Shown: positions 1 through 46,794 of the stretch, piece by piece | Position numbering within the stretch: position 1 is the first letter of the stretch | How the letters are laid out: every line of letters starts with the position of its first letter | NCBI GenBank assembly: GCA_031292255.1 | Contig: JARLHN010000012.1 | Coordinates: forward strand, 75,039 to 121,832 | DNA length: 46,794 nucleotides | Direction: 5' to 3' | Origin: Oryzomonas sp. | Lineage (GTDB): Bacteria > Desulfobacterota > Desulfuromonadia > Geobacterales > Pseudopelobacteraceae | Program-made: the position numbers and the translations under genes | Notes under the pieces: generated by a model | Seen by the model: only the letters and a program-made list of their open reading frames with translations | Databases searched by the model: none | What the model was told of the DNA's origin: nothing

Positions 1-218
1 ACAGTATCCGCACCGGTTTGAAGAAGTACGGCAAGGTGCAGGATATCGAGGGGGAGAGCGATGGAAAGTGGATCGTCATGGATTACGGCGACGTGATCGT
101 GCATATTTTCAGCGACCAACTCCGGCATTACTACAAGCTGGACGAACTCTGGCACTTGGCGCCGGAGTTGGATCTGCCGGAGCAGATCAAAAACGCCCGC
201 CGGGAAGACGATTTCTAG
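1..218 (+). CDS. rsfS: Ribosomal silencing factor RsfS, 3' end
   Basis: The open frame enters from the left edge (first full codon at position 3) and ends at the TAG at 216-218. It gives the last ~70 residues of an RsfS/Iojap-family protein; the WIVMDYGDVIVHIF stretch and the following RHYYKLDELW segment are typical of the family C-terminus. RsfS binds ribosomal protein uL14 and blocks subunit joining when nutrients are scarce. The ATG at 18 is internal, not the start. It lies upstream of rlmH, a common pairing in bacteria, but here a 220-bp repeat element starts directly after the stop codon. Confidence 0.9.
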   Translation, partial: SIRTGLKKYGKVQDIEGESDGKWIVMDYGDVIVHIFSDQLRHYYKLDELWHLAPELDLPEQIKNARREDDF

Positions 219-438
219 CAGGTTGTTGAAAAACAGCCATCTCGCCGCCGTCCTCGAACGCCCTTTCGTGCGGCGTAGCGCTGCTACGCCTTCTCAGGGC
301 ATTTAGCAGAACCGTTCCGGTTCTGTCCCTGCGGGATGAACTCCGCTGCGCTTCGTCACCGATAATCGCCGGAGGCGATTATACTGCGGGTGCGACGATC
401 TGACTATTTTTGAACAACCTGAGTTTTTCAACAGCCTG
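219..438. repeat. 220-bp intergenic element with inverted ends
   Basis: The segment starts one base after the rsfS stop. Its ends are a near-perfect inverted repeat: CAGGTTGTTGAAAAAC at 219-234 against GTTTTTCAACAGCCTG at 423-438 (15 of 16 bases pair). A further inverted copy of the motif (TATTTTTGAACAACCTG) lies just inside the right end, ending at about 421. The interior has several small GC-rich palindromes, for example around 275-290 and 363-382. No plausible gene is present. It resembles a non-coding miniature element or folded intergenic repeat. Whether it terminates or stabilises the rsfS-rlmH transcript cannot be told from sequence. Confidence 0.7.
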
Positions 439-463
439 TTAGTCTGACGGAACGGTACAAACA

Positions 464-922
464 ATGAAGCTCCGCGTCCTCTGGGTGGGGAAGAGCAAGG
501 ATGAATGGGTCAGGGAGGCGCTGGCCGACTATGCCGGCCGCATTCGGCGTTACTGCCCGCTGGAGCTGTGCGAGGTGCGTGACGAAAAGGGCGCCGAGGC
601 CGAAGAGATGAGGCGGCGCGAGTGCGAGAGGCTGGAGAAACAGATCCCGGCAGGTGCAACTCTGGTGCTGCTGGACGAACGGGGCAGCCAAATGGATTCC
701 CCGGAACTGGCCGCATTCATCGGGGCGAAGCGCGATGCCGGCACCGGTGAACTGGTCTTTGCCGTGGGCGGGGCCTACGGTTTTTCCGAAGAGTTCCGTA
801 GCCGGGGGAGGCTGCTCTCCCTGTCGAAGATGACCTTCACGCACCAGATGGTGCGGATCTTTCTGCTGGAGCAGATCTACCGGGCGTTCAGCATCCTGAA
901 TAAGGAACCATACCATCATTGA
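464..922 (+). CDS. rlmH: 23S rRNA (pseudouridine1915-N3)-methyltransferase RlmH
   Basis: The 152-residue product matches the full length of the RlmH (YbeA) SPOUT methyltransferases. Landmarks are the N-terminal LRVLWVGKSKDEWV strand, the central LLDERGSQMDSPELAAFI block, the knot glycines in FAVGGAYGFSEEF and the family-typical end MVRIFLLEQIYRAFSI...PYHH. It uses S-adenosylmethionine to methylate pseudouridine 1915 in helix 69 of 23S rRNA on assembled 70S ribosomes. The start is ATG at 464, 25 bases after the repeat element, with only a weak upstream purine stretch. Three genes and rnj follow on the same strand. Confidence 0.95.
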   Translation: MKLRVLWVGKSKDEWVREALADYAGRIRRYCPLELCEVRDEKGAEAEEMRRRECERLEKQIPAGATLVLLDERGSQMDSPELAAFIGAKRDAGTGELVFAVGGAYGFSEEFRSRGRLLSLSKMTFTHQMVRIFLLEQIYRAFSILNKEPYHH

Positions 923-998
923 CCGAGTGCCGGGCCGCGTTAATACGCCGAGTTTGCCGTTTCGCGGCCATCACCTTAAGGCTGGCCTGTCATCCTGA

Positions 999-1745
999 AT
1001 GTATCGCGGCATGATAAACGAGACAACCGTGGACACTTCCCGAATCCGGGCATACCTGTATCTGGCATTTTTCGTCCCCCTGACCTTCCTGTTTGCGGCC
1101 AGTGCGCTTGTCGGCACCCTGCTGAAATCCGGCGGCGGGATCTACGCCTTTCACGCCCGTCTGTGGGCGCGGCTGGCCCTGCTCATGGCAGGCGTCCGGG
1201 TGACGGTGAGCGGCAACGAGCATCTTCCGGCAGGGCCGGTCATCTTCATGAGCAACCACCAGAGCAGCTTCGACATCCTGGCTCTCCTGGCGGCCATGCC
1301 GCGCCGGATCTACTGGATCGCCAAGAAAGAGCTCTTTGATATCCCGGTCTTCGGCACCTCCATGCGGCGCGGCGGCTACATCCCACTGGACCGGAGCGAC
1401 GGCCGCAAAGCGCTGAAAAGCATGGATAATGCCGCTTCGATCATACGGGAAGGCAAGAGCGTGGTCCTGTTCCCCGAGGGAACCCGTTCCCTGTCCGGGG
1501 AACTGCTGCCGTTCAAGCGCGGCGGCTTCATCCTGGCGCGCAAGGCCGGCGTGCCGGTGGTCCCGATCACGATCAACGGCAGCGGCAGGATCAACCCCGC
1601 CGGCCAGATCAGGCTTTCGCGCGGTGACATCAGCATCGTGCTGCACCCGCCGCTGGCATTGCCGCCGGATATTTCAAAAAATGAAGCCGAAACATGGATG
1701 ATGGAGCAGACGCGATCCACCATCGTTTCGGCCCTGGAGCATTGA
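999..1745 (+). CDS. plsC: 1-acyl-sn-glycerol-3-phosphate acyltransferase (PlsC family)
   Basis: The product carries the acyltransferase catalytic motif NHQSSFD (residues ~86-92) and the glycerol-phosphate-binding motif FPEGTRS (~158-164), in the order and spacing of the PlsC/LPAAT family. An N-terminal hydrophobic stretch (residues ~17-42) should anchor it in the inner membrane. It would transfer a second acyl chain to lysophosphatidic acid, giving phosphatidic acid. An in-frame ATG at 1011 is an alternative start; neither has a strong ribosome binding site. The stop codon touches the next ATG (1746), so translational coupling to the small downstream membrane protein is likely. Confidence 0.9.
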   Translation: MYRGMINETTVDTSRIRAYLYLAFFVPLTFLFAASALVGTLLKSGGGIYAFHARLWARLALLMAGVRVTVSGNEHLPAGPVIFMSNHQSSFDILALLAAMPRRIYWIAKKELFDIPVFGTSMRRGGYIPLDRSDGRKALKSMDNAASIIREGKSVVLFPEGTRSLSGELLPFKRGGFILARKAGVPVVPITINGSGRINPAGQIRLSRGDISIVLHPPLALPPDISKNEAETWMMEQTRSTIVSALEH

Positions 1746-1931
1746 ATGCACATCGGTTATCAGTACCTGGTCCTCATCATTGCAGGGCTCGCCGCGGTTG
1801 CCTGGGGGCTGCCCGCGGCCCATCGCCTGAAAAAGCCTTACGACATCGCTGCTGCGTTGGCCGTCCTGGCCGGGGTTATTGCAACGATGATCGGCATCCT
1901 GTTGACCATAATCCCATCTTTTTTCAGGTGA
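1746..1931 (+). CDS. Small two-helix membrane protein of unknown function
   Basis: This 61-residue ORF begins at the base after the plsC stop and ends 3 bases before the next start. It encodes two hydrophobic segments (residues ~4-24 and ~35-58) joined by a basic loop containing HRLKKPYD. The tight packing within a run of same-strand genes supports real translation. I do not recognise a family. It could be an accessory to phospholipid synthesis given its position after plsC, but that is only inference from context. Confidence 0.7.
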   Translation: MHIGYQYLVLIIAGLAAVAWGLPAAHRLKKPYDIAAALAVLAGVIATMIGILLTIIPSFFR

Positions 1932-1934
1932 ACA

Positions 1935-2336
1935 ATGGACGAACGAATCAAGAAATCAGTCGCCAATGCCGCAATCATCATCGTGCTCAGCCTGCTATTG
2001 TTCCTTGCCGGGACGTGGTGGCGGATGCAGTCCCAGTTCCAACAGGGCGAAGCGGCCCTCACCAGGGGCGATTTCGCGGGGGCGCTGGCGGGCTATGAGT
2101 CGGCCATCCATATGTATATACCCTTCCATCCAACTATTGAGAAAGCAGCGCAAAAGCTCTGGCAGGTTGGAGAGATAGCGGAACGGCAAGGGGACGTCGG
2201 CCGCGCCCTGATCGCCTACCGCGCCCTGCGGAGCGCCTTCTACGCCGACCGCTGGCTGTCGCAGCCCGGCAAGGATTGGATCTGGCGTTGCGACCAGAAG
2301 ATCGCCGGCCTGGTGCCGCTGCAAAGAGAGAGATAA
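1935..2336 (+). CDS. Membrane-anchored TPR-like protein, function unknown
   Basis: The 133-residue product has a short basic N-terminus, one membrane helix (residues ~12-29, ending at LAGTWW) and then a soluble part made of helix pairs. GEAALTRGDFAGALAGYESA and the later GDVGRALIAYRALRSAF have the small/large residue pattern of tetratricopeptide repeats. It probably sits in the inner membrane with its helical domain outside. It lies 3 bases after the preceding small ORF and 3 bases before rnj, so it belongs to the same operon. No specific function can be assigned. Confidence 0.75.
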   Translation: MDERIKKSVANAAIIIVLSLLLFLAGTWWRMQSQFQQGEAALTRGDFAGALAGYESAIHMYIPFHPTIEKAAQKLWQVGEIAERQGDVGRALIAYRALRSAFYADRWLSQPGKDWIWRCDQKIAGLVPLQRER

Positions 2337-2339
2337 TCC

Positions 2340-4013
2340 ATGGCAGACTCCGAATCAAGTTATGCACTCAAGGTCATCCCACTCGGAGGGCTGGGCGAAA
2401 TCGGCCTGAACATGATGGCCTACCAGTACGGCGACGACATCATCATCGCCGACTGCGGCCTGATGTTCCCCGAACCTGATATGCTCGGCATCGACTACGT
2501 CATTCCCGACATCAGCTGGCTGCGCGAGCGTAGCGACTGTGTCCGCGCCATATGCCTGACCCACGGCCACGAGGATCACATCGGCGCCCTCCCCTTCGTA
2601 CTTCAGGAATTGAACGTGCCGGTCTACGGCACGGCCCTGACGCTCGGTTTCGTCAACGAAAAGCTCAAGGAGTACAAGCTGGACGGCGTGGTTGAACTGG
2701 TCACGGTCAAGCCGCGCGAAACGGTCGAGCTTGGCTGTTTCCGAGTGGAATTCCTGCGGGTGGCCCACTCTATCGTGGACGGTTGCGCCCTGGCCATCAC
2801 GACCCCCGAGGGGGTCGTGATCCATACCGGAGACTTCAAGATCGACCAGACCCCGGTGGACGGGGAGTTGACCGACCTGGCCCGGCTCTCCTGTTACGGC
2901 GACCAGGGGGTGCTGGCCCTGTTTTCCGACTCCACCAACGTGGAGCGCGAGGGGTACACCATCTCCGAGAAGTATGTGGGCGAGGCCTTTGCCGATATCT
3001 TCCCCAAATGCCGGGGCCGCATCATCGTGGCGGCTTTTTCCAGCAACATCCACCGGGTGCAGCAGGTGGCCGACGTGGCCATCGCCTGTGGCCGCAAGAT
3101 CCTGCTGAACGGCCGTTCCATGATCGCCAATGTGCGCATCGCCCGCCAATTGGGCTACCTGAACATCCCCGACGACATGCTGCTCGACCTGCGGGAGCTG
3201 GCCTATCTGCCGCCCGAACAGGTCTGCATGGTCACCACCGGCAGTCAGGGGGAGCCGATGTCGTCGCTTACCCGCATCGCCCTGGACGACCACAAGCAGA
3301 TCAAGCTGGAACGGGGCGACACGGTCATCCTCTCCTCGCGCTTCATCCCCGGCAACGAACGAACCATCTCGGAACTGATCAACCACCTCTACCGCCGCGG
3401 CGCCGAGGTCTACCACGAGAAGGTTTCCGAGGTGCACGTCTCCGGTCACGCGAGCCAAGAGGAACTCAAGCTGATGATGAACATCGTCCGGCCGCGTTTC
3501 TTCATGCCGATTCACGGCGAATACCGGCACTTGGTGAAGCACATCCAGCTTGCCCAGAAGGTCGGCATCCCCGAGGAGCGCTGCATCCTGGCCGTCAACG
3601 GCGAAGTGGTGGCCTTTTACGCCGATACGGCGGCGATCATCGAAAAGGTCGAATCAGGGCGTGTCTTCGTGGACGGCAAAGGGGTCGGCGACGTGGGCAA
3701 CGTGGTGCTCAAGGACCGTAAGCACCTTTCCGAAGACGGCATGGTGGTGGTGATCATCGGTATCAACGAGTCCAGCGGCGAACTGATCCACGGGCCGGAC
3801 ATCGTTTCCCGGGGGTTTGTGTTCGAGGACGAGAGCCAGGAGTATCTGGAGACCGCCCGCTGCATCGTGGTCGATGCGCTCGACGAGTTGAACGACGAGA
3901 TGCGCCGCGATTCGGAAGAGGTCAAAACCGTCGTGCGCCAGGTCTTGCGGCGCTTCTTCAAGAAAACCATCGAGCGCAGGCCTGTGATTTTGCCGGTTGT
4001 CATGGAGATGTAG
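2340..4013 (+). CDS. rnj: Ribonuclease J
   Basis: The 557-residue product is a full-length metallo-beta-lactamase/beta-CASP nuclease. The zinc ligands are in THGHEDHIGALP (about residues 77-88), followed by HTGDFKID, the beta-CASP switch region with SGHAS, and the C-terminal motif MPIHGEYRH. The family combines 5'-to-3' exonuclease and endonuclease activity in mRNA decay and rRNA processing, usually as a dimer or tetramer in the cytoplasm. The start at ATG 2340 follows a GAGAGAG purine stretch. It is the last gene of the rsfS-rlmH-plsC strand run. A long antisense ORF over it (2355-3542) is a codon-bias shadow. Confidence 0.95.
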   Translation: MADSESSYALKVIPLGGLGEIGLNMMAYQYGDDIIIADCGLMFPEPDMLGIDYVIPDISWLRERSDCVRAICLTHGHEDHIGALPFVLQELNVPVYGTALTLGFVNEKLKEYKLDGVVELVTVKPRETVELGCFRVEFLRVAHSIVDGCALAITTPEGVVIHTGDFKIDQTPVDGELTDLARLSCYGDQGVLALFSDSTNVEREGYTISEKYVGEAFADIFPKCRGRIIVAAFSSNIHRVQQVADVAIACGRKILLNGRSMIANVRIARQLGYLNIPDDMLLDLRELAYLPPEQVCMVTTGSQGEPMSSLTRIALDDHKQIKLERGDTVILSSRFIPGNERTISELINHLYRRGAEVYHEKVSEVHVSGHASQEELKLMMNIVRPRFFMPIHGEYRHLVKHIQLAQKVGIPEERCILAVNGEVVAFYADTAAIIEKVESGRVFVDGKGVGDVGNVVLKDRKHLSEDGMVVVIIGINESSGELIHGPDIVSRGFVFEDESQEYLETARCIVVDALDELNDEMRRDSEEVKTVVRQVLRRFFKKTIERRPVILPVVMEM

Positions 4014-4082
4014 CGGGCAACCCGTCGTTTTCATGGGTCCGAATCAAGTGTCCGATAATATACTGACTAAGGAGGCCTGACA

Positions 4083-4658
4083 GTGTCAACCCTTATCGAA
4101 TTAACGGCGCAGATCGTATCAGCCCACGTAACAAACATGCAAATGACCGCAGATGAAATGCTTCAGGAACTTCAAAAAGTTCATGTAACACTGAAAGCCC
4201 TGGGAAGCGGAGCATCCAAGGATGCCGAGCTATCCATGCCGCTGACCATCAAGCAGGCTTTCAAGAAGGATGAAGTAATCTGTATGATCTGCGGTAAGGG
4301 AGGATTCAAGACCCTCAAGAGACATTTGACCCAAGCACACGATCTTAAACCGGGACAATATAGGAAGCAGTTCAATATTCCTTCCTCCCTATCCCTGACA
4401 GCCAGGAGCTATTCCGAATCACGCAAACGAATGGCAATCGATAAGGGTCTCGGTGAAGGGCTGGCAAAAGCGAGAGAGCTGAAGTCAGCGAAGTCCAAGG
4501 AGGATAAAGCTCCTGTGCCGGCAGTGAGAGTTAAGCCTGCCGTACCGGCAGTGAAAGTAAAAGCATCGGTTCCAGCGGTTAGAAAGAAGGCTGCTGTACC
4601 GGCTAAGGTACAAGCGGCAACGACTTCAGATAAGCCATCCAACGCAATCAATGAATAG
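4083..4658 (+). CDS. MucR/Ros-family zinc-finger regulator with repeat tail
   Basis: The start is GTG at 4083 with a strong AAGGAGG 9 bases upstream. The first ~140 residues fit the MucR/Ros family: a zinc-finger C67-x2-C70-x10-H81-x4-H86, then [17 protein letters not shown] and the [21 protein letters not shown] segment. Known members bind AT-rich promoters and oligomerise in a histone-like way, often controlling exopolysaccharide, motility or cell cycle. The last ~45 residues are unusual: a four-fold VPAV-basic repeat (about residues 142-178) rich in Lys, Ala and Pro, resembling histone H1-type tails. Base composition is lower in GC than flanking housekeeping genes. It is followed by a chemoreceptor gene. 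Confidence 0.88.
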
Positions 4659-4738
4659 CTAAGGGTTGCCGGCGGGGTGATTCATTCGGAATCGTCTTGA
4701 CGGGATGCTTTAAAAACAAAGCGTTAGAGGGGATATGT

Positions 4739-6367
4739 ATGCCGTTTATCAGAAACATTAATTTGGCCTGGAAGTACTTTGTCTTTGGAGTACTGACGAC
4801 AGGTCTTTTGTTGACGGCAATGCTGATCTCTTATCGGGGCCTGAAAGGGACTAATGAACGTTTTGACCGTTTTAGCGATAAATATCAGGCCCTGGCCTTG
4901 ACCGTCAGTGATATGCACACTCAGGGAATTCAGACCGAGCAGGCGGTTCGTAATGTGATACTTAATCCGTCTGATGAAAAGGCCCTTTCAAATTACAAGA
5001 AGGCTTCGGAGGAGTTTGTTGGAATGCTCAAGGAAGCCACCCAAATTGCCGGTGGCGTCAAGGAGTACGGCAAACAGTTGGATAGACTGCCTGCGATGTG
5101 GCAGGAAAACACGGTAATCAAAGAAGAGGTCATCAAACTGGCCAGAGAAGGAAAGCAGGCAGACGCCATTAAAATACTCGTAAAAGAGGAAACTCCCAAA
5201 TGGCGAGAGATCAAGGCGCTGATCATCGAGATGCAGTCTGATCTCAAGAAGGATATGAAAACAGAACGTGGCGACCTTGGCGCTTTTACCGACAAATCAT
5301 TTTCTTTGACGGTAACGGCACTGATCGTCACCATCTTGCTTGTTAACATATTGCTGCTGGTCTTCTGGAGGGTCATGCAGACATCTTTCAACGAACTGGT
5401 CGAGCGCCTGAGGGATATCGCTGCCGGTGAAGGAGATCTGAATAAACGGCTTGATGTGAAGGGGAAGGACGAACTGGCTCAGGCCGCCCACTGGTTGAAT
5501 TTATTTATTGAGAAGATGTCGAGCGCTATTGGCAGTGTCGCAGGCACAGCCGCAAACCTGGCATCGGCAACCACAAAATTGAATGTAACTGCCAAGCAGA
5601 TGGCTGATAACGCCGAGGAAGTGGCGGCTCAGGCCGGCTCCGTTGCCACTGCCAGCGAAGAAATGGCAGCTACCAGCAACGACATCGCCAGCAACTGTCA
5701 CATGGTTGCCCAGAGTGCTCAACGGGCAGCGGATACTACTCAGAAAGGGTTTGAAGTGGTGAGGCATACCGTTGACGGTATCCGTCAACGCGGTGATCGC
5801 ACAAAGGAAAACGCCCTGGCAATCTCGTCGCTAGGCGAACGTTCAGATCAGATTGGTGCCATTGTTGCCACTATTGAAGATATCGCCGATCAAACCAATT
5901 TGTTGGCCTTGAATGCCGCCATCGAAGCTGCCAGGGCTGGAGAACAAGGCCGGGGCTTTGCTGTTGTCGCTGATGAAGTGCGCGCTCTGGCTGAACGTAC
6001 TACACGGGCCACAAAAGAAATAAGTGAAATGATAAAAACCATTCAGAATGAGACCAGGCAAGCAATAGTCTCTATGGAAGAAGGGGTCAGGGGCACGGAA
6101 AAGGGTGCAGAGGAGGCGACCAGGCTGGAGACGGCTTTGCAGGAAATTTTGGAGCAGGTCAATGAGGTTACCATGCAGGTGGGTCAGATCGCCACCGCTG
6201 CCGAGGAACAGACTGCCACTACCAGCGAAATCACCGGCAATATTCACCGGATCTCCTCGATTATCGAAGGGGCATCCAAAGGAGCGCATGATACCGCTTC
6301 CGCTTCTTCAAATTTGTCTAATATGGGTGACGAATTAAATCGTATGATCAGTCAGTTCAAACGATAG
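4739..6367 (+). CDS. Methyl-accepting chemotaxis protein
   Basis: The ATG at 4739 is preceded by GAGGGGA at good distance; an upstream in-frame TTG at 4697 is possible but lacks such a site. From the ATG, the 542-residue product has a membrane helix (~10-31), a periplasmic helical domain of the four-helix-bundle type to ~185, a second membrane helix (~187-211), a HAMP domain (~212-264) and a cytoplasmic coiled coil. The tip signature is [20 protein letters not shown] and the following [12 protein letters not shown] (about residues 384-420). It would signal to CheA/CheW. There is no CheR-tethering pentapeptide, and no other che gene is nearby. The ligand cannot be predicted. Confidence 0.93.
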
Positions 6368-6838
6368 CTGTAAAGCCATAACAGCTTAACCTGAAGCCGA
6401 TATAATATAATCGGTTTTACGGCAAACCGAAAAGTCATTTACACCGAGCCGTTGACAGGCACGGTTTAATCCCGGCCTGGGCAACCAGCAGGGCATACTT
6501 CCAAGTTGGCAAATCAAACGTAGCATCTTGTCAGCCCCCCAGTGGTCCCCCCTATTCTGGTCTAATTTCACGTCACCGTTCCGGAGTTGAGCATATATTG
6601 AAAAAACTCCGTGATTTTCTCTGTGTTTTGTGGCCGGATTTCCGATCGTATGTTTATTGTCACATTGTGCAGAGTCCTTCTGCCGTAATCCGCTCCGCTT
6701 GACTCGCCGCGCCCCCCCGCGCTACACTCGAAGTGTGTAAAATATCTACTCATGCCATAACGCGAGTAAACGAGGAGTTCGTCGATCCGGTTTGCCGACC
6801 GCACATCGGTGTGATTCCAACTCGCTTCAGGAGTGTAT
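6368..6838. other. Intergenic region between chemoreceptor and sigma-54 regulator genes
   Basis: About 470 bases without a convincing gene. A 102-codon ORF on the minus strand (6568-6876) has no family features and runs into the next gene, so it is not called. The right half holds a good sigma-70-type promoter for the downstream gene. A GC-tract run of C residues occurs around 6533-6550 and 6711-6718. No clear terminator for the chemoreceptor gene was found. Confidence 0.5.
6699..6728 (+). promoter_or_regulatory. Predicted sigma-70 promoter for the GAF/sigma-54 regulator
   Basis: TTGACT at 6699-6704 and TACACT at 6723-6728 are separated by 18 bases. This would start transcription near 6735, giving a leader of about 100 bases before the ATG at 6839. 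The spacer is extremely C-rich. Confidence 0.5.
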
Positions 6839-9658
6839 ATGCCCATCGATACAAGGCTTGCGGCCTTGCACGTCAAGATTGCCGCTTATGGCAAGGAAAA
6901 CCAGGGGGAGCTTTTGTACGCTCTCTCCGAGGGAGCCCGCCTGCTGTCGGGGAACGAGCGGGTGCGGATCTACCTTGAAGACCTGACCCGCGGAGCGCTC
7001 TCCTGCGTCTATGCCACCGGCGACCATGCGGCGGCCATCCGCGATGTGCATTTCCCGATCATTTCCACGGAGACCGTGGTTTCCAGCGTCTTTGTCAGCC
7101 AGTATCCCATGGATTTCAAGAGCGCCGCCGCCTTGCCCCGTTCGGCCGACCGCCTCTTTGCCGAGACCTTTGCCTTCCGGGCCGCCTGGATCATGCCGGT
7201 GGTCAGCCTGGGCAAGTCCATCGGCGTGCTCTGCATCGACAGCGAGACCGGCGGGGAGGTTCTGAATGCCCAAAGCAAGTCGCTCCTGGCCGACTTCGCC
7301 GGATTCGTGGCCGACCGGCTCGACCAGGCCCGCATCTACCACCAGCAGGTGCAACTGGCCCGCCGCCTGGAGGAGTTCAAGGCCCGCGAGGCGGCCGGCA
7401 TGATGGTGCGGTCCGCGGTGCGGCTGATCGAGAAGCTCTCCCTGGCCTCGGTGCTCGTGCCGAGGCATCAACCGGAAACGGGAGTGGACGAGTTGGAGAT
7501 CCTGGCCAGTTCTTCGGAAGATGCCCAGCTCAAGGCCCTCTACGACCAGCAGGGGACCATCGATTTGCACAAGGGCAAGTCGCTGATCTCCCAGTACATT
7601 GACGATCAGGCGGTGATCGACGACGAACGCCTGCTCAAGCCGATGTTCATAGCCGACCTGACCCAGCACCGGCTGCAAAAGCGGGAATTGACCGAATCCA
7701 TGGCCCTGCGCTCATTGTACGTGGTGCCCCGTTACGAGCCCAAGAGCCGCCGCATCATCTGCCTGGTGAACTATTTTTCCCACGACCTGTACCGTTTCAA
7801 CGATTTTGAGATGGGGTTGTTGCAGACCCATGCCGAGATGGTCGAACGGGTCATCAGCGAGGTGGGGGGCGAACACCTGGAGATCCGGGTGCTGTCCGAG
7901 ATCACCGACCTGCTGAACGAGAGCACCGAGAGCCTCCAGCCGTTCCTGACCAAGGTGCTTTCCAAGGCCACCGAGCTGATCGGCGCGGATACCGGCAGCA
8001 TCGCCGTGGTCAGCGAGCGGGACGGGGTCAAATGGCTGGTGGTTGAGGACGAGGCCGGGAACATTATCGGCGCCAAGAACAAGGAGTGGCTCAAGAAGTA
8101 TATCCCGCCGTTTCTGATCGGCGGCGAGGAGTTGCCGCCCGAGGAGCGCAGCCTGACCGGGTACGTGGCCTTCACCAAGCTGCCCAAGATCATCTCGCGG
8201 GTCGAGGAAGAGCAGCAGGCAGGCGGCTTCCACCGCTCCATGAGCGATCTCCTGAAGAGCGAGATCGCCGTGCCGGTCATCTGCGACGACGAGGTGATCG
8301 CAGTGATCTGCCTCAATTCCCTGTACTACGACCATTTCCGCGAAGAACACCGCCGTATCCTGCAGATCATAGGCTCGCTGACAGCCCGGCACATCTCTGA
8401 CCTGCAGCGCATTGAACGCCTCCAGGGAGAAGTGAACCGGCTGACCAGCGACGTGGCCTACAAGGACCCGCATGTCTCCTCATACCGCCTGGGCAACATC
8501 ATCGGCAACAGCTCCGCTTCCCAGGCCGTGGTGGAGTTCATCAGCACGGTCTCGCCGCCGCTGTTCAACCGGATCGTCTTCTGGAGCCGCAACAACCTCC
8601 AGGAAGCCACCATCGGGCTCCCGTCGATTCTGGTGACCGGCCCTACCGGTTCTGGCAAGGAGTTTTTCTTCAACAACCTCTACAACAACTTAAACGGCCT
8701 CTACCGCCGGCAGATAAATCCTGGCGGCGAATTGCCGGTCAAAAAGACCAATATCGCCGCCTATGCCGGCGATCTCACCTATTCCGAGCTGTTCGGCCAC
8801 AAGAAGGGCGCTTTTACCGGCGCTTACACCGACCGGCGCGGCATCCTGGAGGAAACCATCGGCGGCATCGTTTTTTTGGACGAGATCGGCGACGCCGACC
8901 CCAAGACCCAGGTGCAATTGCTCCGCTTCCTGGACAACGGCGGGTTCGTGCGCCTGGGGGAGAACGCGGAACGGTTCAGCCGCGTGTTGCTGGTGGCGGC
9001 CACCAACAGGAACCTGCAGGAGGAGATCGCCGCCGGCCGCTTCCGGGAGGACCTGTACCACCGCCTGGCCGAGCTCTCCATACGGCTCCCCTCCCTCAAC
9101 GAACGGCGCGAGGACATCCCCGACCTGTCGGTGCATTTTCTGGGCAAGCTGTACCGCACCTACCGGAGCGAAAACGACCCCTCCGACCAACCGCCCGTGC
9201 TCACCAAAGAGGCCAAGGAGATCCTCACCCGGCACACCTACAAGGGCAACATCCGCGAATTGCGCAGCATCCTGCTCAGGGCGCTCTTCTTCCGGCGCAA
9301 GAACGTCATCGCGGGCGATGCCATCCTCCAGGCCATTGCCGGCATGGGAGGGGGTGAGGTCACTGCCCGGCAACTCCCGCCGGCCCGCGACCTGGATGAG
9401 AGGCTGGCGGACGACATCCTGGAACGGATTGCCGCGGGGGGCGATTTCTGGGGCGAGGTCTACGAGCCGTTCTCCCGCAGCGATATCTCGCGGGAGACGG
9501 TGCGGCTGGTAATCGAAAAGGCCCGCGCCAGAGCCGGCAAGACCTTGCCTGCCGTGGCGCGCTACCTCAAGGCTGTGGCTTACGGGGGTGGGGAAGAGGG
9601 AAAGCTGCGGCTGTACAAGTTCAAGAACTTTTTATACAAGACAATAAAAATAAGCTAG
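6839..9658 (+). CDS. GAF-domain sigma-54-dependent transcriptional regulator
   Basis: The ATG at 6839 has AGGAG at 6829-6833; an in-frame GTG at 6833 overlaps that site and is less likely. The 939-residue product starts with about 560 residues of GAF-like sensory folds, probably three, then a sigma-54 AAA+ domain. This has a Walker A GPTGSGK (~600-606), the sigma-54 contact loop GAFTGA (~657-662), Walker B VFLDEIG (~680) and LPSLNERREDIPDL. It should therefore hydrolyse ATP and open sigma-54 promoters in response to a signal bound by the GAF part. The end is atypical: a helical basic segment (ISRETVRLVIEKARARAG..., ending FLYKTIKIS) instead of a clear Fis-type helix-turn-helix. Its last codons form part of a long direct repeat. 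Confidence 0.88.
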   Translation: MPIDTRLAALHVKIAAYGKENQGELLYALSEGARLLSGNERVRIYLEDLTRGALSCVYATGDHAAAIRDVHFPIISTETVVSSVFVSQYPMDFKSAAALPRSADRLFAETFAFRAAWIMPVVSLGKSIGVLCIDSETGGEVLNAQSKSLLADFAGFVADRLDQARIYHQQVQLARRLEEFKAREAAGMMVRSAVRLIEKLSLASVLVPRHQPETGVDELEILASSSEDAQLKALYDQQGTIDLHKGKSLISQYIDDQAVIDDERLLKPMFIADLTQHRLQKRELTESMALRSLYVVPRYEPKSRRIICLVNYFSHDLYRFNDFEMGLLQTHAEMVERVISEVGGEHLEIRVLSEITDLLNESTESLQPFLTKVLSKATELIGADTGSIAVVSERDGVKWLVVEDEAGNIIGAKNKEWLKKYIPPFLIGGEELPPEERSLTGYVAFTKLPKIISRVEEEQQAGGFHRSMSDLLKSEIAVPVICDDEVIAVICLNSLYYDHFREEHRRILQIIGSLTARHISDLQRIERLQGEVNRLTSDVAYKDPHVSSYRLGNIIGNSSASQAVVEFISTVSPPLFNRIVFWSRNNLQEATIGLPSILVTGPTGSGKEFFFNNLYNNLNGLYRRQINPGGELPVKKTNIAAYAGDLTYSELFGHKKGAFTGAYTDRRGILEETIGGIVFLDEIGDADPKTQVQLLRFLDNGGFVRLGENAERFSRVLLVAATNRNLQEEIAAGRFREDLYHRLAELSIRLPSLNERREDIPDLSVHFLGKLYRTYRSENDPSDQPPVLTKEAKEILTRHTYKGNIRELRSILLRALFFRRKNVIAGDAILQAIAGMGGGEVTARQLPPARDLDERLADDILERIAAGGDFWGEVYEPFSRSDISRETVRLVIEKARARAGKTLPAVARYLKAVAYGGGEEGKLRLYKFKNFLYKTIKIS

Positions 9659-9675
9659 CACTAAAGGTTTTTTTA
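9628..9675 (+). repeat. Direct repeat copy 1 (3' end of the sigma-54 regulator gene)
   Basis: This segment matches 12330-12377 over 48 positions, with a 25-base identical core at 9635-9659 and few mismatches outside (one at 9634, two at 9660-9661, two at 9669-9670). It covers the final codons FLYKTIKIS and the TAG stop of the upstream gene. Confidence 0.9.
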
Positions 9676-9838
9676 TTTGTTTTTCAATTCCCCGAAGTTC
9701 GCTTTTTTGATTTAAATCAGCTGTGTATGGAGGCTTATAATCAGTAGATGCATCGTAACTTGATGAGAGATAGTTTGTTGGAAGGGAGGGGCAATTTTTT
9801 GGTTGGGAATACTCTTTTTCACTGTTGTCTTTTGGCAT
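9632..9838 (-). CDS. Possible small ORF downstream of the TPR-methyltransferase gene
   Basis: A 68-codon ORF reads from ATG at 9838 on the minus strand, 58 bases after the end of the TPR-methyltransferase gene, and ends inside direct repeat copy 1, antisense to the sigma-54 regulator end. The product is polar (rich in Ser, Lys, Asn, Pro, Tyr), has no recognisable domain, and lacks a good ribosome binding site. It may be chance; it is listed because the AT-rich region holds nothing else. Confidence 0.2.
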   Translation of the reverse strand: MPKDNSEKEYSQPKNCPSLPTNYLSSSYDASTDYKPPYTADLNQKSELRGIEKQIKKPLVLAYFYCLV

Positions 9839-12336
9839 GTCAACGTACAGATTTGATACTACATACCTTTTATATTCTCATCGGACTTCCTCGGCCCTAT
9901 GCCTTTTGAATCCAAAACTGGTACATACCGGAAAATAAGTCAGGGTTTTCATTTTCGAAAATATGCCACTGTTCAAGGTTAATAGCGGCGCGATCATGAG
10001 GAAAACGTCGCTTGTATAAATGAATAATTTCTGGGTCAAGATCAAAACCAAGAAAAACCAGATTGTTCTCCCGAATAAAGGTATTAATACTGGTCAACGT
10101 CATGCAATGTTCTTGGACATGGACAAGCAAATCTCGGCATGTACTGATGCTAAAAAAATCAATTGATTTTATAACAGTACCAATTTCTGTCTTATCGAAT
10201 AAATCTATCAAATCTTGGCGACATCGCCGAATTTCATTGGCAGTTGACCCATAACCCTGCTTAGTAATAAAGTCCCGTAATTTAGCGATATTCCGTCGTG
10301 CAAGTTCGCTATAAAAGCCAAGACTCATAAAACCACCGGGACGAAGCAGAGACAAAAGTATCCGCCACCCGGCAAATGGATCAGCTAGATGGTGCAGCAC
10401 TCCACACGATTCAATAACATCAAAAGTACGACCAAGTGAACTTAGATTGAGCAAATCGGCTTGAGCGTATTCGATGGAGGTTAAGCCAAGCTCACGCGTT
10501 TTACGTTTGGCGTAACAGAGGCTGCTTATGCTTAGATCAATAGCCAGGATATGCGCCCCCTGGAATCGTTGCGCCGTTTGAATTGGATGTTGGCCAGTCC
10601 CACAACCGGCAATCAGAATGTCTGAGCTGCTAGTATTGATATTTCTGGTAAAAGAAACCAGAGGAAACTTCTGACACAAATAATCGAGGAAATGTTTCGC
10701 TTTCTCACTGGGTTTTGTCTTGATCCAGCGAGGGTACGGATTTTCTTCATATTGATTCTGAACCAGGTGCGATATTTTGTCATCAATGTCGGTCAATCGG
10801 AGGATGCCGGTACGTAATTGGAGTTCTTCCTCCGGTTCACAAATCTGTTGCACCAGCAATGTCTTAATTGCCTCAGGCCATTCGATATCTAATAACCGAG
10901 CTGCATATGGAAGTGAATAAAGAGGGAAGTAAGCCGCTACTGCCACCGGCCATAGGGTTGGAATTGGAGTTTTGGCTTCAAGTGCCGAGATAAGTAAATC
11001 TCTCAATGTACATGCTTTATTGTTCTCGTCGTCGGTATGTGAAAACACATATTCATTAATATAGCACTGACTTGCCAATGCGCAATAGAAACTCAAGGCC
11101 GTGGCGATCTCATTGACTGAAGCAGTTCCCTCGGTGGCAGCTTCAAGCATGTTACTACGGGCCACAATTAGAAATCGCTCCATTTCAATGTTGCAGATTG
11201 GAGTCGATTTAAGTAAGCCGCACAACAAGGGGTCAACTGCAAGCTTGGCAAGGCTTTTTAACTCGTACAAAACTTGCGCCGAAAGCCGCCGAGGCCAAGC
11301 GATGTTTGCCCGGACAATAATCTCATGAATACCAGGGGTGTTCATTGCCAAGTTGGTGCACATCAGGGCAAGGTCGCTTGGTCGTACCCAAGGTTCGGTT
11401 AATGCACGAACAATAGTAGCTCTATCATCGTTGTTTATTAGTGTCAAAGGGATGTGCGCGACGCAGGAAGTAAAAATTCGTTTAGTTGCTACAGTCTCCT
11501 TGATCTGCAAAGCCCTCTTAGCAAAGTTAAAAGCCATGCTATACTTGCCTTGAACAGTTAGAAGCAAAGCCAGATTAAGATTTATTTCGGCATAATCTGG
11601 CTTGATTCTCAAGGCTTGAAGGTAACAAGCTTCCGCTTCGCACATTCGGCCCATATCTTTGAGTATAATACCGAGGTTGTTATACGCTTCACAGAAATTA
11701 GGATTGATGTTCAGTGCCTGGCGATGGCAGGTTTCTGCCTCGTTTAGCCGCCCCAGATCCTTGAGTACAATGCCCAGATTATTATGTGCTTCAGCAAAAT
11801 CAGGTTCTATCTCCAACGCCTGCTTGTAGCTTGCTGCTGCCTCGTCTAGCCGACCAAGTTCCTTGAGTGTGGCACCCAGATTATTATACGTATTTGAGGA
11901 ATTAGGATTGATCTCCAGCGCTCGGCGATAGCAGCCTTCGGCTTCGGAGAATATGCATAAACCATTAAAGATATCTCCAAGGATGCTGAGTGTGTCTGTA
12001 TCTTCTGGAAATATATCAGCCGCTTTTCTCATAGGAGCCAGGGCTTCTGCGGTTCTTCCTTGTAAGAAAAGAGCTGCTCCCAATAATTTCCATGCAAATC
12101 CATGTTTGGGAAATCTACTGGTAATTGTGAGTGCTAAGGTTTCAAACTCTGGGTAACGACCATGACTGAACAGGGTTGCAAGAGTATTTAACTCATTATT
12201 ATTTGGGTCGTTATTGTGATTGTACATATGTAACCTGCCAACGGAAATTTATTTCCCGGGGTACCCTGACTTTGCCTGGGACTCACAAAATTTGGTCATA
12301 ACAATATGATTTATAATCGGATAAGAAAGCTTTTTG
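9635..12336. mobile_element. 2.7-kb inserted segment bounded by direct repeats
   Basis: The 48-bp repeats at 9628-9675 and 12330-12377 bracket a visibly AT-richer segment whose only sizeable gene is the TPR-methyltransferase on the minus strand. The distal repeat still encodes the C-terminus FLYKTIKIS-stop of the sigma-54 regulator; the Leu codon differs synonymously (TTA versus TTG). This is the layout left by site-specific integration into a gene 3' end, where the element brings a replacement end. No integrase or transposase gene is present, so a decayed or trans-mobilised element, or segment acquisition by homologous exchange, are the options. Removal of one repeat plus the segment would restore a compact convergent gene pair. 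Confidence 0.55.
9897..12227 (-). CDS. TPR-repeat protein with C-terminal SAM-dependent methyltransferase domain
   Basis: The 776-residue product begins with tetratricopeptide repeats (residues ~35-235). At least three are near copies of an AYNNLG...LKDLGR...AEACY unit of 34 residues. After a middle region of unknown fold comes a class I methyltransferase: motif I ILIAGCGTGQHP (~535), an acidic end of strand 2 in LAIDLS, and a later FDVIESCGVLHHLADPF block. Such fusions often act near surface-polysaccharide or protein glycosylation loci; substrate here is unknown. It lies alone inside a repeat-bounded insertion, on the opposite strand to the regulator whose end is duplicated. AT-richer codon use than its neighbours suggests horizontal origin. 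ATG at 12227 has a weak AGG upstream. Confidence 0.85.
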   Translation of the reverse strand: MYNHNNDPNNNELNTLATLFSHGRYPEFETLALTITSRFPKHGFAWKLLGAALFLQGRTAEALAPMRKAADIFPEDTDTLSILGDIFNGLCIFSEAEGCYRRALEINPNSSNTYNNLGATLKELGRLDEAAASYKQALEIEPDFAEAHNNLGIVLKDLGRLNEAETCHRQALNINPNFCEAYNNLGIILKDMGRMCEAEACYLQALRIKPDYAEINLNLALLLTVQGKYSMAFNFAKRALQIKETVATKRIFTSCVAHIPLTLINNDDRATIVRALTEPWVRPSDLALMCTNLAMNTPGIHEIIVRANIAWPRRLSAQVLYELKSLAKLAVDPLLCGLLKSTPICNIEMERFLIVARSNMLEAATEGTASVNEIATALSFYCALASQCYINEYVFSHTDDENNKACTLRDLLISALEAKTPIPTLWPVAVAAYFPLYSLPYAARLLDIEWPEAIKTLLVQQICEPEEELQLRTGILRLTDIDDKISHLVQNQYEENPYPRWIKTKPSEKAKHFLDYLCQKFPLVSFTRNINTSSSDILIAGCGTGQHPIQTAQRFQGAHILAIDLSISSLCYAKRKTRELGLTSIEYAQADLLNLSSLGRTFDVIESCGVLHHLADPFAGWRILLSLLRPGGFMSLGFYSELARRNIAKLRDFITKQGYGSTANEIRRCRQDLIDLFDKTEIGTVIKSIDFFSISTCRDLLVHVQEHCMTLTSINTFIRENNLVFLGFDLDPEIIHLYKRRFPHDRAAINLEQWHIFENENPDLFSGMYQFWIQKA

Positions 12337-12377
12337 TACAAGACAATAAAAATAAGCTAGCTTTAAAGGTCATTTTA
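12330..12377 (+). repeat. Direct repeat copy 2
   Basis: Second copy of the 48-bp repeat at 9628-9675; identical core at 12337-12361. In the frame of the regulator gene it still reads FLYKTIKIS and TAG although no coding region precedes it. It ends 19 bases before the stop of the convergent minus-strand gene at 12396. Confidence 0.9.
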
Positions 12378-12395
12378 ATAGTGCATCCCCGCGAA

Positions 12396-12776
12396 TCATT
12401 TTGAAAACTTCGATACCACCATCAGGGTCATGGGTGTCAAATACGGGATCAGCCAAACGCACCAGACCGTAAGACTGAATTTGTGGAAGCTCGCGATGAG
12501 CGCCGTATCTTTTTTGATAATCACGATAGTGGCCCAAATGGCATGCACGAGCATCAGCGCGATGGCCAACAAGCCTGATACGCCGTGCACGTCGTACGTA
12601 ATTCTGCCCTTCAGCTGAAACATCAGGCCGGTTCCCCAGGTATCGCATACGATTCCGCACCAGAAGAAGATCAGGTGCCATAGCTTGAGCCTCCTGGAGA
12701 TCCGCTCACTCCAGACACCGATCGAATAAAAGAGCAACGCCAGATTGATGACGATGACAGGCAGTATGATCGACAC
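12396..12776 (-). CDS. Four-helix integral membrane protein (HsmA/TIGR03987-like)
   Basis: The 126-residue product is almost entirely membrane helices (about residues 2-21, 32-52, 66-89 and 100-121), with short basic loops such as ERISRRLKLWH. It resembles the small HsmA-type family (TIGR03987), whose biochemical role I do not know. The start is GTG at 12776, and it overlaps by one base the TAG stop of the ChaN-like gene (TAGTG), indicating translational coupling. The histidines within or near helices (YDVHGVSG, LVHAIW) could bind haem, but this is only a suggestion. Its 3' end faces the repeat-bounded insertion. Confidence 0.7.
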   Translation of the reverse strand: MSIILPVIVINLALLFYSIGVWSERISRRLKLWHLIFFWCGIVCDTWGTGLMFQLKGRITYDVHGVSGLLAIALMLVHAIWATIVIIKKDTALIASFHKFSLTVWCVWLIPYLTPMTLMVVSKFSK

Positions 12777-13627
12777 TAGTCGCCTCTGGGTATGAGGTAG
12801 TCAACGTCTTCGGTGGTCGGCTTCAGCCAGCCGAATTCCACCAGATCCGGCAGCACCACCTTGTACGTGGCACTTCCGTAGTCCTTGAGGGATTCCGGTG
12901 CTCCGTTCTTGATGGCATGCCACGTCCCCGCAATTGCTATAACCTTGCGTTCGGGGAATTTACGCCGGTACTTGACGATATTGTAGGCCATGGTGTTGTT
13001 GCGAAGCGCCTGCGCCTCTTCGAAATTGGCGGCGGGAATCCGGGTAGGAGCATTGCGGAATGCCTGTTCCCTGATGCGTCTCAGATATTCGGCCTGACGG
13101 GGATGCAAAGTCCAGTGGAGGCCTGGCGGCAGTTCGCTCTTGTCGTTTTCGTCGAGCGACGCAGCCCCCAGCCTCACCACTTTGGCTATAATCGCTTTTG
13201 GTACGTTAAGTGCGATCATCGGGATGTGATTGTCGCGGGAAAAGATGAACAGGTCACGGTACAGGCCCCAGTCGTAGGACCAATTCCTGGCATAGATAGC
13301 GGCGAACTCTTTCTCATCCAGCTTTCCCGTGGTCCAATCATCGAGATACCTTTGGCTGTCCGTCGTGAACATCTCAAGCCCTATTGCCAGCTGATGGTTT
13401 CCGGCATAAAGCGCTCGTATGATTTCCAATTGCTTGACGTGGATACGGTTGTCGTCGTGGGTATCGCCGATGAAGATCACCTCTGACCGCCCGATGTCTT
13501 CTACGAATTTGCCGAAATCCACCGGGCCTTTTCCGTTCATGCCGACAATGTCCATGGCAGCATTCGCACCGATGCTCGTAGAAAGCACCGTGGCTGCCAT
13601 CAAGGTAAGGACGATGAATGTTTTCAC
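12776..13627 (-). CDS. ChaN-family putative haem/iron-binding protein
   Basis: The chosen start is GTG at 13627: it has GGGAGA 5 bases upstream and opens a signal peptide (VKTFIVLTLMAATVLSTSIGANA). A longer frame back to 13777 lacks support. The 283-residue product has the ChaN/Tiki-type (PF04187) landmarks VIFIGDTHDD near the N-terminus, GLEMFT, the central RNWSYDWGLYRDLF and the late VIAIAGTWHA. Family members dimerise around haem groups, and some are outer-membrane lipoproteins; no lipobox cysteine is visible here, so a soluble periplasmic form is likely. It is coupled to the downstream membrane protein gene, which may be a partner. Confidence 0.8.
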   Translation of the reverse strand: MKTFIVLTLMAATVLSTSIGANAAMDIVGMNGKGPVDFGKFVEDIGRSEVIFIGDTHDDNRIHVKQLEIIRALYAGNHQLAIGLEMFTTDSQRYLDDWTTGKLDEKEFAAIYARNWSYDWGLYRDLFIFSRDNHIPMIALNVPKAIIAKVVRLGAASLDENDKSELPPGLHWTLHPRQAEYLRRIREQAFRNAPTRIPAANFEEAQALRNNTMAYNIVKYRRKFPERKVIAIAGTWHAIKNGAPESLKDYGSATYKVVLPDLVEFGWLKPTTEDVDYLIPRGD

Positions 13628-13995
13628 TGAATCTCCCTCGCATTTTTGATGAGTAGGACTATAGCAGGCACGGTTTAAGTTGGAAACCAGATTTCGAAAG
13701 CATGCGGATTCACATGAAAAAAAGCCCCACGGCCGGAGGGATGGCCGCAGGGCAAACTGCAATGATGAATTATCCATCGGAATGTGCCAAAGTCAATAGC
13801 TGGAAGTAAGGTTTATTTCATTACTACCTGCTACTTTATCGTATGGTCCGTTCCTGATCGGATGAAGAAGATGCGCCATTGTGGGGCAGGCCGAAGGCCG
13901 GGCGTATTGCTGCCCGGCCTTCGTCGTTATTGGTGAGGTGTCATGCCGCTGCCGTGCCCTGCCCGATGAAGCGAAGAAGGGGGGAATGCAATGGG
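13628..13995. other. Intergenic region between leuA and the ChaN-like gene
   Basis: About 370 bases. It holds a minus-strand terminator (13717-13753) and a separate perfect 12-bp hairpin (13892-13903 with 13912-13923, loop of 8) just after the leuA stop, which has no T-run on either strand and may be an RNA 3'-stabilising structure or a Rho-linked terminator. A 68-codon minus-strand ORF here (13793-13999) has no coding features. Confidence 0.5.
13717..13753 (-). terminator. Rho-independent terminator downstream of leuA
   Basis: On the minus strand a stem of GCCC and CGGCC pairs with GGCCG and GGGC around a small internal mismatch (arms 13743-13753 and 13724-13734), followed by seven T residues (13723-13717). 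It separates the leuA transcript from the ChaN-like gene. Confidence 0.75.
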
Positions 13996-15561
13996 TCAAA
14001 CGGATTCGGTGAGGCGTTTCTGCTTGTAGTTCAAGCGGTTGAGAGCGTGGATATACGCCTTGGCCGAGGCCTCGATGATATCGGTGGAGGAACCCTTGCC
14101 TACCACGATGTGGTTGCCCTCGGCCACCCTGACGGTGACCTCGCCCTGGGCATCGGTGCCGCCGGTGATGGAGCCTACGTTGTATTGCAGCAGCTTCGCC
14201 TTGTTCTTGGTCAGCTTCTTGATGGCCTTGAGGGTGGCGTCAACCGGGCCGTCTCCGAGTTCGGCGGTGCGCACCGGCAGGCCGTCGATCTCTAGCTGCA
14301 CCGTGGCGGTGGCCACCGCAAAGGAGCCGCAGGTGACGGTGATGTGCCCCAGCTTGTACTTCACGTCCTCGCGGGATTCGTCAACCACGATGGCGTCCAG
14401 GTCTTCGTCGAAAACCTCCTTCTTCAGGTCGGCCAGGGTCTTGAAGCGCTCAAAGGCCTTGTTGAGTTTGTCCTCGTCCAGCTCGTGGCCCAACTCCTCC
14501 AGGCGTTTCTTGAAGGCGTGGCGGCCGGAGTGCTTGCCCAGCACCAGGGCGCTGGCGGAAAGCCCCACCGATTCCGGCGTCATGATCTCGTAGGTGGACT
14601 TGTCCATCATCATGCCGTGCTGGTGGATGCCCGCCTCGTGGGCAAAGGCATTGGCGCCCACGATTGCCTTGTTGGGCTGGACCGCGATGCCGGTGATGTT
14701 GGTCAGAAGCCGGCTGGTCGGGGTGAGCTGCTCGGTGGCCACATTGGTGGTAAAGGGAAGGATGTCGTGGCGCGTGCGCAGCGCCATGACGAACTCCTCC
14801 AGGGAACAGTTGCCGGCCCGTTCGCCGATGCCGTTGATGGTGCATTCCACCTGGCGGGCGCCGGCCTGCACGGCGGCGATGGAGTTGGCTACCGACAGCC
14901 CCAGGTCGTTGTGGCAATGTACCGAGATCACGGCCCTGTCGATGTTCTTCACGTTCTCCTTCAGGTAGGTGATGATGTTGAAGTATTCGAAGGGGATGGT
15001 GTAGCCGACCGTATCCGGGATGTTGACCGTGGTCGCGCCCGCCTCGATGACCGCCTCGACCACCTCGGCCAGAAACGGCAGCCTTGTCCGCACGGCGTCC
15101 TCGCAGGAGAACTCGACATTCGCGGTGTAGGACGCGGCCCGCTTGACCGCTTTGATAGCCGCTGCCAGCACCTTGGCCGGCTCCATCTGCAGCTTGTACT
15201 TCATGTGGATGTCGGAGGTGGCGATAAAGGTGTGGATGCGCCCCTTTTCGCCGGCATACTTCAACGCCTCCCAGGCCCGGTCGATATCCTTTTCGCTGGA
15301 GCGGCACAGACCGGCGATCTGGGGTCCCTTGATCTGTTGGGCCACCAGCTTGACCGCCTCGAAATCGCCTTCGGAAGCGATGGGAAAGCCGGCCTCGATC
15401 ACGTCCACATTCATCTTCTGAAGCTGTCTTGCCACCCGCAGTTTTTCTTCGATATTCATGCTGTTGCCGGGCGACTGTTCGCCGTCCCGCAGCGTGGTGT
15501 CAAAAATCCTGATGAGTTGCCGGTCATCCTGCTTCTGTGTTTTCGTCGGTGCCTTTGCCAT
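13996..15561 (-). CDS. leuA: 2-isopropylmalate synthase
   Basis: The 521-residue product is a full-length type I LeuA. It has IFDTTLRDGEQSPG (active-site Arg and Asp) near residues 18-31, the metal-binding SVHCHNDLG, GIGERAGNCSLEE, and a C-terminal LeuA dimer regulatory domain with GDGPVDATLKAI, normally the leucine feedback site. It condenses acetyl-CoA with 2-oxoisovalerate, the first committed step of leucine synthesis. Start ATG 15561 has AAAGGAG upstream. A leucine T-box leader precedes it, matching the assignment as LeuA rather than citramalate synthase. The gene stands alone; other leu genes are not in the window. Confidence 0.95.
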   Translation of the reverse strand: MAKAPTKTQKQDDRQLIRIFDTTLRDGEQSPGNSMNIEEKLRVARQLQKMNVDVIEAGFPIASEGDFEAVKLVAQQIKGPQIAGLCRSSEKDIDRAWEALKYAGEKGRIHTFIATSDIHMKYKLQMEPAKVLAAAIKAVKRAASYTANVEFSCEDAVRTRLPFLAEVVEAVIEAGATTVNIPDTVGYTIPFEYFNIITYLKENVKNIDRAVISVHCHNDLGLSVANSIAAVQAGARQVECTINGIGERAGNCSLEEFVMALRTRHDILPFTTNVATEQLTPTSRLLTNITGIAVQPNKAIVGANAFAHEAGIHQHGMMMDKSTYEIMTPESVGLSASALVLGKHSGRHAFKKRLEELGHELDEDKLNKAFERFKTLADLKKEVFDEDLDAIVVDESREDVKYKLGHITVTCGSFAVATATVQLEIDGLPVRTAELGDGPVDATLKAIKKLTKNKAKLLQYNVGSITGGTDAQGEVTVRVAEGNHIVVGKGSSTDIIEASAKAYIHALNRLNYKQKRLTESV

Positions 15562-15690
15562 GTCTCGCTACGCTCCTTTCCTGGTTGTACACAACGCCGT
15601 TCGCTCGTCGAAAACGTGTATATGCCTGCTTTCGTCGCTTTCGCCTTGCCGTGATCCGGGTCCCGGCGTCGTGGTATGATGATGGAAAAT

Positions 15691-15940
15691 AGAAAAAGCC
15701 TCCGCCCCAACAGGGGCGAAGGCTTTGTAAGCACATTCGCGGTACCACCCTTTTCACCCGACACGACAAGCCTGTCAGGCCTCAATTCACCCTTAACGCG
15801 GGAGGACGTCTTCGGCTAGCGGAGATTCACCGAAGCGGCTCTGAGGCGAGTTCGTCATCCATGCTTACCGGTTCGCACCACCCACCGGCTCTCTGGGAAG
15901 CCTGAAACGACTACTACTCCTCTTCGTTGCCTTTCAAATA
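15691..15940 (-). ncRNA. Leucine-specific T-box leader of leuA
   Basis: Reading the minus strand from about 15940: GAGGAGTAGTAG (AG-bulge region of Stem I), AGAGAGCCGGTGG followed by TGGTGCGAACCGG (conserved distal Stem I), the specifier loop GAACTCGCCTCAGAG with CTC at 15850-15848 (Leu), then the T-box sequence AGGGTGGTACCGCG (15751-15738) and a terminator. The pairing of uncharged leucyl-tRNA with the CTC codon and T-box bulge would favour the antiterminator and switch on leuA. Specifier and downstream gene agree. The leader ends about 130 bases before the leuA ATG. Confidence 0.96.
15692..15726 (-). terminator. T-box-controlled terminator
   Basis: Minus-strand stem AAAGCCTTCGCCCC pairs with GGGGCGGAGGCTTT around a TGTT loop and runs into TTTTTC. 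It overlaps the 3' side of the T-box antiterminator, as expected for the mutually exclusive switch. Confidence 0.92.
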
Positions 15941-15946
15941 TTGTTT

Positions 15947-15976
15947 ATCATAGAAGCAATAAATCGGCAAAGTCAA
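15947..15976 (-). promoter_or_regulatory. Predicted leuA promoter
   Basis: On the minus strand, TTGACT (15976-15971) and TATGAT (15952-15947) are 18 bases apart, which puts the transcript start near 15940, exactly at the T-box leader's 5' end. Confidence 0.8.
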
Positions 15977-16155
15977 GATGTTTTATTTTTTGCGCGGCGG
16001 GTTTGATGGTGTCAAACGAAACGGTCTTGAAGGATATTCCGGGGCCGTACGTAAATTTGTTGCTTTTTCGGCAAAGCAATAATGGCATTATGTGCCTGGA
16101 ATAATCGAGATTGTCGATTATCATTAAAGGGAGGGTGGTTGATCCCCCTCGCCAA

Positions 16156-16197
16156 ACAAAAACGCCCTGCCGGGTTCATCGTTCCCGGCAGGGCGTT
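16156..16197 (-). terminator. Terminator of the liv operon
   Basis: A perfect 14-bp stem, AACGCCCTGCCGGG (16161-16174) against CCCGGCAGGGCGTT (16184-16197), with a 9-base loop. On the minus strand it is followed by TTTTTG. It lies 21 bases after the livF stop. Confidence 0.9.
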
Positions 16198-16218
16198 ACT
16201 ACGAATGGAAAGGGCGAT

Positions 16219-16923
16219 TCACTCCCCCAGATAAGCCTTCCTGACCTCCGGGTTGCGGGCGAGCTCCCCGGCGTCGCCGGACAGTACCACTTCGCCGGTT
16301 TCCAGCACATAGGCGCGGTTGGCGATGGAAAGGGCCATGGAAGCGTTTTGCTCTACCAGCAAGATGGTTGTGCCGGATTTGTTGATCTCCACCACGATCT
16401 CGAAGATCTTCTCCACCAGCATGGGGGCCAGCCCCATGGAGGGTTCGTCCAAGAGCAGCAGGCGCGGGTTGGACATGAGTGCCCGGGCCATGGCCAGCAT
16501 CTGCTGCTCGCCGCCGGAGAGGGTCCGGGCCGGCTGCTTGCGGCGTTCGGCCAGGCGCGGAAACAGGCCGAAGGCCCGCTCGATGCCGTTGGCGACCTCG
16601 TGTTTCCCGGAGAGGATGAAACCGCCCATTTCCAGGTTTTCCTGCACGCTCATGCGGGCGAAGACGCGGCGTCCTTCCGGGACCTGGCAGATCCCCTTGC
16701 GGACGATCAGGTGGGGAGCCATGCGGGTGATCTGCGTCCCTTCGAAGGCGATGACGCCGCCGATGGAGGGGACGATACCGGAGATGGAGTTGAGGATGGT
16801 GGTCTTGCCGGCGCCGTTGGCGCCGACCAGGGCCACGATCTCCCCCTGCTCGACCCGGCAGGAGACGTTGTGCAGGGCGCGGATGGCGCCGTAGTTGACG
16901 GAAAGGTTCTCGATCGACAGCAT
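16219..16923 (-). CDS. livF: Branched-chain amino acid ABC transporter ATPase LivF
   Basis: The 234-residue product has Walker A GANGAGKTT (~35-43), Q-loop, signature LSGGEQQM (~135-142), Walker B LLLLDEPSMGLAP and the switch His replaced by the LivF-type LVEQN. Length and sequence fit LivF rather than LivG. It would power uptake of leucine, isoleucine and valine (or related solutes) at the inner membrane together with LivG, LivH and LivM. Its ATG overlaps the livG stop by one base. It is the last gene of the operon, followed by a strong terminator. Confidence 0.93.
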   Translation of the reverse strand: MLSIENLSVNYGAIRALHNVSCRVEQGEIVALVGANGAGKTTILNSISGIVPSIGGVIAFEGTQITRMAPHLIVRKGICQVPEGRRVFARMSVQENLEMGGFILSGKHEVANGIERAFGLFPRLAERRKQPARTLSGGEQQMLAMARALMSNPRLLLLDEPSMGLAPMLVEKIFEIVVEINKSGTTILLVEQNASMALSIANRAYVLETGEVVLSGDAGELARNPEVRKAYLGE

Positions 16924-17696
16924 CAGCGCACGGCTCCTTTCCCCAGATAGGCCTCGATCACGGCCGGGTTGGCCCGTACCTCCTCGGGCCGGCCCTCGGC
17001 GATCTTGACGCCGTAATCCAGGACCGCGATACGGTCCGACAGGCCCATGACGAATTTCATGTCATGCTCCACCAGGAAGACGGTCACGCCGGCGTCGCGG
17101 ATGTTGCGCACCATATCCAGGAGGGTGCGCTTCTCCTGGGGATTCATGCCGGCTGCCGGCTCGTCCAGCAGGATCAGGGCCGGTTCGATGGCCAGGGCGC
17201 GGGCGATCTCCAGGCGGCGCTGTTCGCCGTAGGGGAGGTTGACGGCCTGCTCATAGGCCTTGTGGGCCAGACCGACCTGGGTAAGGCAGTGGATGGCCAA
17301 CTTCAGGAGCCGGCCCTCTTCCCTGCGCACCGGGGGGAGCATCTTGAGCAGCGCGCCGGTCAGACCCCACCTGCCCCTGGTATGGGCGCCGATCAGGACG
17401 TTTTCCAGGACGGTCAGCTGATTGAACAGGCGGATGTTCTGGAAGGTGCGGCCGATCCCGTTGCCTGCGATGACGTACGGCGGCAGCCCGGCGATGCTTT
17501 TGCCGTTGAAGCTGATGCCCCCTTCGGTGGGGGGATAGATGCCGGTGATCAGGTTGAAGATGGTGCTCTTGCCCGCTCCGTTGGGGCCGATCAGGGCCAG
17601 GATCTCGCCTTTCTCGACCTCAAGGCTGACACCGTTCACCGCCACCAGGCCGCCGAAACGGATGGTGGCGTTATCGAGCTTGAGCAGTGCCGTCAC
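16923..17696 (-). CDS. livG: Branched-chain amino acid ABC transporter ATPase LivG
   Basis: The 257-residue product has Walker [10 protein letters not shown] (~37-45), the LivG-specific [10 protein letters not shown], a signature region [16 protein letters not shown], Walker [14 protein letters not shown] and the switch [15 protein letters not shown]. The LPYG form of the signature is normal for LivG. The start is GTG at 17696, overlapping the livM stop by 4 bases (GTGA). It pairs with LivF to drive the LivHM permease. Confidence 0.94.
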
Positions 17697-18607
17697 CGCC
17701 TCTCCTCCTTTTTGCGGGCCGTGCCGCGCGGCCTTACCCCCAGCTTGCGCAACACCAGTGCGGTGATGTTGACGCCGCCCAGGAGCCCATTGGGCCGGAA
17801 GACCATCAGGAAGACCAGAAGCGCCCCGTAGACCAGCATACGGTATTGGGACATGAAGCGCAGGAATTCGGGCGCCGCCGAGAGGATAGAGGCGCCGAAG
17901 ACCGCGCCGGGGATGCTGCCCAGACCGCCCAGGACGATCATGCTGAGCATGTCGATGGACTTGAGAAAGCCGAAGTCGGAAGGGTTGATGTAACCCAGAA
18001 AATGGGCATAGAGGCAGCCGCCGACCCCGGCCATGAATGCACTGACCGCAAAGGACTGCACCTTGTAGCGGGCAATGTTGATGCCCATGGATTCCGCCGC
18101 GATCTCGTCGTCGCGGATTGCCTTGAGGGCTCGGCCGAAGCGGGAATTCTGGATAAAGGTCGAAGCGCCGATGGTCAAAATGACGACCATCAGCACGATC
18201 ACCGGCATGGGCAATGTGGACCGGGGGGCGGGGACGGTCAGCCCCAGGGCCTTGTTGGTGATCTCCAGGTTGAGGAAGATCACCTTGACGATCTCGGCAA
18301 AACCGAGGGTGCAGATAGCCAGGTAATCGCCGGTCAGCCGCAGGATCGGCCAGCCGATCAGGGCGGCCACGGCAGCGGTGAAGAGGCCGCTCAAGAAGAG
18401 GTTGAGAGAGAACGGAGCGCCGGTCTTGAGGGTCAGGAGCGCACCCGTGAAGGCGCCGACGCTCATGAAGGCGGCATGCCCCAGGGAGAGCTGGCCGGTC
18501 AGGCCGGTGATGATGTTGAGGCCCAGCGCCAGGATGATGCCGATGCCGATATTGACCAGGATTTGCAGGAAATAGGGATCGATGGAGTTGACTAAGCCGT
18601 GCAGCAT
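17693..18607 (-). CDS. livM: Branched-chain amino acid ABC transporter permease LivM
   Basis: The start is ATG 18607, two bases after the livH stop (18610); the same frame stays open upstream to 19495 only because it shadows livH. The 304-residue product is multi-spanning and carries LivM landmarks: [14 protein letters not shown], the cytoplasmic EAA-like loop [21 protein letters not shown], and [13 protein letters not shown] near the end. The C-terminus is basic ([18 protein letters not shown]). It forms the membrane channel with LivH. Confidence 0.93.
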
Positions 18608-18609
18608 GT

Positions 18610-19485
<876 letters not shown>

Positions 19486-19852
19486 GCCGGGCCATCCGTT
19501 GACGGATAAAAGTATTCGAAAAAAAGTACCTTTTGCGGCAAAAAGCACAAATTTTACCCGATTAGCGCTCCTCCTCCGCCACATGGTTTCCCCTGTAAAA
19601 AAGGAGGGCAGGGGGGATTTGCTGGTAAATCAAGGGCAAATCCCCTCAAATCCCTCCATCTACCTCTTTGTAAAGGGGAATCTGATCGTTAGCGAAAGAT
19701 CGGCGTTAATCGGCATTTTTTATCACAGCCGGGAGCGGAGGAATCCTCCCGGCGTTGCTGATCGTTGCCTGACGGCCTTTCAACGCTTTTGATGGAGCGC
19801 GGGGAAGCGGCAGGCCGTTTCTCCGCGCTCCATCGGGTCCTTATTTCGGTGG
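19486..19852. other. Intergenic region upstream of livH
   Basis: About 365 bases that should include the liv promoter (not confidently located), a GC-rich inverted-repeat element (19587-19681) and a perfect 12-bp hairpin (19791-19802 with 19823-19834) shortly after the nfu stop. The hairpin has no T-run in the nfu direction. No gene seen. Confidence 0.5.
19587..19681. repeat. GC-rich inverted intergenic repeat
   Basis: The left arm (TTTCCCCTG, then AAGGAGGGCAGGGGGGATTTGC) and the right arm (GCAAATCCCCTCAAATCCC..., ending TAAAGGGGAA) are imperfect inverted copies. The G/C-tract plus ATTTGC pattern is shared with the elements at 22137-22233 and 23536-23675, but the outer CTATAACC-type ends are missing here. 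Confidence 0.6.
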
Positions 19853-20077
19853 CTAAACCTGCACCACCTCTATGATGCCGGGCACTTTTTCCTTCACGGC
19901 CCGCTCAATGCCCATCTTGAGGGTCATGGTTGACATGGGGCAACTGCCGCAGGCGCCTGTCAGGCGGACCTTAACGATGCCGTCGTCGGTTACCTCGACC
20001 AGCTCCACATTGCCGCCGTCGGCCTGCAGGCCGGGACGCACCATCTCAAGTACCTTTTCGACTTCCTCTTTCATCAC
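19853..20077 (-). CDS. NifU C-terminal-domain (Nfu-type) iron-sulfur scaffold protein
   Basis: The 74-residue product is a stand-alone Nfu domain: [22 protein letters not shown], then [18 protein letters not shown] with C43-x2-C46 as cluster ligands. Such proteins receive and pass on [4Fe-4S] clusters to apo-enzymes. Start ATG 20077 has AAGGAG 8 bases upstream; a second ATG follows at once. No isc/suf genes are adjacent, so it is probably monocistronic. Confidence 0.92.
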
Positions 20078-20227
20078 GCTCTCCTTTTTGCTATGTGTAA
20101 TGACACAAAGTCATGAAAACCGCATCAACAGGCATGGACAGGATAAAGGGTGATAAAGCCGGATTGCCTCTTTCGTCCATCCCCGTAGAATAGTTTTTCA
20201 GCCCTGTGTTTCTCCGCTCACGCGGTA

Positions 20228-21625
20228 TCACCCCAACGGCAGCCCCGGTTCGGTCAGATGCTCCGGCTTCATGACCTTTTCCAGTTCCGCCTCCGGCATC
20301 AGGCCGCGTTCCAGAACGATCTGACGAATGGAAGCGCCGGTTGCCATCGATTCCTTGGCCACCTCGGCCGCCGCGTTGTAGCCGATGTACGGCGCCAGTA
20401 CCGTCACCAGGCCCAGTGAATCCTCCAGGTAGCGGCGGCAGCGTTCCGCGTTGGCCTCTATCCCCAGTATGCACGATTCGGTGAATTTGCGCACGCCGTT
20501 TGTGAGCAGTTCCATGGCGAACAGCACGTTGTAGGCGATCAGCGGCATCATCACGTTCAGCTCCAACTGGCCGGCCTGGGTCGCCAGCATGACCGTCTGG
20601 TCGCAGCCGATCACCTGAAAGCAGACCATATTGGTCATCTCGGCCATGGAAGGGTTGATCTTGCCCGGCATGATCGAGGAGCCGGGCTGGACCGCCGGCA
20701 GGCGGATCTCGTCAAGTCCCGTGCGCGGGCCGGACGAGAGCAGGCGCAGGTCGTTGGCGATGCGGCCGATGGTGACCGCCGCACCCCGCAGGGCCGAAGA
20801 GAGGTCCAGGAAGGGCTCCATGTTCTGCATGGCCTCGAACAGGTTGGCGCTGGAAGCGACCGGAAAACCGGTGTCGGCCGCCAACTCCTCCACGACGCGC
20901 CTGATGTAGTCGGGCTCGGCGTTCAGGCCGGTGCCCACGGCGGTGCCGCCGATCCCCAGTTCCAACAGCGCCGGGAGGCGCCCCTCCAACCCCTCGCGGC
21001 TCCGGCGTATGGCCGCGGCATAGGCGCCGAACTCCTGCCCCAGGCGTATCGGTACCGCATCCTGCAGATGGGTGCGTCCCGATTTGAGGATCGGATCAAA
21101 CTCACGGGCCTTGTCGGCCAACGCCTTCTCCAACCCCTCCAAGGTGTCCAGCAGCGGGTCGAGCATCTTGAGCGAGGCCAGGCGGATGGCGGTGGGGATC
21201 ACGTCGTTGGTGGATTGGGCCATGTTGACGTGGTCGTTGGGGTGCAGGGTGGAAAAGTCGCCCCGTTGCCGGCCCAGAAGTTCCAGCGCCCTGTTGGCCA
21301 GGACCTCGTTGATGTTCATGTTGTGCGAGGTGCCGGCCCCGGCCTGGAAGGGATCGACCACGAACTGCCCGTCGAATGCGCCTGCCAGCGCCTCGTCGGC
21401 CGCCGCCACGATGGCGGCGCCGATGTCGGCCGGGAGCCTGCCACCGGCCATGTTGGCCTTGGCCGCCGCCCTCTTGATGGCCACCGTGGCCCATACAAAG
21501 GCGGGATGGGGCTTCAGGCCGGAGATGGGGAAGTTGCGCACCGCCCGTGCCGTCTGGGCGCCGTAATATGCCTCGGCCGGGACTTCCAACTCGCCGAACG
21601 TGTCTTTTTCGATACGCGTGGTCAT
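20228..21625 (-). CDS. aspA: Aspartate ammonia-lyase (aspartase/fumarase superfamily)
   Basis: The 465-residue product has the three conserved blocks of the superfamily: SGRTHLQDAVPIRLGQE, FQAGAGTSHNMNINEV(LANRALELLG), and the catalytic loop GSSIMPGKINPSMAEM (about residues 311-326). The FQAGAGTSHNMN form and the AGQLELNVMMPLIAYN block favour aspartase (aspartate to fumarate plus ammonia) over class II fumarase, but the two cannot be separated with certainty by eye. ATG 21625 follows GGGAGG at good spacing. It appears to be a single-gene unit between nfu and a lipoprotein gene. Confidence 0.82.
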   Translation of the reverse strand: MTTRIEKDTFGELEVPAEAYYGAQTARAVRNFPISGLKPHPAFVWATVAIKRAAAKANMAGGRLPADIGAAIVAAADEALAGAFDGQFVVDPFQAGAGTSHNMNINEVLANRALELLGRQRGDFSTLHPNDHVNMAQSTNDVIPTAIRLASLKMLDPLLDTLEGLEKALADKAREFDPILKSGRTHLQDAVPIRLGQEFGAYAAAIRRSREGLEGRLPALLELGIGGTAVGTGLNAEPDYIRRVVEELAADTGFPVASSANLFEAMQNMEPFLDLSSALRGAAVTIGRIANDLRLLSSGPRTGLDEIRLPAVQPGSSIMPGKINPSMAEMTNMVCFQVIGCDQTVMLATQAGQLELNVMMPLIAYNVLFAMELLTNGVRKFTESCILGIEANAERCRRYLEDSLGLVTVLAPYIGYNAAAEVAKESMATGASIRQIVLERGLMPEAELEKVMKPEHLTEPGLPLG

Positions 21626-21730
21626 CGAGCCTCCCTTTTTATTACATGTTCAACATCTACTCATATCTTACCACGGAGAACAAGGTAAGAACATGAAACT
21701 TCTCGTGAAAAGAGTCACGGGATCATGACA

Positions 21731-22111
21731 TCAGGGTTTCTTTTCGAATTTGATGGCAGTGCCTCTGACGTTGGTACAGCTATAGGAAAGGATGTTGTAG
21801 ATGGGTATGAAACCGTAGAGACTGCTGGAAACGGTTACATTCAGCAAGGCGTCGCCCTTGCTCTTCTCCAACGCCTCTTCCACAGCGGTAGAGAACGCGG
21901 AGTTGCCGAAGGGAACAACGTTCAATAAAAAGAAACGGCACGCTTCACCTTCGGCTGTTCCGATCTCTTCATACGGTTGGCCGTTCCTCAGCAACGCGCC
22001 GGGGTCAGCCATGTTCTTGGTAACCATACCCACACTACCCACCGAGGTACACCCGGCACAGAGCGCCACCACCGACAACAAGATCAAGAGTCTCTTCATC
22101 TGCTCTCTCAT
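21731..22111 (-). CDS. TRL-like small lipoprotein
   Basis: The product opens with a lipoprotein signal: MKRLLILLSVVALCAGC with the lipobox Cys near residue 21 of the longest frame. The start may be ATG 22111 or ATG 22099; the second leaves AGAGAG just upstream. The mature ~105 residues contain GACRF-like and ALLNVTVSSSLYGFIPIYNILSYSCTNVRGTAIKF segments, which resemble TRL-like domain (PF13146) lipoproteins of unknown role. It should be anchored in the outer or inner membrane. Confidence 0.78.
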   Translation of the reverse strand: MREQMKRLLILLSVVALCAGCTSVGSVGMVTKNMADPGALLRNGQPYEEIGTAEGEACRFFLLNVVPFGNSAFSTAVEEALEKSKGDALLNVTVSSSLYGFIPIYNILSYSCTNVRGTAIKFEKKP

Positions 22112-22136
22112 ATCCTCATGTCAATAACGTACGGAA

Positions 22137-22233
22137 CTATAATCAAACAAGGGGGATTTAACACTCGAAGCCCTCCCCTAACCCCCCCTTGTCAAAGGAG
22201 GGAATCGGTACCAACCTTTCTTTGTGGTTATAG
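22137..22233. repeat. 97-bp MITE-like element downstream of tyrS
   Basis: Left end CTATAATCAAACAAGGGGG (22137-22155) and right end CCTTTCTTTGTGGTTATAG (22215-22233) are an imperfect inverted pair. The interior carries AACCCCCCCTTGTCAAAGGAGGG. Ends and interior match the element at 23536-23675 on the other side of tyrS. It ends 22 bases from the tyrS stop. Confidence 0.65.
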
Positions 22234-22254
22234 GCGCCATAAAGTATTTACAGC

Positions 22255-23466
22255 CTAGGCAATCAAGATCCTGGCAAACCTGCGCCTGCCGATCTGGACG
22301 ATGTATTCACCGGGGGCGGCCAACTCCAGGTTGGTGTCGCTGACCTTCTCGTTGTTCAGTTTGACCCCCCCCTGGTCGATGGCGCGCCTCCCCTCGCCGT
22401 TGGACTTGGTCAGCCCGGCCTCGGTCATGGCCCTGGCCAAGAGGACGGCGCCGTCGGCCAGGGAGTAGCTGACCTGGGGCATCTCGTCCGGGATCTCGTT
22501 ATCCTTGAAGCGTTTGACGAAATGCTCCTCCGCGGCCTCGCCGGCACCGGCGCCGTGAAAACGTGAGACGATCTCTCTGCCGAGCGCCTTCTTGGCCGCC
22601 ATGGGGTGTAGGGAATGGTCCTTCAGCCCGGCCTTCAGCCTGTCCAGTTCGGCCAGCGGCATGTCGGAGAGCAGTTCGTAATAGCGCAGCATCAGGTCGT
22701 CGGAGATGGACATGACCTTGCCGAAGATCTCGTCGGCCGGTTCGCTGATGCCGATGTAGTTGCCGAGGGATTTGGACATCTTGTTGACCCCGTCCAGCCC
22801 TTCCAGAAGCGGCATGGTCAGGATGCTTTGAGGCGACTGGCCCCACTCGCGTTGCAGCTCGCGTCCCATCAGCAGGTTGAACTTCTGGTCGGTGCCGCCC
22901 AGCTCCACGTCGGAGTGGAGCGCCACCGAGTCATAGCCCTGGATCAGGGGGTAGAGGAACTCGTGGATGCTGATCGGCTGCTGGCTGGTGAAGCGTTTGT
23001 GGAAGTCGTCCCGCTCCAGCATGCGGGCAACGGTATATTTGGAGGCCAGGCCGATCATGCCGCCGGCGTCCAGTTTGCCGAGCCATTCGGAGTTGAAGAC
23101 CACCTTGGTCCTGGCAGGGTCGAGGATCTTGAAGACCTGTTCCTTGTAGGTCTCGGCGTTTTTGAGCACATCCTCGCGGGTCAGCACCTTGCGGGTCTCG
23201 GATTTGCCGGTCGGATCGCCGATCATGCCGGTGAAGTCGCCGATCAGGAAGTTGACCTCGTGCCCCAACCGTTGGAACTGGCGCAGCTTGTGGATCAACA
23301 CGGTATGCCCCAGGTGGAGGTCCGGGGCGGTCGGGTCGAAGCCGGCCTTGATCTTCAGGGGAACACCGGTTTCGAGGGATTTCGCCAGCTTCTCCTCCAA
23401 CTCCTTTTCGATCAGGATCTCAACGGCGCCGCGCTTGATGACGGCCATCTGCTCTGTTACGGACAT
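22255..23466 (-). CDS. tyrS: Tyrosyl-tRNA synthetase
   Basis: The 403-residue product has the class I signature in HLGH (residues 51-54, within [13 protein letters not shown]), the KMSKS loop (~229-233) and a C-terminal S4 RNA-binding domain ([20 protein letters not shown]). It charges tRNA-Tyr with tyrosine. ATG 23466 is preceded by AGGAG. Length and the [12 protein letters not shown] form fit the shorter TyrS type common in Gram-negative bacteria. It is flanked on both sides by copies of one small repeat family. Confidence 0.96.
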
Positions 23467-23535
23467 ATGCGTAACTCCTGGGAAAGATTAAATAGTAAAT
23501 TCGTATATTTGTGGCACAAACTTTTTTATTCGAGT

Positions 23536-23675
23536 CTATAACCCAAAGAAAGGCCGGGGCCAATTCCCCACTTTGACAAAGGGGGGCAAGGGGGGATTTG
23601 CTTCGAATGGTGTAAATCCCCCTCAGTCCCCCTTTAAAAAGGGGGAAGACAAACAGCACCTTTGTTTCGGTTATA
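23536..23675. repeat. 140-bp MITE-like element upstream of tyrS
   Basis: Ends CTATAACCCAAAGAAAGG (23536-23553) and CCTTTGTTTCGGTTATAA (about 23658-23675) are inverted copies. Inside lie two opposed arms, CCCCACTTTGACAAAGGGGGG and CCCCCTTTAAAAAGGGGG. It would fold into a strong cruciform or RNA hairpin. It lies in the tyrS upstream region, 14 bases from the end of the amidase gene, so it could act as a terminator between the two. Confidence 0.7.
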
Positions 23676-23688
23676 ACTCTGTATTATC

Positions 23689-24465
23689 TCAATACACCTC
23701 GGGCCGGCGATCGTTGAAGCACGGTATCTGGGCCCGCCAATCGGCCATGGCCTGCATGTCCAGCGCGGCCATGACCTCGCCCTCCCCTTCGCCCGCCTCA
23801 GCCAGCACACTGCCCTTTGGATCGACGATCATGCTCATGCCGAAGAAGTCCAGTTTGCCGATCGGGCCGCAAGCGTTGCAGGCCACCACGAAGAGCTGGT
23901 TTTCGATGGCCCGGGCGCGGATCAGCGTGCGCCAGTGCTCCTCCCGCGGCTTGGGCCACTGGGCCGGAACGCAGATCACCTGTGCCCCTTCCACGGCCAG
24001 TCGGCGGGAGAGCTCGGGGAATCGCAGGTCGTAGCAGATGATCACGCCGATCCTGCCGATGGAGGTCTCGGCCAACAGACAACGGTCGCCGCCGGAAAAG
24101 GCGCGATCCTCGCCCAACAGGGAGAAGAGGTGGATCTTGCGGTAGACCCCGGCCAGGGTGCCGTTGTCGGCCAGGAAGATAGTGTTGAAGACCTTGTCGC
24201 CGTTGGGTTCGGGCATGCTGCCGACGATCACCAGCCCAAGCTCCCGCGACAGGGCCAGAAGCTCCTCAACGATCCCGGCGGTACGCAGGGCCAGTTCGTT
24301 GAGGGTCTTGTAGGCGAAGCCGCTGGACCACATCTCCGGCAGTACGGCCAGGTTGGCTCCCTGATCGGCGGCCCGTTTCAAGGCCTCGCGGACATGGGCC
24401 AGGTTGGTGTCCACGTCCCCCTGTTTGACGTTGAACTGGATGGCGGCAGCCTGTATCGAACCCAT
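23689..24465 (-). CDS. Carbon-nitrogen hydrolase (nitrilase superfamily, omega-amidase-like)
   Basis: The 258-residue product shows the full catalytic set: Glu44 in LAVLPEMW, Lys110 in YRKIHLF and Cys144 in VIICYDLRFPELSR, plus a second Glu near the end of strand regions. The length and CYDLRFPEL motif suit the amidase branch (omega-amidase/YafV-like), which hydrolyses small amides such as alpha-ketoglutaramate; the exact substrate is not readable. ATG 24465 has GAGGTG upstream and lies 9 bases after the ftsK stop, so the two genes are probably cotranscribed. Confidence 0.88.
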   Translation of the reverse strand: MGSIQAAAIQFNVKQGDVDTNLAHVREALKRAADQGANLAVLPEMWSSGFAYKTLNELALRTAGIVEELLALSRELGLVIVGSMPEPNGDKVFNTIFLADNGTLAGVYRKIHLFSLLGEDRAFSGGDRCLLAETSIGRIGVIICYDLRFPELSRRLAVEGAQVICVPAQWPKPREEHWRTLIRARAIENQLFVVACNACGPIGKLDFFGMSMIVDPKGSVLAEAGEGEGEVMAALDMQAMADWRAQIPCFNDRRPEVY

Positions 24466-24474
24466 TGTTTCACC

Positions 24475-26817
24475 TCACTTCGTAAACTGGGAGTTCAGGT
24501 AGGCATTAATGATGTCCGTGTAGATCTCGCGGGGCTTGCTGGTGCCGTCACTTGGGGCGACCATGCCTTCCCGCTCCATCATCTCGATGATCCGCGCGGC
24601 CCGGTTGTAGCCGATGCGTAGGCGGCGCTGGACCATGGAGATGCTGGCCTGCTTGGTCTCTGCCACCAGCCGCAGGGCATCCTCCCAGCGCGCATCCTGT
24701 TCCTCGTCTTCATCATTGCCACCCTTTTCGTCCGCATCCTTCATCTCCAGGATCGATTTCTCGTAAATCGGCTTGCCCTGTTTCTTGAGAAAATCCACCA
24801 CCCGCTGGACCTCGGAATCGGAGACAAAGGCGCCGTGGATGCGTTGCAGCTTGGAGGTGCCGGGCGGCATGTAGAGCATGTCGCCGGCGCCAAGCAGGCT
24901 CTCGGCCCCGTTGCAGTCCAGGATGGTGCGTGAATCGACCTTGGACGACACCTGGAAGGAGATGCGCGACGGCAGGTTGGCCTTGATCAGGCCGGTAATG
25001 ACGTCCACCGACGGGCGCTGGGTCGCCAGGATCAGGTGGATGCCCGAGGCGCGGGCCTTCTGGGCCAGGCGGGCGATATGCTCTTCCACCTCGCGTCCGG
25101 CCACCATCATCAGGTCGGCCAACTCGTCCACGATGACCACGATGTAGGGGAGGTGGGCGTGCTCCAACTCCTCCTCGGCGTCCATGACAAAGGGGATCGG
25201 ATCGACGATCTCATCCCCGCTCTCGACGATCTCCTCCAACTCCTCGATGATCTCGGCCTCGGGGATGGCGCCGAGTTCTTCCTGCTCCAGGGCTTCGCCG
25301 GCCAGTTTCTTGTTGTAGGACTCGATGTTGCGAACACCCTTGGCGGCCATCAGCCTGTAGCGGCGCTCCATCTCGTTGACCGCCCATTTCAGGGCCAGGG
25401 AAGCCTTCTTGGGTTCGGTCACCACCGGCAGCAGAAGATGGGGAATACCCTCGTACATGGAGAATTCCAGCATCTTGGGATCGACCATGATCATGCGCAC
25501 GTCGTGTGGCGTAGCGGTGTAGAGCAGGGACAGGATCATGGTGTTGATGGAGACCGATTTACCCGACCCCGTGGAGCCGGCCACCAGCAGGTGCGGCGCC
25601 TTGCCCAGGTCGGTGACCACCGGAATGCCGGCGATGTCCTTGCCCAGGGCCAGGGGGAGCTTCATCTTGTTGTGATGGAATTCCTCGCAATTGAAGATCT
25701 CCCGCAGGAAGACCATGTCCCGGTCGCGGTTGGGGACCTCGATCCCCACCACCCCCTTGCCGGGGATGGGGGCCACAATGCGGATCGACATGGCCTGCAG
25801 GGCCATGGTAAGGTCGTCGGCCAGCCCGGCGATCCGGCTGATCTTGATGCCCGGCGCCGGGGAGAACTCGTACATGGTGATGACCGGACCGGGGCAGATC
25901 TCCACCACCTCGCCGTCGATACCGTAATCCTTGAGCTTTTTCTCCAACAGGCGGGCGTTCATGGTCAGGGCGTCCCGGTCCAGCTTTTTCTCGGTGACCG
26001 GCGGGATGTCCAACAGGGAGAAGGGGGGGGTAAGGAAGTCGCCGTCGACCTTGATGAACTCGAACGATTCCTGGACCGAGGCGGTCTTTTCGGCTTCCTT
26101 TTTCTTGGTCTTCTCTCTTTTAAAGACATTGGCCCGGGCCGGTGGCGGAGCGGCCGGTTTGATGGTCGGTCCGGCCGATGCCGCGGCAGCCGGCATACCC
26201 TCCTGTAGGGCCTTTTCCCGCTGGCGCTCCCCGCGACCATGGGCGCGGCGCTCCTGCCAGGCATGCCATTTGTGCTGGAGGGTTTCGAACCACCAGCCGG
26301 CAAAGAGGATAAAGGAGAAGCGTGACAGGATCATAATCGAGGCCGCCAAAAGCGGCAGCAGTACGAGCATCGACCCGATTACGCCGACCGTTCCCCTGAG
26401 CATGCGGGTGGTGACCACCCCCACGGCCCCGCCGGTGGGCACCTGCTGCCCCAGGAAGATGGTCCTGTCCCGGAAGAAGGCGAACAGGGTCGCAAGGGTG
26501 AACATCAGCCCGAAAAACGCCAGAAGCTTATAGGAGCGCAGGCGGATCTCCTTGAAGCGGAACAGGGTGTAGGCCATGTACAGCAGCGCCAAAGGGACCA
26601 GGTAGGAGGCCAGGCCGAAGCAGATGAAGAACAGGTCGGCCACCTGGGCGCCCAGGCGGCCTCCCATGTTGTGGATGGCCCCCTCGTTGGAATAGCTGTT
26701 GAAGGATACGTCGCCGGCGTTGAAGGTCACGAATGCCAGCAGGATGAAGACGCCGACCGTGGCAAGCGCCATTCCCCGCAGCTCTTTGGTGAGTTTTTCT
26801 TTTTTTTGTTCTGCCAT
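24475..26817 (-). CDS. ftsK: DNA translocase FtsK
   Basis: From ATG 26817 the product has 780 residues: four membrane helices in the first ~180, a short charged linker (Ala/Pro/Lys-rich, ~185-250), then the motor with Walker A AGSTGSGKS (~410), Walker B VVIVDELADLMM, the ATQRPSVDVITGLIKANLPSRI block, and the C-terminal winged-helix gamma domain (ASISMVQRRLRIGYNRAARIIEMME) that reads KOPS sites. It pumps DNA at the division septum to resolve chromosome dimers with XerCD. The frame extends to a TTG at 26841; neither start has a clear ribosome binding site. An acidic insert (~500-550, EEIVESGDEIVDPIPF) sits inside the motor. Confidence 0.95.
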   Translation of the reverse strand: MAEQKKEKLTKELRGMALATVGVFILLAFVTFNAGDVSFNSYSNEGAIHNMGGRLGAQVADLFFICFGLASYLVPLALLYMAYTLFRFKEIRLRSYKLLAFFGLMFTLATLFAFFRDRTIFLGQQVPTGGAVGVVTTRMLRGTVGVIGSMLVLLPLLAASIMILSRFSFILFAGWWFETLQHKWHAWQERRAHGRGERQREKALQEGMPAAAASAGPTIKPAAPPPARANVFKREKTKKKEAEKTASVQESFEFIKVDGDFLTPPFSLLDIPPVTEKKLDRDALTMNARLLEKKLKDYGIDGEVVEICPGPVITMYEFSPAPGIKISRIAGLADDLTMALQAMSIRIVAPIPGKGVVGIEVPNRDRDMVFLREIFNCEEFHHNKMKLPLALGKDIAGIPVVTDLGKAPHLLVAGSTGSGKSVSINTMILSLLYTATPHDVRMIMVDPKMLEFSMYEGIPHLLLPVVTEPKKASLALKWAVNEMERRYRLMAAKGVRNIESYNKKLAGEALEQEELGAIPEAEIIEELEEIVESGDEIVDPIPFVMDAEEELEHAHLPYIVVIVDELADLMMVAGREVEEHIARLAQKARASGIHLILATQRPSVDVITGLIKANLPSRISFQVSSKVDSRTILDCNGAESLLGAGDMLYMPPGTSKLQRIHGAFVSDSEVQRVVDFLKKQGKPIYEKSILEMKDADEKGGNDEDEEQDARWEDALRLVAETKQASISMVQRRLRIGYNRAARIIEMMEREGMVAPSDGTSKPREIYTDIINAYLNSQFTK

Positions 26818-26931
26818 GGGGGTTATAGGGCTCGATTGCAATCAAAGTAGTTGATGAAACCGGGCCATATTACCCGTAATCCGGGGGGAGAGGCAAAGGA
26901 AAAATGGGACGGATCGGCAAAAGGAATTTAT

Positions 26932-26945
26932 TTGACCTTTGTCAT
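26932..26945 (+). promoter_or_regulatory. FNR/CRP-type palindrome upstream of the YgbA-like gene
   Basis: TTGACCTTTGTCAT is a near-perfect TTGAC-N4-GTCAa palindrome with the half-site spacing used by FNR-superfamily regulators. It ends 24 bases before the ATG at 26969. The downstream gene's family is known for nitric-oxide-stimulated promoters, so control by an FNR-, DNR- or HcpR-like NO regulator is plausible. Confidence 0.45.
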
Positions 26946-26968
26946 GTAAGATTCGGAAATAAGAAGGC

Positions 26969-27325
26969 ATGATGACAACCATGGAAACGCTAACGAAGCT
27001 TCAGAAAAAAGATATCGGGCTGATCGGCAAGTTTGTCGAGGTCTACTGTGCAGGCAAACATGGGACCGGCGAACGTTCGCGGTTTTGTCTTCCCGCCGGG
27101 CAGGGAGAACGCATGCTGTGCGTCGAATGCGCCGAATTCATGGCGTATGCCGTCGCCAGGCGGATGAAATGCCCTCTGGAGGCCGAGAAGCCGAGCTGCA
27201 AACACTGCCGGGTCCATTGTTACAACAAGGCGAACCTGGCAAAGGTGAAGGAGATCATGGCCTATGCCGGGAAAAGGCTGATGCTGCGGGGGAGGCTGGA
27301 TTATATCTGGCATTACTTCTTCTGA
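26969..27325 (+). CDS. YgbA/nitrous-oxide-stimulated-promoter family protein
   Basis: The 118-residue product is Cys- and Lys-rich. C-x2-C motifs occur in LCVECAEFM and CKHCRVHCY, with basic LAKVKEIMAYAGKRLMLR and the aromatic end YIWHYFF. These match the YgbA_NO family (PF11756), induced by nitric oxide in other bacteria; YgbA has been linked to recovery from nitrosative stress. The conserved cysteines may bind iron-sulfur or zinc. ATG 26969 has AGAAGG upstream. A palindrome upstream and a ferredoxin-like gene downstream support a small nitrosative-stress unit. Confidence 0.82.
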   Translation: MMTTMETLTKLQKKDIGLIGKFVEVYCAGKHGTGERSRFCLPAGQGERMLCVECAEFMAYAVARRMKCPLEAEKPSCKHCRVHCYNKANLAKVKEIMAYAGKRLMLRGRLDYIWHYFF

Positions 27326-27419
27326 AACCGCGATTCACGACGTGCCACGGAGACATAAGAGAGCAGAGAAGCTTTAGTCGAAAAAATATGCGGAAATTCC
27401 GAAAAAAGGAGAAAGAACC

Positions 27420-28172
27420 ATGTTGAGAAAGATCGTGAATATAGACCGGGACAAATGCGACGGTTGCGGGCTGTGCGTCCCTTCCTGCGCCGAAGGGGCC
27501 ATAAAGATCGTAGACGGCAAGGCGGTGCTGGCGGCGGACAACCTGTGCGACGGCCTGGGGGCCTGCCTGGGCGAATGCCCGCGGGACGCCATTACCGTTG
27601 AAGAGCGCGAGGCCGACGGATTCGATGAAACGGCCGTTGAACAGCACCTGGCTGCCCAGGGCAGGCCTGTGCCGAGCCATCCCCATGCCGCCCCGGCGCC
27701 TGCTGCGCATGGTCACCACCACGGCGGCGGCTGCCCCGGCTCCCGCGCCATGAGTTTTGCCCGCCCCCAGGAGACGCCTGCTTCAGAGACCATTGGCAGC
27801 CGTCAGAGCCAACTGGCCCAGTGGCCGGTGCAACTGCACCTGGTATCCACCAGCGCCCCCTATTTCCAGGGCGCCGACCTGCTGATCACGGCCGATTGCG
27901 TGCCGGTCGCCTATGCCGGCTACCACGAGGATTTCCTCAAGGGACACTCGGTCGTCATGGGCTGTCCCAAGCTGGACGACAACCAGTTCTACCAGCAGAA
28001 GCTGACCGAACTTTTCATCCGTTCCGACATCAAGAGCGTTACCGTGCTGAAGATGGAAGTGCCCTGCTGCGGGGGGATTGCCGTGGCTGCCCGGCAGGCC
28101 ATCGCCGCAAGCGGCAAAGAGATACCTTACAGGGAGGTTACCATCGGCATTCAGGGGCAGGTCAGGGGGTAG
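27420..28172 (+). CDS. 4Fe-4S ferredoxin-type protein with C-terminal domain of unknown function
   Basis: The 250-residue product begins with C13-x2-C16-x2-C19-x3-C23, a complete [4Fe-4S] motif, followed by a second motif C43-x5-C49-x3-C53 where the second cysteine is replaced (L46). A His/Pro/Ala-rich linker (~72-105, with HAAPAPAAHGHHHGGGCPGSR split over several turns) joins a conserved ~140-residue domain (YFQGADLLITADCVPVAYAG ... VVMGCPKLDD ... VPCCGGI) holding more cysteines. Such proteins accompany hybrid-cluster protein genes in anaerobes and probably transfer electrons. ATG 27420 has AAAGGAG upstream. It may be coexpressed with the YgbA-like gene. Confidence 0.85.
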   Translation: MLRKIVNIDRDKCDGCGLCVPSCAEGAIKIVDGKAVLAADNLCDGLGACLGECPRDAITVEEREADGFDETAVEQHLAAQGRPVPSHPHAAPAPAAHGHHHGGGCPGSRAMSFARPQETPASETIGSRQSQLAQWPVQLHLVSTSAPYFQGADLLITADCVPVAYAGYHEDFLKGHSVVMGCPKLDDNQFYQQKLTELFIRSDIKSVTVLKMEVPCCGGIAVAARQAIAASGKEIPYREVTIGIQGQVRG

Positions 28173-28249
28173 GTTTTCTTTTGGTCGTGATGGAACTGAT
28201 TCAGGTATGGTATATTGAGATGCAGCGTTGTCCGGTTTGGTCTCTACAG

Positions 28250-28386
28250 TTAGATCCCCCTCCCTTGACGGGAGGACCCTCAGGGGCCTAAAGGAGCTGG
28301 GGGGTGGGTGAAGCTGCCAACTGAGTCATATGTGGCAATTCCCCCCCCCTAACCCCCTCCCGCAAGGGGCGGGGGGACTTTAGATC
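28250..28386. repeat. 137-bp GC-rich inverted intergenic repeat
   Basis: Left arm TTAGATCCCCCTCCCTTG with inner GTGAAGCTGCCA (28250-28319) and right arm TGGCAATTCCCCCC... ending ACTTTAGATC (28333-28386) are imperfect inverted copies. It belongs to the same general C/G-tract style as the other repeats but with different ends (TAGATC). No gene inside. Confidence 0.6.
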
Positions 28387-28466
28387 ATCTGTTGAGTCGA
28401 ATGCAATTTCCTGACCGGATATTTCTGTTTGACGCTCGCAACATGCCATCTGCCGGGAGGAAGGCC

Positions 28467-29024
28467 ATGAAGACACGAATAGAGATCATGCGCGGCGATA
28501 TCACGCAAATGGCCGTGGACGCCATCGTCAATGCCGCCAACACTACCCTTCTGGGGGGCGGCGGGGTGGACGGCGCCATCCATCGGGCGGCGGGGCCGGA
28601 ATTGGTGGCGGAATGCGCCGGGCTGGGCGGTTGCGAGACCGGTGACGCCAGGATCACGGGAGGTTACCGCCTGGCGGCACGGCACGTCATTCACACCGTT
28701 GGCCCGGTCTGGCGGGGCGGTGCGCGGGGAGAGCCGGATCTTCTGCGGAGCGCCTACCGGCGTTGTTTCGAGGTCGCCGTGGAAAACGGCCTGGCCAGCA
28801 TCGCATTTCCGGCCATCAGTTGCGGCGTGTACGGTTACCCCATGCGGGATGCGGCCCTGATAGCGCTGTCGGTGGCGCGGGAGGCAACCGGGCATGATTC
28901 CGTACTGGAGCGGGTCATATTCGTTCTGTATAACGACGAGGCGGCCCAAACCTATCGGGATGCCGCCGCTGCCCTGAAGATGGAGTTCGGCACACCCTCG
29001 TCGCCTCAATCCTCACCGCTTTGA
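28467..29024 (+). CDS. Macrodomain protein (O-acetyl-ADP-ribose deacetylase-like)
   Basis: ATG 28467 has GGGAGG at good distance; the frame extends to a TTG at 28392 without support. The 185-residue product is one macrodomain: [16 protein letters not shown], the glycine loop [19 protein letters not shown], and the phosphate-binding [13 protein letters not shown]. Family members (YmdB type) hydrolyse O-acetyl-ADP-ribose or remove ADP-ribose from proteins and nucleic acids, in the cytoplasm. The gene lies after a repeat element and converges with the EAL-HDOD gene. Confidence 0.93.
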
Positions 29025-29049
29025 CTTCATCCGAGAATTGAACTCGGTA

Positions 29050-30294
29050 TTACTTGTCTTGCGCGATGCCGGTTCGCCAGCTGAAAGCGTCCAACTGCGC
29101 GGCCAGCAGGGTGGCGACGGGAATGCCGCAGGTTTCGGTCAAATGGTGGATCTCGCCGAAATTGGTCTGTTCGAGCGTTTCCGCCAGCGCCAGAAGGGCG
29201 CCCAGTTCCCCATCGCGGTTGAGCAGCGCAGCGGCGATTTCGTCGCTCAGCCGCAATTCCCGAACAATGCCTTCAATGGGCGTCTCGAAGAGCACATCCA
29301 CCAGTGACAGGATGCCGAGCATGAAGGCCGAATCCACCTGTTCGCTGCCGCGGGGCAGGTGGTAATGTTCCATGACCAGGTACTCCAGCAGGCGCCCTCG
29401 AACGGCGGCCATTTCCAGCAGGGGGTTGTTGATCCCCCGGCTGTCGGCGCTGGCGAAGATGGCCAGTTGAACCCAGCGCCGCAACTTGCCGAGCCCAAGC
29501 AGCATGATGGCGTGCCGCAGACTATTGATCTTCTCCCGCAGGCCCATGTGCACCGAGTTGACCAGTTTCAGCATGTTGTACGACAGTTCCGGATGGTCCC
29601 TGAATATCTCCTCGATCTTGCCGAAATCCGTATCGCCCTGAAGATTGCCGAGCAGTCGCAGCATTGCCATCCTGGATGGTTCGAGCCCTTTCCGCTTGAG
29701 CACCACCGGCCGTGCGAAAAAGTATCCCTGGAACAGCTCGAAACCCAGCTCGAGACAATCCTGGAACCGCTCCATCGTCTCTATCCGTTCCGCCAGGAGC
29801 GTGACGGGAAATTGGCGTAGCGCGGCCACGATCTCCGGCAGGTCGGCAGGGTTGGTCTCCAGGAGGTCGATCTTGACGATATCCACGAAACGGTACAGAT
29901 CGTGGTGTTCCGGGGAATAGACATGATCGTCGAGGGCGATGCGGTAGTTCTTTCCCTTGAGCTGGCGGCAGCGATCTTTGACGACGTCGGTCAATTCAAC
30001 CGATTCAAGCAACTCCAGAATGGTTTGCCGGGGCGGCAGGACTTCGACCATGTCCGAGAAGAGTACATCGTGGGTGACGTTGATGAAACCGTCCTTGTCC
30101 CCCAGCACGTTATTGAGGCCAAAGTTCGCCAGGGCGCTGGAGATCACGCTCATGCTGGCCTGGTCCTGGCTTTCGTATTCGCTGTAATTTTTCTCGGTCG
30201 AACGGAAGAGGAGTTCGTATCCCACGATCTCCTGCCGGATGTCCAGGATCGGCTGGCGCCCCAGAAAAAATTTTGTAAGCGATGGTATGTCCAT
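29050..30294 (-). CDS. EAL-HDOD (YuxH-type) signalling protein
   Basis: The 414-residue product joins an N-terminal EAL-like domain (~10-205: FLGRQPILDIRQEIVGYELLFRS ... VKIDLLE ... AERIET ... FQGYFFARP) to a HDOD domain (~210-400). The EAL motif reads ELL and other metal ligands look degenerate, so it probably binds rather than degrades c-di-GMP, or does neither. The HDOD part resembles HD domains without full metal ligands. Proteins of this kind regulate motility or biofilm output in Geobacter and relatives. The start ATG 30294 has no strong ribosome binding site. Confidence 0.88.
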   Translation of the reverse strand: MDIPSLTKFFLGRQPILDIRQEIVGYELLFRSTEKNYSEYESQDQASMSVISSALANFGLNNVLGDKDGFINVTHDVLFSDMVEVLPPRQTILELLESVELTDVVKDRCRQLKGKNYRIALDDHVYSPEHHDLYRFVDIVKIDLLETNPADLPEIVAALRQFPVTLLAERIETMERFQDCLELGFELFQGYFFARPVVLKRKGLEPSRMAMLRLLGNLQGDTDFGKIEEIFRDHPELSYNMLKLVNSVHMGLREKINSLRHAIMLLGLGKLRRWVQLAIFASADSRGINNPLLEMAAVRGRLLEYLVMEHYHLPRGSEQVDSAFMLGILSLVDVLFETPIEGIVRELRLSDEIAAALLNRDGELGALLALAETLEQTNFGEIHHLTETCGIPVATLLAAQLDAFSWRTGIAQDK

Positions 30295-30592
30295 GACCGG
30301 CTTTATCCGCGCCTGAAGCGCACTGTGTCAAATGGCTGCCGGTTGCCCGGCCCGTTAGAACGGCGAAAATGGGTTGAACCCGGATATGCCATCAGGCGGA
30401 GCAAAGCTCCCGCACGCGCCCTGCCGGAATATGCCTCGGCAGCGTCTCGTGTCCTAATGGAAAATCTAGGTTGAATTTTACCATCGTATCGCCAAGAATG
30501 CGAATGCAAATTTGATGGTCGCCAGGCGGAATCCGCCGGCGGACCATGCGCGTCACTTGCCGATGACCTCCCTGCTGTGCTACAACAGTGCC

Positions 30593-32539
30593 ATGCTCCA
30601 GCTAATTGATATCTCCAAAGACTTTGCCGGCAATCCGCTCTTCACCGCCATCTCCTGGCACCTGAAAAAGGGTGAGCGGGTCGCGCTGGTAGGCGAAAAC
30701 GGCGCCGGCAAATCCACCCTGATGAAGATCATTGCAGGGCTCTGCGAACCATCCTCGGGCGAGATCCAGACTGCCCGGGGCGCAAAGGCCGCGTACCTGC
30801 CCCAGGACGGCATCGCCACCAGCGGGCGCACCTTGTTCCATGAGGTCCGGGCGGCACTTTCCGAATTGCTGGCAATGGAGGAGGAATTGCACCACCTGGG
30901 GCAGGAATTGGGGCAGCTCCCCCATGATTCCGCTGAACATGAAACGGCTCTACAGCGCTATGGGGAACTCCAGGAACAGTTCCGCCACCGGGGCGGCTAC
31001 ACCATGGAGGCCGAGATCGGGACGGTGCTGAAAGGGCTGGGGTTTTCCCAGGCGGACTGGCAACGCGACTGCGGCGAGTTCTCCGGCGGCTGGCAGATGC
31101 GCATCGCCTTGGCACGGCTGCTCCTTCAGAAACCGGACGTGCTGCTTCTGGACGAACCGACCAATCATCTGGATATCGAGGCCCGCAACTGGCTGGAGGA
31201 GTACCTCTGTTCCTACCCCGGCTCGGTGATCCTGGTTTCCCACGACCGTTTCTTCATGGACCGGGTATGCAGTAGGGTCAGCGAGGTCTGGAACCATGCC
31301 ATCACCGACTACCATTGCAGCTACTCCAGATATCTCCTCCAGCGCGAGGAGAGGGTCACGGCCCTGCGGGAGGCCAAGCGCCGCCAGGACGAGGAGGTCG
31401 AGAAGTCCGAGGATTTTATCCGCCGTTTCCGTTACCAGGCCAACAAGGCCTCCCTGGTGCAGTCACGCATCAAGCAACTGGATCGGGTGGAACGGATCGT
31501 GCTCCCTCCGGAACGGAAAAGGATACGGTTTCACTTCCCCCCTGCCCCTAAAAGCGGAAAGACCGTCATGGAGCTGAGAGGCCTGACCAAGTCTTACGGG
31601 GACCTGGCGGTCCTCGACCGCGTGGATCTCGTTGTGGAGAAGGGCGAACGAGTCGCCTTGGTGGGCCATAACGGGGCCGGCAAGTCCACTCTCATGTCGG
31701 TCCTGGCCGGCGCCCCGTTCCAGGGGGGTGAACGGATCGAAGGGCATAATGCGATCGCTGATTACTTTGCCCAGGATCAGGCCAGCGTCCTGGACGCCAC
31801 GCGCACGGCCTATGAGGAACTCTATGCCGATGCCCCCTATGACATGGTCCCGAAGTTGCGGGACATCCTGGGCGCCTTTCTCTTTTCGGGTGACGACATC
31901 CACAAGAAGGTCGGCGTGCTTTCCGGCGGCGAGCGCAACCGCCTGGCCCTGGCCAAGATGCTGCTGCGTCCCTCCAACCTGCTGCTGATGGACGAACCGA
32001 CCAACCATCTGGACCTGTTCAGTAAGGAGGTGCTGTTGGACGCCCTGCGCTCCTATGACGGCACGGTGGTGTTCGTCTCCCACGACCGTTATTTCGTCAA
32101 CGGCCTGGCGACCCGCGTCGTGGAGGTTGAAGGAGGCGCTCTTGTCAACTATTACGGCGATTACGAGTATTATCTGGAGAAAAAAGAACGGGGAACGCCG
32201 GCCGCATCCTCCGCTGCCGCCCGCGCCGCTGTCCCAGGGCAGTCCGCCGCCTCTGAAGCTCCACCCCCGCCGCTCCCTGAAACGACCCGGGAAGAACGCA
32301 AGAAGGGACGCGAGGAGGAAAAGCAACGCAAGCGGGAGGAACAGGGCCGTCAAAAGCAGTTGGCCGCAGTGGAGGCCGAGATCTCCCGTACCGAGGCTGA
32401 GCTTGCCCGCCTGGAGGTGGAGATGAACGCCCCCGGGTTTTTCGACGATCCGCAGAGAGGCGCCGAGGCCGGCGAACGCCACGCAGCCCTGAATTGCCGG
32501 TTGGAGGAGTTGTACGGGGAATGGGAGGCTTTGTCGTAG
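30593..32539 (+). CDS. ABC-F family ATPase
   Basis: From ATG 30593 the product has 648 residues; the frame is open from 30512 but the first residues there are not ABC-F-like. It has two ABC cassettes: Walker A GENGAGKST (~36) and GHNGAGKST, signatures FSGGWQMR and LSGGERNR, two LDEPTNHLD/MDEPTNHLD Walker B blocks, and the linker (P-site tRNA interaction motif) between. The C-terminus is a Lys/Glu-rich coiled coil after an Ala/Pro linker, as in Uup/YdiF types. There are no membrane helices, so it is a ribosome-associated translation factor rather than a transporter; an antibiotic-resistance role is not indicated. Confidence 0.9.
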   Translation: MLQLIDISKDFAGNPLFTAISWHLKKGERVALVGENGAGKSTLMKIIAGLCEPSSGEIQTARGAKAAYLPQDGIATSGRTLFHEVRAALSELLAMEEELHHLGQELGQLPHDSAEHETALQRYGELQEQFRHRGGYTMEAEIGTVLKGLGFSQADWQRDCGEFSGGWQMRIALARLLLQKPDVLLLDEPTNHLDIEARNWLEEYLCSYPGSVILVSHDRFFMDRVCSRVSEVWNHAITDYHCSYSRYLLQREERVTALREAKRRQDEEVEKSEDFIRRFRYQANKASLVQSRIKQLDRVERIVLPPERKRIRFHFPPAPKSGKTVMELRGLTKSYGDLAVLDRVDLVVEKGERVALVGHNGAGKSTLMSVLAGAPFQGGERIEGHNAIADYFAQDQASVLDATRTAYEELYADAPYDMVPKLRDILGAFLFSGDDIHKKVGVLSGGERNRLALAKMLLRPSNLLLMDEPTNHLDLFSKEVLLDALRSYDGTVVFVSHDRYFVNGLATRVVEVEGGALVNYYGDYEYYLEKKERGTPAASSAAARAAVPGQSAASEAPPPPLPETTREERKKGREEEKQRKREEQGRQKQLAAVEAEISRTEAELARLEVEMNAPGFFDDPQRGAEAGERHAALNCRLEELYGEWEALS

Positions 32540-33054
32540 CATGCCTACCCCTCTTTAACCCAGATTTTCCATTAGGGCAGGAACTTTACTCCGCCTCATG
32601 GTATAGCTGGGTTTACTCTGCCTAAAACCGATGTGCGGCCATCCTGCCGGCCGGCCGGGCAACCGCACCTGGATTCTGCCTGCTTAATCTGCCGTGATCG
32701 GATTTGCGCTCCGCGGCATTTATCCGGTAAAACGCTTTTGCTTTTTCGGAATCCCTGTGGTATTTATTACCGGTAAATTTTTGATGCTGTTCATTTGATG
32801 GGAAGCAGGATAGCAAAATTTAACGGTGTTTACCTGTGGCCGCGAGATTGCGCAGGCCTTCAATAGGTTTTCATCCAGAACCCGGTCAATTGCCCTGACA
32901 AGCCTGATCAGGGCTCTTTTGCCCACCCTTCTTCCAGGCACCGTTCCCGCCAACATGCACTGCCAGCGTCAGCTCGATCAGTCATACCGCCTGTTGTGGT
33001 CAGGATTTATTTCGATTTCAGGTATGAAACTTAACGACATGAGGAGGAAGCGGC
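32540..33054. other. Intergenic region and long pckG leader
   Basis: About 515 bases without a convincing gene. A small stem GCCCTGA (32892-32898) with TCAGGGC (32908-32914) followed by TCTTTT could be a weak terminator or attenuator. TAGGTTTTCATCCAGAACCC near 32865 resembles the end of the element at 36079-36329, and CAGGTATGAAACTTAA near 33020 weakly resembles its opposite end, so a decayed copy may lie here. Palindromic ACCGGTAAA occurs near 32770. Confidence 0.4.
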
Positions 33055-34908
33055 ATGAGCTACGAAGTTCCGAAAAACGAAAAACTGCTGAAATGGGTTG
33101 AAGAGGTTGCCGGCCTGTGCGAGCCGGAGCGGATACATTGGTGTGACGGCTCCCAGGAGGAGTACGACGAACTCTGCGGCCTGCTGGTCAAGTCCGGCAC
33201 CTTCAGGAAGCTGGACGAACAGAAACGTCCGAACAGCTATCTTGCCTGGTCGGACCCGATTGACGTGGCCCGGGTCGAGGACCGCACCTTCATCTGCAGC
33301 CTTTCCAAACAGGACGCGGGACCGACCAATAACTGGATGCACCCCAAGGAGATGAAGGAAACCCTTCACAAGCTCTTCAAGGGCTGCATGAAGGGCCGCA
33401 CCATGTATATCATCCCGTTCAGCATGGGGCCGCTTGGTTCCAATATCGCCAAGATCGGGGTGGAGATATCCGACTCTCCCTACGTCGCCGTCAACATGCG
33501 GATCATGACCCGCATGGGCAAGGCCGTCTTTGACGTGCTTGGCGACGGCGATTTCGTACCGTGCCTCCACTCCGTGGGCGCCCCGCTCGAACCGGGCCAG
33601 AAGGATGTCGTCTGGCCCTGCAACAAGGAGAAGTACATCGTCCATTTTCCGGAAGAGCGTGCGATCTGGTCGTTCGGCAGCGGCTACGGCGGCAACGCCC
33701 TTTTGGGCAAGAAGTGCCTTGCCTTGCGCATCGCTTCCAAGCAGGGCAAGGATGAAGGGTGGCTGGCCGAGCATATGCTGATCCTTGGCGTGGAATCGCC
33801 GAAAGGCGAGAAAACCTACGTCGGCGCCGCCTTCCCCAGCGCCTGCGGCAAGACCAACTTTGCCATGCTCATCCCACCCAAGTCGTTCCAGGATAAGGGG
33901 TGGAAGGTAACAACCATCGGCGACGATATCGCCTGGATCAAGCCGGCCGCCGACGGGCAGGTATACGCCATCAACCCCGAATACGGCTACTTCGGCGTGG
34001 CCCCCGGCACCAACTACAAGACCAACCCCAACGCCATGATCTCCTGCGAGAAAAACACCATCTTCACCAACGTTGCCCTGACCGGGGACGGGGATGTGTG
34101 GTGGGAGGGGCTGACCGACGAGCCCCCCGCAAAGCTTACCGATTGGCAGGGGAACGAATGGACGCCCGGCTGCGGCCGTCCGGCCGCCCACCCCAATGCC
34201 CGCTTCACCTCGCCGGCCTCCCAGTGTCCCTGTATCGACCCGGACTGGGAGAACCCGAAAGGGGTCCCGATGAGCGCCTTTATCTTCGGCGGACGCCGCA
34301 AGGATACGGTGCCGCTGGTCTACCAGGCATTCAACTGGAACTACGGCGTGTACCTTGCCGCCACCCTGGGTTCCGAGACCACCGCGGCAGCGGTCGGCGC
34401 TACCGGCAATGTGCGCCGCGACCCCTTCGCCATGCTTCCCTTCTGCGGCTACCACATGGCCGACTACTTCGCTCACTGGCTGCAGTTCGGCCGCAACATC
34501 CCCCGCCCGCCGCGCATTTTCAGCGTCAACTGGTTCCGCAAGGATGCCGACGGCAAGTTCATCTGGCCCGGCTATGGCGACAACATGCGGGTGCTGAAGT
34601 GGATCGTCGAGAGGGCACAGGGCCAGGGCGGCGCCGTGGAATCACCATTAGGCTGGATGCCGCGTTACGAGGACATGGATTGGGAAGGGCTGGACATGCC
34701 CCGCGATAAGTTCAATGAGCTGATGTCGGTTGACCGGGGTGTGTGGCAGAACGAGGTCCTCTCCCACGAGGAACTGTTCATCAAGATGTACGACCGGTTG
34801 CCCAAGGAGTTCCCGCATATCCGTGAGTTGATCCTCTCCGGCCTGTGGCGCTCTCCCGAACACTGGGAGCAGATCGGCGAGGTTAACTCCGAAGGCTGGA
34901 ATGAATAA
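33055..34908 (+). CDS. pckG: Phosphoenolpyruvate carboxykinase (GTP)
   Basis: The 617-residue product is a full-length GTP-type PEPCK. It has the P-loop with the reactive cysteine, [12 protein letters not shown] (~262-273), substrate residues in [12 protein letters not shown], the metal-binding [11 protein letters not shown]-site residues in the late [20 protein letters not shown], and the [13 protein letters not shown] block. It converts oxaloacetate plus GTP to PEP, CO2 and GDP, feeding gluconeogenesis, which is central for acetate growth. ATG 33055 follows GAGGAGGAAGC. A hairpin terminator follows the gene. Confidence 0.97.
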
Positions 34909-35223
34909 GGAACACCAGCAGCCAATGAGGTGACAAGAAGGATTTCGTGAAAAAGCCGGACAGGAGACCAGAAGAGCATGGTTTCCTGTCCGGCTTTCCT
35001 ATAGTGGGATTGCCCGGAAGCTCATCTCATGGATCAGGGAGGATTTTGGGATACAAAAGGTCTCGGCGGGTGTGGCCGGCGTCAGATAATCCGGCTCATT
35101 CCAAAATCCAAATCAAAGCGGCATCTGGGTCGGCTCGTCTTGTTGCTCCTCAACGTTCTACCTGTCTGCCTGCGTAGCCTCAATCCTCGCCGCCTTGATG
35201 TCATCTTTGATGTAAAACCGGAA
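34909..35223. other. Intergenic region between pckG and hypA
   Basis: About 315 bases. The pckG terminator takes 34952-34999. The rest (35000-35223) has no recognisable gene; both strands have short ORFs without family features, possibly remnants. Confidence 0.5.
34952..35002 (+). terminator. Terminator of pckG
   Basis: AAAGCCGGACAGGA (34952-34965) pairs perfectly with TCCTGTCCGGCTTT (34984-34997); loop of 18 bases; tail TTTCCTATAG is only partly T-rich. The A-run on the left side may let it serve the opposite strand too. Confidence 0.8.
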
Positions 35224-35559
35224 TCATTCATCGACCTCTATCTCCCGAACCCGCATCTCCTCGCCCGCTTCGATGGTCACCCGATAGCCGCCGCAGCGGG
35301 CACACGATCCAAAGACCGCCGTGAGCGGCGTGTCTGCCCCGCAATCCAGGCAATGCCCCCGACCCGGGATGCGAACGATGTTCAGGCGCGCTCCCTCCAA
35401 CAGGGTGCCGCGGCTGCACGCCTCAAAACAAAACTCCACCGCATCGGGAACAATGCTGCTCAGCTCCCCGATCTCCACGTCCAATGAGAGCACGCGCCTG
35501 CCGCCGGCGTGTTGTTCGCAGATATCGATGATTCCCTGGGTTATGGACATCTCGTGCAT
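35224..35559 (-). CDS. hypA: Hydrogenase nickel-incorporation protein HypA
   Basis: The 111-residue product begins MHEMSI, giving the nickel-binding His2, and has the structural zinc site C70-x2-C73 and C86-x2-C89. It works with HypB to insert nickel into NiFe hydrogenases. The ATG at 35559 follows AAGGGGA. No other hyp or hydrogenase gene is adjacent, so it is a stand-alone copy whose partners must be elsewhere. Confidence 0.94.
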   Translation of the reverse strand: MHEMSITQGIIDICEQHAGGRRVLSLDVEIGELSSIVPDAVEFCFEACSRGTLLEGARLNIVRIPGRGHCLDCGADTPLTAVFGSCARCGGYRVTIEAGEEMRVREIEVDE

Positions 35560-35633
35560 GGCGGGCTTTCCCCTTCAGGGCGTGCGCGCTGATCCGCAGC
35601 GCCTGATGTGAAAAATATAAGGATGCGGATACA

Positions 35634-35666
35634 AAAAAAGCCTGTGGGGGAAACCCCCACAGGCTT
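35634..35666 (-). terminator. Strong terminator of the Ala/Pro-rich lipoprotein gene
   Basis: GCCTGTGGGGG (35640-35650) pairs with CCCCCACAGGC (35654-35664) around an AAA/TTT loop. On the minus strand it is followed by seven T residues. Confidence 0.93.
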
Positions 35667-35692
35667 ATGCGATCCCCAGAGGGAAAGCGGGA

Positions 35693-35887
35693 TTACTTCC
35701 CAGCAGGAGCAGCAGGGGCTTCCGGAGCAGCAGCAGGAGCTTTAGCGGAAGACATCGGCTTTTGCTCGGGAGCCGGAGCAGCGGCCGGAGCAGGAGCGGG
35801 AGCCGGAGCTTCTTCTTTTTTCTTGCAGCCGGCAGCAAAAACGGTAGCAAGGGCCAGTACCAGCGTCAGGGAGATCAGTTTTTTCAT
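35693..35887 (-). CDS. Small Ala/Pro-rich lipoprotein
   Basis: ATG 35887 has AGAGGTGA upstream; a longer frame to 35929 is not supported. The 64-residue product has a textbook lipoprotein signal, MKKLISLTLVLALATVFAAGC with lipobox Cys21, then KKKEE and a low-complexity tail of Ala, Pro and Glu with PAPAPAPAAAPAPE-type repeats. It should be tethered to the outer or inner membrane as an extended chain. Its clean ribosome binding site and strong terminator suggest high expression. No function is known to me. Confidence 0.85.
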   Translation of the reverse strand: MKKLISLTLVLALATVFAAGCKKKEEAPAPAPAPAAAPAPEQKPMSSAKAPAAAPEAPAAPAGK

Positions 35888-36078
35888 TTGTGTCACCTCT
35901 TTCTCTTGGAATTCACCATTTGAACGCAATGCGCATGGTTTCGAAAATCAAACACGAAATATACTCGCTAAAAATTATATGTCAATATTTTTTTAATGCA
36001 AATAGGGCTTTTTTTTAGAAAAAATTGTTAGAACACAAACTAAAGGCCTTTTTGGCTCTACCTGGACGCACGCGCCTG

Positions 36079-36329
36079 TAATTAGTTTTCATCCGGAAAC
36101 CGCCTTTTTCCGCCATGGCTGCGTCAATCTTCGGGCTTGCTTGTGACTTCGGCCATTGGCCTTACCCTTCGGGCGCCTTCGCGGTCCAATTTTGCAAGCA
36201 AAATTGTGCGGCGTGCCGGTGTACGTCTCCGCGCAATCCCTTGATTTCCTGGCCATGACGAATAATTGCCCGTTTCCGAATAGAAAACAATTAGTCTCTC
36301 ATCCGGGGTATCCGGATGGAAACTAATTA
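36079..36329. mobile_element. 251-bp MITE-like element
   Basis: The ends TAATTAGTTTTCATCCGGA (36079-36097) and TCCGGATGGAAACTAATTA (36311-36329) are inverted with 18 of 19 bases matching. TA at both extremes is consistent with a duplicated TA target, as for IS630/Tc1-type miniature elements. A further CATCCGG copy lies inside the right end (about 36300). No transposase is encoded. The right outermost TAA (minus strand) is the stop codon of the cytochrome lipoprotein gene. The adjoining stretch 35930-36078 is AT-rich and empty. Confidence 0.75.
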
Positions 36330-36662
36330 GTGATGAAAACGTCCTTTACGCTCCTGGTGCGCCGGTGTCGGCGACTTGTGGCATTCAAAACAGGCCAATT
36401 CTTCGACCTTTTTAGTGTCGAGCGGTGACTCCTGCTTGCCTTGCGGGTCGAGGTTGTATTCCGGTGTTTGGAAGTATAGCCGTCCCCGTTCGTCAGTAAC
36501 CATGGCCGGCCGGTAGGTCACCTCCCAATTGGTGGAGATCGCTACGGTATGGCACTGGTCGCAGCCGCCGGGCGGCGGAATGCTTTTCCATGCGTTGAAC
36601 ATCGCGCAGCCGCCGAGAGCCAGACCAAGCGCAGACGCAGCAAAGGCGACAAGCAATTTCAT
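36327..36662 (-). CDS. Dihaem c-type cytochrome lipoprotein (putative)
   Basis: The 111-residue product has a lipoprotein signal with Cys19 (LALGGC) and two haem-binding motifs, C34-DQ-C37-H38 and C91-FE-C94-H95, so it should carry two covalent c-type haems on the periplasmic face of a membrane. The two motifs are 57 residues apart with YFQTPEYNLDPQGKQ between. ATG 36662 follows GAGGAG. Geobacter-type bacteria use many such cytochromes in extracellular electron transfer; the partner is unknown. Its stop codon is contributed by the inserted element at 36079-36329, so its C-terminus may have been altered. Confidence 0.82.
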   Translation of the reverse strand: MKLLVAFAASALGLALGGCAMFNAWKSIPPPGGCDQCHTVAISTNWEVTYRPAMVTDERGRLYFQTPEYNLDPQGKQESPLDTKKVEELACFECHKSPTPAHQERKGRFHH

Positions 36663-36779
36663 GATGAAGCTCCTCAGGAGAATTGACGCTGAAGCTTACC
36701 TCCTGATCCGGGGCTAAGCAAGTTATTTCGGAAAAATTCGGCAAATTGGTGTGGAATCGCCCCTGAAGCATAGGCGTGA

Positions 36780-37601
36780 TTAAACGTTGCGCTCTTCGGC
36801 GAGGCCGAGTACCCTGACCGCATTTTCGCGTGTTGCAGTTGCAACGGCTTCCGGTGTGACGTTTTTGGCCGCAGAGAGGGCGAGTAAAACCTCGGTCAGC
36901 CAGGCCGGCTGATTGGCCTGCCCCCGGTGGCTTTGGGGGGGCATGTCGGGGGCATCGGTTTCCAGGACGAGATGCGCCAGCGGTATTTCCCGGGCAAGGC
37001 GCAGGGGGCGTACCGCATTGTGCCAGGTCAGGGTGCCGGAAAGGGAGATGGCGAACCCGAGGCGGATAAACTCACGCGCCATCTCCGGCGATCCGGAAAA
37101 GGCGTGCATGATGCCGCCCGCGTGGCAGGCTTTTTCCTCCCGCAATAGTTGCAATGTCCGTTGGAAGGCCTGGCGGCAGTGCACCAGCACCGGCAGGCCG
37201 TGCGAGCCGGCCAGCCTGAGCTGCTCGCGGAATGCGGCCTCCTGGGTTTTGAGGGGGACGGAGTACGTCGGGTCCAGGCCGATCTCGCCGACTGCAACAC
37301 TGTCAGCTGTCAGTCCGGCCAGGTCCGAGAGCGCGTCATCGTCGGCCAGGGCGGCATGCATGGGATGGATGCCGACCGCTGCCAGGATTTCGTGGTGCGC
37401 CGCTGCCAAGGCCATGATCCGCTTCCAACCGTCGGGGTGCACTCCCGGCACCACGAACCGGTTCACGCCGGCCTGGCAAGCCGCTGCAAGTACCTGCGGC
37501 AGGTGCGCGGCCAGGGGCTCCAGATCCAGGTGGCAGTGGGTATCGATCAATTCCAGGCCGGTTTCGGAGTGCACGTATGACTGATCCGGATGCAGAGGCA
37601 T
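36780..37601 (-). CDS. TatD-family hydrolase
   Basis: The 273-residue product has the amidohydrolase metal motif IDTHCHLD (His22, His24), AVGEIGLDPTY, the metal His of VLVHCRQA, HAFSGSPEMA and the late ETDAPDMPPQSHRG. Members are metal-dependent DNases or related phosphoesterases in the cytoplasm. The start at ATG 37601 has GGGAGAT 5 bases upstream, making it preferable to the GTG at 37574. Its start region is head-to-head with the glycosyltransferase gene. Confidence 0.92.
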   Translation of the reverse strand: MPLHPDQSYVHSETGLELIDTHCHLDLEPLAAHLPQVLAAACQAGVNRFVVPGVHPDGWKRIMALAAAHHEILAAVGIHPMHAALADDDALSDLAGLTADSVAVGEIGLDPTYSVPLKTQEAAFREQLRLAGSHGLPVLVHCRQAFQRTLQLLREEKACHAGGIMHAFSGSPEMAREFIRLGFAISLSGTLTWHNAVRPLRLAREIPLAHLVLETDAPDMPPQSHRGQANQPAWLTEVLLALSAAKNVTPEAVATATRENAVRVLGLAEERNV

Positions 37602-37621
37602 TTTATCTCCCAGGGGCGCCC

Positions 37622-38713
37622 ATGACGCATGATCGCACGCCCGATCTCTCCATCATTGTGCCGGTCCTCAACGAGACCGCCCAACTGCCGTTTTTGTTCG
37701 CAACCCTCGCTGCCCAGCAGGGCATACGGATAGAACTGATCCTCTGCGACGGCGTCTCGGAGGACACCACCCCGCAACGGGCGGCCCAACTGGCCCGGCA
37801 GACGCCGTTTTCCACAAAGTTCGTTCAGGCGTCCCGAGGTCGCGGACGACAGATGAATGCCGGCGCTGCCATTGCCCGCGCCGATACGCTGTTGTTTCTG
37901 CACGTCGATTCCACATTCGCTGCCGACGATGCCTTGGGCGGTGCGCTGGCGGCATTGAGGGTGTGGCAGGCCGCAACGGGCTGCGACGAGGTTGCCGGAC
38001 GTTTTGCGCTCCGCTTCCGCCGGAGCGACGGCAAGCCGTCCCTGGCCTATTTCTTCTACGAGGCCAAGGCGCGGCTCGCCCGTAAGGAGTGCATTCGCGG
38101 CGATCAGGGATTCATGCTTTCACGCTCGTTCTTCCGATCCCTCAACGGTTTTGACGAGCAAATGCCCTTTCTGGAGGACCTCCACTTTGTGGATGCGGTG
38201 GCGGCAAGGGGCGAGTGGCTGTTGTTGCCTGCCGAGGTCGGCACCTCTGCTCGCCGCTTTGAAACGGAAGGGCTTTGGGAGCGGCAGGTACTGAACGCCA
38301 TCATCGTCAACTGTCTTGTGGCCGGGTGGACGGAGTTTTTCGCCACCCTTTCCGGGTTGTACCGTTTCAACTCCGAAACCGGCCGGCTCTCGCTCTATCC
38401 GATCCTTTACGGCATCCGCGCCCTGCTTGCACGTAGGCCTTGGAGGTGGCGCCTTGCCTTCTGGCACGCCACCGGCCGGCATGTGGCCGCCAATGCCTGG
38501 CAGATATTCTTCTGGCAGGATACCCGCCGCACCTTCTCCAGCGGAATGGGGCCGGGAGAGGTCGAGCCTCGTTGGCTTCGGCTGTACGAACGCCGCATGA
38601 AGCGGTTATTTTGCGCTTTTCCCGCAGCAATGACGGCAGCGGCGGCGGTTTGGCTCTGGTTTCGCTTCATGCTTTTAAGGCACGCCCCTACAGGAACCAG
38701 GCGAACAGGGTGA
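37622..38713 (+). CDS. TIGR04283-type family 2 glycosyltransferase
   Basis: ATG 37622 (AGGGG upstream) gives the usual short lead before LSIIVPVLNE; an earlier in-frame ATG at 37577 (CGGAG upstream) would overlap the tatD start. The product has GT-A motifs: IIVPVLNE, LILCDGVSEDTT, ASRGRGRQMNAGAA, LFLHVDSTF and the acceptor-side FLEDLHFVDAVA. It ends with a long segment containing hydrophobic helices, including a membrane helix at the C-terminus (AAMTAAAAVWLWFRFMLL). It probably transfers a sugar to a lipid or small acceptor at the inner membrane; the substrate is unknown. Confidence 0.87.
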   Translation: MTHDRTPDLSIIVPVLNETAQLPFLFATLAAQQGIRIELILCDGVSEDTTPQRAAQLARQTPFSTKFVQASRGRGRQMNAGAAIARADTLLFLHVDSTFAADDALGGALAALRVWQAATGCDEVAGRFALRFRRSDGKPSLAYFFYEAKARLARKECIRGDQGFMLSRSFFRSLNGFDEQMPFLEDLHFVDAVAARGEWLLLPAEVGTSARRFETEGLWERQVLNAIIVNCLVAGWTEFFATLSGLYRFNSETGRLSLYPILYGIRALLARRPWRWRLAFWHATGRHVAANAWQIFFWQDTRRTFSSGMGPGEVEPRWLRLYERRMKRLFCAFPAAMTAAAAVWLWFRFMLLRHAPTGTRRTG

Positions 38714-39896
38714 CCATCCTCTCCAGAAACTGCGACAGCTTGCCCCGGCGTTCGTGATCCTCCAGGGTGACGGCCCGCGAATCCCGGAAGTCCTGTTCCA
38801 GCATCCGGGCGATCTGCCGGCCGAAGGCGCTGTTGTCGATGATGCAGTTGATCTCGAAATTGCGGTGGAAACTGCGCTGGTCCAGATTGGCCGAGCCGAT
38901 TACCGTCCGCTCGCCGTCGATCAGCATGACCTTGGCGTGCAGCAGCTCCCGCTCCAACTCGCAGATTTCTATACCCTCCTTGAGCAACGCCGAATAGTAG
39001 CTGCGCCCTATATGCCGCATCAGCGGAACGTCGCTTTTGGCCGAGAGCAGTATGCGCACCCGCACGCCGCGCCTGACCGCCCGCAACAGCGAACGGATGA
39101 TGCGCGGGCCGGGGACGAAGTAGGGAGTAACGATGAGGATGCTCTCCGAGGCGGAGTTGATGGCGGCCAGAAAGGCGCTGCGTATGAAGGAACTGCGGTG
39201 GTGCGGGCCGCCGCTGACGATGATGATGTTGGCCCGGCCGGGGTGGAGGGTGCCGGGCTCCTCGCTGCCGGCAGGTATCCGGGGCGGTTCGTCCCGTTCC
39301 ATCTGCCAGGTCTCGGAAAAAATGCGCTCCAACTCGCGCACGGCGTTGCCGGTAATGCTGAACCCCACATCACGGAACTTGAAAGGGCTCGAAACCAGCC
39401 CGGCGTATTCGTCTCCGATGTTGAAGCCACCCAGTAATGCCTGACGGCCATCGATGACGATCATTTTGCGGTGGTCGCGCTTATCGAACCAGTGGATGCC
39501 CCGCTTGAATGAGGGAACGTTGAAGGGTACGAGCTTGATGCCCTGGCGGGCAAGGTTTCTGAAATAGGCGGAAGGGGTTTCGACGCAGCCGATGTAATCG
39601 TAGATCAGGAACACCTTCACGCCGCGCCGGTGCGCATCGACAAGCTCGGCGGCGAATGCGGAGCCGGTCGAGTCGTTACGGATCAGGTAGTATTCGGCGA
39701 GAATATGGTGCTCTGCCGAGCGGATGGCACTGAAAAGGGCCTGGAAGAAATGATGGCCGTCCGGGTGGAGCGCTACCCGGTTGCGCCGGTAGGTGGCCGG
39801 TTGGCCCACGAAGCGGATGTGCCTGAACAGGCGCAACATCCGCACCAGGCGCTTGTGATGCCGAATTGGAGAGCCCTTTGCCATGATGCCCCGCAT
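38688..39896 (-). CDS. Cardiolipin synthase / phospholipase D-family protein
   Basis: The product has two HKD motifs: H-x-K in DHRKMIVIDGRQALLGGFN and in LHAKVMLIDGERTVIGSANLDQRS, the pair that forms one PLD active site. N-terminal membrane helices of classical ClsA are absent, so it resembles the shorter ClsB-type. It would make cardiolipin from phosphatidylglycerol and a second phospholipid. The frame reaches 39959, overlapping the FAH gene; ATG 39896 or 39884 just after that gene is more likely. Its 3' end overlaps the convergent glycosyltransferase end by 26 bases. Confidence 0.88.
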   Translation of the reverse strand: MRGIMAKGSPIRHHKRLVRMLRLFRHIRFVGQPATYRRNRVALHPDGHHFFQALFSAIRSAEHHILAEYYLIRNDSTGSAFAAELVDAHRRGVKVFLIYDYIGCVETPSAYFRNLARQGIKLVPFNVPSFKRGIHWFDKRDHRKMIVIDGRQALLGGFNIGDEYAGLVSSPFKFRDVGFSITGNAVRELERIFSETWQMERDEPPRIPAGSEEPGTLHPGRANIIIVSGGPHHRSSFIRSAFLAAINSASESILIVTPYFVPGPRIIRSLLRAVRRGVRVRILLSAKSDVPLMRHIGRSYYSALLKEGIEICELERELLHAKVMLIDGERTVIGSANLDQRSFHRNFEINCIIDNSAFGRQIARMLEQDFRDSRAVTLEDHERRGKLSQFLERMVTLFAWFL

Positions 39897-39912
39897 ACCC
39901 GCAGGAATGAGT

Positions 39913-40569
39913 TCATTCGACGGAAACGGTAAGCCGCCCCACACCCGCGATTTCGGCAACCATGCCGTCCCCCGGCCGTACCCTGCCGACGCCGGCCGGG
40001 GTGCCGGTCAGGATCACGTCCCCCTCTTCAAGCGTGAAGACGGTGGAGAGATAGCTGATGATCCTCGCCACCGAATTGATCATCAGGCCGGTGGAACCGT
40101 TCTGGCGCTCTTCGCCGTTGAGCAGCAGCCTGATGGTCAGGTTCTGCGGATCGGGAACATGGGCAGCAGGGGTAAATTCCGACAATGGACAGGAGGTGTC
40201 GAATCCCTTGGCGATTTCCCAGGGCAGCCCCTTCTTTTTGAGATTGTCCTGCACATCCCGCAGGGTCATATCGACGGCAACGCCATAACCGGCCACATGG
40301 GATAGTGCCTCGGCCTCGGGGATATCCTTGCCGTCCATGCCGATCAGTACCGCCAGTTCCGCCTCGTAATGGCATTCCGTGCTGTAAGGGGGGATGACCA
40401 CGGCTCCGCCGTCATCCACAATAGCCGTGGCCGGCTTCATGAAAACCACCGGCGCAGCCGGGGTCTCGTTGCCAAGTTCCTTGATATGGTCCACATAGTT
40501 GCGGCCGATGCAGAGGATCTTGCCGATCAGGTATTCGTTGTCCGTCGCGGGTATCTTTGCGATTCTCAT
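39913..40569 (-). CDS. Fumarylacetoacetate hydrolase-family protein
   Basis: The 218-residue product is a single FAH domain: [17 protein letters not shown], the metal-binding [13 protein letters not shown] and the late [13 protein letters not shown]. Family members hydrolyse or decarboxylate short diketo acids, and the compact YcgM/FAHD1 branch includes acylpyruvases and oxaloacetate decarboxylases; the exact substrate is not readable. Its ATG overlaps the gpmI stop by 4 bases (40566-40569), so the genes are translationally coupled, linking it to central carbon metabolism. Confidence 0.92.
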
Positions 40570-42098
40570 ACAAGGCTCGCTCCTGTCATTTCCCTGGGCT
40601 GCGCCAGCCCCAGCATCTTCAGCATGGTCGGCGCGATGTCGGCCAGTCGGCCGCCTTCGCGCAGCATTGCATCCTTGCGGCTGTCGTCAACCAACAGCAG
40701 CCAGACCGGGTTGGTGGTGTGGGCCGTGAACGGTTTGCCGTTCTCGTCAGTCATCTGTTCGGCATTGCCGTGGTCGGCCGTGATCAGTGCCGCGCCCCCC
40801 TTCTCCCGCACCTTGGCCACGATCCTTCCCACGCAATCGTCAATCACCGTGACCGCTTTGATAGCCGCCTCCAGGATGCCGGTGTGCCCGACCATGTCGC
40901 AGTTGGCAAAGTTGAGGATGATCACATCGTAGAGGTCCTGGTCGATGCGTTTCAGCAACTCCTCCGTCACCGGGTAGGCGCTCATCTCCGGCTTCTGGTC
41001 GTAGGTGGCCACATCCTTTGGCGACGGAATCAAGCAGCGCTCCTCGCCGGGGAACGGGGTTTCCACGCCGCCGTTGAAGAAAAAGGTCACATGGGCGTAT
41101 TTTTCGGTCTCTGCGATGCGCAACTGTTTCAATCCGGCCCGGGACAGCACGTCGCCCAGGATGTTGGTCAATTGCTCGGGCCCGTAGGCAATGGGCAACC
41201 CGAAGGTGGCGTCGTACTCGGTCATGCAGACATAACCTGCCAGTAGCGGACGGCAGCGGCGCTGGAAGCCGTTAAAACCTTCAAGGGCCAGGGCGCGGGT
41301 GATCTCCCGGGCCCGGTCGGAGCGGAAATTGAAGAAGATAAAACCGTCGCCGTCCCTGATCGTAGCGACCGGCGCGCCATGTTCGGCGATCACGGCCGGG
41401 ACGACGAATTCGTCGTGCACCCCGGCACCATAACTGGCCGCGATGGCCTCCCGGGCCGAAGCGTGCTGTTCCCCCTCGCCGCAGACCATGGCGTTGTAGG
41501 CTTTTTCGACCCGTTCCCAGCGGTTGTCGCGGTCCATGGCATAGTAACGCCCTATGACCGTGGCGATGCGACCGATACCGATCCGCCCGATCTCCGCCTC
41601 CAACTGGGCCAGGTATTCGATGCCGCTCTGGGGCGGGGTGTCGCGACCGTCCAGCAGGCAATGCACGAACACTTCCTTCAGCCCTTCCCGTTTGGCCAGT
41701 TCCAGCAGGGCATACAGGTGGCTGTTGTGGGAGTGCACGCCGCCGTCCGAGAGCAGGCCGGCCAGGTGCAGCCTGCCGCCGCCAGCCTTGGCCTTTGCGA
41801 TGCACTCCAGCAGAATCGGATTGGCAAAAAAATCGCCGTCGCGGATCGATTTGGTGATGCGGGTCAGGTCCTGATAAACGACCCGGCCGGCGCCGATATT
41901 GAGGTGGCCAACCTCGGAGTTGCCCATCTGGCCGTCGGGTAGTCCCACCGCCATGCCGGAGGTCTGGATCCGGACATGGGGGTATTCCGCCAGCAATCTG
42001 GTCAGGTTGGGGGGATGGGCCAGGGCCACGGCGTTATTCTCGGGATTGGCGTTGATCCCCCAGCCGTCGAGGATCATGAGGAGAAGCGGTTTTTTCAT
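40566..42098 (-). CDS. gpmI: 2,3-bisphosphoglycerate-independent phosphoglycerate mutase
   Basis: The 510-residue product has the alkaline-phosphatase-type metal site: Asp11 in MILDGWG, the nucleophile Ser61 in [26 protein letters not shown], and the later [12 protein letters not shown] and [11 protein letters not shown]. It interconverts 3- and 2-phosphoglycerate using two manganese ions. It is the first gene of a minus-strand group with FAH and cardiolipin synthase. ATG 42098 has no strong ribosome binding site. Confidence 0.96.
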
Positions 42099-42443
42099 GG
42101 GCAGGCCCCGTATTCATGGAATGGAAGCGAACGGTATAACTGTAAGTCAAAACAGCCGGTGCTTCAAGCGCTATATCGGGCAAGCTGCATCGCACGTAAG
42201 AAAGTCCGTGGAATGGGGTGCTTTGTAGTGCTCTACCATGCTGAAATTATGGGACACCGCTGCCATGGCGACCCGGGCCGCCGTCAGTGTGGATAAGGAC
42301 TTCATGTGACCGATACCGGCGATGGACAGGAGTTCTTGCCCTGGCGCCCAAGATGATGTATCCTTCATTCGCTTGACAGGGATGCGCCGGCTCTCTTGGC
42401 TGTTACCCTGCAACTGTGACATTTCACCTAAAGGAGCACGAAC
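42099..42443. other. Intergenic region between gpmI and ssb
   Basis: About 345 bases between divergent genes. TTGACA at 42373-42378 may be the -35 of an ssb promoter, but no good -10 follows at standard spacing. AAAGGAG before ssb marks its ribosome binding site. No further gene or structure is convincing. Confidence 0.4.
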
Positions 42444-42869
42444 ATGGCAAGCCTGAACAAGGTCATGCTGATAGGAAACCTGGGCAAGGACCCGGAGGTG
42501 CGCTATACCCCGGCCGGAGTCGCCGTTGCCAGCTTTAACCTGGCGACCGGCGAGCGCTTCAAGAACAAGAACGGCGAATGGGAAGAACGCACCGAGTGGC
42601 ACCGGGTCACCCTCTGGTCGAAGCTGGCCGAGATCGCCGGCGAATACCTCGCCAAAGGCAAGACCGTCTACATCGAGGGGCGCCTGCAAACCCGCAAGTG
42701 GCAGGACAACAGCGGCAATGAACGCTACACCACCGAGATCGTCGGCGAAAAGATGCAAATGCTCTCGCCCAAGGGCGAAACACGCCGGGGTGGCGATACG
42801 ACCTCGGAACTGGCAAACGGCGGTGGATTCGAGGAACCGCCCTTCCAGGACGATGATATTCCGTTTTAA
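42444..42869 (+). CDS. ssb: Single-stranded DNA-binding protein
   Basis: The 141-residue product has the OB-fold pattern [44 protein letters not shown] and [12 protein letters not shown], then a short Gly/Thr-rich linker and an acidic tip (FQDDDIPF) that recruits repair and replication partners. Tetramers coat single-stranded DNA. The start ATG 42444 has AAAGGAG 8 bases upstream. A terminator follows, and the AT-rich island begins after it. Confidence 0.96.
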
Positions 42870-43378
42870 CCTAGGTAAAAATTGAATGTGTAAACATTAA
42901 GCCGTAGACCTTGTGTTTACGGCTTTTTTCAAGTTTACATTATTTTTTGGATTCGCTTTTATGTCTTGCTAAAGTAGGAATCGAAAAGTGTAAACTTTTG
43001 GCGTTTGAGTGAGGTTTAGATTTGGCGAGAGACACTGCCGTCCTGGCTCATATGGTTGCGTGATAAAACTGGAAAACAAAAAAATAATATGTCTGGAATT
43101 TTCGGGTGTCCATATTTTGTGATTGATATGAGTAATTTGCCTTTGACCAATTAACGGCAATAAGCAGGTCAAAAATAGCAAGCTGACAAAACCCTTGGTT
43201 TGACAACAAAACGGCTCCTAGAGTCAAATTTGTGTGTTTGAGGTGTTGTAAAACCATATCAAGTAATAATAGTTACGTTATAATCACTATATTTGATAGA
43301 TTGCTTTTTAATTAGGCGATCTCTACGATCGCTGTTGAAGGCCCCGTAGAAGTAGAAAAAGCATAATGAGGAAATCAA
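42870..43378. other. AT-rich boundary region before the membrane protein gene
   Basis: About 510 bases where base composition drops sharply. After the ssb terminator, short palindromes occur: TTGACC (43143) with GGTCAA (43167), TTTGAC (43199) with GTCAAA (43223), and GCGATC with GATCGC near 43316-43332. GTGTAAAC appears around 42887 and again at 42988. TATAAT at 43279-43284 may be a -10 element for the downstream gene, without a good -35. Small minus-strand ORFs (42969-43257) show no coding features. Confidence 0.45.
42900..42930 (+). terminator. Terminator of ssb
   Basis: AGCCGTA (42900-42906) pairs with TACGGCT (42918-42924), followed by TTTTTT. It lies 30 bases after the ssb stop. Confidence 0.85.
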
Positions 43379-44023
43379 ATGTTTTCGAACTCTTGTACCC
43401 TTGGAAGTAAAGATGAAGAGCCTAAAAAAACACCATCTGAAATATTACTTAAAGATCCACTTTCGGAGCTTACACGAAAAGAACGGCGAATGCTTATTGT
43501 AGTTTCTTCAATTGCTATTACAATGATTAAAACCGGGCTAGTTCCTTCAAAAATATCAGCATTAGGCGTGGAATTTACAACAGCAAATCAAAGCTCCATA
43601 CTAAATATGATAGCATACATAATAGTATATTTATTAGTTGCATTTGCAATATATGCATTCTCTGATTTTGTTGAATGGCGAGTGAATTTTTACAAATCTA
43701 TTATTAGTAGTAATGAACAAGAGCTTATGGCAACTTTTGCCTATAATGTTGAAAAATCAGATGTTGGTGAACTTAAAAAAATCATTCAAAATTTAAAGAA
43801 TAAAAGTATTTTATGGAACTCCACATCTAAACCAGTTTCAATTGTTAGAATACTTCTTGATATTGTATTTCCAATTTTATTAGGGTTTGTATCGATAGCA
43901 TTAATTTATACCACCGATATTTCAGCTAAACCAAAAGGTGTAGATACGCAGTCTTTGATCAATAAAGCTCCAGTGCAGTCAGATAAGGCAAATCCTCAAA
44001 AAGTGCATGGAACCAGGAATTGA
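43379..44023 (+). CDS. Membrane protein of unknown function, upstream of STAND NTPase
   Basis: The 214-residue product has three predicted membrane helices (about residues 38-54, 73-95 and 158-178). Between helices 2 and 3 is a ~60-residue polar, cytoplasm- or periplasm-facing segment (EWRVNFYKSIISSNEQELMATF onward). The C-terminal ~35 residues are polar. ATG 43379 has GAGG about 9 bases upstream. Codon use is strongly AT-biased, unlike ssb and upstream genes, indicating recent transfer. I do not recognise a family. Its position 150 bases before an NTPase gene on the same strand makes a membrane effector or sensor role conceivable, but this is inference. Confidence 0.75.
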   Translation: MFSNSCTLGSKDEEPKKTPSEILLKDPLSELTRKERRMLIVVSSIAITMIKTGLVPSKISALGVEFTTANQSSILNMIAYIIVYLLVAFAIYAFSDFVEWRVNFYKSIISSNEQELMATFAYNVEKSDVGELKKIIQNLKNKSILWNSTSKPVSIVRILLDIVFPILLGFVSIALIYTTDISAKPKGVDTQSLINKAPVQSDKANPQKVHGTRN

Positions 44024-44173
44024 TAACAATACCCACAACGTAGAGGCAACCCGTAGGATTGCGCCTTGAAATGCGAAAAGTTCACTAAGTAGATGAATTC
44101 TCAACCATCGGCATGAGCGGCCCTTCATAAAAGGGAATTATATAACCCACCCTTGAAGCAAAAGGTTATTACA

Positions 44174-46681
44174 ATGCTTTTTGTCGATCTTAAACGAAAC
44201 TTTGTTACCATTGGCAAGGATGAAGAGGCAAATCTTGATATCGGCCAGACCTGGGGTCATAAGACTGCTGGCTGGTTAAACTGGTCAGACCTACTAGACC
44301 ACCGACGTGTCGTGTTGCTTGCTGAGGCGTCAAGTGGCAAGACGGAGGAATTCCGGAATCAAGCTCAGACTCTCGTTGTACAGGGGAAAGCGGCCTTTTT
44401 CGTTCGTATTGAAGACCTTGCCGATGATGGTTTCGAGGCTGCATTGGAACCTTCAGTTGTGGATGCTTTCAAACATTGGTGTGATGACCATGCTGACGAA
44501 AAGGGTTGGTTCTTTCTCGACTCTGTCGACGAAGCACGTCTCAACCATAAGAGTCTTGAAAAAGCCCTGAGATGCTTCGCACGCGAACTCCACCGAGGAG
44601 TAGAGCGAGCTCATGTTTACATCTCATGCCGAGTAAGCGACTGGAAGTGCTGCGAGGACCGTGCGGTGGTCGAACGTCTTCTACCTGTATGGGAGAAAGC
44701 TGCACAACCGGAATATCTGGATGAGGATGCAGCGTTACTTGACCCCATTTTTGACAAAAAACATGGGGCCAATCGCGCGTATACTTCGAATGAGGAACCA
44801 GAACGCAAGCTGGAAGCGCTTCTTGTTGTTCAGCTCATCCCTCTCAACACCGAACAACGGTACGTATTTGCAGCTGCTGCGGAGATTGATCGGCCTAAAG
44901 ATTTCGTGGAGGCCATCGAGCTTAATGGTCTCGAAGCCTATGCTGAGCGGCCGGGCGACCTCCTCGACCTTGCTGAGTATTGGAAAAGTTATAATCGTTT
45001 CGGAAATTTGGCTGACATGACCGAACACGGTGTTGTCATGAAGCTCGCGGAGCGAGACAAGTTTCGCCCTGATAATAGGGATCTTCCAACCGACAAAGCA
45101 CGCCACGGAGCCGAGAGGCTTGCTGCCGCTCTGACATTGGCAAAATCGTTTACCTTGCGGGCACCAGGCCACGAACCAGACCCATCACTTGCAACCGACG
45201 CCATTGACCCTATCACTGTGCTTGATGACTGGACTGACGCTGAACGCAATGCGCTGATGCGTCAAGGCATTTTTTCGCCGTCCACTTACGGGCGTGTCCG
45301 GTTTCATCATCGCGGCACTCAAGAATACCTTACAGCATGCTGGTTCAATAGACTTTTGCAATTCGGTTGTCCACAGACAGCTGTATGGGATCTGATTTTT
45401 ACAACGCTCTATGATATTGAAACGCTCGTGCCGTCTCTTCATGCTGCAGCGGCATGGCTTGCTCACTTTAACTCAAGTATTTGCAACGAGATTATTCGTC
45501 GCGAGCCGCTTGTACTCCTGCGTTATGGTGATCCACGTTCACTCCCTCTGGAGGGCAAGGAGCAGCTCCTGCTCACCTATGCATCCCGACACGCGGTCGG
45601 AGAGATATCAAATGATAGTCTTGACCATCGATCGCTGTGGATGTTTGCAACACCAGACCTAAGTGATGCTATCCGTCAAGCTTGGAGCATAAATGATCGC
45701 TATGATTTTAGAATTGATCTTCTTCGCCTGGTAAGAGAGGGAGTAATTCGGTCCTGTACTGATCTTGCGCGTGAGTCCGTTATCGATGAGAAGGCCAACG
45801 ATTATCTTCGGATCGTAGCCTTGGAAGCAATTGAAGCCTGCAGAGACATCCAAGGTTTGGCTGCGGCCGCGAGATGGGTGAAAGGTGCAATTGGCCGGAT
45901 AAGCGCTCGTCTCTGCCCATATTTTGCGTCTATACTTTTCCCCTTTCATCTCACAGTCAACGATTTACTGGAGATATTAAAGCATTCGCCTAAACCCAAT
46001 AATGACTCACCAAGAGAGATCGATAATGTTATCGGTGAACTTTGGAAAAGGTGCCCAGAGGCAAATCGGGAACAATTGCTCGCAGGACTCGCTGATTTGG
46101 CTCTCTCGCAGCCGTTCAAAACTGAATACATACGAATATCAGCGCAACATTATGGACTCGTAGAAAATCTAGCTCCGATTGCAAGAGATGCCTTGACTAA
46201 TCAAGGAGATGCTAAAGTTTCCGATGGGCTCATTCGGCTGCTTATGGCTATCGAGCGAGCCGACAGAAATCTATCGAGAGACGAAGAAAAAATCGGGATT
46301 AAAGATTTGGTGACTCAAAATCCATACCTTCAACGAAGGCTATTTTGGGCAGATGTAGAGGAGATACGACAGAACACGGAGACTGGAGAGAATCGCCTCA
46401 GCCGAGTTTGTGAGATTTTTTTCTACGGAGATATTTTTTGGCAGCTTGGCCCCAGCGACTTAAATTGGTTATTCGAAGACCTCTCCGAGCGCCCCCTTGA
46501 AGCTGACAAACAGATAGCTCTCAATGCTATCGTTTTAATATTAACAAGTATTGGTGCGCTCCAAGATGAGTTGCCTCGATTGCGATTACTAATCGCTGGT
46601 AAGGTCATGTTGGAGAAGGATCTTGAAGAGTATTTAACACCACCAATTACCGGAAATCACTACTGTCCGGTTAATAGTTGA
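44174..46681 (+). CDS. STAND/NACHT-type NTPase, probably 3'-truncated by an insertion sequence
   Basis: ATG 44174 (AAAAGG 8 bases upstream) is preferred over TTG 44153. The 835-residue product has a P-loop variant VVLLAEASSGKTEEF (residues ~46-60), where the first Gly is Ala, Walker B FFLDSVDEAR (113-122), a sensor-like YISCRVSDW, and the winged-helix-type motif RFHHRGTQEYLTA (~380), as in NACHT-like STAND ATPases. The following ~440 residues look like helical repeats that could sense a ligand. Such proteins often act in phage defence. The final codons (PPITGNHYCPVNS) run into a transposase end on the other strand, so the natural C-terminus is probably lost. Confidence 0.75.
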   Translation: MLFVDLKRNFVTIGKDEEANLDIGQTWGHKTAGWLNWSDLLDHRRVVLLAEASSGKTEEFRNQAQTLVVQGKAAFFVRIEDLADDGFEAALEPSVVDAFKHWCDDHADEKGWFFLDSVDEARLNHKSLEKALRCFARELHRGVERAHVYISCRVSDWKCCEDRAVVERLLPVWEKAAQPEYLDEDAALLDPIFDKKHGANRAYTSNEEPERKLEALLVVQLIPLNTEQRYVFAAAAEIDRPKDFVEAIELNGLEAYAERPGDLLDLAEYWKSYNRFGNLADMTEHGVVMKLAERDKFRPDNRDLPTDKARHGAERLAAALTLAKSFTLRAPGHEPDPSLATDAIDPITVLDDWTDAERNALMRQGIFSPSTYGRVRFHHRGTQEYLTACWFNRLLQFGCPQTAVWDLIFTTLYDIETLVPSLHAAAAWLAHFNSSICNEIIRREPLVLLRYGDPRSLPLEGKEQLLLTYASRHAVGEISNDSLDHRSLWMFATPDLSDAIRQAWSINDRYDFRIDLLRLVREGVIRSCTDLARESVIDEKANDYLRIVALEAIEACRDIQGLAAAARWVKGAIGRISARLCPYFASILFPFHLTVNDLLEILKHSPKPNNDSPREIDNVIGELWKRCPEANREQLLAGLADLALSQPFKTEYIRISAQHYGLVENLAPIARDALTNQGDAKVSDGLIRLLMAIERADRNLSRDEEKIGIKDLVTQNPYLQRRLFWADVEEIRQNTETGENRLSRVCEIFFYGDIFWQLGPSDLNWLFEDLSERPLEADKQIALNAIVLILTSIGALQDELPRLRLLIAGKVMLEKDLEEYLTPPITGNHYCPVNS

Positions 46682-46793
46682 ATAAGTTTAGTTGGTTGCA
46701 ATCATGGGTATCGAGATTTCGCTTCAGTGCCTCTGCAACCAGCGATGAAATGGGCTTTTTCTCGAACAAGTTGACCTCAAGAATCTGTAGAAC
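46671..46793 (-). mobile_element. IS4-family transposase, C-terminal fragment at window edge
   Basis: On the minus strand an uninterrupted frame from 46793 to TAA at 46671-46673 gives 40 residues: VLQILEVNLFEKKPI, then SSLVAEALK and the end NQLNLFNY. The LQIL-x4-LFEK-x-P pattern followed by a short NQ-x-LF tail is what I know from the C-termini of IS4-type transposases. The rest lies beyond the window. Bases left of 46671, including ACTGTCCGG, would be the non-coding end of the element; the exact inverted-repeat boundary cannot be fixed without the other end. Confidence 0.65.
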
Positions 46794-46794
46794 A

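Follow-up and report, generated by a model that had tools for sequence, protein, structure and literature searches.

The path described for CIMEs, in the consulted part of PMC5704250, begins with integration; the element then decays to a CIME in which the att sites persist, and another element is added by accretion. A protein-coding target is described in the consulted part of PMC4482086 for the dusA-associated integrases: this family is linked to a single protein gene, and the 5' end of that gene is replaced by its islands. The locus analysed here lies at the 3' end of the gene for a GPMC system transcriptional regulator in Oryzomonas sp., within a stretch of 46,794 nucleotides that is called the window throughout. 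The two units found in the window behind this gene are best read as CIME-like relics, probably made by accretion and decay. Searches returned no published description of the site, and the term 'GPMC system' gave no paper. The consulted portions of the texts of PMC12424338 and PMC12884075 name neither Geobacter nor Geomonas, and the databases or supplements of these papers may list such islands uncommented.

The regulator gene end and the units behind it

Full-length or near-full-length orthologues of the regulator, which matches NCBIfam NF038230 at 1580.6 bits (cut-off 1200), were found in 52 of the 57 relatives searched, a count that includes G007, where the match is in two pieces, and G053, where a contig end truncates it; in the remaining five there were weak matches only. 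The two pieces in G007 (G007:C14:22666-25546) cover residues 1-595 and 598-940 and may represent a split gene or an assembly error. A pattern for the final FKNF(L)YKT codons of the regulator was present in 130 of the 141 genomes of the order, which we take to be Geobacterales. Gene ends were compared in the 40 relatives with fetched flanks. The C-terminus reads TVK(I/L)G-stop in the five relatives of the same genus, whereas in the window the frame is intact and closes with an altered end, TIKIS-stop, written in AT-rich codons; by this difference the window's regulator end looks imported.

Features at and behind the regulator gene, in coordinates of the window
Feature	Position	Strand	Remarks
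GPMC system transcriptional regulator, 941 aa	6833..9658	+	GAF and sigma-54 interaction domain (Pfam)
Proximal att copy	9628..9675	+	AT-rich regulator end, TIKIS-stop
Unit A	9659..12329		AT-rich insert between the two att copies
TPR-methyltransferase gene, 776 aa	9897..12227	-	TPR repeats and methyltransferase; sole listed ORF of at least 80 aa in unit A
Middle att copy	12330..12377	+	Second AT-rich gene end, FLYKTIKIS-stop
Unit B	12378..13834		Between middle att copy and decayed native end
HsmA family protein gene	12396..12776	-	NCBIfam TIGR03987, 145.3 bits, cut-off 78.2
ChaN/Tiki-like haem-binding protein gene	12776..13777	-	Pfam PF04187, 2.1e-50
Decayed native regulator end, displaced	13835..13864	+	Aligned to both ends of G004 (displaced end, gene end) and to the gene ends of G001 and G005
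Terminator-like hairpin	13893..13922	+	Directly behind the regulator end in G001, G003, G004 and G005
HMGL/LeuA-type gene	13996-15561		Beyond the foreign stretch

A preliminary description of this DNA had reported a direct repeat with a 25-base core around the segment behind the regulator, and this repeat was located as claimed. The two copies, at 9628-9680 and 12330-12382, are 87% identical over 53 nt, lie 2702 nt apart from start to start, and share a 25-nt core that is identical in both, TACAAGACAATAAAAATAAGCTAGC. The distal copy equals the last 33 nt of the regulator at 31 positions, compared with a best chance match of 21 among 200 first-order random sequences generated from the 16 kb downstream. 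It reads FLYKTIKIS-stop with TTG in place of TTA, which confirms the synonymous change also described earlier. Across 277 genomes of the class (presumably Desulfuromonadia), a 24-nt core with up to three mismatches allowed occurred at two places only, both of them the window's repeats; the core is thus not a dispersed repeat, and the earlier claim survives this check. Chance similarity, or a common dispersed repeat, is contradicted by both the random-sequence comparison and the core search, and no point in its support was found; this explanation was rejected as having practically no probability.

The segment between the repeats has a G+C content of 43.1%, against 62.4% in the regulator, and its ORF has a GC3 of 0.41, against 0.85. 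The description of this segment as a 2.7-kb, AT-richer part with one TPR-methyltransferase gene was upheld, but not its end at 12377, as the foreign stretch appears to reach approximately 13855. Homology of the window to the far side in G004 restarts at 13856. Unit B, with a G+C content of 52.3% (12378-13850), holds the HsmA-like and ChaN-like genes, and the true start of the latter may be nearer 13628. The hairpin that follows is read as the regulator's old terminator.

Three gene ends are present in the window, at 9628, at 12330 and, as a remnant, at 13835. The copy at 12330 does not represent the native end pushed away by an insertion; it looks like a second imported end, and a stretch that reads as the native end in decayed form lies at 13835-13864. 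The regulator frame is regenerated with an altered end and the native end is displaced to the far side. A single insertion would leave the native end distal, yet unit A is closed on its distal side by a copy that is likewise of the imported type, and from this we infer that at least two insertions carrying the same end type were needed. The stretch from approximately 9.66 to 13.85 kb is best interpreted as at least two integrase-less units in tandem. A 98-bp block at 13713-13810 is 88% identical to the stretch directly behind G004's own regulator end. In the window this block sits just before the decayed native end, which is not its place in G004, and the history of unit B is therefore more tangled than simple stacking.

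With 10 of the site integrases described below as queries, the stretch 9601-13950 showed no similarity with an E value below 0.085, in agreement with the earlier statement that no recombinase is present. The window's genome, in an assembly that is 88% complete, gave six tyrosine-recombinase matches, all on other contigs, and at E<=1e-20 none that belongs to the site clade. An element that could have supplied the window's AT-rich end was sought in the 277 genomes at up to three mismatches; the end occurred in the window's own genome and in no relative, and no viral contig carried the exact 21-mer of this end. Since an integrase gene of its own was looked for within the segment and was absent, the segment is filed as relic-like rather than as an autonomous island. 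Most likely, the foreign stretch is the eroded remainder of integrase-bearing elements that used the gene end.

Relatives of the TPR-methyltransferase (E<=1e-60) occur in 10 of the 141 genomes, the window's own included. Two adjacent relatives in G003 (G003:C1:1180055-1186998) are both approximately 46% identical to the window's protein. GT41-type and FkbM-type proteins lie near the relatives in G119 and G024, a hint from which glycan modification can be guessed as the role of the protein; the neighbours scanned in G051 and G050 were of other kinds (response regulators, UbiD). No defence role was indicated by PADLOC, where the best match (1.2e-11) was to a methyltransferase part, and no att-like motif was found beside the relatives at L154-L163 and L170-L174.

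Apparently empty and occupied sites in relatives and their integrases

The site was compared with its counterparts in relatives of the same genus, all from species other than the window's own. In G001, G003 and G005 the gene end is followed directly by the hairpin, GAAGGCCGGGCG...GCCCGGCC. G002 shares the sequence up to the gene end, after which homology with G001 returns at +26 following 10.4 kb of insert. This insert begins with an integrase remnant, has no clear second copy at its right end, and carries genes for GntP permease, FAD oxidoreductase, RibBA-type and MFS proteins; because it is missing in G001, this genome and the others like it count as empty by comparison with G002. A displaced end (26 of 33 positions) lies at +4771 in G004, with no integrase match there. 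An empty site had been expected to show one repeat copy followed by the HsmA-like gene. This expectation failed in the fetched flanks of the 40 relatives, where neither the HsmA-like gene (0 of 40) nor the ChaN-like gene was found, and where the HMGL/LeuA-type gene follows the regulator by 44-122 nt in eight. The reading of G001, G003 and G005 as empty is qualified by this arrangement, since in these three genomes other genes take up 4.6-6.2 kb between the regulator and the HMGL/LeuA-type gene.

A perfect copy of the gene end is present in G040, 9.98 kb downstream of the regulator. The element there (L068:587-10600, 10 kb) has a tyrosine integrase approximately 200 bp past the gene, together with a DnaB-like helicase and the small subunit of a terminase, and appears to be phage-satellite-like. 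With this integrase as query, 56 of the 141 genomes of the order gave matches at E<=1e-20, and the loci of the best 30 matches were cut out. The best-scoring 11 of these 30 all lie directly behind the regulator end on the same strand; within flanks of no more than 1.5 kb the regulator-end motif is missing from all 19 others. In a maximum-likelihood tree the 11 site integrases form one group, with one change and 92% of bootstrap trees, at a support of 90/89 that falls below the tree tool's mark for strong support; none of 500 shuffles gave a value as low. The preliminary description had proposed a search for an associated tyrosine recombinase family, and one integrase clade is indeed found at this gene end in relatives.

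Comparison of coordinates for the matches beyond these 30 added integrase remnants at the site in G002, of the same genus, and in G008 and G039. A search of named genomes returned 12 integrase loci, with the motif upstream of 10 that are near full length and absent from two that are partial. Those 10 belong to Geobacter sp. AOG1, to Geomonas edaphica, azotofigens, paludis, anaerohicana and oryzae, and to four metagenome bins; they overlap 10 of the 11 site loci and so add no independent support. Among viral contigs, 60 stretches fitted the pattern for integrase relatives and none was confirmed, and phage records gave 10 matching records, of which the eight listed were only 23-24% identical. 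A tRNA-type target was also considered and rejected, as the target is a protein gene; the 19 non-site integrase loci likewise contained no tRNA.

Copies of the gene end on the same contig and strand lie 2.7-20 kb apart in 10 of the 141 genomes (G000, G040, G056, G069, G070, G076, G077, G081, G120 and G137), the window's included; in the nine others they lie 7.3-20 kb apart around insertions, and the genomes past the end of the listed matches have one match each by their per-genome counts. An integrase is found inside the pair in eight of the ten, and G000 and G120 have none. In G070, G056 and G077 the proximal end, AAAACCGTGAAG, is unlike the distal end, GACGGTGAAG, and the latter is the gene end found in G068 and G071, so the end that now closes the regulator came in with the element, and the native end was displaced by it. 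The proximal and distal copies differ in G120 and G137 too. The remaining five pairs (G040, G069, G076, G081 and G000) have ends that are equal or nearly so, and no tail replacement is visible in them. Nine nucleotides over the Phe-Leu-Tyr codons are identical within the G120 and G070-type pairs, and the exchange point would lie over these codons; G137 and the window each have one mismatched base inside this stretch. A 27-residue integrase remnant lies just past the distal copy in G081, and a second integrase piece lies within the element of G056; both are remains of stacked elements.

The cargo of these insertions differs between relatives (phage-satellite-like, relaxase-bearing, phosphonate operon), as the preliminary description had suggested checking. 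Among the 10 ORFs scanned of the 18 in the G070 element (L135) are those for a TrwC relaxase, two Fic proteins and Abi_alpha, along with a short-chain dehydrogenase and a TetR regulator, and the element looks mobilizable and is possibly defensive. The G120 island (L140, G120:C28:62500-75700, approximately 1800-12650) spans 11.1 kb between regulator-end copies with no integrase match, and the eight of its 13 ORFs scanned included a GntR regulator, a phosphonate-binding protein, PhnI, PhnJ and an amidohydrolase. A transposase was found among the two of nine ORFs scanned in the G137 element. Given that flanks were covered for 40 relatives and for chosen elements of the 141 genomes, decayed insertions have surely been missed and no occupancy rate is claimed.

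Origin of the two units

An attB at the gene end, stacked insertions and their decay to two CIME-like relics together make up a reading of the locus that we regard as probable. The proposal made earlier, of site-specific integration into the 3' end of a gene with restoration of that end, holds in that relatives carry integrase-bearing insertions at exactly this end. We count as established the foreign make-up of the segment, the att copies, the hotspot, the integrase clade and the end replacement in several relatives. Within this order, the regulator's 3' end would be the chromosomal attB that a clade of tyrosine integrases uses. Exchange would take place near the Phe-Leu-Tyr codons. The incoming element provides the final six or seven codons plus the stop codon and the native gene end moves to the element's far side, as comparison shows in several relatives. 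The window's lineage would have taken up at least two such elements in succession, each with the same AT-rich end. An integrase of this kind probably inserted units A and B, with later loss of the integrase genes; the integrase and transfer genes of these elements would have been lost or never present. The present remains are unit A (2.7 kb, TPR-methyltransferase) and unit B (approximately 1.5 kb, HsmA-like and ChaN-like), followed by the decayed native end and the hairpin.

Unit A might instead still be mobile, as a minimal att-flanked cassette moved in trans by the site integrases of other elements. Its att copies are nearly identical although the middle copy is not under coding selection, G120 provides another att-flanked island without an integrase, and stacked elements occur at this site elsewhere. 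Such mobility is nonetheless unlikely: the window's genome lacks an integrase of the site clade and holds no further copy of the att sequence, and decay yields the same anatomy without new activity. Between the two options left by the preliminary description, cargo moved in trans or a relic, the relic fits better, with some chance left to movement in trans. Bolder, and quite improbable, is the idea of a cassette dock, where small integrase-free units, each carrying a variant of the regulator's closing codons, would enter and leave in trans through the integrases that other elements carry. If this were true, the host would gain cargo, such as the methyltransferase or the phosphonate operon of G120, together with variants of the C-terminus of a sigma-54 regulator.

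The lack of any integrase trace in the window would also suit an arrival of the segment by homologous or illegitimate recombination, in which the gene end was duplicated in tandem to give the repeat and no integrase took part; the repeated gene end and hairpin of G004, again with no integrase, point the same way. Against this stand the integrase-bearing elements at the same gene end in many relatives, the left limit of the duplicated piece, which falls near the presumed exchange point, and the foreignness of the repeated end to the genus. Together they leave a duplication without integrase very unlikely. With stacked site-specific insertions and their decay as the preferred reading, each integration can rewrite the last codons of a sigma-54 regulator, with a possible effect on that regulator.

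Comparison with known systems

The gene end constitutes a new protein-coding attachment site, found across the order including Geobacter and Geomonas, with its own integrase clade. One integrase clade is common here to a phage-satellite-like element, a relaxase-bearing element and bare cargo islands. Positions of islands in these hosts can be predicted from the site, which together with its clade provides a candidate integrase/attB pair for them. The attachment site and the integrase clade are what is new, and the kind of system is already known.

As in CIMEs, the window's units are without integration and transfer genes, keep their att sites and are stacked at a shared target-gene end (consulted part of PMC5704250). 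Direct repeats of the gene end stand at a site that integrase-bearing elements use, and the products encoded between and behind them are the TPR-methyltransferase and the HsmA-like and ChaN-like proteins. The units differ from the CIMEs in that part of the source in their target, the GPMC regulator of a Geobacter-like host, in the 2.7-kb size and single gene of unit A, and in being known from sequence only. With the dusA islands, as presented in the consulted part of PMC4482086, the locus shares an integrase family on one protein-coding gene, diverse islands and a target end supplied by the island, a likeness that rests on site and island features and not on integrase kinship. The dusA islands occupy a 5' end and their excision was seen by PCR, whereas the present site is a regulator 3' end read from its nucleotide sequence. 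Compared with SGI1 and its relatives at the trmE 3' end (consulted part of PMC8409611), the gene and the host group are different and the likeness is one of site type, not of integrase kinship: in both cases, genomic islands occupy the 3' end of a protein-coding gene.
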